Assembly (NCBI GenBank): GCA_937884605.1
Contig: CALGDM010000018.1
Coordinates: forward strand, 62,001 to 126,000
Origin: an uncultured Spiribacter sp.
GTDB taxonomy: Bacteria > Pseudomonadota > Gammaproteobacteria > Nitrococcales > Nitrococcaceae
Direction: 5' to 3'
DNA length: 64,000 bases
Shown here: piece by piece, positions 1-64,000 of the stretch
How the letters are laid out: every line of letters starts with the position of its first letter
Numbering within the stretch: the first letter of the stretch is position 1
Notes under the pieces: model-generated
Databases searched by the model: none
Told to the model about the DNA's origin: nothing
Seen by the model: only the letters and a program-made list of their open reading frames with translations
Translations under genes and position numbers: made by a program

Positions 1-31
1 AGGCCCCGGGTACCGGTGTAGGATTTCAGCC

Positions 32-790
32 ATGAAAGCGCGTGATCGGGTGGACCCCGCGGGGTCCTGTCAGAAAAGGACCTGCAGCAGCTGCAGCCTG
101 AGCCGGATCTGTCTGCCGGTATCGCTGGACGAGGCGGATATCGGCACGCTTGGGCAACTGGTCCAGCATCAGCCCATGCTGCGGCGGGGTGACCCCCTGT
201 TCAATGAAGGCGAGGGTTTTCGGGCGCTGTATGCCGTGCGCGCCGGATCGCTCAAGTCCTTCACGACCACCAGCAGCGGCGAGCAGCAGGTGACGGGCTT
301 TCATCTGCCCGGCGAGCTGGTGGCGCTCAACGCCATCAACCGCTGGGAGCACCCGAGCACGGCCGTGGCGCTCGAGACCACCAGTGTCTGCGAGCTGCCA
401 TTCGAAAAGCTCGAGGATCTGGCCGCGGACATTCCCGACCTGCAGCGCCAGCTCCTGCGCTTGATGTCGCAGGAGATCGCCGACGATCAGGACATGCTCT
501 TTACCATGGCCCGGCGCAACGCCGATGAGCGCCTGGCGATCCTGCTGCTGAGCTTCTCCGAACGTTTTCAGCAGCGCGGCCTGTCCGGTACGCGCTTTCG
601 CCTGTCCATGGCGCGCAGCGATCTGGGCAATTATCTGGGACTGGCCCCGGAGACCATGAGTCGGGTGTTTCGGCGCTTTCAGGACAAGGGCTGGATACGG
701 GCCCACGGGCGCGAGGTGGAACTGCTTTCGGTGGACGCGCTGGCCGAGCTGGCGGGACAGACCGCCAACGCCGACCGCCGCACGGGCTGA
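32..790 (+). CDS. fnr: FNR/ANR-type oxygen-sensing transcription regulator
   Basis: Crp/Fnr-family global regulator of the aerobic/anaerobic switch, 252 aa. The four [4Fe-4S] ligands of FNR are present with the exact E. coli spacing: C18-x2-C21-x5-C27 near the N-terminus and C120 after the cyclic-nucleotide-binding-like beta-roll (about residues 30-145). The C-terminal HTH (about 165-240) has the FNR recognition-helix pattern ETMSR (E207, S210, R211), which in E. coli FNR reads TTGAT half-sites. An extra Cys (C13) lies upstream of the cluster. The start is the only ATG upstream of the cysteines; its SD is weak, and only 31 bases of upstream sequence are in the window, so its promoter cannot be judged. 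A matching FNR box lies at 34188-34201. The next gene, sufT, is convergent and belongs to Fe-S metabolism. Confidence 0.97.
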   Translation: MKARDRVDPAGSCQKRTCSSCSLSRICLPVSLDEADIGTLGQLVQHQPMLRRGDPLFNEGEGFRALYAVRAGSLKSFTTTSSGEQQVTGFHLPGELVALNAINRWEHPSTAVALETTSVCELPFEKLEDLAADIPDLQRQLLRLMSQEIADDQDMLFTMARRNADERLAILLLSFSERFQQRGLSGTRFRLSMARSDLGNYLGLAPETMSRVFRRFQDKGWIRAHGREVELLSVDALAELAGQTANADRRTG

Positions 791-797
791 GGCGCGC

Positions 798-1343
798 CTA
801 CATCATGCCGGTCTGAAGCTTGGCGGCCTCGGACATCATCTCGAAGCTCCAGGGCGGATCGAAGACGATTTCGACGCTGACCTCCTCGATGGTGGGGATC
901 TGCTTGACCTTCTCGCGGACGTCGTAGGCCAGGATGTCGCCCATCCCACAGCCCGGTGCGGTCAGGGTCATGTCGATGTCCACCGACCGCGTGCCATCGT
1001 CGCGCAGGCTGACATCGCAGCGATACACCAGTCCCAGCTCCACCACGTTGATGGGGATTTCGGGGTCGAAGCAGCGCCGCATCTGGTCCCAGACCAGCTG
1101 CTCGACTTCTTCGGGCGTGGCGTTTTCGGGCAGCTCGGGAGCGGGCTCGGGATCCTTGCCGATGGCGTCGGCGTCCTTGCCATCCACCCGGAACAGATTG
1201 CCCTGGATGTAGACGGTGTAGCTGCCACCGAGCGCCTGGGTGATCATCCCCTCCGCCCCCTGGGGAATGATGCCGGTGTCGCCCGCCGGAATCAGGGCCG
1301 CCTCGCAGTCACGCTCAAAAATGACCGGCTCGTTACTCTGCAT
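798..1343 (-). CDS. sufT: SufT-type Fe-S cluster assembly factor (DUF59/MIP18)
   Basis: Predicted iron-sulfur assembly/maturation protein of the SufT family, about 181 aa. The N-terminal half (residues 1-75) is the SufT-specific extension. The C-terminal half is a MIP18/DUF59 domain with DPEIPINVVELGLVY and the conserved cysteine loop TAPGCGMGD, ending with FDPPW. An ATG six bases further upstream (1349) directly abuts the GGAG SD, whereas the ATG at 1343 has six-base spacing from it, so 1343 is chosen. It converges on fnr with a 7-bp gap. No suf operon is visible, so it stands alone here. Its proximity to an Fe-S regulator is suggestive but not proof of a link. Confidence 0.9.
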   Translation of the reverse strand: MQSNEPVIFERDCEAALIPAGDTGIIPQGAEGMITQALGGSYTVYIQGNLFRVDGKDADAIGKDPEPAPELPENATPEEVEQLVWDQMRRCFDPEIPINVVELGLVYRCDVSLRDDGTRSVDIDMTLTAPGCGMGDILAYDVREKVKQIPTIEEVSVEIVFDPPWSFEMMSEAAKLQTGMM

Positions 1344-1430
1344 CGCCATCTCCGGATTGATTGCCCGTTCAGAATCCTCAGGATACCACTGCGCGATCCG
1401 CTGTCCGACCCGGGGAGAAATCGTTTTTCA

Positions 1431-1447
1431 GTTCGCGTATCGTGAAC
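1431..1447. promoter_or_regulatory. Imperfect 17-bp palindrome in the sufT/aminotransferase divergent region
   Basis: GTTCGCGTATCGTGAAC has arms that match at 6 of 8 positions around a central A. It lies 30 bp upstream of the aminotransferase start and about 90 bp upstream of sufT. It could be an operator for a regulator encoded elsewhere; no regulator family is assigned. The rest of 1344-1476 shows nothing else beyond an AGGAGG SD for the aminotransferase. Confidence 0.3.
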
Positions 1448-1476
1448 GATGAATCAACAAGCCAGGAGGCTGTGTC

Positions 1477-2778
1477 ATGAATGACAATGTCCACCACCTC
1501 TCCCCGCTGCTGCGCCAGTCCAGCGACATTCTGGTCGAGAGCGCGCAAGGGATGTACGTCTATTCCGAGGATGGCGGCAAGTACATGGATTTTGCGTCGG
1601 GGATCGGTGTGCTCAGCACCGGTCATTGCCATCCGCGGGTGGTCGAGGCGGCGAAGGCCCAGATCGATCGGGTCGTGCACGCCCAGTACGCGATCATGAA
1701 GCATCAGCCGATCCTCGATCTCTCGGATCGGATTGTCGAGCTGATGCCTGACGCCATTGACAGCGTGTTCTTCTCGAACGCCGGGACCGAGGCGGTGGAG
1801 GCGTCGATCCGGCTGGCCCGCCAGGCCACGGGCAAGCCCAACATCATCGCCTTCCGCGGCTGCTTCCATGGCCGCACCATGGGCTCGCTGGCAACCACCA
1901 GTTCCAGTGCCGCGGTGCGTCAGGGCGTTCAGCCGCTGATGGGCGGGGTCGTCACGGCGCCATTCCCGGACACCAACTGGTACAACATGAGCGAGGACGA
2001 GGCGGCGGACTTTGCGCTGCGCGAGCTCGACTACATCCTGCAGGTGCAGAGCGTGCCGATGGAGACCGCGGCGATGCTCATCGAGCCCATCCAGGGCGAG
2101 GCCGGCTACATCCCGGCCAATACCCGCTTCATGCAGGGCCTGCAGGAGCGCTGCAACAAGCACGGCATTCTGCTGATCATGGATGAGGTGCAGTCGGGCA
2201 ACGGCCGCAGCGGGCTGATGTGGGGCTACGAGCACTTCGGCGTCGAGCCTGACGTGGTGGTCTCCGCCAAGGGCGTTGCGAGCGGCTTTCAGCTGTCGTT
2301 CATGGCGGCGCCGGCCGAACTCATGAGCAAGGCCCTGCCGGGCTCGCAGGGTGGTACCTACGGTGGCAATGCCGTGGCCTGTGCCGCCGGGCTGGCCACG
2401 CTCGATGTGATTCGTGATGAAAAGCTGGTCGACAACGCCGCCGACCGGGGCAAGCAGCTGCGCGAGCGGCTCGAAGCGGTGCAGTCGCGGCATCCCGAGA
2501 TCGGCAACATCACTGGGCGCGGCCTGATGATCGGGACCCACCTGGTGGATGCCCACGGCAAGCCGGATGGCGACCGCGGCGCGAAGATGCTCAAGGCCTG
2601 CGAGCATCGGGGTCTGCTGATGATCCGTTGCGGCCCGTGGGGCGGCAACGTGGTGCGCTGGATTCCGCCGCTGATTGTCTCGGCCGAGGAGATCGACTGG
2701 GCGGTGGAGCAGTTCGAGGCTGCGCTGGTGGAGACCGGCGGCGGCGAGCAGCCGTCGGCGATTCGCAGCACCGGCTGA
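1477..2778 (+). CDS. Class III PLP-dependent aminotransferase (GabT-like)
   Basis: 433-aa fold-type I omega-aminotransferase. Recognisable elements: the substrate/PLP region GTEAVEASIRLAR (about 103-115), the FHGRTMGSL loop, the PLP-ring Asp in LLIMDEVQSGNGRSG, and the Schiff-base lysine in SAKGVASGF (about residue 263). The start follows a perfect AGGAGG SD. Family members use GABA, 5-aminovalerate, diaminobutyrate or similar omega-amines. A GabD-like dehydrogenase 1.4 kb downstream on the other strand makes a GABA-type catabolic role plausible, but the substrate cannot be read from sequence. The ectoine-degradation aminotransferase DoeD belongs to the same class and is an alternative, although no doeA or doeB is seen here. 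The gene is followed by an intrinsic terminator, so it is probably monocistronic. Confidence 0.93.
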   Translation: MNDNVHHLSPLLRQSSDILVESAQGMYVYSEDGGKYMDFASGIGVLSTGHCHPRVVEAAKAQIDRVVHAQYAIMKHQPILDLSDRIVELMPDAIDSVFFSNAGTEAVEASIRLARQATGKPNIIAFRGCFHGRTMGSLATTSSSAAVRQGVQPLMGGVVTAPFPDTNWYNMSEDEAADFALRELDYILQVQSVPMETAAMLIEPIQGEAGYIPANTRFMQGLQERCNKHGILLIMDEVQSGNGRSGLMWGYEHFGVEPDVVVSAKGVASGFQLSFMAAPAELMSKALPGSQGGTYGGNAVACAAGLATLDVIRDEKLVDNAADRGKQLRERLEAVQSRHPEIGNITGRGLMIGTHLVDAHGKPDGDRGAKMLKACEHRGLLMIRCGPWGGNVVRWIPPLIVSAEEIDWAVEQFEAALVETGGGEQPSAIRSTG

Positions 2779-2826
2779 GTTCGCCCTCGCGACCGGCGGG
2801 GGCGCGCCTCCGCCGGTGTCATGATC

Positions 2827-2853
2827 AAAAGCCCGGTCAGCCGGGCTTTTTTT
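2827..2853 (+). terminator. Intrinsic terminator after the class III aminotransferase gene
   Basis: A perfect 10-bp stem, AAAAGCCCGG and CCGGGCTTTT, around a TCAG tetraloop, runs straight into TTT. It lies about 50 bp after the aminotransferase stop codon and immediately before the MFS gene. A TTG in the T-tract could extend the MFS reading frame, but starting translation inside a terminator is unlikely. Confidence 0.93.
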
Positions 2854-2869
2854 GTTGGATCCCTGCCCA

Positions 2870-4138
2870 ATGCTCGACACCCTGCGGCCGCTCGCCCGGC
2901 ACCGTGATCTGCTGGCCTTCGCGTTTTTGCTGACCTTCCTCTCGGGGCATGGCCAGACCTATTTCATTTCGCTGTTCGGCGGCGGGATGCGCGCCGCTTT
3001 TTCGCTCAGTAATACGCAGTTTGGCGGGCTCTATTCCGCGGCCACCCTGACCAGTGGCGTCCTGGTGATTGCCCTGGGGCGGGGGGTCGACCGACTGCCG
3101 CTGGCGCTGTTTACCGCGGCAGTCATTGTTGGAGCGGCCCTTGGCGCCGTGCTGCTTGCCACCGCGCCGGCAGCCGCCTGGTTGCTGCCGGGGTTTTTGT
3201 TGCTGCGCCTTTGCGGTCAGGGCCTGATGGTGCATGTCGCCCAGACCACGGTGGGACGGCGGCTGACCTCGGCACGCGGCACCGGGGTGGGGTTGGTGAC
3301 GGTGGGCCTGCCGCTGGGTGAGGCGGTGCTGCCGGCGCTGGTGGTGGCGTTACTGGCCGCGCTGGGCTGGCGCGCCACCTGGTGGGTGTTTGCGCTGATC
3401 CTGCTGGCCGGGGCGCTGCCCCTGGCGCTGGGCCTGCTGCGCCGCTCGGAGCGGCCCGCCAATCCGGCCGCCGCCGATGCCGATGCTGATGCCCACGCGG
3501 ACACCCGTGAACCCGCCCCGGACGAGGCGACCGGGCTTGGCCCCAGTGTCGACTGGACGCGCCTGCAGGTGCTGCGCGATGCCCGTTTCTATCGGCTGCT
3601 GCCGGCCATTCTGGCACCGCCGTTTCTGATCACCGCACTGTTCTTTCACCAGGTGCCCATTGCCGAGGCCAAGGGCTGGGCGCTCAGCTGGCTGTCAACG
3701 GCGTTTGTGCTGTTTGCCATCGCTCATGTGGCATCGCTGACCGTCAGCGGCGCGCTGGTGGATCGGCTCGGCTTTGCCCGGCTGTTGCGGCTCTATCTGG
3801 TGCCGATGCTGCTGGCACTGGCTGTGCTGGGGCTTGTGCCGGGTGACGGCGCGGCACTGCTCTACCTGGGTCTGGCGGGGCTGAGCGTGGGCACGGCGAG
3901 CACCCTGATGGGCACGGTCTGGCCGGCCCTTTACGGACTGAGTCATCTCGGGGGGATTCGGGCGATGGCCCATGGCGCGATGGTCCTGAGTACCGCCATC
4001 GCGCCAGTGCTGATCGGCGCCCTGCTGGACGCCGGCATCAGCGTGGCCGGGCTTGCCGGCATGCTGGGTGCCTATGTGGCGGCGGCGATTGCGCTGATCC
4101 CGGGGGTGGGTGCGCTAAGGCCGCGCCCGCCGGTCTAG
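2870..4138 (+). CDS. Major facilitator superfamily transporter
   Basis: Integral inner-membrane protein of about 422 aa with roughly 12 hydrophobic segments. A long polar loop rich in Asp/Ala (about residues 196-225) separates two six-helix halves, the usual MFS arrangement. It has the expected glycine-rich loops (for example GRGVDRLPL after TM2) but no motif that identifies the substrate. The ATG at 2870 is chosen over an in-frame TTG in the preceding terminator; the SD is weak. It converges on the gabD-like gene with a 4-bp overlap. A drug, sugar or organic-acid substrate is equally possible. Confidence 0.88.
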   Translation: MLDTLRPLARHRDLLAFAFLLTFLSGHGQTYFISLFGGGMRAAFSLSNTQFGGLYSAATLTSGVLVIALGRGVDRLPLALFTAAVIVGAALGAVLLATAPAAAWLLPGFLLLRLCGQGLMVHVAQTTVGRRLTSARGTGVGLVTVGLPLGEAVLPALVVALLAALGWRATWWVFALILLAGALPLALGLLRRSERPANPAAADADADAHADTREPAPDEATGLGPSVDWTRLQVLRDARFYRLLPAILAPPFLITALFFHQVPIAEAKGWALSWLSTAFVLFAIAHVASLTVSGALVDRLGFARLLRLYLVPMLLALAVLGLVPGDGAALLYLGLAGLSVGTASTLMGTVWPALYGLSHLGGIRAMAHGAMVLSTAIAPVLIGALLDAGISVAGLAGMLGAYVAAAIALIPGVGALRPRPPV

Positions 4139-5574
4139 CCCACCGGTACCGTCTGCACCTCGGTAAACTCGAACAGGCCCTCAAGCCCGCCCTCGCGGCC
4201 AAATCCGGACTGCTTCATGCCGCCGAAGGGGGCCTCGGGCGTGGGGCCGCTGCCGGTGTTCAGGGCGGCGTGGCCGAAGCGCAGCCGGGCGATGACCTGA
4301 TGGCCGCGGGCCTGATCGGCGGTGAACACATAGGCCGCCAGACCAAAGTCGGTGTCGTTGGCCATGGCCACGGCCTGCGCCTCGTCGTCAAAGCTGATCA
4401 GGGGGACCAGCGGGCCGAAGGTCTCCTCGCGGTAGCAGGCGGCATCGCTGGGCACATCCAGCAGCACCGTCGGCGGGTAGAAAGTGCCGGGCAGACCGCT
4501 GGCATCGCCCTGGTAGATCGTTCGGGCCCCGCGATCCAGGGCGTCGCTGACATGCCGCTGGACCTTGGCGACGGCGTTTTCATCAATCAGTGGCCCGAGC
4601 CGGGTATCGGCCGCCATGCCGTCGCCTACGGTCAGGGCCTGGACGCGTTCGGCGAGCTTGTCGGCAAACGCCGCGGCCACCTCCCGCTGGACAAAGATCC
4701 GATTGGCGCAGACACAGGTCTGCCCGCCGCCGCGGAACTTATTGCCGATGAGCTGATCGGCGGCATGATCCAGATCGGCATCGGCAAACACGATATACGG
4801 CGCGTTGCCGCCCAGTTCCAGGGTCAGGCGCTTGATCCCCGGCGCCGACTGCTCAATCAGCCGGCGACCCACCTCGGTCGAGCCGGTAAAGCTGATCACC
4901 CGCACCGCAGGGGTGTCGAACAACGCATCGGTGATCGGGCCGGCGCCACCCAGGACCAGGTTGGCCTTGCCCGCCGGCAGTCCCACTTCGCGGTCGAGCA
5001 GCGTGAACAGCGCGATCATGGTCAGCGGGGTCTTTGACGAGGGCTTGACCACGCTGGCGCAGTCGGCGGCGATCGCCGAGGAGAGCTTCTTCGCGATCAT
5101 GCCGATCGGGAAGTTCCAGGGGGTGATCAGCCCCACCACGCCGGCCGGGCGGTAGTGGACATGCCACTCACAGTTGCGCGGCTGCTCATCGAGGGTCTGC
5201 GAGGCCAGCGCGTCGATGTGGTTTGCGGCGTAGCGGAAAAACCCGGCGGCGTAGTCGGCCTCGCCCTGCGCCTCGGCCAGCGGCTTGCCATGTTCGAGGC
5301 AGAGGATACGGCCGATCTCCTCGCGATGGCGGGTGAGCGCATCGGCAATGGCGTTCAGCCACTGCCGGCGCTGGTCCAGCGTCGCGGGCTGCTCGAGGGC
5401 GCGCTCAGCGGCCTCCGTCGCGCGTCGGGTTTCATCGGCGCCCATCGCCGCCACCGCCGCCAGCGGGGCATTATCGACGGGGTTGGTCACGGTCAGGGTG
5501 TGGCCCTGGTCCGCCATCTGCCATTCGCCATTGATGTAGCCGCCCAGCGACGGGAGGAGGGGAGAGTCGATCAT
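4135..5574 (-). CDS. gabD: NAD(P)-dependent succinate-semialdehyde dehydrogenase family protein
   Basis: 479-aa aldehyde dehydrogenase. Catalytic features: TPWNFP nucleotide-binding loop, KPSSKTP, FTGSTEVG, general-base Glu in LTLELGGNAP, and nucleophilic Cys in GGGQTCVCANR, the CVCANR signature typical of GabD succinate-semialdehyde dehydrogenases. Expected to oxidise a semialdehyde (succinate or a close analogue) to the acid in the cytoplasm. The start is preceded by a GAGG SD with six-base spacing. The D-2-hydroxyacid dehydrogenase gene lies 33 bp upstream on the same strand, so the two are probably cotranscribed. Aspartate-semialdehyde dehydrogenases of ectoine catabolism look similar and are the main alternative. 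Confidence 0.9.
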   Translation of the reverse strand: MIDSPLLPSLGGYINGEWQMADQGHTLTVTNPVDNAPLAAVAAMGADETRRATEAAERALEQPATLDQRRQWLNAIADALTRHREEIGRILCLEHGKPLAEAQGEADYAAGFFRYAANHIDALASQTLDEQPRNCEWHVHYRPAGVVGLITPWNFPIGMIAKKLSSAIAADCASVVKPSSKTPLTMIALFTLLDREVGLPAGKANLVLGGAGPITDALFDTPAVRVISFTGSTEVGRRLIEQSAPGIKRLTLELGGNAPYIVFADADLDHAADQLIGNKFRGGGQTCVCANRIFVQREVAAAFADKLAERVQALTVGDGMAADTRLGPLIDENAVAKVQRHVSDALDRGARTIYQGDASGLPGTFYPPTVLLDVPSDAACYREETFGPLVPLISFDDEAQAVAMANDTDFGLAAYVFTADQARGHQVIARLRFGHAALNTGSGPTPEAPFGGMKQSGFGREGGLEGLFEFTEVQTVPVG

Positions 5575-5607
5575 CAGCTGCCTCGCTTGTGGGTTTGTGC
5601 GTTGTGA

Positions 5608-6588
5608 TCAGGACGAGGCGGCAAAGCCCTGGGCCTTGTCCACCGGGTTGTTGAGGGCTTCGCCGCGCTGCCAGCGCCGGAAATTGTCGATGAACTGCTC
5701 GGACAGGGCGGTCTTCCAGCCGATGAAATCGCCCGCCATGTGCGCCGACAGGTGCACATTGGGCAGATCCCAGAGGGGATGATCGGCGGGTAGTGGCTCG
5801 TGCTCGAACACGTCCAGGGCGGCACCATCGATGACGCCGTCCTCGAGGGCCGCCACCAGGGCATCGGTCTGCACAATGGGCCCGCGGCCGATATTGATCA
5901 GTCGTGCGTGCTCGGCCATGGCCTTGAACTCGGCGGCACCAAACAGTCCGCGGGTGGCCTCGGTGAGCGGTGCGGCGATGACCACGAAGTCGTAATCGGG
6001 CAGCAGCGAGAGCAGATCGGCCTGGGCATAGATGGCGCCGAAGTCGTCGTCACCGCCCCGGGCGCGGCGGCCCACGCCGTCGCACTCGATGCCGATGGCG
6101 CCACAGGTGCGCGCGATGCGCCGGCCGATGGCACCGCTGCCCACCACCAGAAGGCGCTGACCGGCCACCGGCTCGGTCTCGCGGTGTTGCCACTCGTGGG
6201 CCTGCTGGAGTCGCCAGTTGCCGGCAAAGTCCTTGCAGAACGCAATCACCTGGCCGAGCACGTATTCGGCGATGCACCCATCGAAGATGCCCCGGGCGTT
6301 GGTGACCGGGATGTCGCTGTCGCGAACCGCCGGAATCATCAGCGCATCCACGCCGGCGCTGGTGGCGTGGATCCACTCCAGCGAATCCGCCGCCGGCCAG
6401 GCCTCGGCGAGGGCGTCGGTACGAAAGTCGGTCACGCACAGAATGCTCGCGCCAGGCAGGGCGGCCTCAAGGCTGGCGGTGTCCTCGGCCACCTGCAGAT
6501 CGGCCTGATCCTGCAGGGCCTCCAGGCCCCGGGGAAGCCCTTCGCCGGGCGCGGTCAGAACAACAATTCGCGGTGGCGCGCTGGCCAT
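5608..6588 (-). CDS. D-2-hydroxyacid dehydrogenase (GhrA/SerA-like)
   Basis: 326-aa NAD(P)-dependent 2-hydroxyacid dehydrogenase. It has a Rossmann motif VVGSGAIGRRIA (about 147-158) and the family's Arg-Glu-His triad: Arg in INIGRGPIV, Glu in VFEHEPLP, and His in VHLSAHMAG. Members reduce 2-oxoacids such as glyoxylate, hydroxypyruvate or pyruvate; specificity is not evident. It is the promoter-proximal gene of a likely two-gene unit with the downstream gabD-like gene. The divergent aminotransferase gene starts 170 bp away. Confidence 0.9.
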   Translation of the reverse strand: MASAPPRIVVLTAPGEGLPRGLEALQDQADLQVAEDTASLEAALPGASILCVTDFRTDALAEAWPAADSLEWIHATSAGVDALMIPAVRDSDIPVTNARGIFDGCIAEYVLGQVIAFCKDFAGNWRLQQAHEWQHRETEPVAGQRLLVVGSGAIGRRIARTCGAIGIECDGVGRRARGGDDDFGAIYAQADLLSLLPDYDFVVIAAPLTEATRGLFGAAEFKAMAEHARLINIGRGPIVQTDALVAALEDGVIDGAALDVFEHEPLPADHPLWDLPNVHLSAHMAGDFIGWKTALSEQFIDNFRRWQRGEALNNPVDKAQGFAASS

Positions 6589-6758
6589 GCATAACCCCTT
6601 TTCAACGACTTATATTGCAGCGACGGTATACACCCGCCATGGGTGGGTCAACTAAGCCGAAAAGCGCGTCGCGAGGGGCTTGACCGACTTCCTGCCGAGG
6701 TCTAGCTTCGCCTTGTTGGGCAACATTTTTCCACACCGCAGCAAAAGAGGGTTGGGCC
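6589..6758. promoter_or_regulatory. Divergent intergenic promoter region
   Basis: 170 bp between two divergent genes must hold promoters for both. The TATA-rich stretch near 6609-6630 is the only clearly AT-rich element. No convincing -35/-10 pair or palindrome was found, so no site is claimed. An AGAGGG SD precedes the aminotransferase ATG. Confidence 0.4.
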
Positions 6759-7964
6759 ATGGTGAATCCGGTCGAGATGGAGCAGGGCGACCAGGCCGAG
6801 GCGCCGCTTTTCAGTCCGTCTCTGCAGGCGATTCCAATGCCGGGCATCCGGCGGATGATCAACACCGCTGCGGGCATGGAGGATGTGATTCATCTTTCCA
6901 TCGGCCAGCCCGACTTTCCCACGCCCCAGCCCATCGTCGAGGCGCATATCGATGCCCTGCGCGAGGGTTATACCGGCTACACCATGGACGCCGGACTGCC
7001 GGAGCTGCTGAGCGAGCTGGCGCGCTACTACTCGAAGCGCTACGACCGCGAGCTGACCGAGGACAATTTCCTGGTGACCACCGGCGCCACCGAGGCCATG
7101 TATCTGGCGCTGACCGCCACCGCGGCGCCGGGCCGGCAGTTCATTGTCACCGATCCGACCTTTCTGCTGTACGCGCCACTGATCCGGATGAACGGCGGCG
7201 AGGTCAAGGTCATCCCGACGCGCCCCGAGCACGGTCATCAGGTTGACCCCCAGGAGGTGATCGACGCCATCGGCATGCGCACCTTCGCGATCGTGCTCAA
7301 CTCGCCGAGCAATCCCAGTGGCGCGGTCTACCCGCGCGAGACCATCGAGGCCATCGTCCAGGAGGCGGCCTACCGCGGGGTGTATGTGTTTGCCGACGAG
7401 GTTTATGACCACATCCTGCTCGATGAGGGGATGGAGTTTCCCAGCGTGATCAACTGTGCCTCGGATCTGGATCATGTGATGTCGGTCTCGAGCTTCTCCA
7501 AGACCTTCAGCATGGCGGGCATGCGGATCGGCTGGATGATCTCGAGCCAGGGCGCCATCAAGAAGCTGCGGCGCTATCACATGTTTACCACCACGGTGGC
7601 CAGCACGCCGGCGCAGTGGGCGGGCGTGGCCGCACTCAAGGGCGATATGACCTGCGTTGACGACATGAACGCCGAATACCGCCGGCGCCGCGACCGGGTG
7701 GTGGAGCTTGTCAGCGAGACGCCGCATCTGACCGGCTATGTGCCCCAGGGCGCGTTCTACATCTTCCCATCGCTGCCGCCGCGCACCGATGCGACGGATC
7801 TGGCGCTGCGCATGCTCGAGGAGACCGGTGTCTGCGTGATCCCCGGCGATGCCTTTGGTGATACCTGCAGCAACGCCGTGCGGATCAGTTTTTCCAATTC
7901 GATGGAGAACATCGAGGAGGCCTTTGCCCGCATGCAGCCGTGGCTGGCCCGGCAGAACTTCTGA
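6759..7964 (+). CDS. Class I/II PLP-dependent aminotransferase
   Basis: 401-aa aspartate-aminotransferase-like enzyme. Features: SIGQPDFPTP near the N-terminus, TTGATEAMYLAL phosphate-binding loop, NSPSNPSGAVY, ADEVYDH (PLP-pyridine Asp), and the Schiff-base lysine in SSFSKTFSMAGMRIGW. The family includes aspartate, aromatic and alanine-type aminotransferases; the amino donor cannot be assigned. The start follows an AGAGGG SD. Its stop codon directly abuts the stop codon of the convergent GNAT-nitrilase fusion gene, leaving no intergenic base. Confidence 0.92.
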   Translation: MVNPVEMEQGDQAEAPLFSPSLQAIPMPGIRRMINTAAGMEDVIHLSIGQPDFPTPQPIVEAHIDALREGYTGYTMDAGLPELLSELARYYSKRYDRELTEDNFLVTTGATEAMYLALTATAAPGRQFIVTDPTFLLYAPLIRMNGGEVKVIPTRPEHGHQVDPQEVIDAIGMRTFAIVLNSPSNPSGAVYPRETIEAIVQEAAYRGVYVFADEVYDHILLDEGMEFPSVINCASDLDHVMSVSSFSKTFSMAGMRIGWMISSQGAIKKLRRYHMFTTTVASTPAQWAGVAALKGDMTCVDDMNAEYRRRRDRVVELVSETPHLTGYVPQGAFYIFPSLPPRTDATDLALRMLEETGVCVIPGDAFGDTCSNAVRISFSNSMENIEEAFARMQPWLARQNF

Positions 7965-9509
7965 TCAGTCGTCGAGCCACTGTACCCGGTACAGGTCCAG
8001 GCGCCGGTCCCGGGCGTTCTGGACCGAGCCCTCGGCCCGCAGCTGGGTGAGTTTGTCCATGTCAAGATCCACCACCAGGGTCATCTCGGTGTTGGGTGTC
8101 GACTCGCTGACGATGCCGTCATGGGGAAAGGCGAAGTCCGAGGGTGAGAACACCGCGGCCTGGGAGTACTGGATCTCGATGTTCTCCACCCGCGGCAGGT
8201 TACCGACACTGCCGGTGATGGCCACGTAGCACTCGTTTTCGATGGCCCGGGCCTGGGCACAGCGCCGGACCCGCAGGTAGGCGTTCTTGGTGTCGGTCCA
8301 GAACGGCACGAACAGGATCTCCATGCCCTGATCGGCCAGTAGCCGGCAGGCCTCGGGAAACTCCACGTCATAGCAGACCAGGATGCCGATGCGACCGACG
8401 TCGGTATCGAAGGCCTTGAGCGCGTCGCCGCCCTGCACGCCCCAGTAGAAGCGCTCATCCGGGGTGGCGTGCAGTTTGTAGTGGGTGTCCATGGTGCCGT
8501 CGCGGCGGCACAGATAGGCGACGTTGTAGAGGGCGTTGTCCTCGTACACCGGCATCGAGCCGGCGATGATGTTGATGTTGTAGGACACCGCCATGCGGCT
8601 CATCGCATCGGCCATCTCAGTGGTGTACTGGGCCAGCCCGCGCATCGCCTCGGCCGGGTCTTCCTGGTTGAACTGGGCGAGCAGTGGGGCGTTGAACAGC
8701 TCCGGAAACAGGATGAAGTCGCAGTTGTAGCCGGCCATGGCGTCAACGAAGAACTCGATGTTCGACATCAGATCCTCGAAGTTGGTCACCCGGCGCATCT
8801 GCCACTGGACCGTGCCCACCCGCACGGTGGACTTGCGCCCGCCGATCAGCGAGGTGCGCTCGTTTTCGTAGAAGATGTTGTCCCACTGCAGCAGCGTGGC
8901 GAACGCGCCCGAATCCTGGTCCTCGGGCAGATAGGCGGTGATCACCCGACGGACATGGAAGTCGTTGGCGAACTGGAACGACAGGATGGGGTCGTAGAGT
9001 TCGCGCCGCCGCACGCGGTCGATGTACTCCTCGGGTTTCATCTCCCCGGCGTGCTCGCGGTAGCCGGGCATGCGGCCGCCGGCAACAATGGCGCGCAGGT
9101 TGAGACTGCGGCACAGTTCCTTGCGCGCGTCGTACAGCCGCCGGCCAAGGCGAATGCCGCGGTACTCGGGGTCGACGAAGATGTCGACACCATAGAGCAC
9201 ATCGCCGTTGGGGTCGTGGTTGGTCAGATAGCCGTTGCCGATGATGTCGTCGTACTTGTGACGGTCGCCATAGCGATCGTAATCGACGATCATGGAGATG
9301 GCGCCGGCCACCACGCGGCCGTTATCCTCGATGCAGATCTGGCCCTCGGCAAAGCGGCTGATCTGCGCGGAGAACTGCTTGCGTGTCCAGGCGCCGCCCA
9401 GATCGGGATAGACGGCATCCATGATGTGCTTGATGTCGGGGTAATCCGACGGCCGCAGATGGCGCAGGCGCAGGTGGTGTTCTTCGGTGGTCGTATCCTG
9501 TTCACTCAT
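7965..9509 (-). CDS. GNAT acetyltransferase-carbon/nitrogen hydrolase (nitrilase) fusion
   Basis: 514-aa two-domain protein. Residues about 10-195 form a GNAT-like acetyltransferase domain with an acetyl-CoA loop region YRGIRLGRRLYDAR. Residues about 225-500 form a nitrilase-superfamily carbon-nitrogen hydrolase with the full Glu-Lys-Cys triad: E270 in FILFPELF, K345 in HYKLHATP, and C379 in ILVCYDVEFPE. This fused architecture is a known nitrilase branch of unknown substrate. The protein is expected to be soluble. A role in amide or acylated-amine metabolism with the convergent aminotransferase is speculative. Confidence 0.92.
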   Translation of the reverse strand: MSEQDTTTEEHHLRLRHLRPSDYPDIKHIMDAVYPDLGGAWTRKQFSAQISRFAEGQICIEDNGRVVAGAISMIVDYDRYGDRHKYDDIIGNGYLTNHDPNGDVLYGVDIFVDPEYRGIRLGRRLYDARKELCRSLNLRAIVAGGRMPGYREHAGEMKPEEYIDRVRRRELYDPILSFQFANDFHVRRVITAYLPEDQDSGAFATLLQWDNIFYENERTSLIGGRKSTVRVGTVQWQMRRVTNFEDLMSNIEFFVDAMAGYNCDFILFPELFNAPLLAQFNQEDPAEAMRGLAQYTTEMADAMSRMAVSYNINIIAGSMPVYEDNALYNVAYLCRRDGTMDTHYKLHATPDERFYWGVQGGDALKAFDTDVGRIGILVCYDVEFPEACRLLADQGMEILFVPFWTDTKNAYLRVRRCAQARAIENECYVAITGSVGNLPRVENIEIQYSQAAVFSPSDFAFPHDGIVSESTPNTEMTLVVDLDMDKLTQLRAEGSVQNARDRRLDLYRVQWLDD

Positions 9510-9552
9510 GGGGCAAGGATATCATTGCCAATCACGGTAAAAGGAGTGCGTG

Positions 9553-9948
9553 ATGACGGATCCGCTTTCCCGCGAACAGCGGCAGGCCCTGCGGGAGGCC
9601 CTCGAAAACGAACAGGCGGCGCTGCGCGCCGAGATCCGCGAGGAGGTGCTGGCCGCCGACCTGCATCGCTCCGAGGAGGTGGCCGATCGGGTGCGGGATG
9701 CCGGCGACGAGTCGCTGGTGGATCTGCTGGCCGACATCGAGTACGCCGACATCGATCGCCATGTCACCGCGCTGCGGGCCAACGAGGCCGCCCTGCGGGC
9801 CTGGCACGAGGGCGGTTACGGGCGCTGTGTCGATTGCGGCGAGCCCATCCCCTTCGAGCGGCTGCAGGCCCTGCCGTCGGCGGCGCGCTGCATTGACTGC
9901 GAAACCCGTCGTGAGCAGGAGGCAGGAGGCCGGCCGCCACGTCTCTAG
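9553..9948 (+). CDS. TraR/DksA-family zinc-finger protein
   Basis: 131-aa small DksA-like protein. An N-terminal coiled-coil-like acidic helix (about 1-85) is followed by a C4 zinc finger, C92-x2-C95 and C113-x2-C116. Such proteins bind in the RNA polymerase secondary channel or act as stress-related DksA paralogs. It is shorter than DksA (151 aa), and the tip region has acidic residues such as DIEYADIDRH. ATG 9553 has six bases to the GGAG SD and is preferred over GTG 9550. tamA follows at once and may overlap its end. Confidence 0.9.
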   Translation: MTDPLSREQRQALREALENEQAALRAEIREEVLAADLHRSEEVADRVRDAGDESLVDLLADIEYADIDRHVTALRANEAALRAWHEGGYGRCVDCGEPIPFERLQALPSAARCIDCETRREQEAGGRPPRL

Positions 9949-9968
9949 CGCGGTCTGTCACGGCGACC

Positions 9969-11669
9969 GTGGCGCTGGCGCTTGTCGTGGCCAGCGCCCC
10001 GGCACGGGCGGCGGTGGATCTGATGCTGACCGGTGCCGAAGGGGCGTTGGCGGATAATCTGAGCGCGCACATCGACACCCAGGTAGCGCTGGAGTCGGAT
10101 CTGGCCGGGCGTTTCTACCGCGATCAGGTGCGCGAATCACTGCAGCATGCCGCTGAGGCGCTGGGCTATTACCAGGCGCAATTCGACATCACGCTCGAGG
10201 CGTCGCCCGAAGACTGGCAACTGGATGTGGCGGTCACCCCGGGGCCGCGAATCAGGGTGCGGCGCGTCGATGTGCGCATCACCGGGGACGGGGCCGATGA
10301 CCGGGTGCTCGCAGCGCTTCGCGAGCGGTTGCCGCTGCGCGCCGGCGAGCCCCTTAATCATGCCGACTACGAGCGCAGCAAACGCGCGCTTGCCAACGAG
10401 GCGCGGCAGCGGGGTTATTTCGACGACCGCTTCAGCACGGCCGAACTGGCGGTGAACGTCGAAGCCGGCTGGGCCGAGGCCACGCTGGTGATGGATACCG
10501 GCGAGCGCTACGCCCTGGGCGAGGTCACCTTCTCGGCCTCGCCGTTTCGCGAGCGCTTCCTGCGCCGTCTGGTTCCGTTCGAGTCGGGATCCCCTTACAC
10601 GGCCGGGGCGGTGGCGGATTTCAACCGTCGTCTGCTCGACAGCGGCTATTTCAGCGATGCGCAGGTGGAGACCCGGCGCGACGCTGGCCCGCCCGCGCGG
10701 GTCCCGGTGCGGGCCGCTGTGACGACCCGTGAGCGCAACACGGTGACCACCGGTGCCGGCTACTCCACCGACGAGGGACCGCGTCTGCAGCTGGGCTATC
10801 AGCGCCACTATGTCAACGACCGCGGGCATCAGTTGAGCAGTCAGCTGCGTCTGTCGACGGTGCGTCAGAGTGTTGAGGCCCGCTACGAGATTCCGCTGGC
10901 TGATCCGATCAACGATCATCTCACCCTGAGCACGGCCTGGGAGAACGCCGACATCGAGGACACCAGCAGCGAGCGCTACAGCGTGCGGCTGGCCCGGCGG
11001 CAGACATTCACCTCGGGCTGGACGCGCACGCAGTCGCTGCGCTGGCTCGAGGAGCGCTTCAGCGTGGGCGTCGAGCGTGGTCGCAGCCGGCTGATCCTGC
11101 CGGGGATCAGTTTCTCCCGGACCCGATCGCGCGGCGGTCTCGACCCCGACTGGGGGGATCAGCAACGCTATTCCCTCGAGGTGGCCAGCGAGCCGCTGGG
11201 CTCGGATGTGGATATCGCCCGCCTGCGCCTCGACAACACCTGGCTGCGCAGCCTCGGTAAAGCCCACCGTTTCAAGCTCAGTGCCCACCTGGGCGGCGTG
11301 GCGACCAGCGATTTCGAGCAGACGCCCACCTCGCTGCGGTTTTTTGCTGGCGGCGATCAGAGTGTGCGCGGGTTTGCCTGGCGCAGCCTGGGGCCCGAGG
11401 ACGACAATGGCGATGTGATCGGCGGGCGTTATCTGACAACGGGCAGTGGCGAGTACAGCTACGGGCTGAGCGATGACTGGCGCCTTGCCACCTTTGTCGA
11501 CGCCGGCAATGCCTACCGCGACCCGAGCGCCTTCGACCCCGCGGTGGGGACCGGCTTTGGCGTGCGCTGGTCGTCGCCGGTGGGGCCGCTGCGGCTTGAT
11601 CTGGCCTGGGGCGTGAGCCGCGATGACGTGCCCTTTCGCCTGCACTTCTCCATTGGACCGCCGTTCTGA
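9969..11669 (+). CDS. tamA: TamA, Omp85-family outer-membrane translocation subunit
   Basis: Outer-membrane subunit of the translocation and assembly module. A short signal peptide ending ASAPARA is followed by POTRA-like domains (about residues 20-255) and a 16-strand Omp85 beta-barrel with the FAGGDQSVRGF motif (about 456-466) and a C-terminal aromatic residue, as in BamA and TamA. The coordinates use the first standard start, a GTG without SD that leaves the signal peptide without a basic n-region. An AGGAGG at 9924-9929 points to an in-frame ACG at 9939, which would give a normal n-region (MSLARS). The gene shares a 1-bp TGATG overlap with tamB, so translation is probably coupled. Confidence 0.95.
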   Translation: MALALVVASAPARAAVDLMLTGAEGALADNLSAHIDTQVALESDLAGRFYRDQVRESLQHAAEALGYYQAQFDITLEASPEDWQLDVAVTPGPRIRVRRVDVRITGDGADDRVLAALRERLPLRAGEPLNHADYERSKRALANEARQRGYFDDRFSTAELAVNVEAGWAEATLVMDTGERYALGEVTFSASPFRERFLRRLVPFESGSPYTAGAVADFNRRLLDSGYFSDAQVETRRDAGPPARVPVRAAVTTRERNTVTTGAGYSTDEGPRLQLGYQRHYVNDRGHQLSSQLRLSTVRQSVEARYEIPLADPINDHLTLSTAWENADIEDTSSERYSVRLARRQTFTSGWTRTQSLRWLEERFSVGVERGRSRLILPGISFSRTRSRGGLDPDWGDQQRYSLEVASEPLGSDVDIARLRLDNTWLRSLGKAHRFKLSAHLGGVATSDFEQTPTSLRFFAGGDQSVRGFAWRSLGPEDDNGDVIGGRYLTTGSGEYSYGLSDDWRLATFVDAGNAYRDPSAFDPAVGTGFGVRWSSPVGPLRLDLAWGVSRDDVPFRLHFSIGPPF

Positions 11670-14587
11670 TGCCGGGCCTGCGCAGTCTTCTGATCACTCT
11701 GGTCGTCGCGGTGGCGCTGGCAGGTGCCTGGCTGATCAGCACCACCGAGGGCGCCCGCTGGCTGGGAGCCCGGGCCCAGGCGTTCGCGCCGGCCCTTGAT
11801 CTGCGGGTGACTGATGGCAGTCTCTGGCACGGCCTGCGGGTCGCGGATCTGCGCTGGCGGGACGATGACCGCGCCGTCGGCGCGGAGGCCCTGACGATCG
11901 ACTGGTCGCCGCGCTGCCTGTTGCGCGGGCAGGTCTGTGTTGATGCGCTGCGCGTGACCGGTCTGTGGCTTGATCTGCCGGCTGAAGCGGCAGCGGCCGA
12001 GCCGTCGTCAGCGCCGGCGACGAACCCGCTCGAGGCGCTGCCGGCCAGTCTGACACTGCCCACCCTGGAATCCCCCGTGCCGGTACGGGTCGAGCGCCTG
12101 GCGGTTGACGGACTGCGTGTGCAGCGCGGCGACCAGGCACTGGCAACCGGCATCGACTCGCTGCGACTGAGCGCTCAGGTGACCGGTCAGCAACTGCAGA
12201 TTACGTCGCTGTCGCTGGAAGGGACGGCCGGTCGCGCACGCCTCGAGGCGCGGGTGAACATGGGCGGCGACTGGCCGCTTGAGGCCGACTGGACGCTGGA
12301 GCCGGCGCCGGCGTTAAGCGCCGGCCAGCCCCTCACGGTGACGGGCGATGCCCGTGGCTCGCTGGCGGCGCTGACCCTCACCGGTGCCGTCAGCGGCGCC
12401 CGGACCGTGGACTTTTCCCTGGCGGTGGCGGCGCTCGATGCCCCGCGGCGGCTGGATGCCCGCTTGCAGGCCGAGGACGGCTATCTGGACCTGGTCGCCC
12501 GGGTCGATGAGCAGATCGACGTGACGGGGGATCTGCAGGCGCCCTCGCTGGAGCGGTTCTGGCCGGGTCTGGCGGGACGACTGGAGGGGAGCTTTCAGGT
12601 CACCGGCACGCCGCGCCGACCGTCACTGTCCGCCGCGGTCACGGCGGCCGACCTGCGCCTCGCGGATATCGAGCTCGACACGGCCCGCCTGACACTGAAC
12701 GGCCAGCCCGCGGACCACCGTATCGCGCTGCAGGTCGACGGCCGCAGCGGTGACCAGCCGCTGGCGCTGGATATGGAGCTGGCCGGCGGGCTGGCCGCGT
12801 CGGAGTGGACCGGGCGGTTCCTCCGGGCGAGTGTTGGCGTGGACGGTCATCGCGCGAGCATGGTGGGGACACCGGCGCTGGCGGTGACGCCGCAGCGGCT
12901 GCGCCTCGCCGGCCACTGCTGGGAATGGCAGTCGGTAAGCGCCTGCAGCCAGCCGCTTCAGGCCACACCGCGCTCGGTGCAGTGGCAGATCAGCCTGTCG
13001 GCCGTGCCGCTGGCACTGTTGGAGCCGCAGTTGCCGGCGGGTGTTGGCCTGCCCGGTTCAGTCACGGGCACGGCCCGCCTTGAATGGCAGGCCGCCACCG
13101 GGGCCACGGCACGGTTTACGCTGGTCAGCCCTGCGAGTCGGATCGAGCTGCCCCAGCCTGATCGCGAGCAACCGCTGGTGCTCGATTACGATCGGATTGT
13201 CCTCGATGCCGAGCTGTCGCCCGACCAGGCCCAGCTGCGCCTGGGGCTGGCCTCGCCCGCCATCGGTCAGGGCGGTTTTGCCCTGCAGACCGATCCCAGC
13301 GATCCCGACCGCCCGCTGACCGGCCGGGTCTGGCTGGATGGCGTCTCGCTGGCGCCCCTGGCCGGCGCGCTGCCGCAACTGCGACGCGCCGAGGGTCGGG
13401 CCAGTGCCCGCGGCGAGCTGGCCGGCACCCTGAGCGCGCCGCAGTTCCGCGGCACGCTGCGCCTGCGCGACGGGGTGTTGTTGCCGTCGGCACTGGCGCT
13501 ACCGCTGACGGCGATTGATCTGAGCGCGGAGGTGGCCGGCGATACCGCGCAGCTCACCGGCGGGTTTGCGGCCGGTGACGGCGAGGCCACGCTGGATGGG
13601 CAGCTGGGCTGGGCCGAGGGCGCCCTCGAAGGGGCCGTCAACCTGAGCGGCGAGGCGCTGGATATCCATGTGGGCAATCTGGCACAGCTGGCGGTGACCC
13701 CGGACATCCGTCTGGGGGTTGGCACTGAGAGGCTGCAGCTGACCGGCACGATCGATGTCCCCCGCGCCCGGATCGAGCCTGCCGGCGGATCGGCCGGGGC
13801 TATCCGCCCCTCGCCCGATGCCGTGCGGGTGGATGCCCAGGGTCGGCCGCTGGCATCGGCGCAAGCGGGTGACGGGGGCCGCACGCTGGAAAGCGACCTG
13901 CTGTTGCGTCTGGGTGACTCGGTGCGATTTGCCGCCCGCGGCGCTAGCGGCCGGCTGGCCGGCGAGCTGCGGCTGCGCCAGGTGGGCAGCGAGGGGGCCG
14001 AAGCCGAAGGTGTGCTGACCCTGGAGGATGCCGGCTACGAGGCGTACGGCCAGTCGCTGACGGTGCAGCGCGGCCGCGTGATCTTCAGCGGCCCGCTGAC
14101 CCAGCCGCAGCTCGATATCGAGGCGGTGCGCGAGACTCCCGGTATCACTGCGGGGCTGCGGATCAGCGGCCCGGCCGATCAGCCTCAGCTGCGGTTGTTC
14201 TCGGACCCGGCCATGCCTCAGGCGGATATTCTGGCGGTGCTGCTCACGGGTCGGCCGCCGGGGCAGTCCAGTCCCGGCGACGAGGCATTGCTGAGCCGGG
14301 CGGCACTGTCACTGGGGGTGTTCGGTGGCGGGCAGCTGGGCGAATCGCTGGCCAGCGAGCTGGGCGTGGAAGATTTCCAGATCGCCGCCGACGGCCAGGG
14401 CGAGGACGCCCAGGTGGCGGTCAGCGGTTACCTGTCGCCCAACCTGATGGTGCGCTACGGCGTGGGGGTGTTTGAGCCCACGACCACGCTCAGCCTGCGC
14501 TACTACCTGACCCGCCAGCTCTATCTGGAGGCGGTCAGCGGCGCGGAGAGCGCGTTCGACGTGTTCTATTCGTTTGACTACGACTGA
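11669..14587 (+). CDS. tamB: TamB, inner-membrane-anchored translocation/assembly subunit
   Basis: 972-aa partner of TamA, shorter than E. coli TamB (about 1260 aa). A single N-terminal membrane anchor (about residues 5-25) is followed by a long periplasmic region of repeating beta-strands, the AsmA/VPS13-like groove. The protein ends with the conserved DUF490 region (about 640-972, including [18 protein letters not shown]). TamB-family proteins are linked to outer-membrane protein assembly and phospholipid transport across the periplasm. It is translationally coupled to tamA. Its last 10 bases overlap the convergent rhlB gene. Confidence 0.95.
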
Positions 14588-15819
14588 TTACCGCTGCTGC
14601 GCCGGCTGTTGCCGCTGCGGCGATTATTCATGCGCGCCGCGGGCTTGAGATCATCGACGATGAGCTCGGCGGGCGCCATTTCCGCCGGGATCTTCTGATC
14701 GATGTAGCGCTCGATATCGGGCAGCGAATAGACGTAGCTCTCGCAGGCAAAGCTGATCGCATCCCCGGCGGCGCCGGCCCGGGCCGTCCGACCGATGCGG
14801 TGCACGTAGTCCTCGGCATCCTGGGGCAGGTCGTAGTTGATGACGTGACTGACCTCGGGGATATGCAGTCCGCGCGCGGCCACATCGGTGGCCACCAGAA
14901 TCGGCAGGTCGCCGGCCTGGAACTTGCCGAGCAACTGCTCGCGCTTGTTCTGCGGGATGTCGCCGGAGATGACCGCGGCCTTGATATCGTTGCCGATCAG
15001 GTAGGCCGCGACCTTGTCCGCGTCGCGCTTGGTGTTGACGAACAGCAGGGTGCGGGTGGGTGTCTGCTGGCGCAGCACACCGATGAGCAGGCCGATCTTC
15101 TGGTTGTTCTCGACGTGGTAGAGGGTCTGGCGGACCCGGTCGGCGGTGATCGTATCGGATTCGATCTGCACCGATTCGGGCTCGTTCATGTGCTCGTAGG
15201 CGAGCTCGCGGACACGCTCGGAGAGCGTCGCCGAGAACAGCATGTTGAGGCGCTGGTCGGGGGCCGGCATGCGCCGCAGCAGATAGCGGATGTCGGCGAT
15301 AAAGCCCATGTCGAACATGCGGTCGGCCTCATCAAGCACGCAGACCTCGATGTTATCGAGGCTGAACACCCCCTGCTTGAAAAAGTCGATGATCCGCCCC
15401 GGAGTGCCGATGAGCACGTCGGTGCCTCGCTCCAGGGCCTTGCGCTGGCTTTCGTAGCCGGTGCCGCCATAGATGCAGGCAAAGTCCATGCCGGTGAAAT
15501 ACCCCAGCTTTTCGGCATCCTTGTGGATCTGCAGGGCGAGCTCACGGGTGGGCGCCAGGATGATGGCCCACGGGCCTTTCTTGTCGGCGGCCACCGGGCG
15601 CGACATCAGCCAGTGCAGGGTGGCCAGCAGAAAGGCCGCCGACTTGCCGGTGCCGGTCTGGGCCTGGCCGGCCACATCGCGGCCTTCGAGGGCGATTGGC
15701 AGGGCAGCCGCCTGAATCGGCATGCACTGCTCAAAGCCGGCCTCGCGCAGGCCTGTGAGAAGGGATTCGTGAAGTCCGAGGGACTCGAACGCGGTGTCAG
15801 AGAGATGATTTTGTTCCAT
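14578..15819 (-). CDS. rhlB: DEAD-box ATP-dependent RNA helicase RhlB
   Basis: 413-aa RNA helicase, close to E. coli RhlB (421 aa), a degradosome-associated unwinding enzyme. In order: Q-motif with [10 protein letters not shown], Walker [17 protein letters not shown], Walker [20 protein letters not shown], and C-terminal [10 protein letters not shown]. It ends in a short basic Asn/Ser/Arg tail. The frame continues upstream to a GTG at 15885, but the ATG at 15819 is the homology-supported start ([14 protein letters not shown] resembles the E. coli N-terminus). Divergent from grxD; convergent with tamB. Confidence 0.94.
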
Positions 15820-15914
15820 GACCGCCGAGGATACCGTATTGATCGCTTTTATGCCCCTCGTCGATGTCGCCCGCAATCCGTACACTGTCGGTACGCATTC
15901 AATGAGGAGCTGAC

Positions 15915-16238
15915 ATGAGCGACGTACAGGAAAGCATCCGCGAGCAGGTCGAAGGCAATCCGGTGATTCTCTACATGAAGGGCTCGCCGCAATTCCCGCA
16001 GTGCGGGTTCTCGATGCGCGCCGCCCAGGCCCTGGCGGGCTGCGGCGTGGAGTTTGCCTATGTGAACGTGCTCGAGGACGAAGGCATCCGCCAGGGCATC
16101 AAGGAATACGGCAACTGGCCGACCATCCCGCAGCTGTATGTCAACGGCGAGCTGCTCGGCGGCTGTGACATCATCATGGAGATGCACGAGTCCGGTGAGC
16201 TGCAGGAGGCCGTCACGGCCGCCACGCCCGACGCCTAG
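15915..16238 (+). CDS. grxD: Monothiol glutaredoxin Grx4
   Basis: 107-aa monothiol glutaredoxin with the diagnostic CGFS active site (C30), the GSH-binding [19 protein letters not shown] region and a cis-Pro. Grx4/GrxD proteins bind a bridging [2Fe-2S] cluster with glutathione and deliver it to Fe-S targets, often with BolA. The start is preceded by GAGGAGCTG. It ends 4 bp inside the convergent rnt gene. With fnr, sufT, nth and rnfB it is one of several Fe-S-linked genes in the window. Confidence 0.97.
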
Positions 16239-16867
16239 TCGCCGGGTGCATCGAGGGGATGCCCATGGGCGGCATCCCAGCGATTGACGATGGTGCAGAA
16301 CAGCTCGGCGGTCTTTTCGGCATCGTAGATCGCCGAGTGCGCCTCGCGCGCATCCCAGGCTATCCCAGCCGCGGCAATGCCGCGCGCCAGCACGGTCTGG
16401 CCGTAGGCAAGGCCTGACAGGGTGGCGGTGTCAAAGCACGAGAACGGGTGAAAGGGATTGCGCTTGATCCCGCAGCGCTTCACCGCCGCGTTCAGAAAAC
16501 CCAGATCAAACCACGCGTTATGTCCCACCAGCACGGCACGGCTGCAGTCGTTGGCGCGGATCGCCTCGCGCACGGGCTGAAAGATATACCGCAGGGCCTC
16601 ATCCTCGGGCACCGCCATGCGCAGCGGATGGTCGGGATCAATGCCGTTGAATTCCAGCGACTTCGGGTCGAGATGGGCACCCTCGAAGGCCTCGACGTGG
16701 GTGGTGAAGGTCTCGCCGTTGTAGAGCTGCCCGTTGTCGTCCATTTTCACGATCACCGCCGCGATCTGCAGCATGGCGTCGGTGGCGGCGTTGACGCCGC
16801 CGGTTTCGATGTCGACCACCACGGGCAGAAAGCCGCGGAATCGCTGGTTGATGGGACGGGCGTTCAT
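16235..16867 (-). CDS. rnt: Ribonuclease T
   Basis: 210-aa DEDDh 3'-5' exoribonuclease that trims tRNA CCA ends and other RNA 3' termini. ExoI motif VVDIETGG (D19, E21), Exo[15 protein letters not shown], and ExoIII with [16 protein letters not shown] (catalytic His and Asp) are all present. Its ATG overlaps the pyrC stop codon by 4 bp (ATGA), making a pyrC-rnt unit. That pair is seen in Pseudomonas-type genomes. Confidence 0.96.
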
Positions 16868-17919
16868 GCGGACTCCGTTTGCGGGGCGGTGGCCAGCGAC
16901 CAGCCGATCTGGCCGCCGGCGCGTAGCGGCACGATGCGCGTGTCGCCATAGGGCAGGGTGTCCGGCAGGCGGCGTGCCTGCCGGGTCAATGTCAGGGTAG
17001 CGCTGGCCCGGGGCAGGCCGTAGAAGTCGGCGCCGAAATGGCTGGCAAAGCCCTCCAGCCGCTCCAGCGCACCGGCCTGCTCGAAGGCCTCGGCGTAGAG
17101 TTCGATGGCGAGCGGGGCGGTGAAAATGCCGGCGCAGCCGCAGGCGTTCTCCTTGGCGGACTGCGGGTGCGGCGCGCTGTCGGTGCCGAGGAAAAACCGC
17201 GGATGGCCACTGGTGGCGGCCTCGAGCAGTGCCGCGCGGTCGCCCTCGCGCTTGAGGATGGGCAGGCAGTAGTGGTGGGGACGGATCCCGCCGGCGAGCA
17301 GATCATTGCGGTTCATCAGCAGGTGCTGCGGGGTGATGGTGGCCCCCAGCCGCTCCGGCCCCTGGCGCACAAAATCCACCGCCGTTGCCGTGGTGAGATG
17401 CTCGAGCACCACGCGCAGGTTGCGGTGGCGGTCGAGCAGGGGGGCCAGGCGTTCGTCGAGGAACATCGCCTCACGATCAAAGATATCCGTCCCGGGATGG
17501 GTGACCTCGCCATGCAGGCAGAGCGTGAGGTCGTGCTCGGCGATGGCGGCCAGCGCCTCGTCGCAGCGGCGGATATCGGTCACGCCCGAGTCGCTGTTGG
17601 TGGTCGCGCCGGCGGGGTAGAGTTTGACGGCATGGACAAACCCGCTCGCCGCCGCCCGCTCGATCTCGCGCGCCGGGGTGTTGTCGGTCAGATACAGCGT
17701 CATCAGCGGCTCGAACCGGCTGCCGGCCGGGCGCGCCGCGAGAATCCGCTCGCGATAGGCGGCGACCGCCGCCGTGGTGGTTAGCGGCGGCGTCAGGTTG
17801 GGCATGATGATGGCGCGACCGAAGCGCGCCGCGCTCCAGTGCACGACATCCGCCAGCGCGGCGCCGTCGCGCAGATGCAGATGCCAGTCATCGGGTTGGG
17901 CGATCGTCAGTGTCTCCAT
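16864..17919 (-). CDS. pyrC: Dihydroorotase
   Basis: 351-aa class II dihydroorotase of de novo pyrimidine synthesis, interconverting N-carbamoyl-aspartate and dihydroorotate. Binuclear zinc ligands are visible: HLHLRDG (H13, H15), the carboxylated lysine K99 in [17 protein letters not shown], the H in LCLHGEV and in VLEHLTT, and the late Asp in FLGTDSAPH. Length matches E. coli PyrC (348 aa). First gene of the pyrC-rnt unit, divergent from argG across about 108 bp in which no clear operator was seen. Confidence 0.97.
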
Positions 17920-18027
17920 GCCGGGAGTATATCAGGGCCACCGCTCGGCGCCTTGATTCTCCGCGCCGCCGCGTCGATCATTGCGCAACGAATCCGCTCC
18001 CCATCCTGCAATTCGAGAGAGCAACCC

Positions 18028-19242
18028 ATGAGCACAATCAAAAAGGTGGTTCTGGCCTACTCCGGCGGCCTGGATACCTCGGTCATCCTGCAGTGGCTGC
18101 GCGATCACTACCACTGCGAGGTGGTCACCTTTACCGCCGACCTGGGCCAGGGCGAGGAGCTCGAGCCCGCCCGCGCCAAGGCGAAGGATCTGGGCGTCGA
18201 GGAGATCTACATCGACGACCTGCGCGAGGAATTTGTCCGCGATTTCGTCTTCCCGATGTTTCGCGCCAACGCCGTCTACGAGGGTGAATACCTGCTCGGC
18301 ACCTCGATCGCGCGGCCGCTGATCGCCAAGCGCCAGATCGAGATCGCCCGCGAGACGGGTGCCGATGCCGTCTGTCATGGCGCCACCGGCAAGGGCAATG
18401 ATCAGGTGCGTTTCGAGCTGGGCTATTACGGGCTCGAGCCGGGTATTCATGTCATTGCGCCCTGGCGGGAGTGGGACCTCAACTCGCGCGAGCGGCTGCT
18501 GGCCTACGCCGAGGAACGCGGGATCCCCATTGAGGGTAAGAAGGCGGGCGGCGGATCGCCCTATTCGATGGACGCCAACCTGCTGCATATCTCCTACGAG
18601 GGCGGTGTGCTGGAGGACACCTGGACCCCGGCGGAGGAATCCATGTGGCGCTGGAGCGTCGCCCCCGAGGACGCGCCCGCTACGCCCACCGAGATCGATC
18701 TCGAATTTCGTGGCGGCGATCCGGTTGCCATCAACGGCGAGTCGCTGGCCCCCCACGACATGCTTTCGCGACTCAATCAGCTGGGTAATGACAACGGGAT
18801 CGGTCGCATCGACATCGTCGAGAACCGCTACGTCGGCATGAAATCCCGGGGCTGCTACGAAACCCCCGGCGGCACGATTCTGCTGCGCGCCCATCGCGCC
18901 ATCGAGTCGATCACCCTCGACCGCGAATCGGCGCATCTCAAGGACGAGGTCATGCCGCGCTACGCCGAGCTGATCTACAACGGCTACTGGTGGAGCCCCG
19001 AGCGCGAGGCGCTGCAGGCGCTGATCAACCAGACTCAGACGCGGGTGAACGGCGTGGTCCGGCTCAAGCTCTACAAGGGCAATGTCACGGTACTGGGCCG
19101 GCGCTCGGCCACCGACAGCCTGTTCGACGACAGCATCGCCACCTTTGAGGACGACGCGGGTGCCTATGACCAGAAGGACGCCGAGGGCTTTATCAAGTTG
19201 AATGCCCTGCGGCTGCGGGTGGCTGCCCGGCGGGGTGAATAG
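18028..19242 (+). CDS. argG: Argininosuccinate synthase
   Basis: 404-aa enzyme ligating citrulline and aspartate with ATP in arginine synthesis. The N-terminal PP-loop AYSGGLDTS (10-18), [11 protein letters not shown] and the C-terminal synthetase domain are intact. The reading frame extends upstream, but the ATG at 18028 begins the conserved N-terminus ([14 protein letters not shown]), so it is chosen. No argH lies downstream. No clear ArgR box was found. Confidence 0.97.
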
Positions 19243-19250
19243 CCGATGCG

Positions 19251-19293
19251 TTGACCCACCGCGGGTCGCGGTTTAGATTGGAATTATTCCAAT
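19251..19293 (+). promoter_or_regulatory. Promoter with overlapping 17-bp perfect palindrome (metal-repressor operator candidate)
   Basis: TTGACC (19251-19256), a 17-bp spacer and TAGATT (19274-19279) form a good sigma70-like promoter. ATTGGAATTATTCCAAT at 19277-19293 is a perfect palindrome with 8-bp arms and a central T, covering the -10 end and the likely start site, the usual position of a repressor. An AGGAGG SD follows at 19306. A Zur-, Fur- or DtxR/MntR-type regulator is the natural guess, but the sequence is not a recognised consensus of any of them. Confidence 0.6.
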
Positions 19294-19315
19294 TTTCTGA
19301 TCAACAGGAGGCTCG

Positions 19316-20308
19316 ATGCAGCGGAGACGCGGCGGCTGGACAGCGCGGGCGGTGGTCATGGTCGTCGGCCTCACGCTGACGTCGATCGCTCCGGCGACGC
19401 CCAACGTCCTGGCCACCACCGGCATGGTCGCGGATCTGGTGGATCGCATTGGCGGCGACTGCATCGAGACCGAGGCACTGATGGGCCCGGGCATCGACCC
19501 CCATCTCTATCGCGCCGCGGCCTCGGATGTGCGGGCCTTCCAGTCGGCGTCGCTGATTGCCTATAACGGCCTGGGGCTGGAGGGGCAGCTCGACAGCGTC
19601 CTGCGGCGGTTCGGCGAGCGCCGGCCAACGCTGGCGGTGGCCGAGGCGGCGGCTGCGGCCGGGCCGGTTGATCTGATTCAGACGGCCGGGGACGGGGCAC
19701 CGGACCCGCATGTGTGGATGGATGCCGCGTTCTGGGCGCAGGCGATTACGCCCACGGTGGAGGCACTGCGCGAGGTGGTGCCGGACTGCGCGGAGGGGCT
19801 GCGCAAGCGGGCCTCTGACCTCAGGGGACAGCTCGGCGCGCTGGATGAGTGGATACGCGCCAGCATCGCCAGTATTCCTGCGGGGCAGCGCGTGCTGCTG
19901 ACCGCGCACGATGCCTTTGGCTATTACGGCCGGGCCTACGATATCGAGGTGCGTGGCATTCAGGGCATCAGCACCACCGCCGAGGCGAGCGTCGCCGATA
20001 TCCAGGCCAACGCCCGGCTGATCGCCGAACGGGGGCTGCCGGCCCTGTTTGTCGAGAGCACGATCAACCCGCGCACGGTGGACGCGGTGGTGGCGGCGGC
20101 CCGTCAGCGCGGGGCCGAGGTGGTCATCGGCGACACCCTCTATGGCGATGCCCTGGGTGAATCCGGAACCCTCGCCAACAGCCTGCCGGGCCTGCTCATT
20201 CACAACACCGCGGCCATCACCCGCGAACTGGGCGGTGAGCGCGCGCCCCTGCCAGCGGCGCTGAGCGATTGGCGGGCGCCCTTGCGCGCGCGCCACGGAG
20301 GCGGGTGA
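19316..20308 (+). CDS. TroA-type Mn/Zn ABC transporter, periplasmic metal-binding protein
   Basis: 330-aa cluster A-I solute-binding protein. A basic signal sequence occupies about residues 1-30. The metal ligands fall almost exactly where TroA places them: H63 (GIDPHLYRA), H132 (PDPHVWMD), H198 ([10 protein letters not shown]) and D278 (LYGDALG), against H68/H133/H199/D279 in TroA. No His-rich loop of the ZnuA type is present. This suggests manganese or zinc; sequence alone does not decide. AGGAGG SD. First gene of a four-gene operon, with its stop overlapping the ATPase start by 1 bp. Confidence 0.92.
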
Positions 20309-21120
20309 TGGCGGCGATGGATCCGCCCGCCGAGGAACGTCCATCGGCGCGCTGGGCCCTGCATACCGAGGATCTGACCGTCAGTTATGGTGATCGCCCG
20401 GCGCTCTGGGACATCGATCTGAACATCCCGCCGGGTGTGCTCGCCGGCGTCATCGGCCCCAATGGCGCGGGTAAGAGCACCCTGCTCAAGGCGGTGCTGG
20501 GGCTGGTGCCGCTGTCTGCGGGCCATGTGCGCCTGTTTGGTCGCCGCTATCGCGAGCAGCGCCAGCGGGTGGGCTATGTGCCGCAGCGATCGTCGGTGGA
20601 CTGGGACTTCCCCACGACCGCCGTCGATGTCGTGACCATGGGGCTTTACGGCCAGCTTGGCTGGCTGCGCTGGCCGGGGCGGCGCGAGCGCGATCAGGCC
20701 CTGCGCGCGCTTGAAGAGGTGGGCATGGAGACACTGGCCGATCGCCAGATCAGCGAGCTCTCCGGCGGTCAGCAGCAGCGGGTATTCATTGCCCGGGCGC
20801 TGGTCCAGCAGCCCGACATCCTGTTGCTCGACGAGCCCATGGCAGGGGTCGATGCGACCACCGAGCGCAGCATCATCGAGATCCTCGGGCGGCTGCGGGA
20901 CGAGGGCCGCACCATCATCCTGGTCCATCACGATCTGCAGACCGTGCAGCGCTACTTTGACTGGCTGGTGTTCCTGAACGTGCGGGTCATCGCCGCGGGT
21001 CCCATCGACTCGGTCTACACCGCCCGCAACCTGCGCCGGGCCTACGGCGGACAGGTCGCACTGCTGGACGAGGGTGGTCGCCCGACGGAGGCATCGGATG
21101 ATGCCGGCGCTGCTGACTGA
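20308..21120 (+). CDS. Mn/Zn ABC transporter, ATP-binding protein
   Basis: 270-aa ABC ATPase of the metal importer. Walker [10 protein letters not shown] (50-58), Q-loop in [13 protein letters not shown] (typical of MntB/TroB proteins), signature LSGGQQQR, Walker [13 protein letters not shown] and the switch His in LVHHDL are all present. ATG 20308 follows GGAGG with six bases and forms TGATG with the upstream stop. Its 3' end overlaps the first permease gene by 23 bp. Confidence 0.95.
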
Positions 21121-22240
21121 CTACACGCTGCAGACGGTGCTGCTGGGCGCGGTGCTGATTGGCGTGATCAGCGGCGTGCTGGGCTCGTTCGCGGTGCTGC
21201 GACGCCAGAGCCTGCTGGGCGATACGCTCTCGCATGCCGCGCTGCCGGGCGTTTGCATCGGCTTCATGGTGGCCGGTGCGCGGGATCTGGGCAGTATCAT
21301 GGGCGGCGCGCTGGTGACGGCGGTGGCGGCGGCGCTGATGACGGTGGCCATCACCCGCCACACCCGACTCAAGATGGACGCCGGGCTGGCCGCCACGCTC
21401 AGTCTGGGGTTCGCCCTGGGGGTGGTGCTGCTGACCTGGATCCAGTCGCGGGGCGGGGCCGCGCAGGCCGGTCTGGACAGCTTTCTGTTCGGCCAGGCCG
21501 CCGCCACCACGCGGGCCGATCTCTACCCCATGCTCGGGTTGGTGGGGATCAGCCTGTTGGGGGTGGTGGTGCTGTGGAAGCCGCTCAAACTGATGACCTT
21601 CGACCCCACCTTTGCCGCGGTCGCCGGTCTGCCCGTGCACCGCCTCGAGGCACTGCTGACCGCGATGATCGCGCTGGCGGTGGTGACCGGGCTGCAGATG
21701 GTGGGCGTGGTGCTCATGACCGCCATGGTCATCGCCCCGGGGGCAGCCGCGCGCCAGTGGTGTGGCAGCCTGCTGGGCATGGTCGTGCTGTCAGCGGTGC
21801 TCGGTGCCGTGGCCGGTGCGGTCGGTGGGCTCGCCAGCGCCCTGGCGCCGGGGCTGTCGACCGGGCCGCTGATCGTGCTCACCGCCACCCTCATCGCCCT
21901 CATCTCGCTACTGGTGGCGCCGCACCGGGGGCTGATCCCGCAGTGGTATCGACAGCGCCGGCGCCGTCAGTCCACCTCCACCGACCGGATCCTCGGCACC
22001 CTCTACGAGCTGGCCCGCGAGCATGATGACTGGCGCTACCGGGTTGAGCAGGGGGCAGTGGATGCCTATCACGGCATGGTCACCGAGCCGCAGCTTGTCG
22101 CCCTGGCCGAGCGCGGCCTGGTCACGCCGGTTGACCATCTGCCCGATGAAGGGCCGCACTGGCAGTTGACCGAGGCGGGGGTCGATCATGCTGCCGCCCG
22201 CGAGGCGCGCCAGCGGGGCCGCCGCCGGAGTCGGTCGTGA
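21098..22240 (+). CDS. Mn/Zn ABC transporter permease with winged-helix-like C-terminal tail
   Basis: 380-aa permease. Residues about 1-275 are a typical ABC-3 family membrane domain ([15 protein letters not shown], and [14 protein letters not shown] near the coupling helix). Residues about 276-380 are a cytoplasmic extension: a basic linker, then helical segments and [13 protein letters not shown] followed by [13 protein letters not shown], the pattern of a winged helix. Ordinary ZnuB-type permeases stop near 260-290 aa. A permease fused to a DtxR-like repressor is known from Chlamydia YtgCR; this tail is shorter and has no obvious DtxR metal site. ATG 21098 has GGAG at seven bases. It overlaps the next permease by 4 bp (GTGA). 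Confidence 0.92.
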
Positions 22241-23136
22241 GCCTGCTTGCCGAGCCGCTCGTGGCGATTCTGCTCACCGGCATGCTGGTGGGCACCAGTG
22301 CGGCGCTGCTGGGCAGTTTCCTCGTGCTGCGCGGCAACAGCATGCTCGCCGACGCGATCAGTCACTCGATCCTGTTCGGCATTGCCGTGGCCTGGTTGCT
22401 CTCGGGCCAGACCAGCGGCCCGGTGCAGATCGCCGGCGCCGCCCTCAGCGGTGTACTGGCGGTGTTCCTGATCGAGACACTGACCCGCACCCGACGCCTG
22501 CGCGATGACGCCGCCACCGGGCTGGTTTTTCCGGCCCTGTTCAGTGCCGGCGTGGTGCTGATCAACGTGACCGCGCGGGATGTGCATCTCGACGAGCACA
22601 CGGTGCTGCTGGGCGAGGTGGGGTTTGTCTGGCTGGACACGGTCACCGTGGCCGGCGTCGAACTGCCCCGGGCCATGCTGGCCACCGGCGTCATGCTGCT
22701 GCTGGATGCCGCGTTCGTGCTGGCCTTCTACAAGGCGCTCAAGCTCGCCACCTTCGACCCCGATCTGGCGCGGGCGCTGGGCCTGGCCCCGGGGATCATC
22801 TTCTATGCCCATCTGGCGCTGGTCAGTGGGACGGCGGTGGCGGCGTTTGATGCCGTGGGCGTGGTGCTGTTCATCACCTTCGTGGTGGTGCCACCGGCCA
22901 CCGCTTATCTGCTCACCCGGCGCCTGCTGCCGATGATCGTGCTGGCGATGCTGATTGCCGCGCTCAGTGCGCCGCTCGGTTATGCGCTGGCCATCGCGCT
23001 GAATGTCTCGATCGGCGGGTCAATGGCGCTGGCCAATGGCCCGTTTCTGCTGCTGGCCTACGGCTGGCGGCGCTGGCGCCAGCAGCGCCACAGCGCACGG
23101 GCCATGGCGACTCAGTCCGGCTCGCCGTCAGCATAG
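22237..23136 (+). CDS. Mn/Zn ABC transporter, second permease subunit
   Basis: 299-aa ABC-3 family permease with about 8-9 transmembrane segments and the family signatures NSMLADAISHSILFGIAVAW and LATFDPDLARALG. It lacks the C-terminal extension of the first permease, and with it forms a TroCD/MntCD-like heterodimer. GTG start with GGAG at seven bases, overlapping the previous stop. The last 25 bases overlap the convergent nth gene. Confidence 0.94.
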   Translation: MSLLAEPLVAILLTGMLVGTSAALLGSFLVLRGNSMLADAISHSILFGIAVAWLLSGQTSGPVQIAGAALSGVLAVFLIETLTRTRRLRDDAATGLVFPALFSAGVVLINVTARDVHLDEHTVLLGEVGFVWLDTVTVAGVELPRAMLATGVMLLLDAAFVLAFYKALKLATFDPDLARALGLAPGIIFYAHLALVSGTAVAAFDAVGVVLFITFVVVPPATAYLLTRRLLPMIVLAMLIAALSAPLGYALAIALNVSIGGSMALANGPFLLLAYGWRRWRQQRHSARAMATQSGSPSA

Positions 23137-23765
23137 TGGTGACGGTCGGGGAACTCGCACAGGTCGAAAATGGGACAGGCCCCGCAGCGCGGGCGGCGGG
23201 CCAGGCAGGTGTAGCGGCCATGCAGGATCAGCCAGTGATGGGCGTCACGCAGGAACGCCCGCGGCGTCCAGCGTAAAAGCCGATCCTCTACCGCCCGCAC
23301 GGTCTTGCCCGGCGCCAGCCCGGTACGATTCGCGACCCGATAGATGTGGGTATCCACCGCCATGGTGGGCTCGCCGAAGGCGGTGTTCAGCACCACATTG
23401 GCGGTCTTGCGGCCGACCCCCGGCAGGGCCTCCAGCGAGGCGCGGTCGCGGGGCACCTGGCCGTCGTGGTTCTCGACCAGGGCCTGACAGGTGGCAATGA
23501 TGTTGCGGGCCTTGCTGTTGAAAAGCCCGATGGTGCGGATGTAACCGCGCAGCCCGGCTTCGCCCAGTGCCAGCAGTGCCTCGGGCGTGTCGGCAACCGC
23601 AAACAGCGGGCCGGTGGCCTGATTGACGCTGCGATCGGTGGCCTGAGCGGAGAGAATCACCGCGATGAGCAGCTCAAAGGGAGTGCGGTAGTTGAGCTCG
23701 GTGGTCGGCTGCGGGTTGGCATCGCGTAGCCGCTCGAAGATCGCCCGGCGCTTGTCGCGGTTCAT
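23112..23765 (-). CDS. nth: Endonuclease III, DNA glycosylase/AP lyase
   Basis: 217-aa base-excision repair enzyme for oxidised pyrimidines. The HhH-GPD core includes [19 protein letters not shown] with the catalytic Lys, and VDTHIYRV with the catalytic Asp. The C-terminal [4Fe-4S] loop C-x6-C-x2-C-x5-C is intact ([17 protein letters not shown]). Its ATG overlaps the rnfB-like stop by 4 bp, so it is the last gene of a metG-rnfB-nth unit. Confidence 0.97.
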
Positions 23766-24439
23766 GAGCCGCGACCGCCGGTGCGCTGACGCCGCCGCGC
23801 CCGCACCCGCTCGAGGGCGGCCCGGGCGGTGTCGCGGCGGGTTTCGCGGTCAGGCAGCGATGCGGCCGGCGCTGCCGTGGTGTCCGGGGTCCGCGCCGCC
23901 CGCCGCTGGCTGCGCTTTTGCTCGCGTTCGGCGCGGCGCCTTGCCAGGCGCTGCTGGCGGTCGTTGAAGCGCTGCCGGGCCCGGTCGCGGCGCTGTTGCT
24001 GCTGATCCGCGGGCTCGGCCTCCCGGTCGGTGGGCAGCATATGAATGCAATCCACCGGGCAGGGGGCCAGGCAGAGATCGCAGCCGGTGCATTCATCGGC
24101 GATCACCGTGTGCATGCGCTGCCGGGCGCCGACAATGGCATCCACCGGGCAGGCCTGAATGCATTTGGTACAGCCAATGCAGATCGACTCGTCAATCCAG
24201 GCCACCCGCGGCGGCCGGTAGTCGCCATGCTCGGGGTTCAGGCGCTTGCCGGGCCGCTCCAGCAGCTGTGCCAGCGCATCGATGGTGCCCTGGCCACCGG
24301 GCGGGCACTGGTTGATATCCGCCTTGCCCTGAGCGATGGCCTCGGCATAGGGCCGACAGCCGGGATAGCCGCACTGCTCGCACTGCGTCTGGGGCAGCAG
24401 GGCGTCGATGCGCTCGGTCAGAGAGGCGTCGGCGCTCAT
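23762..24439 (-). CDS. Orphan soluble RnfB-type polyferredoxin
   Basis: 225-aa protein homologous to the Fe-S part of RnfB/RsxB. It carries the RnfB [4Fe-4S] domain (C20, C23, C28, C45), then two ferredoxin clusters (C87/C90/C93/C97 and C117/C120/C123/C127). The hydrophobic N-terminal anchor of standard RnfB is absent; the protein starts almost directly at the first cluster. The last ~90 residues are a basic, Gln/Arg-rich, probably coiled-coil tail. No rnfA, C, D, G or E lies next to it. The ATG at 24439 overlaps the metG stop. Probably a soluble electron carrier; partner unknown. Confidence 0.9.
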
Positions 24440-26088
24440 GCCGGTTTCAGGCTCTCCCGGGATTCTTCGATCATCGCCTCGATGGCGGCCGGATCGATCC
24501 GGGTCATCAGCGGCTTGAACGGGGCGATCCGGTGATCCAGCAGCGGCTGGCCGGCATCGGCCCACTCCATGGGCGGGACCTGCAGGAAACGCTCGGCGGC
24601 GGCCGCCGTGCCCGGCAGCACCGGCTTGAGATAGAGCATCAGCACCCGAAACAGGTTGAGCCCGGTGGTGTTGATGGCCTGCACCGCTTCGGCCTGGTCG
24701 GGGTCTTTCGCCAGTACCCAGGGTTTTTTCTCGTCGATGTACTGGTTGGCCTCGTCGGCCAGGGCCATCACCTCGCGCACCACCCGCGAATAGGCCCGGT
24801 CCTCGTAGTGGCCGCCGATCACCTCGGCGCGGGCGCTCATCCGGCGGAACAGCTCCGGGGCGTCCAGACGCGGGCCCAGCCATCCGTCGGAGCGCTTGTT
24901 GATAAAGCCTGCGCAGCGGCTGGCGATGTTGACCAGCTTGCCCACCAGATCGGCGTTCACCCGCTGGGTGAAGTCCTCCAGGCTCAGGTCGATATCGTGT
25001 ACGCCGGCGCTCAGCTTGGCGGCAAAGTAGTAGCGCAGATATTCGGCATCCAGATGCCGCCGATAGGTCTCGGCCATGATGAAGGTGCCCCGCGACTTCG
25101 ACATCTTCTGGCCGTCGACGGTCAGAAAGCCGTGGGCGCAGACCCGGGTCGGTGTCCGAAACCCGGCGCCGTGCAGCATCGCCGGCCAGAACAGGGCATG
25201 GAAATAGACAATGTCCTTGCCGATGAAGTGGTACAGCTCGGCATCGGAGTCGGCATTCCACCACTCGTCAAAGTCCAGGCCCCTGCGGTTGCACAGGTCC
25301 TGAAAGCTGGCCATGTAGCCGATCGGGGCGTCCAGCCAGACATAGAAGTACTTGTCATCGGTATCGGGAATGCGAAAGCCGAAGTAGGGCGCATCGCGGG
25401 AGATGTCCCAGGCGCGCAGGCCGGCGTCGAACCATTCCTGGAGCTTATTCGAGACCTCATCCTGCAGGCCCTCGCTGGAGGCCCATTCGCGCAGCATGGG
25501 CTCGAAGTCCTGGAGGCGAAAGAAATAGTGCTCGGAGGCCTTCTGCACCGGCGCCTTGCCCGAGATCACCGATACCGGGTTGCGCAGCTCGTCGGGGGAG
25601 TAGCTCGCGCCGCAGGCCTCGCAGTTGTCGCCGTACTGATCATCGGCGCCGCAGCGCGGGCAGGTGCCCTTGATGTAGCGATCCGGCAGGAACATGCCCT
25701 CCTGCTCGTCATAGGCCTGGGTGATGGTCTTGCGATCAATCCAGCCGCCATCGCGCAGCCGCCGGTAGATGAGCTCGGCGTAGTGGCGGTTTTCCTCGGA
25801 GTGGGTGGTGTAGTAATTGTCGAACTCGATGCCAAAGCTGGCAAAGTCGCGCCGGTGCTCGGCCCCCACCTGCTCGATCAGCGTCTCGGGGGATACTCCG
25901 CGCTCCCGCGCCTTGAGCATGATGGGCGTGCCGTGGGCGTCATCGGCGCATACATACCAGCACTCGTTGCCCTGCAGCTTCTGGAAGCGCACCCAGATGT
26001 CGGTCTGGACGTATTCCACGAGATGGCCCAGGTGAATCGGCCCATTGGCATAGGGTAGGGCGCTGGTGACCAGGATCTTGCGCGCCAT
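24436..26088 (-). CDS. metG: Methionyl-tRNA synthetase (lacks C-terminal tRNA-binding domain)
   Basis: 550-aa class I synthetase. It has the HIGH-type motif PIHLGHL, a zinc knuckle [29 protein letters not shown], and the KMSKS loop. It ends at [21 protein letters not shown], the point where E. coli MetG (677 aa) continues into a linker and the EMAPII-like dimerisation/tRNA-binding domain, which is absent. ATG 26088 has GGAG at five bases; the in-frame GTG six bases upstream overlaps the SD. First gene of the metG-rnfB-nth unit. Confidence 0.96.
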
Positions 26089-26121
26089 GCACACTCCGCG
26101 TTCGCAGTCAGAAAGTCGCCA

Positions 26122-26664
26122 TTATGCCAGAGGCGAGGCCAGTCGCGGAGCCTGCGGCCGGTTGAGGGCTGCGATGACCGAGCGGGTGGCGGCGGCCGGC
26201 GGCTGGGTGCCGACATCGACGCTGAGCTCGGCATACCGGCGGTAGAGTGCCTCGCGCTCGGCGTAGAGGTCTTCGAGGCTCTGATGGGCGGCCCGGGCCA
26301 GGCCGCGGGTGTCGACGTCGGTGACGCGCTCCCGCAGCACCGCCAGATCGGCATGCAGGTGCACGATGATGCCGTCGGCCCGCAACGCGGCCATCGCCGC
26401 CGGGCTGTAGACGGCGCTGCCGCCGGTGGCAATGACATGGCCCCGGCGTTGCAGTGCGGCCAGGGTGTCGGCTTCGAGCGCCCGCAGCGCCTGGTAACCC
26501 CGGGCATCGACGATGGCCTGCAGGCGGGTCCCTTCGCGGGACTCGATCAGGGCATCGGTATCGGTCAACCCCAGCCCCAGGGCGGTGGCCAGGGACTGCC
26601 CCAGGGTGGTCTTGCCGGCCCCTGGCATGCCGATGAGGACCAGATTGTGGCGGACGTCGGTCAT
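26122..26664 (-). CDS. Shikimate kinase-family protein
   Basis: 180-aa P-loop kinase of the SKI family. Walker A GMPGAGKTT, TDTDALIE (substrate Asp), LRALE (AroK-like Arg), ATGGSAVYSP where classical AroK has GGG, lid Arg in DVDTRGLA and a late REALYRRYAE matching AroK RNPLYEEIAD. Likely phosphorylates shikimate, but the GGS variant and absence of aroB nearby leave room for another small substrate. The frame runs on upstream; ATG 26664 begins the domain. It sits between metG and apbC, which are commonly neighbours. Confidence 0.8.
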   Translation of the reverse strand: MTDVRHNLVLIGMPGAGKTTLGQSLATALGLGLTDTDALIESREGTRLQAIVDARGYQALRALEADTLAALQRRGHVIATGGSAVYSPAAMAALRADGIIVHLHADLAVLRERVTDVDTRGLARAAHQSLEDLYAEREALYRRYAELSVDVGTQPPAAATRSVIAALNRPQAPRLASPLA

Positions 26665-26794
26665 GGCCTGAATCTGCCGCAATGCAGCGCCGCCGGCAAC
26701 CCGCGTGCCAACCCCGCCCGGGACGTGTTTAATGCGCGGGTCGGTCTGATTACACTCAGCGCTGATGGACAGGTTGCGCAACAACGGGGGATGA

Positions 26795-27889
26795 ATGACT
26801 GAACTCAACCGCGAGTCGGTGGAGCAGGCGCTGGGTGAATGGATCGAGCCGGCGCTGGGAATGGATCTGATCAGCGCCGAGGCGGTGACCGACATTCGGG
26901 TGGATGGCGACGCGGTGGCCATCGATCTGAACCTGGGGTTTCCTGCCGAGCGCTACCAGGAGACGCTGCGCAGCACGCTTGAGGCCGCAGTGCGCGAGGC
27001 CACCGGCGCGCAGTCGGTAACCGTGAGCGTGGCCTGGTCGGTGGGCGTCCGCCAGGTACAGGCAAGCCTCAAGCCGATGGACAACGTGAGCAACATCATC
27101 GCCGTGGCCTCGGCCAAGGGCGGTGTGGGCAAGTCGACCTGTGCGGCCAACCTGGCCCTCGCTCTGGCCGACGAGGGCGCCCGGGTCGGCATTCTCGATG
27201 CCGATATCTATGGCCCCAGTCAGCCGCGGATGATGGGAGTGGCCGGGCAAAAGCCCGACAGCCCCGAAGGCAAGACCATGTTCCCCCTGCAGAACCACGG
27301 CGTGCAGATCATGTCCATCGGGTTTCTCATCGAGGAGGACTCGCCCATGGTCTGGCGTGGGCCGATGGTGACCCAGGCGCTGACCCAGCTGCTTAACGAT
27401 ACGCGCTGGGATGCGCTGGACTACCTGATCATCGACCTGCCGCCGGGCACCGGCGACATCCAGCTGACGCTGTCGCAGAAGGTGCCGGTGGCCGGCGCGG
27501 TGGTGGTGACCACGCCGCAGGACATTGCCACCCTCGATGCGCGCAAGGGCGTGCGCATGTTCGAGAAGGTCAAGGTGCCGGTGCTTGGCATCCTCGAGAA
27601 CATGAGCCTGCATATCTGCTCGAACTGCGGCCACGAAGAGGCACTGTTCGGCACCGGCGGCGGTCAGCAGCTGGCCGCGGACGAGGGCGTGGCGATGCTC
27701 GGCGCGCTGCCCCTGGAGATCGGTATCCGCGAGCAGTCCGATCAGGGCGCGCCGACGGTCACGGCGGCGCCGGCGTCGGCGGCGGCGGAGCGCTTCCGCG
27801 AGGCGGCCCGGCGCACCGCGGCACTTCTTTCACGACAGGATCCGGCGGGTGCGAGCCGGTTCCCGAATATCGTCGTCGACGACGACTAG
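26795..27889 (+). CDS. apbC: ApbC/Mrp-family Fe-S cluster carrier ATPase
   Basis: 364-aa P-loop NTPase. An N-terminal MIP18-like domain (about 1-90) precedes the deviant Walker A ASAKGGVGKST, followed by ILDADIYGPSQP, DLPPGTGD and the conserved metal-binding CxxC in ICSNCGH. ApbC homologs bind and transfer [4Fe-4S] clusters. The start has a purine-rich GGGGGA SD. Divergent from the shikimate kinase gene and followed after 18 bp by dcd. Confidence 0.95.
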   Translation: MTELNRESVEQALGEWIEPALGMDLISAEAVTDIRVDGDAVAIDLNLGFPAERYQETLRSTLEAAVREATGAQSVTVSVAWSVGVRQVQASLKPMDNVSNIIAVASAKGGVGKSTCAANLALALADEGARVGILDADIYGPSQPRMMGVAGQKPDSPEGKTMFPLQNHGVQIMSIGFLIEEDSPMVWRGPMVTQALTQLLNDTRWDALDYLIIDLPPGTGDIQLTLSQKVPVAGAVVVTTPQDIATLDARKGVRMFEKVKVPVLGILENMSLHICSNCGHEEALFGTGGGQQLAADEGVAMLGALPLEIGIREQSDQGAPTVTAAPASAAAERFREAARRTAALLSRQDPAGASRFPNIVVDDD

Positions 27890-27907
27890 GGCAGGGGGCA
27901 ACACACA

Positions 27908-28474
27908 GTGAGTATCAAATCCGATCGCTGGATCCGGTCAATGGCCGCGGACGGCATGATCGAGCCGTTCGAGCCCGGGCAGGTACGGGGGGATGCCGAC
28001 GGCGGGCGGATGATCTCCTACGGGACGTCGAGCTACGGCTACGACGTGCGCTGTGCCGATCAGTTCAAGATCTTCACCAATATCAGCTCGGCGGTGGTCG
28101 ATCCAAAGCATTTCGACGAGTCGAGCTTTGTTGACCTGCAATCAGACGTCTGCATCATCCCGCCCAACAGCTTTGCCCTGGCGAGCACCGTCGAGTATTT
28201 CCGCATCCCCCGGAACATTCTCACGATCTGTCTGGGCAAATCGACCTACGCGCGCTGCGGGATCATCGTCAACGTTACCCCCCTCGAACCCGAGTGGGAG
28301 GGGCATGTGACGCTGGAGTTTTCCAACACCACGACGCTGCCGGCAAAGATCTATGCCAACGAGGGCGTCGCGCAGATGCTGTTTCTGGAATCGGACGAGG
28401 TCTGCGAGGCGTCGTACAAGGACCGCTCGGGCAAGTACATGGGCCAGCGCGGAGTGACGCTGCCGCGGCCCTAG
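27908..28474 (+). CDS. dcd: dCTP deaminase
   Basis: 188-aa trimeric dCTP deaminase making dUTP for thymidylate synthesis. Shows [11 protein letters not shown], the catalytic-region [32 protein letters not shown] split across the jelly roll, and a C-terminal [10 protein letters not shown]. It matches the Pseudomonas/Acinetobacter-length enzyme. GTG start preceded by GGGGGCAA. It probably forms a unit with apbC and overlaps the convergent DUF3108 gene by 4 bp. Confidence 0.96.
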
Positions 28475-29235
28475 GGGTTGTGGTCAAGGCCGTCGACGCG
28501 GCTCAGCACCATGCGAAAGTTGCGATCGCCGGCCTCGCGCTGTTCGACCTGCACGGCCAGATAGCGTAGCGCCGGTGCCACCCACAGCGTGGTCACCCGA
28601 TCGCTGTCCGGCGCCGAGCGGCGAATCGTCAATGCCTCGAACCGGCCCGCGGGTGTCGTCACCCGGGTGGTTTCGCCGACCTGCAGTTCATAGGTCTTGA
28701 GCTGGCCGCCGTCGGCGATGCGATAGACCAGGGTGTCGGCGCCGCCGGTTCCATCGCCGTCGCCGTCATGGGCGGCAAGGTCATGCATGAGCTGCAGCGG
28801 ACTGATCACCCGATCGATGGTGTCCGGCGTGATCGCCATGCGCCAGGGTCGGTCGGCCACATCGTTGACCACCCGCATCGCCTCCCAGTCAAACCGCAGT
28901 TCGGCGCGCCGGTCGTCATCGCCGCCGCTGCGGGTATAGCGATAGACGTCGGGGCGAAAGCCGTCGGGCTGGATGTGGCCGATGCTCATCTCGCGCACGC
29001 GGCTCGAGTAGAAAAGCCCGGCCAGGCGGTTGGGCCGAACCGACAGGCGGTAGAGATAGCGGCTCTCCGCCGGTCGCCGAAACCGCAGCTCGGCGTGGCC
29101 CAGTGTGAGGCCGGCCTTACGCACGTCATAGCGCGCGCTGAACTCAGGCGGTGCCTCGACGCTGGCCGCCGGCGCCGCGCTCGCGGCGATCAGCGCCAGC
29201 CCCAGCGCAATGGCACCGAGCCGGGCGCCGCGCAT
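28471..29235 (-). CDS. DUF3108 periplasmic protein
   Basis: 254-aa exported protein with a signal peptide (about 1-26, [12 protein letters not shown]-like c-region) and a beta-rich DUF3108 domain ([21 protein letters not shown] to the C-terminus). Function unknown. DUF3108 genes are common neighbours of purN/purM in Gammaproteobacteria. The ATG at 29235 overlaps the purN stop by 1 bp (TGATG) and starts the signal peptide directly, so it is preferred over the ATG at 29268. Confidence 0.87.
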
Positions 29236-29906
29236 CAGTCTGCCGTCGCCGCCGTCGATGTCAGGCACGGCGGCCGGGGCGGGATTCGGCCATCATGCCG
29301 GACCCCGTCGTCACCAAGCTGGACCCGGCCGTCGGCAATCCAGCCCACCACCCGCGGGTACAGATCATGTTCCATGGCCTGAACCCGCTCCGCCAGGCGG
29401 ACGGCATCGTCTGCGGGGTAAATGGGCACCGCCGCCTGAGCAATCACCGGGCCGGCGTCCAGCTCGGGGATGACGTAGTGCACACTGCAGCCATGCTGGC
29501 GCTCTCCCGCCGCGATGGCCCGCTCGTGGGTATGCAGGCCGCGGTACGCCGGCAGCAGCGAGGGGTGGATATTGATCAGCCGCCCGGTAAACCGGGCCAC
29601 GAACGCCGCCCCCAGAATGCGCATGAATCCGGCCAGTACCACCAGGTCGGGCCGGGCCGCCTCGAGCCGGTCGGCAAGGACCTGATCGTAGGCCTCGCGC
29701 TGCGCGAAGTCGCGATGGTCGATGACCTCGGTGGCGATGCCCGCCGCGGCGGCGCGCGCCAGTCCGCCGGCGTCGGGACGGTTGCTGATCACCCGGCAGA
29801 GATGGGCAGCGATGTGACCGGCCTGGATGGCATCAATGATGGCCTGCAGGTTGGTCCCGCTGCCGGAGATCAGCACGGCAATGCGAAAGTCGCCGGAATC
29901 GCTCAA
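29235..29906 (-). CDS. purN: Phosphoribosylglycinamide formyltransferase
   Basis: 223-aa GAR transformylase of purine synthesis. [10 protein letters not shown] phosphate site, FMRILGA, and the catalytic Asn-His-Asp set in [13 protein letters not shown] and [11 protein letters not shown] are present. A TTG start at 29906 lies just after an AGGAGG SD and overlaps the purM stop codon as TTGA. It matches the conserved N-terminus ([11 protein letters not shown]). The 3' end overlaps the DUF3108 gene by 1 bp. Confidence 0.95.
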
Positions 29907-30961
29907 GACCCCTCCTGGTAGATGACCGCGTCCGCGGATTCCCGCGCCGGCACCACATCGCCGAGGATCCATGCCGTTTCACCGGCCGCGCGCAGCTGAT
30001 CGAGGGCCAGGTCGGCCTGGGTCGAGGGCACGATCACCACCATGCCGACGCCGCCATTGAAGGTTCGGCGCATGTCGGCGATGTCCACGCCGCCGGTGCG
30101 CTGCAGCCAATCGAAAAGCGCCGGCCACTGCCAGCTGGCGGTATCGACCCGTGCCGTGAGCCCCTCGGGCATGATGCGCGGGAGGTTGTCGGTCAGCCCG
30201 CCACCGGTGATGTGGCTGATGCCATGAAGGCTCACCTCGCGCTGCAGCTGCTGGATGGTGCGGGCGTAGATGCGGGTGGGGGCCAGCAGCCACTCATCGA
30301 TGCGGCGACCCTCCAGCGATCGATCGAGGGCCCCGGGGTCGCGCTCGAGGATGCGACGGACCAGCGAATAGCCATTGGCGTGCACGCCGCTGCTGGCCAG
30401 CGCGATCAGACAGTCGCCGGCGCGAATGCTCGAGCCGTCAATCAGCGCATCGCGCTCGACCACACCCACGCAAAAGCCGGCCAGATCATAATCACCGTCG
30501 CGATACATTCCCGGCATCTCGGCGGTCTCGCCGCCAATCAGCCCGGCCCCCGCCTCGCGGCAGCCCGCAGCGATGCCCCGGATGACCCGCTCGGCGATCG
30601 CCGGCTCCAGCCGGCCGGTGGCGTAATAGTCCAGAAAGAACAGCGGTTCGGCACCGCCGACAATCACGTCATTGACGCACATCGCCACCAGATCAATGCC
30701 GATGCCATCGTGCCGGCCGGTCTCGAGGGCGAGGCGCAGCTTGGTGCCGACGCCGTCGGTCCCCGCCACCAGCAGCGGTTGGCGGTAGCGCTCCACCGGC
30801 AGTTCGAACAGGCCGCCGAATCCGCCCAGGCTGCCCACCATGCCCGGGCGCCGGGTGGCGGCGACATCGCCCTTGATGCGCTCGACAAGATCGGCGCCGG
30901 CATCAATGTCGACGCCCGCGTCGCGGTAGGTCAGTCCGGGTCGGGAATCCGCGGGGTCCAA
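29903..30961 (-). CDS. purM: Phosphoribosylformylglycinamidine cyclo-ligase
   Basis: 352-aa AIR synthetase of purine synthesis. [13 protein letters not shown]-terminal strand, [44 protein letters not shown] and [13 protein letters not shown] are all family hallmarks. It begins at TTG with AGGAG at seven bases upstream; no ATG is available before the conserved region. First gene of the purM-purN-DUF3108 unit, divergent from the DUF2066 gene over 91 bp. Confidence 0.96.
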
Positions 30962-31052
30962 GATCTCGCTCCTGTATGGGTCTGGTCGTGCCGGTGGAGG
31001 GCGTCATGGTACCTTAAAACCTCCTGGGGTCACGGGCTCGCCACTCACTCGG

Positions 31053-32105
31053 ATGTTGAACGTGCTGCGCATCAGTCTTGCTTTTGCCATGGGAATGATC
31101 CTGCTGACCATGGCCCCGGTGGTGCCGGCTCAGGATGACGCCAGCGCCGTCGAGGTGCCGGTGGCCGACAACAGCGCCGCGGCGCGGGACGACGCCCTTG
31201 TCGAGGCCCTCGATGCGCTGCTCGTGCGTCTCACCGGCAATCCCGATGTCGTCGACACCGCGGTGGCCGAGCGCCTTCGCGAGACGGTCAACGACACGGT
31301 CAACGGTTTTTCCTATCGCTCGGTGGCGGTTGACGACGGCGACCAGGCCGAGCGCGAGACCCGCCTTCGGGTGCGCTTTTCGCGTCCTGCCGTGCGCAAT
31401 GCCCTGGCTCGTGCAGAAATCGCCGTCTGGCCGCCGTCGCCGCCCGCGGTGCTGGTCTGGCTGGGAGCGCAGCGCGACGGCGAGCGTTTCATCGCCGGCA
31501 ACGATCAGGGCGAAGGGTTGATCGAAGCGCTGGACGCGGCGGCCCGCCCGCTGGGGATCCGGCCCGTTGCACCGCTGATGGATCTGCAGGATCGTCGCAA
31601 TCTGGGCTTTGCCGACATCGCCGGCGGCTTCATTCAGCCCGTGCGCGAGGCCTCCGAGCGCTACGGGGCCGGCGCCGTACTGATGGGGCGGCTGCAGCGG
31701 GGCGGGCGCCCTGAATATCAGGTGCGCTGGACATTGCTGCCCGGTGACAACGCGTCGGTGCAGCGCTGGCGCTCCAGTGGCGAGCGCCTTGAGGCGGTAA
31801 TGGCGTCGGGGGCGCGCGGATTGGCCGAGCGCCTGCGCGAGAGCCTCGCCTATGTCGCCGATCCCGATTCGCGCCGGCAGCTCGAGGTCAGCGTGGCCGG
31901 CATTGACTCGCTGGCCACTCATCAGGCGGTCGCGGAGCGGCTCGGCGAACTGGTGGGCGTAACCCGCGTGACCCCCGCGGAGGTGGCGGGCGATCGGGTG
32001 CGCTGGCAGCTGGCCATCGGAGTCGATGCCGAGCGGGTCGAGCGGGCCCTGGCGGCTGAATCGCGCCTGCGCCCAACGGGTGACGGGTACCGCTGGCGGC
32101 AATGA
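31053..32105 (+). CDS. DUF2066 exported protein
   Basis: 350-aa protein with a signal peptide (about 1-27, cleavage after VVPAQ-like sequence) and a DUF2066 domain (DDALVEALDALLVRLTGNPDVV). Function unknown. Its location between purM and hda follows a common gammaproteobacterial order, though the AI-2E-type permease gene often found there is missing. ATGA overlap with hda suggests coupled translation. Confidence 0.9.
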   Translation: MLNVLRISLAFAMGMILLTMAPVVPAQDDASAVEVPVADNSAAARDDALVEALDALLVRLTGNPDVVDTAVAERLRETVNDTVNGFSYRSVAVDDGDQAERETRLRVRFSRPAVRNALARAEIAVWPPSPPAVLVWLGAQRDGERFIAGNDQGEGLIEALDAAARPLGIRPVAPLMDLQDRRNLGFADIAGGFIQPVREASERYGAGAVLMGRLQRGGRPEYQVRWTLLPGDNASVQRWRSSGERLEAVMASGARGLAERLRESLAYVADPDSRRQLEVSVAGIDSLATHQAVAERLGELVGVTRVTPAEVAGDRVRWQLAIGVDAERVERALAAESRLRPTGDGYRWRQ

Positions 32106-32802
32106 GCGATCAGGCCCGCGGGGCACAGCTGGCGCTGGACTTTCGCTGGAACAACGCCGCCGATCTGGAGGCCTTTGTGGCCACTGGCAATGAGCAGGCG
32201 GTGGCCGCCATCGAGGGGCTGACCGGCTGGTTTGCCCAGTCACTGTATCTGACGGGCCCCCCGGGCAGCGGGCGCAGCCACCTGCTGCAGGCGGCCTGCG
32301 GGCGCATGAGTGCCGCCGGCGGAACGGCGGTCTACATACCGCTCGCCCATCACATTGACGGACCCACTGCTCCGCTGGACGGGCTCGAGTCGCTGTCGCT
32401 GGTCGCGGTGGATGATCTGGGAGTGCTGGCCGGCCATGAGCACTGGCAGGAGGCGTTTTTCCACCTGTTCAATCGCCTGCGTGATGCCGGCGGTCTGCTG
32501 GTGGTGGCCGCCGCTGGCGCACCCGCCAGCCTGGGGATTGCGCTGCCGGATCTGGTCTCGCGGCTCGACTCGATGCTGCGCCTGCGCCTGACACCCCCCG
32601 ATGACGACCGGCGGCGCGAGATACTGACCGGCGCGCTGGCCCGACGCGGGCTGCGCATGCCCGCCGCCGGCGTCGAGTATCTGTTGCGCCATCAGGCCCG
32701 GGATCCGGCCCATCTGATCGGCGTGGTGGACCGGCTCGATAGCGCCTCGCTACGGGCCGGGCGGCGCCTGACCGTGCCCTTCATCAAATCCGTGCTGCAG
32801 GA

Positions 32803-32818
<16 letters not shown>
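32102..32818 (+). CDS. hda: Hda, DnaA-inactivating replication regulator
   Basis: 238-aa AAA+ protein homologous to DnaA domains III-IV start. An N-terminal sliding-clamp-binding motif QLALDF (residues 9-14) is followed by the P-loop region YLTGPPGSGRSHLLQAAC, VDDLGVL (Walker B/sensor region) and SRLDSMLRLRL. With the clamp it stimulates ATP hydrolysis by DnaA after initiation. Overlaps the DUF2066 stop by 4 bp and the convergent DUF2069 gene by 16 bp. Confidence 0.94.
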
Positions 32819-33860
<1,042 letters not shown>

Positions 33861-33891
33861 TTATCGGCACGCAAGCAGCCAGGAGGTGACG

Positions 33892-34173
33892 ATGGACGAA
33901 ACGCAGGAGGCCTGCTACCAGTTCCGGGTCCGCGGTGATGTGCAGGGGGTGTACTACCGCGCCAGCACCCGCGATGAGGCGGTGGCGCTGGGATTGCGCG
34001 GCTGGGTGGAGAACCGCGCTGATGGCAGTGTCTCGGTGGTGGTCTGCGGTCCGGACTCGGCGATCGAGACGCTGCGCGAGTGGCTGTGGAGCGGGCCGCC
34101 CGCGGCGCGGGTCGATTCAGTCGAGGCCGAGGCCGTGGCCGATCCGGGCAGCGAGGGCTTTGCCATCGTCTGA
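33892..34173 (+). CDS. acyP: Acylphosphatase
   Basis: 93-aa small enzyme hydrolysing acyl phosphates. Catalytic Arg (R23) in VQGVYYRAST and Asn (N41) in GWVENRADGSV are present; the usual GRVQG loop reads GDVQG. The frame extends upstream, but ATG 33892 has a perfect AGGAGG SD seven bases away and gives the usual family length. Confidence 0.95.
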   Translation: MDETQEACYQFRVRGDVQGVYYRASTRDEAVALGLRGWVENRADGSVSVVVCGPDSAIETLREWLWSGPPAARVDSVEAEAVADPGSEGFAIV

Positions 34174-34187
34174 CGACGCCGGGCAAA

Positions 34188-34216
34188 TTGACCAATATCA
34201 ACTTTCCCGCGATACT
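34188..34216 (+). promoter_or_regulatory. FNR box overlapping the -35 of the cytochrome c promoter
   Basis: TTGACCAATATCAA (34188-34201) matches the FNR/ANR consensus TTGAT-N4-ATCAA at 9 of 10 defined positions. Its first six bases also make a good -35 (TTGACC), 17 bp before GATACT (34211-34216). If that is the -10, FNR would bind near -28 and block the promoter without oxygen. Another -10 closer to the gene would instead allow class II activation near -41. Confidence 0.65.
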
Positions 34217-34248
34217 TTGCGCAGTTATCAATGGCGAGACGAGAAACC

Positions 34249-34584
34249 ATGATCTGCGGGCGATTGATTGGAGGAGTGGCGCTGGCTGTGGCGTTGCTGA
34301 CGCCGGGGCTCAGCGCCGCCCAGGGCGACATCGAAGCGGGCCGCGCCAAGGCCTACACCTGTCTGGGCTGCCATGCCGTTGAAGGCTATCGCAATGCCTA
34401 TCCCTCCTACCGGGTGCCAAAGCTGGGTGGCCAGCATCAAAGCTATATCGTCTCATCGCTCAAGGCCTATCAAAGCGGTGCACGCCAGCACAACACCATG
34501 CAGGCGCTGGCATCGACGCTGAGCGAGCAGGACATTCAGGACATCGCCGCGTATTTTGCGTCGCGCGGACCGGAGGGGCAGTGA
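34249..34584 (+). CDS. Class I cytochrome c, first of a tandem pair
   Basis: 111-aa periplasmic monoheme cytochrome c. A signal peptide (cleavage near GLSAAQ) is followed by heme site CLGCH and a distal Met likely in [14 protein letters not shown]. Resembles c4/c5-type small cytochromes that feed terminal oxidases. An ATG at 34231 adds six residues (MARRET) but has no SD and would sit almost on the predicted transcription start; 34249 is preferred, though the extra basic residues would suit a signal peptide. Its stop overlaps the next cytochrome by 1 bp. Confidence 0.88.
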
Positions 34585-34940
34585 TGAAGCATTGCATTCA
34601 ATGCCTGGGCGCGTTGCTGATGCTGGGTGCCGGCCTGGTCCAGGCCCAGTCCATCGGCGACATCGAGGCGGGCAGGGCCAAGTCCCAGACCTGCGCGGCC
34701 TGTCACGGTGCCAACGGGGCGTCGGATAACCCCGCCTTTCCGATGCTCGCCGGCCAGCATGCCGATTACCTCGTGCATGCGCTCAAGGCCTACAAGAGCG
34801 GGGATCGCCAGAACGCGATCATGAACGGTCAGGCGGCGGCCCTCAGCGAAGCGGACATGCGCGACCTGGCAGCCTATTACGCCGCCCAGGACAGCGCCAT
34901 TCAGACGCTGGAGCGGCGCTCGGCCAACAGCGACGGATAG
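34584..34940 (+). CDS. Class I cytochrome c, second of a tandem pair
   Basis: 118-aa periplasmic monoheme cytochrome c: signal peptide ending LVQAQ, heme site CAACHG, and a distal Met probably in [15 protein letters not shown]. Similar in layout to its upstream neighbour (GDIEAGRAK in both), so the two look like a tandem duplication resembling the two halves of cytochrome c4. GGAGGGG SD, TGATG coupling. The last 40 bp overlap the convergent SDR gene. Confidence 0.92.
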
Positions 34941-35767
34941 CCGCTGCGATAGTCCGGATACCGAAGTTGATAGCCGGCGGCTTTGAGTCGCCGGTTGCTG
35001 CAGCGTCGGCCCATTGCTTCGCCGCCGGTGCGCTCCGGCGCCGGCTGGCCCATTTCGGTGGCCAGCCAGTCCATGATTTCGCACTGCGGACAGGGTCGAT
35101 CATCGACGCCGATATAAAGCGGTGCCGGATCCGGATGGCCGCTCAGCCACTCAAGAATCCCCACACAATCATCCTCGTGAAGGCGGTTGGTATACCGCGG
35201 CGGATCGGCCTGACAGGTTGCGCCCGATGCCACCCGCCGCAGCAGCGATTCGCGGCCCGGCCCGTAAATGCCGGCAAACCGCACCACCACGCTGCCGCCG
35301 GCATGGCGGGCCGCCACCGCTTCGGCCTCGAGCAGGCGCCGTCCCGAGAAGCGTGACGGCGCCGGCGGCGTTGTCTCATCCACCCAGTGGCCGCCGTTTT
35401 CGCCGTAGACACCGGTGCTCGAGACGAACACCAGCCGCGCCTGCGCATTGCCGGAGGCGCTCAGTGCCGTGCAAAGGTTGTCGAGGGCCTCGACATAGCC
35501 GCGCCGATAACCGTCATCGTCGTAGCTCGGCGGGGTGAGGATGACCACCACGCGATCAAGCCCGCGGGGCAGGCGATCGGCCAGTTCGGCGGGCGCGTTG
35601 AGATCGGCGGCGCAGGGAATGATCGGTGCCGGCAGGCCTTCGGGCCGGCGGCGCAGGCCGAATACGCGCTGGCCCTGATCGGCGAGCGCCTGGCCCAGGC
35701 GGGTACCGATCCGCCCGCAACCGGCGATCAGCACCTGCGCGGCGCGCTGCGACCGATCGCTGCTCAC
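34901..35767 (-). CDS. NAD(P)-binding SDR/epimerase-like protein (YeeZ-type)
   Basis: 288-aa extended-SDR-like protein. Glycine-rich nucleotide loop [11 protein letters not shown] (about 15-25), [10 protein letters not shown] (the YxxxK-like Tyr is not clearly followed by Lys) and [12 protein letters not shown]. Resembles E. coli YeeZ, of unknown substrate. GTG start with AGGA at eight bases, three bases after the proS stop, so it is probably cotranscribed with proS. Confidence 0.85.
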
Positions 35768-35770
35768 CGA

Positions 35771-37486
35771 TCAGGTCCTGTCCCGAATTCGGGCCGCCAG
35801 CTGACGGGCCGCATCATCCAGCGGCAGAGGCTCGCTGGCCGTCGCGTCGCGGGCCCGATACTCCAGTTCGCCGGCCTTCAGGCCGCGCTCGCCGATCACC
35901 ACCCGGTGGGGGATGCCGATCAGCTCCATGTCGGCAAACTTGACCCCGGGGCGGGCGTCGCGGTCGTCCCAGAGCGGATCCAGTCCGGCCGCCTGCAGAT
36001 CGGCATAAAGGCGCTCCGCGGCCTCGGCCACCGCCGCCGAGCGCTCGGCGCCAATGCTGACGATGGCGACATCGAAGGGTGCCAGGGGGGTGGGCCAGAC
36101 GATGCCCTGCTCGTCGTGATTCTGCTCGATGGCCGCGGCGACGACGCGCGAGACGCCAATGCCATAACAGCCCATGATCAGGGGCTGGGCATTGCCTGCC
36201 TCGTCGAGGACCCGGGCGTCCATGGACTCGCTGTACTTGGTGCCCAGCTGAAAGATGTGTCCCACTTCGATGCCGCGGTGGATTTCGAGTCGGCCGTCCG
36301 CGCAGCGTGGGCAGGCCTCGCCCGCCGCCGCGGTGCGCAGATCCGCCGTGGGCGGCAATGCCATGTCACGGTCCCAGTTGAGATTGATCCAGTGGCCATC
36401 AGCCTGATTGGCCCCGCTGGAGAAGTTGATCAGCGTGGCGGCCCGATGATCGACGCGCTGTGTCAGCCCGGCGGGCAGATCACGCGGGCCGATGAACCCG
36501 CGCGGGACGCCGGTGGCGGCCAGCGCCTCGGCGGGCTCGGCCAGGCGCACGGTCTCGGCGCCCAGGGCGTGGGCGGCCTTGACCTCGTTGAGCTCGTCAT
36601 CGCCGGCGACAAACAGCACGGCCGGGGTTTCGTCGGCCATGACCACCACGCTTTTGACGACCTGTTCGGGGGTTAGGCCCAGGCTGTTGCACTGCTCGGC
36701 CACGCTCTCGATGCCCGGCGTCGCGCGGGTCTCGGCCGGAAGCGGGTCGGCGGCGGCCGGCGTTGCCGGGCGGCTGCTGGCCAGCTCGGTGTTGGCGGCG
36801 TAATCGCACTGGTTGCAGCTGGCGATCTCGTCCTCGCCGGAATCGGCGAGCACCATGAACTCCTCCGAGACGCTGCCGCCAATGGCGCCACTGTCGGCGC
36901 CCACCGAGCGAAACCGCAGGCCCAGGCGCGAGAAGATCGCACTGTAGGCCGCGTGCATGGCCTGATAGGTGGTCTCGAGCGAGGCCTGATCCAGATGGAA
37001 CGAGTAGGCGTCCTTCATCACGAACTCGCGGGCGCGCATGACGCCAAAGCGCGGCCGGATCTCGTCGCGGAACTTGGTCTGGATCTGGTAATAGGTCACC
37101 GGCAGCTGGCGGTAGCTGCGCAGCTCCTGGCGGAGATAGTCGGTGATGACCTCCTCGTGGGTCGGTCCGACGCAGTAGTCGCGCTCGTGGCGATCCTGCA
37201 GGCGCAGCAGCTCGGGGCCGTAAAGCGACCAGCGGCCCGACTCCTGCCACAGCTCGGCGGGCTGCACCGCTGGCATCAGCACTTCGAGACCATTGATGCG
37301 GTTCATCTCCTCGCGCACGACGCGCTCGACCCGGCGCATCACCCGCAGCCCCAGCGGCTGCCAGGTATAGAGTCCGGCGCCCAGGCGCTTGATCAGGCCG
37401 GCCCGCAGCATCAGCTGGTGGCTGACGATTTCGGCATCGGCCGGTGTCTCCTTGCTGGTAAAAAGTGGAAAACGGCTGGTGCGCAT
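35771..37486 (-). CDS. proS: Prolyl-tRNA synthetase
   Basis: 571-aa class II synthetase of bacterial type (E. coli 572 aa). Motif 1 region LPLGLRVMRRVERVVREEM-like, motif 2 TKFRDEIRPRFGVMRAREF, an INS editing domain (about 230-400) and motif 3 GCYGIGVSRVVAAAIEQ are present. Start at the ATG that begins MRTSRFPLF; an upstream in-frame extension to 37519 is not conserved. It occupies the place where ilvB would be expected ahead of ilvN. Confidence 0.97.
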   Translation of the reverse strand: MRTSRFPLFTSKETPADAEIVSHQLMLRAGLIKRLGAGLYTWQPLGLRVMRRVERVVREEMNRINGLEVLMPAVQPAELWQESGRWSLYGPELLRLQDRHERDYCVGPTHEEVITDYLRQELRSYRQLPVTYYQIQTKFRDEIRPRFGVMRAREFVMKDAYSFHLDQASLETTYQAMHAAYSAIFSRLGLRFRSVGADSGAIGGSVSEEFMVLADSGEDEIASCNQCDYAANTELASSRPATPAAADPLPAETRATPGIESVAEQCNSLGLTPEQVVKSVVVMADETPAVLFVAGDDELNEVKAAHALGAETVRLAEPAEALAATGVPRGFIGPRDLPAGLTQRVDHRAATLINFSSGANQADGHWINLNWDRDMALPPTADLRTAAAGEACPRCADGRLEIHRGIEVGHIFQLGTKYSESMDARVLDEAGNAQPLIMGCYGIGVSRVVAAAIEQNHDEQGIVWPTPLAPFDVAIVSIGAERSAAVAEAAERLYADLQAAGLDPLWDDRDARPGVKFADMELIGIPHRVVIGERGLKAGELEYRARDATASEPLPLDDAARQLAARIRDRT

Positions 37487-37557
37487 GCTGGACGGTCCTG
37501 TCATCAGTTCAAAGCCCACAGGTTAGCCGACCGCTGCCGGGTCGCCCACCCCTGTCC

Positions 37558-37586
37558 TTGACGCCCTCATGCGCGCGCCGTAACTT
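37558..37586 (+). promoter_or_regulatory. Possible promoter of the ilvN-ilvC operon
   Basis: TTGACG (37558-37563), a 17-bp spacer and TAACTT (37581-37586) lie about 50 bp upstream of ilvN. The -35 is good (5/6), the -10 weak (3/6). No leader peptide or attenuator hairpin was recognised. Confidence 0.35.
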
Positions 37587-37638
37587 GCACGGTTTCCATA
37601 ACGTCAATTGCGGATCACACGGCGCTGGTCGACAGGGT

Positions 37639-39170
<1,532 letters not shown>

Positions 39171-39199
39171 AAGCGGATTCGCGCGATGCCGAGGTCGTC

Positions 39200-39970
39200 A
39201 TGACCGACCCCCAGCCGATGCCGCGCCGCTCGGGCCGCGGCATCTATCTGTTGCCCAATCTGATCACCACGCTGGCGCTGCTGTTCGGCTTCTACGCCGT
39301 GGTGGCCGCCCAGTCGGGTGCCTACGAAGCGGCCGCCGTCGCGATTTTTCTGGCCATGGTGATGGATGGCCTCGACGGGCGGGTGGCGCGGCTGACCAAT
39401 ACCCAGACCGAGTTCGGCGTGCAGTACGACAGCATCGCCGACATGGTCTCGTTTGGCATGGCGCCGGCGCTGGTGGTGTTTGCCTGGGCACTCGATGACC
39501 TGGGCGCGCTGGGTGCGGTCTGGGACAAGCTGGGCTGGGTCGGCGCGTTCATCTACACCGCCTGTGCCGGGCTGCGGCTGGCCCGCTTCAACACCCAGGT
39601 GGGCGTTGCCGACAAGCGCTACTTTCAGGGTCTGCCGAGTCCCGCCGCTGCGGCAGTGCTGGCCGGCATGGTCTGGTCGGGCGACCGGCTCGAGTTCGGC
39701 GGCTGGCCGGCCGGGATCCCGGCGCTGATCCTGATCGTCGCCGCCGGGGTGCTCATGGTCAGCAACGTCCGCTATGACAGCTTCAAGGAGATCGACTTTC
39801 GCTACCGCGTGCCGTTTGTCGTCATTGTTCTGGGTGTCATGGGCGTGGCGCTGATGTCGGTCCACCCGCCACTGGTGCTGTTCGGGCTTGCATTGACGTA
39901 TCTGAGCTCGGGGCCGATTCTGACGGTGATCCGGCGACGCCGGCGGCGCAGACGCCGGCATGCGGGTTAG
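39200..39970 (+). CDS. pssA: CDP-diacylglycerol-serine O-phosphatidyltransferase
   Basis: 256-aa integral membrane enzyme making phosphatidylserine, the precursor of phosphatidylethanolamine. Carries the CDP-alcohol phosphotransferase motif D-G-x2-G-R-x-A-R...G-x3-D-x3-D in DGLDGRVARLTN to YDSIADM, inside about eight hydrophobic helices. Ends in a cluster of Arg residues. ATG 39200 has a GAGG SD. Its position between ilvC and leuA is common in Gammaproteobacteria. Confidence 0.95.
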   Translation: MTDPQPMPRRSGRGIYLLPNLITTLALLFGFYAVVAAQSGAYEAAAVAIFLAMVMDGLDGRVARLTNTQTEFGVQYDSIADMVSFGMAPALVVFAWALDDLGALGAVWDKLGWVGAFIYTACAGLRLARFNTQVGVADKRYFQGLPSPAAAAVLAGMVWSGDRLEFGGWPAGIPALILIVAAGVLMVSNVRYDSFKEIDFRYRVPFVVIVLGVMGVALMSVHPPLVLFGLALTYLSSGPILTVIRRRRRRRRRHAG

Positions 39971-40003
39971 ACTGGGGAGACGATCACACGTGAGGGCAGA
40001 GTG

Positions 40004-41557
40004 ATGAGTGAAGCCGACCGGCTGACCATCTTTGACACGACGCTGCGCGACGGCGAGCAATCGCCGGGCGCTTCCATGACCCGCGAAGAAAAGGTGCGCA
40101 TCGCCCGGGCGCTGCAACGACTGCGTGTGGACGTCATCGAGGCGGGCTTCCCGGCCGCCAGCCAGGGCGATTTCGAGTCGGTGCGGGCGGTGGCCGAGAC
40201 CATCACTGATGCCCGCGTCTGCGGGCTGGCCCGGGCCAATGAGCAGGACATTGACCGCGCCGGTGCGGCCGTGGCGCCGGCGCCGGCGGGGCGCATTCAC
40301 ACGTTTATCGCCACCTCGCCGGTGCACATGGAGAAAAAGCTCCAGCTCCAGCCCGATGAGGTCATCGAGCGGGCGGTGGCGGCGGTGAGCCGTGCCCGCA
40401 ACCTGTGCGACGACGTCGAATTTTCGCCCGAGGATGCCGGCCGCTCCGATCCACAGTTCCTGTGCCGCATCATTGAGGCGGCCATCACCGCCGGGGCGAC
40501 CACGATCAATATCCCCGATACCGTCGGGTACAACCTGCCGGCGCAGTTTGCCGGGCTGATCCGCGATCTGCGTGAGCGCATCCCCAATGCCGACCGCGCG
40601 GTCTGGTCGGTGCATTGTCACAACGACCTGGGTCTGGCGGTCGCCAATTCGCTGGCGGCGGTGCGCGAGGGCGCCCGGCAGATCGAGTGCACCATCAACG
40701 GGTTGGGCGAGCGGGCCGGCAATGCCGCGCTCGAGGAGATCGTCATGGCGGTGCGAACACGCCAGGATGACCTGCCCTGCGATACCCGCATCGAGACCCG
40801 CGAGATCGTGCCCACTTCCAAGCTGGTGGCCAATATCACCGGCTTTCAGGTACAGCCCAACAAGGCGATCGTGGGCATCAATGCCTTCGCCCACGAGTCG
40901 GGGATCCATCAGGACGGCGTGCTCAAGCACCGCGAAACCTACGAGATCATGCGCGCGGAGGACGTCGGCTGGGGCACCAACCGCATGGTGCTTGGCAAGC
41001 ATTCGGGCCGTAACGCCTTCCGTAGCCGCTGCGATGAACTGGGCATCCGGTTCGAGACGGCAGCCCAGCTCAACGAGGCCTTTCAGCGCTTCAAGGACCT
41101 GGCGGACAAAAAACACGAGATCTTCGATGAAGATCTGCAGGCGGTGGCCACCGAGGCGGTGGCGGCCATGGAAGAGGATCAGAGCGCCTCGCTGGTGGCG
41201 TTCCGCTGCTGTTCGGAGACCGGCGAGACCCCGGTGGCCGAGGTCACGCTGGAGATCGACGGCGAAGAGCGCCACAACCAGGCCGCCGGCGACGGGCCGG
41301 TGGACGCGGCGTTCAAGGCGATCGACGGCCTGCTCGATGTGCAGGCCGAGCTGCTGCTCTATTCGGTGAACAACATCACCACCGGCACCGATGCCCAGGG
41401 CGAGGTGACCGTGCGTCTGGAGCGTGGCGGTCGGGTGGTCAATGGCCAGGGATCGGATACCGACATCGTGATCGCCTCGGCGAATGCCTACCTCAACGCC
41501 CTGAATCGCCTGCGCACCACCGGCGGGCGGACGCACCCCCAGACCGACGGCGTCTGA
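40004..41557 (+). CDS. leuA: 2-Isopropylmalate synthase
   Basis: 517-aa LeuA, condensing acetyl-CoA with 2-ketoisovalerate, the first committed step to leucine. HMGL-like TIM-barrel with [16 protein letters not shown], the metal ligands in [13 protein letters not shown], the [14 protein letters not shown] loop, and a C-terminal LeuA regulatory domain (about 400-510). GAGGGCAGAG SD; ATG 40004 chosen over GTG 40001. Confidence 0.97.
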
Positions 41558-41580
41558 GCACGGCGGAGCGCGGGGGCGGC

Positions 41581-42255
41581 ATGATCGACCAGCGGCGCCG
41601 GCGGATGCTCGACGAAATGGGTCTGACGGTCTGGCGGTCCCGCGGGCAGGCGGACCCGACCACCGACGCGGCCCGGCCGGCGACATCGGCCGGCGACTGG
41701 GCCGGGCTGGTGGCCTCGATCGAGGCCTGCCAGCGCTGCCCGTTGCATGCCACCCGTCAGCGTGCCGTGCCGGGGGTGGGTGATCAGGCCGCGCGGCTGA
41801 TGATCATCGGCGAGGCCCCCGGGGCCGAGGAGGACCGGCGGGGTGAGCCGTTTGTCGGCCGCGCCGGGCAGCTGCTCGATGCCATGCTGGCGGCCATTGG
41901 CCTGGACCGTCATCAGGACGTGTTCATCACCAACGTGATCAAGTCCCGTCCGCCGGAAAACCGCGACCCCACCGCTGACGAGATCGCGGCCTGCCGTCCG
42001 TGGCTGGACGCCCAGCTGGCGCTGATCCAGCCAAGCGTCATTCTGACCGTGGGCAAGGTCGCGGCCCAGTCGCTGACCGGCAGCCGCCAGCCCATGGGCA
42101 AACTGCGTGATCAGTGGCACCGGCTGGGCGAGACCGACATCCCGCTCCGCGCGACCTATCACCCGGCCTATCTGCTGCGCCGCCCCGATGCCAAGGCCAG
42201 GGCCTGGGACGACCTGGTGACGGTCCGCCGCGCGCTTCGGGAGCTGCCGGCATGA
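41581..42255 (+). CDS. Family 4-like uracil-DNA glycosylase
   Basis: 224-aa uracil-DNA glycosylase of the type-4/5 group. Motif [25 protein letters not shown] (split over about 77-100) and motif B HPAYLLR (194-200) are clear. The Fe-S region has C50-x2-C53 and C138, but the site equal to the Cys in the usual KCRPP motif is Ser (KSRPP, S122), leaving only three evident cluster ligands. The first 40 residues are a low-complexity extension. ATGA overlap with rimI. Confidence 0.9.
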
Positions 42256-42743
42256 CCGCTGCGCCGGTGGATTTCCTGCCGGTGATCCGGCCCATGCGCC
42301 GGCGTGATGTGCCATCGGTGCACGGCGTCGAGTCCAATGCCTATGGCTTTCCCTGGGCCCAGACCATCTTTCGCGATTGTCTGCGAATGGGCTATGAATG
42401 CTGGGTGCAGCTGGCCACCGATCGCATCGTTGGCCATGTGGTGCTTGCCATGGGCCCGGGCGAGGCGCATGTGCTCAACCTCGCGGTGCATCCCGACTGG
42501 CATGGGCGGGGGTTTGGCCGCGCGCTGCTCGAGCAGGCCCTCGAGCGAGCCGAACAACTGGGCGCCGAGTCGGTGTTTCTGGAGGTGCGGCCCAGCAACA
42601 CGCCGGCGGTGCGGCTGTATAAAAGTGCCGGCTTTCGCCGGGTCGGCCGTCGTCCCGGCTACTACCGGACCGACGACGGCCGGGAGGATGCCCTGGTCAT
42701 GCGCTATGACCTGCGGGAGGTTGCACCGGTCGGGCGGCGATGA
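42252..42743 (+). CDS. rimI: RimI, ribosomal protein S18 N-terminal acetyltransferase
   Basis: 163-aa GNAT protein. Acetyl-CoA binding loop HPDWHGRGFGRALLEQAL (about 80-97), FLEVRPSNTPAVRLYKSAGF and GYYRTDDGREDALVM are typical RimI motifs. Overlaps the uracil-DNA glycosylase stop and the MFS start by 4 bp each. RimI is commonly coupled to tsaB in other genomes; here it is not. Confidence 0.93.
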   Translation: MTAAPVDFLPVIRPMRRRDVPSVHGVESNAYGFPWAQTIFRDCLRMGYECWVQLATDRIVGHVVLAMGPGEAHVLNLAVHPDWHGRGFGRALLEQALERAEQLGAESVFLEVRPSNTPAVRLYKSAGFRRVGRRPGYYRTDDGREDALVMRYDLREVAPVGRR

Positions 42744-43999
42744 ACCGGAGCGGTGAACGTCGCCGGGTGGTGGTGGCCTGGGCGCTCTATGACTGGGCCA
42801 ATTCGGCGTTTGCCACGGTGGTGATGGCGGGGATCTTCCCGATCCTGTTCCAGGACTACTGGAGTGCCGATGCCAGTCCCGCCGAGGCCAATCTGCGGCT
42901 TGGCTGGGCGAATGGCCTGGCGAGTGCGGTGATCGTGCTGATTGCCCCGCTTGCCGGGGCCATGGCCGACCGCGCCGGCCGCCGCAAGCAGGCATTGCTG
43001 GGGTTTGCGCTGCCGGCGGCGGCCCTCACCGCGGCGCTCGCCTGGGTACCCGCCGATGCCAGCTTGCTGGCGGCCACGCTGTTCACTCTGGCGGTCATCG
43101 GCTTTATGGCCGCCAATCTTTTCTATGACGCGCTGCTGGTGGGCATCGCCCCGCCGGCACGCTGGCATGCCATCTCGGGCCTGGGGTTTGGTATCGGCTA
43201 CCTGGGCGGCGGGCTGGTCTATCTGGGGTGCATTATCGCCATCATGCAGCCCGCCATGCTGGGGCTTGCCTCGGCGACGGAGGCGGCGCTCGGGGCCTTT
43301 ATCGTCACCGGGGTCTGGTGGGCGCTGTTCTCGCTGCCACTGGCCTTGGTAGTGCCCGAGCCGGCCCGCGAACGCGGTGGGGCGGCTGGCCTGGCGGGGG
43401 GACTGCGTCAGCTGCGCGCCACCTTCGTCCACCTGCGTGCCTATCGCCCGGTGTGGCTGTTCCTGCTGGCGTATTTCCTCTACATCGACGGCGTGGGCAC
43501 GACCATCCGCATGGCGGTGGCCTATGGCCGCTCGCTGGGCTTTGCCCAGACCGACCTGATGCTGGCGCTGCTGATCACCCAGTTCGTCGGCTTTCCCGCC
43601 GCGCTGTTGATGGGTGTCGTGGGGCAACGGCTGGGTGCGCGCCGCGGCATCCTCCTGGGGCTGGCCCTGTATATCGGGATTGCCCTGTGGGGCGCCTTCA
43701 TTCAGGCGGCGTGGGAGTTCTACGCGATTGCCGCGCTGGTGGGCGTGGCCCAGGGCGGCGTGCAGGCGCTCAGTCGCTCCTTTTATGCCGGGCTGATTCC
43801 GGCGGCGCGTGCGGGCGAGTTCTTCGGCTTCTACAATGTGCTCGGCAAGTCCGCCGCCCTGATCGGCCCGCCGCTGTTTGGTGCGCTGGGCGTCTGGCTG
43901 GGCGATGTCCGCTATTCGATGCTCGCGCTCATTGCCCTGTTTCTGGCGGGCGCGCTTATACTCACGCGCATCGACCCCAAGGAGGACCCGACCCGATGA
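42740..43999 (+). CDS. UMF1-type MFS transporter
   Basis: 419-aa membrane protein with about 12 transmembrane segments and the UMF1/Atg22-like N-terminus WALYDWANSAFATVV. Also DRAGRRKQAL after TM2 and ALSRSFYAGLIPAARAGEFFGFYNVLGKSAA, both characteristic of the family. Substrate unknown; eukaryotic Atg22 exports vacuolar amino acids. Translationally coupled to rimI upstream and DUF2970 downstream. Confidence 0.92.
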   Translation: MNRSGERRRVVVAWALYDWANSAFATVVMAGIFPILFQDYWSADASPAEANLRLGWANGLASAVIVLIAPLAGAMADRAGRRKQALLGFALPAAALTAALAWVPADASLLAATLFTLAVIGFMAANLFYDALLVGIAPPARWHAISGLGFGIGYLGGGLVYLGCIIAIMQPAMLGLASATEAALGAFIVTGVWWALFSLPLALVVPEPARERGGAAGLAGGLRQLRATFVHLRAYRPVWLFLLAYFLYIDGVGTTIRMAVAYGRSLGFAQTDLMLALLITQFVGFPAALLMGVVGQRLGARRGILLGLALYIGIALWGAFIQAAWEFYAIAALVGVAQGGVQALSRSFYAGLIPAARAGEFFGFYNVLGKSAALIGPPLFGALGVWLGDVRYSMLALIALFLAGALILTRIDPKEDPTR

Positions 44000-44223
44000 C
44001 CGACCCGCAACACTCCGGCGACCGCCCTGCCCGCGTCTCGCTGTGGCAGGCCATCAAGAGCACGGCCGCCGCAGCCTTCGGCGTGCAGACCGAGTCGGCG
44101 CGCCAGCGCGATTTTACCCATGGCAATCCGGCACATTTCATCATTGCCGGACTGATCTTTACCGCGGTCTTTGTCGTGGTGCTGGTGGTGATCGTCAACC
44201 TGGTGCTGAGTCAGGCCGGCTAG
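43996..44223 (+). CDS. DUF2970 single-pass membrane protein
   Basis: 75-aa small protein: a cytoplasmic N-terminal part with SLWQAIKSTAAAAFGVQTESARQRDF-type DUF2970 sequence (split at about residues 15-41) and one C-terminal membrane helix. Function unknown. ATGA overlap with the MFS gene; the last 29 bases overlap the convergent symporter gene. Confidence 0.85.
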   Translation: MTDPQHSGDRPARVSLWQAIKSTAAAAFGVQTESARQRDFTHGNPAHFIIAGLIFTAVFVVVLVVIVNLVLSQAG

Positions 44224-45589
44224 CCCGCCCCCGGCCCAGCGCCATGACCGCGACCACCAGGGCCGAGGCGCCGAGCGCGCCCAGAAACGGCCCCAGCGTG
44301 GGGATGCTGTCGGGAAAACTTGCCACCTGGAGCCCGCCGACGAGATGGCCAGTGGCAATGGTGCCCGGGACTACCGCGCCGATCAGCCCGGCCACGGCGC
44401 CCAGGATCGCGGCGCGGGGCGAGACCCGGTCCGAGAGCCCGCTCAACAGCGGGATCACCGCGGTGGCACAGAGCAGATCGGCAATCAGAAACAGCCGCAG
44501 CACCGAGATCTGCTGCCAGGCGATCAGCACCACCGGGATCATCAACAGCGCCGACAGCCATCGGGCCCCGCGACGCTGCAGCCGGCCCGTTTCGGTAACC
44601 CCCAGGGACACCAGCGCGTTCTGCAGCGTGTCGACGGATGAGGCCACCAGGGTAATCCCCAGTACCAGCGCCGGCAGTGTCAGCCAGGTCGGGGCGTCGG
44701 CGATGAGCGCAAACAGCGGGATCGGCGGTGTGCCCAGGGGCAGTCCGCGGCTGGCGGCGAGCAGACCCGCCCCGCCCAGCACGGCCACCACGGCGATGGT
44801 GGACAGGCCTCCGATGACCGCGCCGCGCCGCAGGGCGCCGTCGTCCCGGGCCGCCCACACCCGTTGCCAGTAGCCCTGGTGGAAAAGGTTGGCGGCGGTG
44901 ACGGCCATGATCAGCGTCAGCGCCACACCCAGGGCATCGCCAGGGGCCGGAGCGGGCAGGCTGCCGCCGGCGTTGGCCGGGCGCTCGGGCGCCAGACCCA
45001 ATACCGCCGCCGCCACGATCCCGATCAGCGCCACCAGCAACCCGGCCTGCCAGCGGTCGGTGACAAGGCTTGCGCGCAGCCCTCCGGCCGCCGTGTAGAT
45101 CACCGTGGCGATGGCCACCGCGGCGATGGCATAGCGGCCGTCGGCATCCGAGAGCAGGGCGGTGATGGCGCCCACGGCGGTCAGCTCGGCGGCCAGAAAG
45201 CAGAGCATGTAGAGCACCGACAGGGCCGCTACCCAGGCGCGAAAGCCAGTGCCGAAACGGCCAGCGGTAAACTCGGTCAGGCTGCGGCCGGCGGGCAGCC
45301 GGCGGCGGATGGCCGGCCCGACCAGGCCCAGGATGATAAAGGGCAGTGCCGAGCCGATGGCATAACCGGCCACCGCCACTGGCCCAACGAAGGCGCCGAT
45401 TTCGGGGGGTGCGAACAGAATCCAGGCGCCCATTCCCGAGGCCAGAAACGACAGCCCGAGGGCGGTGCCGGTCTGGCTGCGCCGGGCGGTCAGGTAGTCG
45501 TCGAGACTGTCGCTGTGCCGGGCCCGGAGCCCCAGCAGGACAAATGCGATGAGGGCAGCGATAACCGCCGCGAGCGGGATGGTGAGCAT
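44195..45589 (-). CDS. Sodium/solute symporter family transporter, TPP-riboswitch controlled
   Basis: 464-aa SSS-family protein with about 13 transmembrane helices. N-terminal LDDYLTARRSQTGTALGLSFLASGMGAW (about 29-56) matches the sodium-binding region, followed by TEFTAGRFG and VTAANLFHQGYWQRVWAA. Family members move amino acids, pantothenate, nucleosides and other solutes with Na+. Its translation start lies directly against a TPP aptamer, so the substrate is probably thiamine, a thiamine precursor or a breakdown product. Thiamine-regulated SSS transporters have been proposed before from comparative genomics (ThiV). No thi genes are visible here. Confidence 0.9.
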   Translation of the reverse strand: MLTIPLAAVIAALIAFVLLGLRARHSDSLDDYLTARRSQTGTALGLSFLASGMGAWILFAPPEIGAFVGPVAVAGYAIGSALPFIILGLVGPAIRRRLPAGRSLTEFTAGRFGTGFRAWVAALSVLYMLCFLAAELTAVGAITALLSDADGRYAIAAVAIATVIYTAAGGLRASLVTDRWQAGLLVALIGIVAAAVLGLAPERPANAGGSLPAPAPGDALGVALTLIMAVTAANLFHQGYWQRVWAARDDGALRRGAVIGGLSTIAVVAVLGGAGLLAASRGLPLGTPPIPLFALIADAPTWLTLPALVLGITLVASSVDTLQNALVSLGVTETGRLQRRGARWLSALLMIPVVLIAWQQISVLRLFLIADLLCATAVIPLLSGLSDRVSPRAAILGAVAGLIGAVVPGTIATGHLVGGLQVASFPDSIPTLGPFLGALGASALVVAVMALGRGRASRPDSAPG

Positions 45590-45676
45590 GTCGCGCTTCC
45601 TCCGCCGGTATGATCCGGTTCAGGTTCCAGGGTCTGCGCGATGGCGCACTCTCAGTCCGAAGACTCCCCTGGCGAC
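45590..45676 (-). ncRNA. TPP riboswitch (THI element) with the ribosome-binding site inside the aptamer
   Basis: Read on the minus strand, the leader shows the TPP aptamer landmarks in order: CAGGGGAGTC, CTGAGA (45655-45650), GACCC, GGAACCTGAACCGGATCA (around 45628-45611) and ACCGGCGGAGGAA. P1 can form from GTCGC (45676-45672) with GCGAC (45594-45590), the latter directly before the symporter ATG. The GGAGG SD (45603-45599) lies in the conserved core with nine bases to ATG. Ligand binding should therefore hide the SD without a separate expression platform. Confidence 0.93.
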
Positions 45677-45701
45677 GTGGGTTCAGATTGTTGAGCGCCA
45701 G

Positions 45702-45730
45702 AGTATGCCGACGGGCCGGTGGCCGTGCAA
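45702..45730 (-). promoter_or_regulatory. Candidate promoter for the TPP-controlled symporter
   Basis: On the minus strand TTGCAC (45730-45725), a 17-bp spacer and CATACT (45707-45702) lie just upstream of the riboswitch, placing the start site about 20 bases before P1. The -10 matches 4/6 and the -35 3/6. Confidence 0.45.
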
Positions 45731-45780
45731 ACCTAAATGGGGCAGGCTGGCTATCCACCGAGGCAGCAGCGGGATGATCC

Positions 45781-46842
45781 ATGGGCGGGCGTTGGCGATG
45801 GCTAGCCGGGGCGTTGGCTCTGGCCCTGACAGGTCTGGCGGCGGGCATGCCGGTGTTCAATGGCTGGCAGGCCGAGCAGACCTGGCAGAGCCGTGTCGAG
45901 CAGTGGGATCGGCGGCTGGCCGACGGGATCGGTGCCGGCGCGACGGCCCGGATTGTCGATTACCAGCGCGGCCTCTACCGCGCATCGGTGCGGACCGAAC
46001 TGGTGCTGCCGGCCTCGACCCTGACGCCGGCAATGCGCGAGCATCTTGGCCTGAGTGCCTCGGGGCCGGTGCGCTGGGTGCTTGAGCAGACCCTGCAACA
46101 CGGCTGGCGCGGCGTTGCCCTGGACGGTCATCTGCGGCCCGCGGGCGCGCTGGCGCCGGTGTTCGAGCGGCTCGGCGGCAACCCCGAGAGCATTTCGGTG
46201 CGCGGCCATCTGGGCTTTGAGACCCAGTCGCTGGCAATCCGGATCCGGCGGCTGGCGGGGGTGCCGGAGCTGTTCGAACTGGGTGGAATGCAGGCAAGCA
46301 CTGATCTGCGCCCGGTGGCCGGTGCGTCCGGGGCAGGCGTCTGGAGCGGTCAGACGCAGATCGTCATCGAGGCGCTCGCCCTGCCCGGCGCGCCGCCGCT
46401 GCAGGGCCGCGCCACCGTCGATTTCGAGCGCATCGACGCCCGGGCGCTGCTGACGCTGAGCGCGGATCAATGGCGCCCGTCGCTGGCGGCACTGGCCACC
46501 GAGTCGCCGCGGCTTGCGCTCTCCGCGTTGCGGCTAGAGACGGTGCCGGGACAGGGGCTGAGTGGTGAGGCGAGTTTGCAGATCCGCCCGGCGATGGCCG
46601 AGCGGTTGCGCGCCGGTGCCCACGGCATGGCGCTCTGGGAGGCGCTGCGTCTGGATACCGAACTGGTGATCGACCAGGCCATGGTCGAGGCCCTGCCCAA
46701 CGAGGCGCAGGCATGGCTGCAGCAGGGCCGGGCGTTCGGCTTTCTGCGCCGCCGCGATGGCGACTGGCGCCTGGCGCTGGCCGTCGATGAGGGCAGCCTG
46801 CGCATCCACGGCCAGACGCCCGCCTGGGCTCCTGGCAACTAG
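45781..46842 (+). CDS. DUF945 (YdgA-like) exported protein
   Basis: 353-aa protein with an N-terminal signal/anchor helix (about 7-28) and a beta-rich body resembling the DUF945/YdgA family (VDYQRGLYRASVRTEL early, LTLSADQWRPSLAALATESPRL later). Function unknown; probably periplasmic, inner-membrane-anchored. Divergent from the symporter. The family assignment is by overall pattern, not a sharp motif. Confidence 0.7.
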   Translation: MGGRWRWLAGALALALTGLAAGMPVFNGWQAEQTWQSRVEQWDRRLADGIGAGATARIVDYQRGLYRASVRTELVLPASTLTPAMREHLGLSASGPVRWVLEQTLQHGWRGVALDGHLRPAGALAPVFERLGGNPESISVRGHLGFETQSLAIRIRRLAGVPELFELGGMQASTDLRPVAGASGAGVWSGQTQIVIEALALPGAPPLQGRATVDFERIDARALLTLSADQWRPSLAALATESPRLALSALRLETVPGQGLSGEASLQIRPAMAERLRAGAHGMALWEALRLDTELVIDQAMVEALPNEAQAWLQQGRAFGFLRRRDGDWRLALAVDEGSLRIHGQTPAWAPGN

Positions 46843-46860
46843 CTTGCCGCCGCCCCGGGC

Positions 46861-49662
46861 CTAGAGGCGCTCGACACGGCGGATCTGCTCGTCGATACGG
46901 GCCAGCGCCGACTCGGTTTCGGCCTGCTTGTCCCGCTCACGCTGGACAACCTGCGCCGGTGCCTTTTCGACAAACGCGGCGTTGTTGAGCTTGCCGCCGG
47001 TTCGGGCGAGGTCGTCGGCCAGCCGGGTGCGGGCCTTTTGCAGCCGCGCCAGTTCGGCATCGCGATCGATCAAGCCGGCCATGGGCACGCGGATTTCCAG
47101 CGTATCCACCAGCGCCAGCGCCGATTCCGGTGCCTGATCGTCGGGGCCCAGGAAGTCGATCGACTCGAGCCGACCAAGAAAATCCAGTGCCGCGCGGTGA
47201 CGCTCGACACGGCGGCGATCGGCATCATCGGCATTCTGAAGAATCACCGGCAGACGCTTGCCCGGCGCGATGTCCATTTCCCCACGAATGCGCCGTATGC
47301 CCAGGATAAAGCGCTGCAGCCAGTCGATCTCCGTCTCGGCATCGGTGTCGATGCGCTCGGGATCGGCGATCGGGAAGGCCTGGGTCATGATGGTCTGGCC
47401 GCTCAGGCCGGCCACCGGGGCCACCCGCTGCCAGATCGCCTCGGTGATGAACGGCATGATGGGGTGGAGCAGGCGTAGCAGTCCTTCGAGTACCCGAACC
47501 AGGGTGTAGCGCGTGCCGCGGGCCTGCGGGGTGTCGGCATCACCCTGGAGCGCCGGCTTGCTGAGCTCGAGGTACCAGTCGCAGTACTCATCCCAGGTGA
47601 ATTCGTAGATGGCCTGCGCGGCCAGGTCCAGGCGATAGCTCTGGAGGGCCTCGTTGACCGTCTGCTCGGTGCGTTGCAGGCGCGTGACGATCCAGCGCTC
47701 GGCGGTGCCATAGCTCATCTCGCCCGCGTCGATGCCCTCGAGCCGGTCCTCGGTGTTCATGAGCACGTAGCGCGCGGCGTTCCAGAGCTTGTTGCAGAAG
47801 TTGCGATAGCCATCCACCCGACCCATGTCGAAGACCACGTCGCGCCCGGTGGTGGCAAGGCTGGCAAAGGTAAAGCGCAGCGCATCGGTGCCGTGCTCGG
47901 CGATGCCCTCGGGAAAGGCCTCGCGGGTCTGCGCCTCGATGGCCGGCGCACGCTGGGGCTGCATCAGCCCGGTGGTACGCTTTTTGACCAGCGATTCCAG
48001 ATCGATGCCATCGATGATGTCGAGGGGGTCGAGCACATTGCCCTTGGACTTGGACATCTTGGCGCCGCTGCTGTCGCGCACCAGTCCATGGATGTAGATC
48101 TCGCGGAACGGCACGTCGCCGCGGAACTTGAGCCCCATCATGATCATCCGGGCGACCCAGAAAAAGATGATGTCAAAGCCGGTAACCAGCACGCTGGTGG
48201 GGTAGAAGCGATTGAGCTCGGTCGTCTCCTCGGGCCAGCCCAGTGTCGAGAAGGGCCACAGCGCCGAGGAGAACCAGGTGTCGAGGACATCCTCGTCCTG
48301 GCGCAGGGACACATCGGGGCCCAGGCCGTGGCGAGCGCGCACTTCGGCCTCGTCGCTGCCCACATAGACCTCGCCATTGTCGTCGTACCAGGCGGGAATG
48401 CGGTGGCCCCACCACAGCTGGCGGCTGATGCACCAGTCCTGAATGTCCTCCAGCCAGTTGTAGTAGGTTTTGGTCCAGTTCTCAGGGACAAAGCGGATAG
48501 CCCCGTTGCGCACAGCGTCCAGGGCCGGGCGGGTGATCTCTTGCCAGCCGCCCGGCCGGCCATCGGCCTGGGTCTCGCGGGTCAGATCAACAAACCACTG
48601 CCGGGTCAGAAACGGTTCGACCACCACGCCGGTGCGATCACAGCGCGGCACCATCAGGCGATGCGGATCAATGCCGTCGAGCAGCCCGGCGGCCTCGAAG
48701 TCGGCGACGATGCGCGCCCGTGCCTCGTAGCGGTCCAGCCCCTGGTAGGCGGCCGGTGCGTTGGTGTTGATGCGGGCATCCTCGGTGAGGATGTTGATGG
48801 GCGTGCAGCCATGGCGCAGACCGACTTCGTAGTCGTTGAAGTCGTGGGCGGGGGTGATCTTGAGGCAGCCGGTACCAAACGCCGGGTCGACATAGTCGTC
48901 ACCGACAATGGGGATTTCGCGACCCACCAGCGGCAGACGCACGTGCCGGCCGATCAGTGACTGGTAGCGCTCGTCGGTCGGGTTCACCGCGACGGCGGTG
49001 TCGCCGAGCATGGTCTCGGGCCGGGTCGTGGCCACCACCAGGTACTCATCGCTGTCGACAATCGGATAGCGCAGCCGCCAGATGTGGCTCTGCTCCTCGG
49101 CCGATTCCACCTCCAGGTCCGAGACCGCGGTCTGCAGCACCGGATCCCAGTTCACCAGGCGCTCGCCGCGATAGATCAGGCCTTCTCGGTAGAGCTGCAC
49201 GAACACCGCCTCAACGGCCTCGGACAGGCCTTCGTCCATGGTGAAGCGCTCGCGGGACCAGTCCACGGACGCGCCCAGGCGGCGCATCTGATTCTGGATG
49301 GTGCCACCGGACTGGGCTTTCCACTCCCAGATCTTCTCGACAAACGCGGCCCGTCCCAGGGCATGGCGGTCACCGCCCTCAGCATTGAGCTGACGCTCGA
49401 CCACCATCTGCGTGGCAATACCGGCGTGATCGGTGCCGGGCTGCCAGAGCGTGTTGTAGCCGGCCATGCGGTGATAGCGCACCAGCACATCCATCAGCGT
49501 GTCCTGGAACGCATGCCCCATGTGCAGCGTGCCGGTGACGTTGGGCGGCGGGATCATGATGCAGTACGGATCCCCCGTCTCGCCGGGCCGGAAATAGCCC
49601 GCCTGCTCCCATTGCGCGTACCAGTGGGACTCGATGCGGGCGGGGGTGTAGGTCTTTTCCAT
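46861..49662 (-). CDS. valS: Valyl-tRNA synthetase
   Basis: 933-aa class I synthetase. [15 protein letters not shown] (HIGH-type), a CP1 editing domain (about 190-340, with [14 protein letters not shown]), [24 protein letters not shown] and a C-terminal coiled-coil arm (about 865-933) are all present. Length close to E. coli ValS (951 aa). Follows holC by 15 bp, the conserved holC-valS order. Confidence 0.98.
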
Positions 49663-49677
49663 GGGCGGTGAGCGCTC

Positions 49678-50094
49678 CTAGTGGTCGATGCGGTGGGTCT
49701 GCGGGACGACGCCGGCCTGCTGGTAGTCGCGGTATCGCGCGCGGCCGGCCTGGCGGGTCGCCTCGTCAGCGGTGATGATTTCGGCAATGCGGTCGCGCTG
49801 CTGCCAGTCGGCGGCCAGCGAGTCGCCCAGATTGATCAGCACGGCGCCGGGGCTTGCGGCCGCGTTGATCACAACGGGGTTATCGCCGTCGAGCGCCGTG
49901 GTGCCGTGGGGGATGAAGCTCGCCTCGTCAAAGGTCCACAATGCCCGGTCGAGCTGCTCGGTCATGGCCGCATCGGCGGTGCGGATCCACACGCTCAGGC
50001 CCTCGCGCCAGGCGCGCGCGGCCAACCGGCAGCAGAAGTGCGTCCGGCGGGCCGGGTCGGCCTGACCGAGAATGTAGAAATCGACGCGCGGCAT
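49678..50094 (-). CDS. holC: DNA polymerase III chi subunit
   Basis: 138-aa chi subunit that links the clamp loader to single-strand-binding protein. Start RVDFYILGQADPARRTHFCCRLAARAWREG and the middle FIPHGTTALDGDNPVVI are typical of HolC. The second of two adjacent ATGs (50094) has GGAG at six bases and is chosen. pepA, usually upstream of holC, is absent; the divergent gene is lptF. Confidence 0.92.
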   Translation of the reverse strand: MPRVDFYILGQADPARRTHFCCRLAARAWREGLSVWIRTADAAMTEQLDRALWTFDEASFIPHGTTALDGDNPVVINAAASPGAVLINLGDSLAADWQQRDRIAEIITADEATRQAGRARYRDYQQAGVVPQTHRIDH

Positions 50095-50198
50095 CATTCG
50101 CTCCGGCGCTGTACCATGAGCCGGTCACGGCGATCTGGCATGGATACAACCACATTGCATAAACCGCTACAGATTACCGCAGGCGCAGGGCCACTGTC

Positions 50199-51281
50199 GT
50201 GGTCGTGAACCGGCTGACCCGTTATGTGGGCCGCGAGGTGCTGCTCGCCTGGCTGGGCGTGACGGTGGTGCTGGTGGTGGTGCTGCTGACCAACCGGCTG
50301 ATCCAGTTCATGGCCGACGCGGCCAGCGGCGACATCCCGCCCGGGGTGATCTTCACCCTGCTGGGCCTCAAGGCCGCCGCCAACCTGGGCGTGGTTCTGC
50401 CGGGCAGCTTCTTTCTGGGCTGTGTCATGGCGCTGGGGCGTCTCTACCGCGACTCCGAGATGACCGCCATGGCGGGCTGCGGCATCGGTCCGGGGCGCGT
50501 CTACGCCGGGATCTTCGCGCTCGCCCTGCCGCTCGCCGTGGGGGTGGGCGGCCTGTCGCTGTCGCTGGGGCCGGCGGCCGAGCGTCAGGCCGATCAAGTG
50601 CTGGCCAATGCCCAGCAGCAGGCCCGCTTTGGTGGCGTCCAGCCCGGACGGTTTCTGACCCCCGGCGATAACGTCACCGTCTATGTCGAGCGCATCGATG
50701 ACGATGGCACCCTGCGCGGCGTGTTTGCCGAGCGCCGGGTGGACGGCGCCCGCCAGATCTGGGTGGCCGAGCGCGGTCAGCGGCAGATCGATGGCATCGC
50801 CCCCGGCGAGTTTCTGGTCCTTGAGGAGGGCTGGCGCTACGACGGGCGGGCCGGTCAGGCCGCCTGGCGGGTGATGGAATATGCCGAGCATGGCGTGCGC
50901 ATCGCCGAGCCGGATCCGGTGGACCCCGGTGTTGGCCGCGATGCGGAGCCCCTAACCGCGCTCTGGGCAAGCGACGCGCCCGGCGCGCGGGCCGAGCTGC
51001 AGCGCCGGCTGTCGTTTCCGCTGATGGTACTGGTGCTGGCGCTGGGCAGCCTGCCGCTCGCGCGCAGCGACCCCCGCAGCGGTCGCTATGGCCGGGTCGT
51101 GACCGCGGTGCTGCTGTTCATGATCTATTTCAATCTGCTCTATACCGCCAGTGACTGGCTGGCCACCGGGGTGATGCCCCGCTGGCTGGGCGTGAGCTGG
51201 GTGCATGGCCTGGCGTTGCTGCTGGTGCTGGCCGCACTGCGTAAGCTGCTCGGCTGGCAATGGCGACGGCGGCGGGCATGA
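50199..51281 (+). CDS. lptF: LPS export ABC transporter permease LptF
   Basis: 360-aa permease of the LptB2FGC lipopolysaccharide extractor. N-terminal TM helices with YVGREVLLAWLGVTVVLVVVLLTNRL (about 8-33), a periplasmic beta-jellyroll (about 125-265) and C-terminal helices with RRLSFPLMVLVLALGSLPLARSDPRSGR. Likely GTG start (50199, or GTG at 50205). ATGA overlap with lptG. Confidence 0.95.
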   Translation: MVVNRLTRYVGREVLLAWLGVTVVLVVVLLTNRLIQFMADAASGDIPPGVIFTLLGLKAAANLGVVLPGSFFLGCVMALGRLYRDSEMTAMAGCGIGPGRVYAGIFALALPLAVGVGGLSLSLGPAAERQADQVLANAQQQARFGGVQPGRFLTPGDNVTVYVERIDDDGTLRGVFAERRVDGARQIWVAERGQRQIDGIAPGEFLVLEEGWRYDGRAGQAAWRVMEYAEHGVRIAEPDPVDPGVGRDAEPLTALWASDAPGARAELQRRLSFPLMVLVLALGSLPLARSDPRSGRYGRVVTAVLLFMIYFNLLYTASDWLATGVMPRWLGVSWVHGLALLLVLAALRKLLGWQWRRRRA

Positions 51282-52336
51282 AGCGGCTCGATCGCTACAT
51301 CGCCACCACCGTGCTGGCGGGCGCGCTCATGGGCCTGGTGGTCATCGTCAGCCTGAGCTTTGTGTTCGAGTTTATCGACGAGGCCGATGATATTGGCCGC
51401 GGTGACTACGACCTGGCCGCCGCCATGGCGGTAGTGGCGCTTTCGATGGTGCAGCGCGCCTATGAGGCCTTCCCCATGGCCACGCTCATCGGCGCGCTGG
51501 TCAGCCTCGGGGCACTCGCCGCACGCAGCGAACTGATTGTGATGCGGGCGGTGGGCCGCTCCGTGGGCCAGATTGCCCGCGCCGTGGTGGCGGCAGGCAT
51601 CGGTCTGGCTATTCTGGCTGGTCTGTTGGGCGAGTTTGTCGCACCACCGGCCAATCAACTGGCTCAGAGCATTCGCGCCGAGGCGGCCGGCGGTCGAATC
51701 GGCACCGCTAGTGGCGGGCTCTGGGCGCGGGACGGCGACTATCGCCTGTACGCCGACCGGGTGGTGCGGGCGGATCTGCTTGCGGGCGTGCGCGCCTATG
51801 AGATCGCCGCCAATAAACTCGTGCGTATCGTCACCGCATCGCGAGCACGCTTTGTTGACGGGCAGTGGCAATTGCGCGACGCCCGGGTGACCGCGCTGGG
51901 CGAGTTTCCGATCCGCGTCGAGACCCGCGAGCGCATCACCCTTGGCGGCCAGCTGCGCCCGGCCACCCTTGAGGTGGTGGTGCAGGAGGCTCAGGCCCTA
52001 CCGGCCCGTGAGCTGTTCCGCTACATCGAGTATCTGCAGGCCAACGAGCTGCGCAGTGATCAGTATCAGCTGGCACTGTGGGTCAAGCTGGCAACGCCGC
52101 TGGCCACTGTGGTGATGCTGCTGCTGGCGGTGCCCCTGGTGTTTGGCTCGCAACGCAGTACCGGGGTGGGTCAGCAGGTGTTCATGGGGGTGCTGATCGG
52201 GCTGGCGTTTTTCCTGCTCAATCGGTTTCTCGGCAATGCCGGCCTGGTCTATGGCCTGCCGCCGGCGGTCAGTGCCCTGGCGCCCACTGGGCTGTTTCTG
52301 CTGATTGCGCTGGTGGCGTTGAGGCGCGTTCGGTGA
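51278..52336 (+). CDS. lptG: LPS export ABC transporter permease LptG
   Basis: 352-aa partner of LptF with the same layout: MKRLDRYIATTVLAGALMGLVVIVSLSFVF at the N-terminus, a periplasmic jellyroll (about 130-260) and C-terminal helices with LWVKLATPLATVVMLLLAVPLVFGSQRS. The frame continues upstream, but the ATG at 51278 overlaps the lptF stop and fits the family N-terminus. Confidence 0.96.
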   Translation: MKRLDRYIATTVLAGALMGLVVIVSLSFVFEFIDEADDIGRGDYDLAAAMAVVALSMVQRAYEAFPMATLIGALVSLGALAARSELIVMRAVGRSVGQIARAVVAAGIGLAILAGLLGEFVAPPANQLAQSIRAEAAGGRIGTASGGLWARDGDYRLYADRVVRADLLAGVRAYEIAANKLVRIVTASRARFVDGQWQLRDARVTALGEFPIRVETRERITLGGQLRPATLEVVVQEAQALPARELFRYIEYLQANELRSDQYQLALWVKLATPLATVVMLLLAVPLVFGSQRSTGVGQQVFMGVLIGLAFFLLNRFLGNAGLVYGLPPAVSALAPTGLFLLIALVALRRVR

Positions 52337-52364
52337 CGGCCGGCCCAGCCGGGTTCGGGCAGCT

Positions 52365-52796
52365 TCAGCGCCTTTTGGGCTCGAGCACCAGGTAGGTCCG
52401 CGAAAGCCGGTCATGCCAGGTCAGGCCCTCGCGGTCGATAAGTGCCCACAGAAAACCCGCCCCGGCCGGGAGCCAGGACAGCAGCGCGGTGACAAACCGA
52501 TGCGTGGCGGCGCGCGGCGTCACCCGGGCGCCCTCGCTGTCCACCAGCCGCAGGCGCCAGGCCTTCATCCCCAGGGTGTTTCCCCCCCAGACCCAGAAGC
52601 CGATGAAAAACGCATAGGCAATGGCAAGTAGGTACAAGCGGAACAGTCCGTCGCCCGCGGGCGCGGCCTCGCCCCCCTGAAACGCGATCCACAGGGCCCC
52701 TGCGCCCATCCAGAGCGCGATCAGCAGCATGCCATCATAGAGGATGGCGACCAGCCGGCGTAGAAGGCTTGGGCGGTTGTCGGGTAACGGCTGCAT
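52365..52796 (-). CDS. RDD-family membrane protein
   Basis: 143-aa membrane protein with the RDD pattern: RRLVAILYDGMLL near the N-terminus, WVWGGNTLGMKAWRLRLVDSEG, and a C-terminal LTWHDRLSRTYLV. About three membrane segments. Function unknown; some members are Na+ or small-molecule transporters. Convergent with lptG. Confidence 0.92.
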   Translation of the reverse strand: MQPLPDNRPSLLRRLVAILYDGMLLIALWMGAGALWIAFQGGEAAPAGDGLFRLYLLAIAYAFFIGFWVWGGNTLGMKAWRLRLVDSEGARVTPRAATHRFVTALLSWLPAGAGFLWALIDREGLTWHDRLSRTYLVLEPKRR

Positions 52797-52942
52797 GCCG
52801 CTAAGTATACGGCCTAATACAATCGACTCGCACCCGGTTGATCTGTATTTTGGTCACGTGGCTTCGGCAAGGGCGATGCATCCGTTGGGGCCGCGAAAAA
52901 TGGATTTCTCGATCAGATCGACGCAAGAAAGGAGTCTGCTCA

Positions 52943-53434
52943 ATGAATATCAGGACGGGTCTCACCCTTTTTATCGGTGCTTGTGCATTGCTCTCGCATG
53001 GTACCGCCGGGGCGCAGGGCGCCGACATGGATCTCAACCCTTGGCAGCACTGCGGCATTGGTGCAGCGATTTTTGACGATAACGAGACAGCGTCGGCCAT
53101 TTCCAATGTGATATGGGATTCGGGCACAACGGCGATCACCTCGGCGACCGCGTCACCTGAGACGTGCTCGAGTACGCAGATCGATGTGGCGAACTACATT
53201 GATCTCACCAACGATGTGCTGACAGCCGAGCTCGCAATGGGTAGCGGTGATCATCTGAACGGCCTTCTGGCGGTAGCAGGCTGCGAAGCGAGTGAGAACG
53301 CGGTAGCGGCCGAGATGCGTGAATCTATCGCCGAATTGCCGGTCGGTTATGCGCAACTCTCGCATGCCGATCAAGCTCACTATACGTACCAGGCTCTGGA
53401 AGCAGCGGGCTGGCAGGGCAGCACCTGCCACTGA
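52943..53434 (+). CDS. DUF3015 exported protein
   Basis: 163-aa exported protein with a signal peptide (about 1-24). The mature part begins with the DUF3015 pattern WQHCGIGAAIFDDNETASAISNVIWD and GTTAITSATASPETC. Four cysteines (C37, C75, C114, C162) could form two disulfides. Function unknown. AAGGAG SD with ideal spacing decides the start. Codon and base use is visibly less GC-rich than the rest of the window (about 55% in one line counted). Followed by a DUF4105 gene after 72 bp holding a long hairpin. Confidence 0.87.
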   Translation: MNIRTGLTLFIGACALLSHGTAGAQGADMDLNPWQHCGIGAAIFDDNETASAISNVIWDSGTTAITSATASPETCSSTQIDVANYIDLTNDVLTAELAMGSGDHLNGLLAVAGCEASENAVAAEMRESIAELPVGYAQLSHADQAHYTYQALEAAGWQGSTCH

Positions 53435-53449
53435 GGTGACTCACTCCTG

Positions 53450-53481
53450 CACCCCGGTCCGCCTGTTGGTGGGTCGGGGTG
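53450..53481 (+). terminator. Long hairpin between the DUF3015 and DUF4105 genes
   Basis: A 14-bp stem (CACCCCGGTCCGCC with GGTGGGTCGGGGTG, three GU pairs) closes a TGTT loop and is followed by TTCTGT. It looks like a weak intrinsic terminator or attenuator, or a structure stabilising the upstream mRNA. Confidence 0.6.
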
Positions 53482-53506
53482 TTCTGTATTCGGGAGCCTC
53501 GCGGAC

Positions 53507-55396
53507 ATGCGGTTTATCCTGCTTGCGCTGGTGTTCGCGCTTGGATCATTTGCCAACGCGGAACCACCTCCCCTTGATGATCTCGCCGACACTCCGACCT
53601 GGCGGACACTGCTTCATTATGATGCTGGCGGCCTGTTCACCACCCGATCGGCAGTCATCGACGAGACATTCTTTCTCCATCGTGATGGAGCGAATGACCC
53701 GTTAGCGGAGTTAACGGCGACAGTCACTGCTCTGCGGAACCCGAGCAGTCAGAATCCACCGGCGCGGTGTCGATTTCCGGCGCGAACGCGCTTTCTCGAG
53801 CGAGCACTCGGCGAGCGCTTTCCCCACTCGGATTGTCCAGGGCTGCAGGCCTGGCGAGACCGGCATGCGGGGGGACAGATCGGGCTGACCTTCGTCAATG
53901 GGTACATGGGCAACCCCGCCAGTTTTTTTGGCCATCTGTTGCTGCATGTTGAGACTCATAAGCCTATCGACGCGGAAACGCCCCGTGACGCTCAAGCGGG
54001 TCAAGCCACTCGCTTGCTCGACACATCCATCAATTTTGGCGCTGACATACCGGACGACGAAGGGCTTGCCACCTACATGGCCAAGGGCCTGTTGGGTGGC
54101 TATGACGCGCGCTACTCCCAGACCAACTTCTACCGCAACAGCAGTGTCTACTCCGAACGCGAGATGCGGGATCTCTGGATCTACGACCTCAATCTTAGCG
54201 ATTCCGAGCAGGCATTATTGATCGATCATCTCTACGAGGTGATGAACCGCGACTACAAGTATCTCTTCCTTTCACAGAACTGCGCTTCCCGGATTGCCCG
54301 CACGCTTCGGCTGGTATCCCCGGGACTCGATACCCCGGGTAGCAACGCACTTTGGACAACGCCAGAGTCTGTTGTAATCGGCGCAGCGGACGCGGAGACC
54401 GCTTCGGGCGCGGCGCTTGTCGACGACATTGCCTATGTGCCGTCTCGTGGCGCGATTACCAACCATGCTTGGGCCGAGTTACCCCAGCGGCTCCAGCGCG
54501 TGGCAAGTGCTTACTGGCCGAAACCCGGTCAGCTCACCGAGGCGAGCGTGCTGGCCGAGCTGACCGACTCCGAACGCGCGGAGCTCCTCGATGTACTTTT
54601 GAGTCACGAACTTTGGCTCCGCAGCGCTGACGGCGGTGTGCAGACCGGAAATGTCCGCTCAAGGCTTCTCCGGGCCCGGGCACAACTGCCTCCCGGCGGT
54701 GGCCTGCCGGATCCATCTGAACCAACCCAGGTTCATGAGGCGGTCCCGCCGGCGATGTTCCGGATGGGCGTTACCGCGACGGCCGGTGACGGTGTTTCGG
54801 CGCTGATTGCCGGCCGACTGCTGCAATATGACCTACTGGATGCTGCATCACCGCGACTGACTGGCGCCTCTATGGAATTCGGTGCGTTCGAGATTGAGGC
54901 CGATGACGATGATCTGTCTCTGCGCGAGGCGACAATCGCCTCGGTCAGTGTGCTCCGATCGAGTCGATCCGGCCTGCCGGGCGTGCACAAGCAAACGCCG
55001 TGGTACGCATCGCTTGATATCAAACGCAGCGACTTTGCCACTCGTCGGTCTCTGGATGGCCGGGCAACGCTCCTTGCGGGAGCGTCGTCGAGACAGGGGG
55101 ACTGGCTGGCTTATGGCTTGCTGGGCCCCCAAGTCGCCACGACCCGCCATCAGGCGGGCGTTGTTGCCGCCGGGGTGCGCGCGGGGATCCTCGGCGATTG
55201 GTCGGCCGATCAGAGGAGTCATGCCTTTGTGACGCATCGAAATGCCTTTCGCGGAGCCGATGGTCGCCGAACCCGGGTCAATATTGCTCATCGCGTGGCC
55301 CTTGGGCGGCGCCAGGATATCCGTGTCGAGCTCACGCTCGACCCCGATTCCGGGGGGCATCGGTCGTCGGTCAGTCTGGGGTTTTATTTTCCCTGA
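53507..55396 (+). CDS. DUF4105 (Lnb-like) periplasmic domain fused to a C-terminal beta-rich domain
   Basis: 629-aa exported protein. A signal peptide (about 1-18) is followed by a DUF4105 domain (about 110-300) with GYMGNPASFFGHLLLHVE (H143, H147) and YKYLFLSQNCASRIARTL (C259), a plausible Cys/His active site as in the NlpC/P60-like fold. The last ~230 residues are beta-rich and end in GFYFP with a terminal aromatic pair, suggesting a barrel-like or outer-membrane-associated part. From memory, DUF4105 is the N-terminal domain of the Bacteroides lipoprotein N-acyltransferase Lnb; whether this protein shares that activity is unknown. Paired with DUF3015. Confidence 0.85.
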   Translation: MRFILLALVFALGSFANAEPPPLDDLADTPTWRTLLHYDAGGLFTTRSAVIDETFFLHRDGANDPLAELTATVTALRNPSSQNPPARCRFPARTRFLERALGERFPHSDCPGLQAWRDRHAGGQIGLTFVNGYMGNPASFFGHLLLHVETHKPIDAETPRDAQAGQATRLLDTSINFGADIPDDEGLATYMAKGLLGGYDARYSQTNFYRNSSVYSEREMRDLWIYDLNLSDSEQALLIDHLYEVMNRDYKYLFLSQNCASRIARTLRLVSPGLDTPGSNALWTTPESVVIGAADAETASGAALVDDIAYVPSRGAITNHAWAELPQRLQRVASAYWPKPGQLTEASVLAELTDSERAELLDVLLSHELWLRSADGGVQTGNVRSRLLRARAQLPPGGGLPDPSEPTQVHEAVPPAMFRMGVTATAGDGVSALIAGRLLQYDLLDAASPRLTGASMEFGAFEIEADDDDLSLREATIASVSVLRSSRSGLPGVHKQTPWYASLDIKRSDFATRRSLDGRATLLAGASSRQGDWLAYGLLGPQVATTRHQAGVVAAGVRAGILGDWSADQRSHAFVTHRNAFRGADGRRTRVNIAHRVALGRRQDIRVELTLDPDSGGHRSSVSLGFYFP

Positions 55397-55406
55397 TTCA
55401 CGTGGC

Positions 55407-56081
55407 TCAGAGGAACTCGAGATTCGCCGCCAGCCGGTAGCCAAGGCTTCTCACCGCCGTCAGAACCTCGCCACGCAACCCCACAGCGCGGAGCTTGCCC
55501 CGCAGCCGGGTGATGCGGACCTCGAGTGTATTCTGGGCATTCCGGTCGAGATCCATGCCGAGGATCTCCATGACCTCCCAGCGCTCGAGTCCGTCGCCGC
55601 CAGCAAGGCTGAGCTGGTAGAGCAGCCGGCATTCGGCCTCGGATAGCCGAACCGCCTCATTGCCACGCTGCAGCGTTCGCGAGGACGGGTAGACGAGCGC
55701 GGTATCCGGACGCTCGGGTGAATGCAGCGTGCGTTTCTCGAGCCGTTTCACGGCGGCGAGCAGGAGGTCGGGGTCGATTGGTTTGGTCAGATAGACATCG
55801 GCGCCGATCTCGTAGCCCCGGGTGATGTCCTCGGTACGCTCGCGCGCCGAGGTCACGATGATCCCGACGTTCGGCGCGGTCTGGCGGATGCGCTCGATAA
55901 GCTCGTAGCCACTGATCGTTGGCAGGTTCAAATCGATCAGATAGAAATCCGGGGTGACAGAGAGTTCGGCAAGCTCTTCGGCGGCGGCGACCCCGGCGAC
56001 CTGATAGCCATGACCGCGCAGAAAGCGGGCCGTCATTTCCTGGAGTTCGAGATTGTCTTCAACCAGCGCGATGACGGTCAT
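55407..56081 (-). CDS. OmpR-family response regulator
   Basis: 224-aa regulator. Receiver domain with E8/D9, phospho-acceptor D50 (YLIDLNLP), T77-S78 switch and K100 (LTKPID), then a winged-helix DNA-binding domain (about 130-222) with RITRLRGKLRAVG recognition helix and a C-terminal GYRLA hairpin. Its start overlaps the sensor kinase gene by 23 bp, so they are one operon. It converges on the DUF4105 gene. Confidence 0.93.
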   Translation of the reverse strand: MTVIALVEDNLELQEMTARFLRGHGYQVAGVAAAEELAELSVTPDFYLIDLNLPTISGYELIERIRQTAPNVGIIVTSARERTEDITRGYEIGADVYLTKPIDPDLLLAAVKRLEKRTLHSPERPDTALVYPSSRTLQRGNEAVRLSEAECRLLYQLSLAGGDGLERWEVMEILGMDLDRNAQNTLEVRITRLRGKLRAVGLRGEVLTAVRSLGYRLAANLEFL

Positions 56082-57981
56082 GATCTTCCTCGCTTTCCTC
56101 GCTTGCCGCTAATGGCAGGGTCAGGATGACGGCCACCTGCCCGTCTCCCGAGACGAGCCTGACATCAATCCCCATACGCTCGCTGAGGGCCCGGACGATA
56201 TAAAGGCCGAGGCCGGTGCCGGATTGCCCGCTTGCACTGTCGGCCCGGTAGTATTTCTCGAAGGCTCTGTCCGGATCCGGTTCCGTGCCGGTGGTAACGC
56301 GATTGGCAATCTGCAGGGTCGCCGCCTCGTTGCCCCTGTCGATGGAAACGGCAACCGGATGGCCTGCCAGGCCGTATTTGCCGGCATTGGCGATGAGGTT
56401 CGAGAGCACGACGCGGAGCAGCTCAGGGTCCGCTTCGACGAGAGCTGATTCTCCACGACGCTCGAGATCGACGGCACGCTCCTCGGCAAGGTCGGCAACA
56501 AGTGCCGCGAGCTCGATCGGTTGCCGGCGGATCTGCAGGCGGCCGTGCTCGAGTTCCTCGACGCGATCGGCCTGACGCAGGGCATGGTCGATCGTTTGCG
56601 TTGCTCGGCCGATTGTCTCGCTGTCGAGCTCATCCATGTGATGGGCGAGGCGTAGCGTGGCCAACGGCGTGCGGATCTCGTGAGAGAGCATCTCGAGGAG
56701 CTGTCCCATTTCCTGGCGCCGCAGGCTTTGCTCTTTCGAGCGTGCCTGAAGCAGGCGAGAGCGCTCGGCGAGCGTGTTGCGCTGGCGAATGATCGTCTGT
56801 TGGCGGCGAAAGAGGATCCAGGCGATGTAGGCGCCGGGCAGAATCGCATAGTTGATGAAAGAGAACTCCAGCAGTCGGCTGAACCAGGCACTCTCGATGA
56901 GCGTGCCGACGAACAGCAGTCCGAGGGGGATCGCCTGCAGCAGGAAATAGACCGCCAGCGTCGCGCGGTTGATGACATAGACCGCCCTCGGCGATGGCCG
57001 GCAAAGGGGTATCAGCACCAGAGCGAGCAGCAGCGTTGCAAGGGCCGAGGCGTTGTTGATCTGTAGCGCGAGTGCGACGTTACCCAGGCCAAAGGCGAGC
57101 AGCTTGGCGAGCGCGCTGACCGCGACAACGCCAAGGAAAAGCCGGCTCGGCCAGCGCCCGCCGAGCTCGCGGAGCAGCATGAAATCGAAGATCTGCGCCA
57201 CGGTGATGTAGGCGAGCGCGGTGGTGTTGTGCGCGAGATCCTGGCTGAGCATCGCCCCCTCGCCGAACAATGGCCGCGTGAGCCCGGTGTGAATGAGCAG
57301 GGTCAGTAGATAGAGCGAGAGTCGTGCGATGAACGCCGCTATCAGCGGTGTCGGCGAGGCGATCATCGCGGTCGCCGCCCAGAGCAGGTAGAAGAGGGTA
57401 GCCGCGATGGCAACGCTGACCAGCAAATAGAACGCGGTGCCCGCTGCCTGCAGTGCCTGTTGCGAGCGCACCGTGAAGTGCGGCTGCATGAGGTTGTGGG
57501 AGTTGAAACGAATCAGCAGGCCCTGCTCGATGTCCGCTCGCGTGAGCGCGAGGGCGTAGGTGCTGGGCACGATCCCACCAGCCGTGGGCCGACGATCGCC
57601 GGCGATGAGCCGGGGTGTGGCGGTGGCTGCGTCGCGATAGATCGTAATGTGGTCGAGATGGACCGGGCGGATGAGCAGCCAGGGGTTGTCGGGCATGGCT
57701 TCAGCGGGTGCAAAGCGCAGCTTCATCCAGACAAAGCCCTCGACAAAGCCAAGCGCCTGACCGGTCTGGTAGCCCTGCCAATCCGCCTGCTCGCCGGGTG
57801 TCGATGGCGTGTCGGTGATGAGGTATTGGGCCTGCGCGATCGCGCGATCATCCGCCAGGGCTGCCATCGGCGTCAGCATGCTCGCGAGCAGCAGCGTCAC
57901 CCCCACCACAAAGCCATTACGGTGACGAGCACGTGCAATCGCCCGCGCGCTAACGTCGGGTCTTCGACTCTTGGCTGTCAT
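56059..57981 (-). CDS. 7TMR-DISM sensor histidine kinase
   Basis: 640-aa kinase. Signal peptide or first helix (about 24-44), periplasmic 7TMR-DISM extracellular domain (about 50-175), seven membrane helices (about 183-392), a coiled-coil linker, HisKA with SHEIRTPLATLR (H434), and an HATPase with NLIANAGKYG and GTGLGLYIVRALSERMG. DISM sensors often bind carbohydrates or small ligands; the ligand here is unknown. Upstream gene of the response regulator. A TGTAAG direct repeat lies in its leader. Confidence 0.92.
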   Translation of the reverse strand: MTAKSRRPDVSARAIARARHRNGFVVGVTLLLASMLTPMAALADDRAIAQAQYLITDTPSTPGEQADWQGYQTGQALGFVEGFVWMKLRFAPAEAMPDNPWLLIRPVHLDHITIYRDAATATPRLIAGDRRPTAGGIVPSTYALALTRADIEQGLLIRFNSHNLMQPHFTVRSQQALQAAGTAFYLLVSVAIAATLFYLLWAATAMIASPTPLIAAFIARLSLYLLTLLIHTGLTRPLFGEGAMLSQDLAHNTTALAYITVAQIFDFMLLRELGGRWPSRLFLGVVAVSALAKLLAFGLGNVALALQINNASALATLLLALVLIPLCRPSPRAVYVINRATLAVYFLLQAIPLGLLFVGTLIESAWFSRLLEFSFINYAILPGAYIAWILFRRQQTIIRQRNTLAERSRLLQARSKEQSLRRQEMGQLLEMLSHEIRTPLATLRLAHHMDELDSETIGRATQTIDHALRQADRVEELEHGRLQIRRQPIELAALVADLAEERAVDLERRGESALVEADPELLRVVLSNLIANAGKYGLAGHPVAVSIDRGNEAATLQIANRVTTGTEPDPDRAFEKYYRADSASGQSGTGLGLYIVRALSERMGIDVRLVSGDGQVAVILTLPLAASEESEEDHDRHRAG

Positions 57982-58089
57982 GCCTTTTCACGCTGAAAAT
58001 CGCCCCCCACTTCCCCTGGCTATCCAGGACCAAGCCCGCTGGCGTGAGCTCGCTCCGTACAGGATTCTTAAGCCTACATCCTCTGCTTG

Positions 58090-58105
58090 TGTAAGGGGTT
58101 GTAAG
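58090..58105 (-). promoter_or_regulatory. TGTAAG direct repeat, candidate response-regulator site
   Basis: TGTAAG occurs twice on the + strand, 10 bp start to start (58090-58095 and 58100-58105), about 110 bp upstream of the kinase gene. OmpR-type regulators bind such one-turn direct repeats, so autoregulation by the neighbouring regulator is possible. Confidence 0.4.
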
Positions 58106-58222
58106 ATTGCAGCGGCGTGCCCGGCCACCGGATGGCGCTTGTGATTGATGTGAGCGCGTAAACCGACCATGAACGGCACCGCCTGCGCCTTGTGGAGCTC
58201 ATTGTCAGAACACGGGAGTCGG

Positions 58223-58255
58223 AAAAAAGCGCTCCCCGACCGATTATGGGAGCGT
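58223..58255 (-). terminator. Intrinsic terminator downstream of tRNA-Glu
   Basis: On the minus strand CGCTCCC (58254-58248), an 11-base loop, GGGAGCG (58236-58230), then C and TTTTTT. It lies about 160 bases after the tRNA and probably ends its transcript. The arm GCTCCCAT repeats the first eight bases of the tRNA. Confidence 0.8.
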
Positions 58256-58415
58256 TAGGCTAGCGCATGCGGATTGGCGAGGTGATGCGGCTCGCTCAAT
58301 CATTGCCTTGAAGGGAAACTGTCAACCCAACCTCTCAGACATCCGCCGCTGCTCCACCGTTTTTGACAATTTTTAGGCATGTCAAGGTGGTGAGTGTGGT
58401 CGCTGCTGGAGTTGG

Positions 58416-58490
58416 TGGTGCTCCCACGGGGATTTGAACCCCGGTTTCCGCCTTGAGAGGGCGGCGTCCTTACCGCTAGACGATGGGAGC
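58416..58490 (-). tRNA. tRNA-Glu (anticodon CTC)
   Basis: 75 nt including an encoded CCA. Acceptor GCTCCCA pairs with TGGGAGC, discriminator A73 then CCA (58418-58416). The anticodon stem CCGCC/GGCGG closes loop CTCTCAA (58459-58453), giving anticodon CTC for codon GAG. T-arm CGGGG-TTCGAAT-CCCCG. Transcribed from the minus strand, away from pcnB. Confidence 0.97.
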
Positions 58491-58546
58491 CGTGTCGTTT
58501 TGACCCAATGCTGCGGCCCTGATCGGCGTCCTCAGCACAGCCTGTT

Positions 58547-58574
58547 ATTATACGGCCTCGTTGTTCATGCACAA
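58547..58574 (-). promoter_or_regulatory. tRNA-Glu promoter
   Basis: Minus-strand TATAAT (58552-58547, perfect -10) is 16 bp from TTGTGC (58574-58569). Transcription would start near 58540, giving a leader of about 50 bases before the tRNA. It overlaps the pcnB upstream region. Confidence 0.75.
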
Positions 58575-58591
58575 GAGGCCGAGTTCAGACC

Positions 58592-59902
58592 GTGACTGTC
58601 ACGCAAGCCCGGGGGATCGACCCCACCATCATCACCCGCGACCAGCATGTGATCTCGCGGGCACAGATCAGTGACAAGGCGCTGAGCGTTCTCTATCGGC
58701 TGAAAAACGCCGGGTATGGCGCCTACCTGGTGGGCGGCGGCGTACGCGATCTGTCGCTGGGCCGCGAGCCCAAGGACTTTGACGTGGCCACCGACGCCAC
58801 GCCCGATGAGGTCAAGGCGCTGTTCCGCAATTGCCGTCTGATCGGTCGGCGGTTTCGTCTGGCCCATGTGCATTGGGGGCCCGAGATCATCGAGGTGGCC
58901 ACGTTTCGTGCGCTCACGCCGGACGCCGACGCCGGTGATGATGATCATGTGGTCGAGGATGGGCGGGTGCTGCGTGACAACGTCTACGGCACCATCGAAG
59001 AGGACGCGCTGCGCCGCGACTTCACCATCAATGCCCTTTACTACAACATCGCCGACTTTTCGGTGGTGGACTACGCCGGCGGCATGGCCGATCTGCAGGC
59101 CGGCCGCCTGCGACTGATCGGGGATCCGGCGGTGCGCTATCGCGAAGACCCGGTGCGCATGCTGCGCGCGGTGCGGTTTGCCGCCAAGCTGGGCTTTACC
59201 ATCGACTCGGCCACCGCCGCCCCAATCCCGCGCATGGCTGATCTGCTCGATGACATCCCGCCGGCGCGGCTGTTCGATGAGGTGCTCAAGCTGTTCATGG
59301 CCGGGCAGGGTGTGGAGACCTTCGAGGCGCTCCGCCACCACGGCCTGTTCCGGTATCTGTTCCCGGCCAGCGACACCGCGCTGGATGATGACGATCACGG
59401 TCAGCTCATCACCTTTGTGGCGCGAGCCCTGGAGAGTACCGACGAGCGTGTCAACAATGACCGCCCGGTTACGCCGGCGTTTCTGTTTGCGGCGCTGCTC
59501 TGGCCGGCGATCCTCGGGCAGCTACCCAGCGCGCGGCTCGAGCCGGGCATCGACTCGGAGCTGTTCGAGCAGTCGGTCACCGAGGCGCTCGAGCGCCAGC
59601 TCGGTCAGGTCGCCATTCCCAAGCGCTTCGCCCTGCCGATGCGCGAGATCTGGGCATTGCAGCCGCGCTTTCATTCGGCATCCGATAAGAAGGCCCGGCG
59701 GCTGTTTTCGCACCCCCGTTATCGGGCCGCCTATGACTTTCTGCTGCTGCGGCGCGAGGCAGGGCTGGTGGACCCGGATCTGGCGAATGCCTGGCAGCGT
59801 TATACCGAGAGTAGCGAGGATGCGCCGCCGCCCACGCCGGCCCGGCGGCGTCGACGCGGCGGGCGCCGGCGCGGTCCCGCACCGGATTCGGGGGACGGAT
59901 GA
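58592..59902 (+). CDS. pcnB: Poly(A) polymerase I
   Basis: 436-aa RNA 3' polyadenylating enzyme of the class II nucleotidyltransferases. LVGGGVRDLSLGREPKDFDVATDATP carries the catalytic Asp pair (about residues 46-71), followed by FRNCRLIGRRFRLAHV, TIEEDALRRDFTINALYYN and GDPAVRYREDPVRMLRAVRFAAKLGF. The long conserved N-terminus matches E. coli PcnB rather than Cca. GTG start. The C-terminal 25 residues are Arg/Gly-rich and basic, as in PcnB. Confidence 0.95.
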   Translation: MTVTQARGIDPTIITRDQHVISRAQISDKALSVLYRLKNAGYGAYLVGGGVRDLSLGREPKDFDVATDATPDEVKALFRNCRLIGRRFRLAHVHWGPEIIEVATFRALTPDADAGDDDHVVEDGRVLRDNVYGTIEEDALRRDFTINALYYNIADFSVVDYAGGMADLQAGRLRLIGDPAVRYREDPVRMLRAVRFAAKLGFTIDSATAAPIPRMADLLDDIPPARLFDEVLKLFMAGQGVETFEALRHHGLFRYLFPASDTALDDDDHGQLITFVARALESTDERVNNDRPVTPAFLFAALLWPAILGQLPSARLEPGIDSELFEQSVTEALERQLGQVAIPKRFALPMREIWALQPRFHSASDKKARRLFSHPRYRAAYDFLLLRREAGLVDPDLANAWQRYTESSEDAPPPTPARRRRRGGRRRGPAPDSGDG

Positions 59903-60384
59903 GCCGCGCATTTGTCGGCATTGGCAGCAACCTCGAGGGGCCGGGGACGCAGGTGCGTGCCGCCATCGAGGCGCTGGACGGCATTGCCCGGACCCGCTGC
60001 GTGGCGGCGTCGCGGCGGTATCGCAATCCACCCATGGGGCCGGCCGACCAGCCTGATTATGTGAATGCGGTGGCAGCCCTCGAGACCGACCTTGATCCGC
60101 ACGCGCTGCTGGCCCGGTTGCAGGGGCTGGAGGCGGCCGCCGGGCGGGTCCGCTCGGGACGTCGCTGGGGGCCGCGGCCCCTCGATCTGGATCTGTTGGT
60201 CTATGCTGACCATCAGATCAATGATTCGGTGCTGACGGTCCCGCACCCGGGCATTGCCCGGCGCGCCTTCGTTCTGGTGCCCTGGGCCGAGATCGCGCCG
60301 GAGTGGTGGGTCACGGGCCTGGGCCGGGTCAGTGAGCTGGCCGCGGCGCTGGATCCTGACGAATTGACGGTGGAGGAGGACTGA
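59899..60384 (+). CDS. folK: HPPK, folate biosynthesis pyrophosphokinase
   Basis: 161-aa 6-hydroxymethyl-7,8-dihydropterin pyrophosphokinase. Motifs FVGIGSNLEGP, YRNPPMGPADQPDYVNAV, and WGPRPLDLDLLVY with the Mg2+-binding Asp pair are present. ATGA overlap with pcnB, the typical pcnB-folK coupling. Confidence 0.96.
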   Translation: MSRAFVGIGSNLEGPGTQVRAAIEALDGIARTRCVAASRRYRNPPMGPADQPDYVNAVAALETDLDPHALLARLQGLEAAAGRVRSGRRWGPRPLDLDLLVYADHQINDSVLTVPHPGIARRAFVLVPWAEIAPEWWVTGLGRVSELAAALDPDELTVEED

Positions 60385-60388
60385 CATC

Positions 60389-61189
60389 ATGAGCCAGACC
60401 GTCACGCTCTCGACCCTGCGTCGGATGAAAGCCGAGCAGGCGCCCATCGTTGCCCTCACGGCCTATGACTACAGCTTTGCCCGTCAGGTCGACGCCGCCG
60501 GCGTTGATGTGGTGCTGGTGGGGGATTCGCTGGGGATGGTCATGCAGGGCCATGCCAGCACCGTGCCGGTCACCCTGGCTGATATGGTCTATCACACGCG
60601 CTGCGTGGCGCGCGGGCTCGAGCGCGCCTATCTGATGGTGGATCTGCCGTTTCTGAGCGACACCGATGATCGCGCTGCCCTTGAAAGCGCCGCCCAGCTG
60701 ATGAAAGAAGGCGGTGCGGATATGGTCAAGATCGAGGCGCATGCCGCCCAGGCGCCGGTGGTCGAGGCGCTGTCGCGGGCCGGTGTGCCGGTCTGCGCCC
60801 ACTTCGGCCTGCGCCCGCAACGGGTGGGTCAGCTGGGCGGTTACCGGGTGCAGGGCCGCGACGAGGCCGGTGCGCAGCAGGTGCTCGAGGATGCCCGGGT
60901 GCTCGAGGCGGCGGGTGCCGATGTGCTGCTGGTCGAGTGCCTGACGGCCGCCGTGGCGGCCCGGGTGCGCGAGCAGACCCCCCTGCCGCTGATCGGCATT
61001 GGCGCCGGGGTGGATTGTGACGGCCAGATCCTGGTCATTCAGGATATGCTGGGCATAACGCCCGGGCAGCCACCGCGCTTTAGCCACGACTTTCTGGCCG
61101 ACACCGGGCGCGTCCAGAGCGCGCTTGAGGCCTATGTCACAGCAGTGCGGACCCGGCAATTTCCCCAACCCCGGCACACGTTCGAGTAG
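60389..61189 (+). CDS. panB: Ketopantoate hydroxymethyltransferase
   Basis: 266-aa first enzyme of pantothenate synthesis. LTAYDYSFARQVDAAGVDVVLVGDSLGM with the Mg2+-binding Asp, MVMQGHASTVPVTLADMVYHTRCVARG, the Lys in GADMVKIEA (usually VKLEGG), and the later catalytic Glu in LLVECLT are recognisable. Strong GGAGGAGG SD. Four bases after folK. Confidence 0.96.
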   Translation: MSQTVTLSTLRRMKAEQAPIVALTAYDYSFARQVDAAGVDVVLVGDSLGMVMQGHASTVPVTLADMVYHTRCVARGLERAYLMVDLPFLSDTDDRAALESAAQLMKEGGADMVKIEAHAAQAPVVEALSRAGVPVCAHFGLRPQRVGQLGGYRVQGRDEAGAQQVLEDARVLEAAGADVLLVECLTAAVAARVREQTPLPLIGIGAGVDCDGQILVIQDMLGITPGQPPRFSHDFLADTGRVQSALEAYVTAVRTRQFPQPRHTFE

Positions 61190-61192
61190 CGC

Positions 61193-62059
61193 ATGCAGAT
61201 CAGTTCCGATGCGGCTTCGCTGCGCGCGCAGGTGGCCGAGTGGCGGCGCAACGGTGAGCGAATCGGCTTTGTGCCCACCATGGGTAATCTCCACGGGGGG
61301 CATCTGCGGCTGGTGGACGAGGCCCGCTCGCGCAGTGATCGCGTCGTCGTCAGCATTTTCGTCAATCCCACCCAGTTCGGCCCGGGCGAAGACTACGCGA
61401 ACTACCCCCGGACCGATGCGGCGGACCGGCAGGCATTGCAGGCCCACGCCACCGACTGCCTGTTCGCGCCCGATGTCGAAACGCTCTATCCCGATGGCCC
61501 GGCGCTGCGGACCTATGTGGCGGTGCCCGAGCTCAATGACATCCTCTGCGGTGCCTCCCGCCCCGGTCATTTCACCGGTGTGGCCACGGTGGTCACAAAA
61601 CTGCTCAACCTGGTCCAGCCGGATCTGGCCGTGTTCGGCCTCAAGGACTATCAGCAACTGCTGGTGATCCGCCGGTTGGTGCGGGATCTGCTGTTGCCGG
61701 TGGAAATCGTTGGGGGTGGCATTGCCCGCGAACCCGACGGCCTGGCGATGAGCAGCCGCAATGCCTATCTGGGCGACGCCGAACGACGCCGTGCCCCCAC
61801 GCTCTACCACACCCTGCAGGGCCTTGCCGCGCGTCTCGAGGCCGGCGAGACCGACTATCCGGCGTTGTGCGCCGAGGGCCGGCGGCAACTGAGCGCGGCC
61901 GGGTTGCAGCCGGATTATCTCGAAATTCGCCGTGCCGAGGACCTGGGTGTGGCCAGCCCCGACGATCACAACCTGGTCATTCCGGCGGCGGCCTACCTTG
62001 GCCGGGCGCGACTGATTGACAATATCCGGGTGCATCGTCCCGGCGGAGAACCGTCATGA
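61193..62059 (+). CDS. panC: Pantothenate synthetase
   Basis: 288-aa ligase of pantoate and beta-alanine. [14 protein letters not shown] (HxGH-type), [31 protein letters not shown] and MSSRNAYL (KMSKS-like) are present. It follows panB directly and overlaps pgi by 4 bp. panD is not adjacent. Confidence 0.97.
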
Positions 62060-63642
62060 AACCCTTGGAGTCGACCCCGCAATGGCAGGCGCTTATCGCC
62101 GCCCGCGAAACCATCGCCAGCGCGTCCATCCCGGCCCTGTTTGCCAATGATGCCCGGCGGTTCGAGGACTTTTCCCTCCGCGTTGGTGACCTGCTGCTCG
62201 ACTACAGCAAGCAGCCGGTCACGCGGGCGACTCGCGATCAGTTGCTGGCGCTGGCCGAGGCGCGGGATGTGGCCGGCCAGCGCGATGCCATGCTGACCGG
62301 CGAGCGCATCAACGCGAGCGAGGATCGCGCCGTTCTGCACACCGCGTTGCGCACGCCGCCGGGGGCGACGGGCTGGGCCGGCGAGGCCGTTGCTGCCGAG
62401 GTTGCCGCCATGCGCTCGCGCATGGTCGAGCTGGCCAGCGCGCTCCGCGCCGGCGAGCGACGCGGCGCCACCGGCAAGCCCATCGAGCATGTCATCAACG
62501 TGGGGATCGGCGGCTCGGACCTGGGCGCGCGACTGGTGCTCGAGGCACTGGCACCCTGGGTCGACGGGCCACAGGTGCATTGCGTGGCCAACATCGACGG
62601 CACCGAACTCCAGTCGGTCATGCAGCAATGCGACCCCGAGCGCACGCTGGTGCTGGTGGTCTCGAAGAGCTTTGGCACGGTCGAGACCATGGCCAACGCC
62701 CATGAGCTGATGGCGTGGCTGCGTCGTCGCGTCCCTGCGGATGATGTCCTCGCCCGGCAGGTGCTGGCGGTCACCGCCAATCTGGATCGGGTGCGCGAAC
62801 TGGGCCTGGACCCGGATCTGGCTTTGCCGATGCGGGACTGGGTCGGGGGACGCTACTCGCTCTGGTCGGCGGTGGGCTTTGCCATCATGCTGGCCATTGG
62901 CCCCGATCGATTTGATGAGCTGCTCGCCGGTGCCCACGGCATGGATCGGCATTTTGCCGACGCGCCGCTGGCCGCCAACATGCCCGTGCTGCTGGGACTG
63001 CTCTCGGTGCTCAACGGCACGTTGCTGGGGCGACGCAGTCAGGCGGTCGTCCCCTATACCGAGCGACTCGGCCGCCTGTCCGCTTATCTCCAGCAATTGG
63101 TTATGGAGAGCAACGGCAAGTCCGTCGACCGCGAGGGCGAGACCCTGGGTGTGCCCACCGCCACGGCGATCTGGGGGCAGACCGGCACACCCGGGCAGCA
63201 CGCCTTCTTTCAGGCCCTGCACCAGGGCAGTGACGTGGTGCCGGTGGATTTTATCGGCGTGGCGCGGCCGGTGGCCGGCGAAAAGGGGGATCCCCTGACG
63301 CTGACGGCCAACCTGTTCGCCCAGAGCCAGGCCCTCATGCAGGGTCGACCGGACCCCGACATTGCCGCCGCCCGGCGCTGTCCGGGCAACCGCCCGAGCA
63401 ATACGTTGCTGCTTCGGGCCCTGACACCCGCCAACCTGGGTGCACTCATCGCGCTCTACGAGCATCGCACTTTTGTCGAGGCCGCGATTTGGGGCATTAA
63501 CGCCTTTGATCAGTTCGGCGTGGAGCTGGGCAAGGGGCTGGCCACCCATCTCGAGCCGCTGATCGCCGGTGGCCAGGCACTTGATGGTGTGGATGGCTCT
63601 ACCGCCGGGCTGATTGCGCGTTATCGCGACTGGCGGGGTTAG
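62056..63642 (+). CDS. pgi: Glucose-6-phosphate isomerase
   Basis: 528-aa aldose-ketose isomerase. [56 protein letters not shown] (active-site Glu), [15 protein letters not shown] (His) and [11 protein letters not shown] (Lys) are all present. Ends the pcnB-folK-panB-panC-pgi run, the same order as in Pseudomonas. Overlaps the convergent sensor kinase gene by 4 bp. Confidence 0.97.
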
Positions 63643-64000
63643 TCTGGGCGCCGAGCCTGCCCGGGCGGACGGGCCGCGGGGAGGGTCAGTCGGGCGCACA
63701 GCCCCGGGTGGGTGTTCTCGAGCATGAGACTGCCGCCGGCGCCTTCGGTGATATCGCGGCAGATGGCCAGGCCGAGGCCGGTGTTGCGGCTTTGCTGATC
63801 CAGCCGTGCGCCACGATCGAGCAGGTCGGTGAGGGCCGACTCGGGTAGGCCAGGGCCATCATCCCGAGCCTCGATCTCGATCGCTCCGGTGGGGGTGATC
63901 CGGGCGCTGACCCCGACGCGCCGATGTGCGTAGCGGGCGGCGTTCTCCAATAACGTGCCCAGCGCCTCGGCGAGGTCGGCTGGATCCAGAGCGGCCTGCA
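63639..64000 (-). CDS. Sensor histidine kinase, C-terminal part (cut by the window edge)
   Basis: About 120 residues of the ATPase domain: N-box TLLENAARYAHRR, G1 ARDDGPGLPE and G2 NTGLGLAICRDITEG. It ends with a basic tail. The sequence is PhoQ-like in spacing, but family cannot be fixed without the rest. The gene begins beyond position 64000. Confidence 0.9.
   Translation of the reverse strand, partial: QAALDPADLAEALGTLLENAARYAHRRVGVSARITPTGAIEIEARDDGPGLPESALTDLLDRGARLDQQSRNTGLGLAICRDITEGAGGSLMLENTHPGLCARLTLPAARPPGQARRPD

Follow-up and report, generated by a model that had tools for sequence, protein, structure and literature searches.

The window, a 64,000-nucleotide stretch of DNA from an uncultured Spiribacter sp., contains a sodium:solute symporter gene whose start codon directly follows a structured RNA element. 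Two questions are raised by this locus: how could such an element control the gene, and which compound does the transporter bring into the cell? In the preliminary description, made from the sequence, the leader was read as a TPP aptamer that holds the Shine-Dalgarno (SD) sequence of the gene. An Rfam cmscan search of the 64-kb window returned two matches, one tRNA and a TPP riboswitch (RF00059). The latter lies on the minus strand at 45680-45579 and scored 58.1 bits against a gathering threshold of 54.3 (E 8.5e-9), with all 105 of the 105 model positions aligned. By covariance model the element is a TPP riboswitch, as had been proposed, and a whole-genome search found it to be the only RF00059 copy in the genome. 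The THI-element landmarks, CTGAGA (45655-45650), AACCTGAACCGGAT and GGCGGAGGAA, had been placed correctly on the minus strand.

The minimum-energy fold recovers P1, P2, P3, P3a, P4, and P5 (the main features are collected in Table 1). The other two anatomical points of the preliminary description, an SD within the aptamer core and a P1 helix set against the AUG, were both confirmed. GGAGG lies nine bases 5' of the AUG, and in the fold its AGG pairs with CCU 45624-45622, forming part of P4. Folding energy was considered as evidence for an RNA element and rejected (z = -0.97); because the fold is hardly more stable than expected, the case for the aptamer is made by the covariance model and by conservation. 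In a 36-sequence alignment, P3 and P3a together contain seven pairs with two-sided changes (35 cells, compared to 8.3 in shuffled alignments). P1, P2, P4, and P5 are nearly invariant in the same alignment and hence neutral with respect to covariation, although the rows were chosen by their 3' motif, so that the invariance of this motif is partly a product of selection. No covariation was found in P1; since this helix hardly varies, it is supported by its conservation and position. Further upstream, the sequence TTGCNN-17/18-CATACT is, as judged by eye, retained at the position of the probable promoter in nearly all members of the genus; a consensus promoter scan reported nothing at 45702-45730.

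Table 1. Features of the riboswitch-symporter locus (window positions)
Feature	Position	Strand	Basis or remark
ThiV/SSSP-like sodium:solute symporter gene, 464 aa, ATG start	44195..45589	-	PF00474; SSS fold
TPP riboswitch aptamer RF00059	45579..45680	-	58.1 bits, full length
P1 5' arm GUCGC	45672..45676	-	sequence, fold; invariant in nearly all relatives
P1 3' arm GCGAC, last base immediately before AUG	45590..45594	-	sequence, fold, relatives' motif
P3 hairpin AGUCU-UC-GGACU	45654..45665	-	fold; compensatory changes
P3a hairpin UGCGC/GCGCA	45635..45648	-	fold; compensatory changes
Shine-Dalgarno GGAGG within aptamer core	45599..45603	-	sequence, fold
Start codon AUG	45589-45587	-	P1 3' arm directly abuts
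Probable promoter TTGCAC (45730-45725), 17-base spacer, CATACT (45707-45702)	45702..45730	-	genus conservation

The product of the controlled gene had been assigned to the SSS family, and this assignment is borne out by both sequence and structure. The 464-residue protein matches PF00474 (E 3.6e-11), while its sole NCBIfam matches, to the general SSS family and to PutP, are far below cut-off. An AlphaFold model built from 15 relatives (pLDDT 78.8, pTM 0.82) matches SGLT2, DUR3, CHT1, and SiaT. Searched with the single protein, the solved structures yielded no match; searched with a profile, they yielded DUR3 and SGLT1. A signature of HMP/thiamin symporters has been described at SiaT positions Y78, D139, and F254, the last followed by H or a polar residue (PMC11452348). 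Two invariant features of the symporter, given in its own numbering, bear some resemblance to this signature: an F236-H237 pair, where a break is predicted between helix 216-236 and helix 238-246, and the acidic residue E135, which is Glu where the signature has Asp. The gene appears to be monocistronic, with frames on the plus strand facing its tail and a divergent gene upstream (45781-46842, plus strand). None of its immediate neighbours in the window looks like a thiamine gene, which leaves the riboswitch as the sole local link to B1. The thiL gene of the genome (G000:C18:61045-61980) ends ~20 bases short of the window's left boundary, which puts it ~44 kb away from the symporter.

The association of riboswitch and symporter was followed in related genomes. 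Eleven of the 14 genomes of the genus contain the symporter, in every case (11/11) directly behind the single TPP riboswitch of the genome. A TPP riboswitch also precedes the symporter in three further carriers of the family, and only the symporter of the order relative G024 lacks one, so that 14 of 15 close relatives have the gene behind a TPP riboswitch. A wider set was formed by the 80 nearest relatives, which come from Halomonas, Vreelandella, Billgrantia, Halopseudomonas, Marinobacter, and others. RF00059 scored above cut-off immediately 5' of the symporter in 59 of these, and all RF00059-positive loci carry the SD/GCGAC/start motif. The motif, GGAGG-N9-start including a GCGAC ahead of the start codon, was found at 65 of the 80 loci, and the 15 loci that lack it are all from Marinobacter. 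One of the 65, L156:2834-3003 of Marinobacter sp. SS5-14b, has just the 3' half of the aptamer and the SD before the symporter, apparently what is left of a riboswitch that has been lost; the other 15 Marinobacter copies have no such remnant. The layout of SD, P1, and start codon is nearly unchanged in 64 of the 80, Spiribacter, Halomonas, and Marinobacter among them. The copy in G018 departs from this pattern: its P1 differs and its core reads CGUAGGG. In Marinobacter pelagius, a tandem glycine riboswitch lies upstream of the symporter on the opposite strand (L176:2578-2762, minus).

To see what the transporter might supply, genes of the B1 pathway were checked one family at a time in the 14 genomes of the genus. 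No thiC (PF01964) was found in the genome of the window (91% complete) or in any of the 14, including seven other members at 99-100% completeness; thiC was positive in 13 of 14 control genomes. In contrast, thiG, thiE, and thiD are present in 14/14 genomes each, and thiL is over the cut-off in 13/14. The genotype of an HMP auxotroph, with thiC absent and thiG, thiE, thiD, and thiL present, was thus found, and judging by gene content the members of the genus look like HMP auxotrophs. With thiC absent and thiG, thiE, and thiD kept, they should make the thiazole half of the vitamin and need HMP from outside. A search of the literature on thiamine in Spiribacter found no pertinent titles. The genus is characterized as moderately halophilic (PMC5818414), and the close relatives of the window's genome, Spiribacter included, support the earlier guess that the host is a halophile.

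Genus-wide loss of thiC with retention of thiG, thiE, and thiD favors HMP, the pyrimidine precursor of B1, as the likeliest substrate of the symporter, which would narrow the original proposal of "thiamine or a precursor". The situation outside the genus is different: thiC is present in 49 of 50 tested symporter carriers, and the idea that the symporter marks HMP auxotrophy there was therefore rejected. In most hosts the importer would, because of this, serve salvage rather than auxotrophy. These thiC-positive carriers would equally be suited by a general importer for B1 salvage, and SSSP homologues have been proposed to act on either thiamine or HMP (PMC4260697), so the same riboswitch might control a symporter for thiamine itself or for thiamine phosphates. 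We regard this as unlikely, since the genus keeps thiG, thiE, and thiD, genes that it would not need if it were supplied with intact thiamine, and since uptake in SAR11 is HMP-specific (PMC11452348). A tblastn search for thiG, thiE, thiD, and thiL in the flanks of the symporter in the 80 nearest relatives found none; thiG has been reported to adjoin SSSP in several Marinobacter (PMC4260697), but given this result gene neighborhood was set aside as evidence.

Our favored reading is, with good though not complete confidence, that a direct-occlusion TPP riboswitch governs how a ThiV/SSSP-like importer is translated. The importer is probably coupled to Na+, and its substrate is most likely HMP (or a near relative of it, for instance amino-HMP). 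At low TPP, the P4 pairing and the short P1 helix would open often enough to let a ribosome onto GGAGG and the AUG, and the cell would produce the importer. Binding of TPP would lock P1 and the SD-holding helix, hiding the start site. Imported HMP would be phosphorylated by ThiD, ThiE would join the HMP phosphate product to the thiazole that the ThiG route provides, and ThiL would yield TPP, closing the loop. TPP binding, the ON/OFF direction, Na+ coupling, and the substrate are what we infer in this scheme. Direct occlusion of translation by the ligand is the likely mode of control given the anatomy: the SD is in the aptamer, P1 ends just before the AUG, and there is no room for an expression platform. 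It is also favored because the layout is nearly frozen across families while P3 and P3a vary with compensation. In thiC riboswitches of order relatives, the start codon mostly lies ~40-110 nt beyond the end of the aptamer model; this spacing gives the thiC leaders room for an expression platform that the symporter leader does not have.

An mRNA whose translation is blocked is commonly exposed to Rho, and the riboswitch could instead act mainly on transcription, for example if Rho terminates the transcript within the gene when this goes untranslated, or if an RNA structure extends into the coding sequence. A review mentions one TPP riboswitch that exerts both kinds of control, translational and Rho-dependent (PMC10907184). 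No terminator can lie between aptamer and AUG here, because the aptamer touches the AUG, and the two terminator-like sites found on the same strand inside the gene are within the number expected by chance. We consider mainly transcriptional control quite unlikely. SSS substrates are diverse and the only NCBIfam matches are sub-threshold, but the proposal that the symporter moves an unrelated solute, such as proline, pantothenate, or a compatible solute, and is only incidentally linked to TPP is very improbable, because the association with the riboswitch, in the genus as in the wider set, persists at differing loci.

The combination of a riboswitch with an SSS symporter has a name in the literature, ThiV/SSSP, which the preliminary description did not mention. 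Under the name thiV, an SSS symporter controlled by TPP was known from an earlier genome analysis and was met again in metagenomes (PMC2211319); SSSP occurs in algae and SAR11, and thiV was named in Methylobacillus flagellatus (PMC4260697). In SAR11, ThiV is under a TPP riboswitch in cells without thiC, and HMP uptake has been measured (PMC11452348; PMC10881298). By family, fold, and TPP riboswitch, the window's gene fits the ThiV/SSSP type. As in M. flagellatus thiV, SAR11_0811, and algal SSSP, an SSS symporter stands directly behind a TPP riboswitch, and as in SAR11, the organism lacks thiC and keeps the rest of the pathway; a difference is that most relatives of the window's symporter outside the genus are found in thiC-positive hosts.

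The window's aptamer has all helices and the conserved core of the RF00059 family, and differs in that its P1 abuts the AUG. Its core reads CGGAGG, forming a full SD, whereas the thiC riboswitches of order relatives mostly have CGUAGGG. According to a 2005 paper, riboswitch base stems that overlap the start site seemed to be limited to Actinobacteria (PMC1262725). In passages of a 2024 review that also sets out a "direct occlusion" group, TPP riboswitches are discussed under strand exchange (PMC10907184). The window's element resembles both the actinobacterial overlaps and the "direct occlusion" group in that it has no separate expression platform and that the SD and the start codon lie within the aptamer or right beside it; unlike the actinobacterial riboswitches, it is gammaproteobacterial. 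What is new here is a modest extension: a TPP riboswitch that is gammaproteobacterial, has no expression platform apart from the aptamer, and overlaps the start site unusually tightly. Such overlaps in Proteobacteria may already have been noted by Rodionov in 2002. On balance, we lean toward the view that the leader represents a platform-free type of TPP riboswitch in halophilic and marine Gammaproteobacteria, in which core, SD, and start codon are fused and nearly frozen, TPP alone hides the start, and, in the genus around Spiribacter, import of the lost half of B1 is controlled.

This reading predicts that a whole hypersaline genus must obtain the pyrimidine half of B1 from other organisms, in parallel to SAR11, and it names candidates for both the importer and the sensor of the missing half. 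As a small natural switch of translation, the leader would also lend itself to tests of how far a ribosome can be controlled by an aptamer alone.

Other loci may contribute to pyrimidine supply. The genome of the window encodes an NCS1 permease (PF02133; G000:C30:24085-25410, L090) that is allantoin-permease-like and below family cut-offs. It might be a second pyrimidine importer and may carry HMP; the only TPP riboswitch of the genome is not near this locus. Three members of the genus that have neither symporter nor thiC (L017/G012, L025/G008, and L027/G004) each have their single TPP riboswitch ahead of an SDR gene of the PRK08642 type, which means that the genus has more than the symporter as a solution. 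The riboswitch-led SDR may act in pyrimidine salvage. In G012 and G004, its gene lies beside thrS-infC-rplT-pheST-like genes, and in G004 (L077:4271-6435, minus strand) it is followed, as judged by eye, by a same-strand SbtA-type transporter-like gene and a small PII-like gene.
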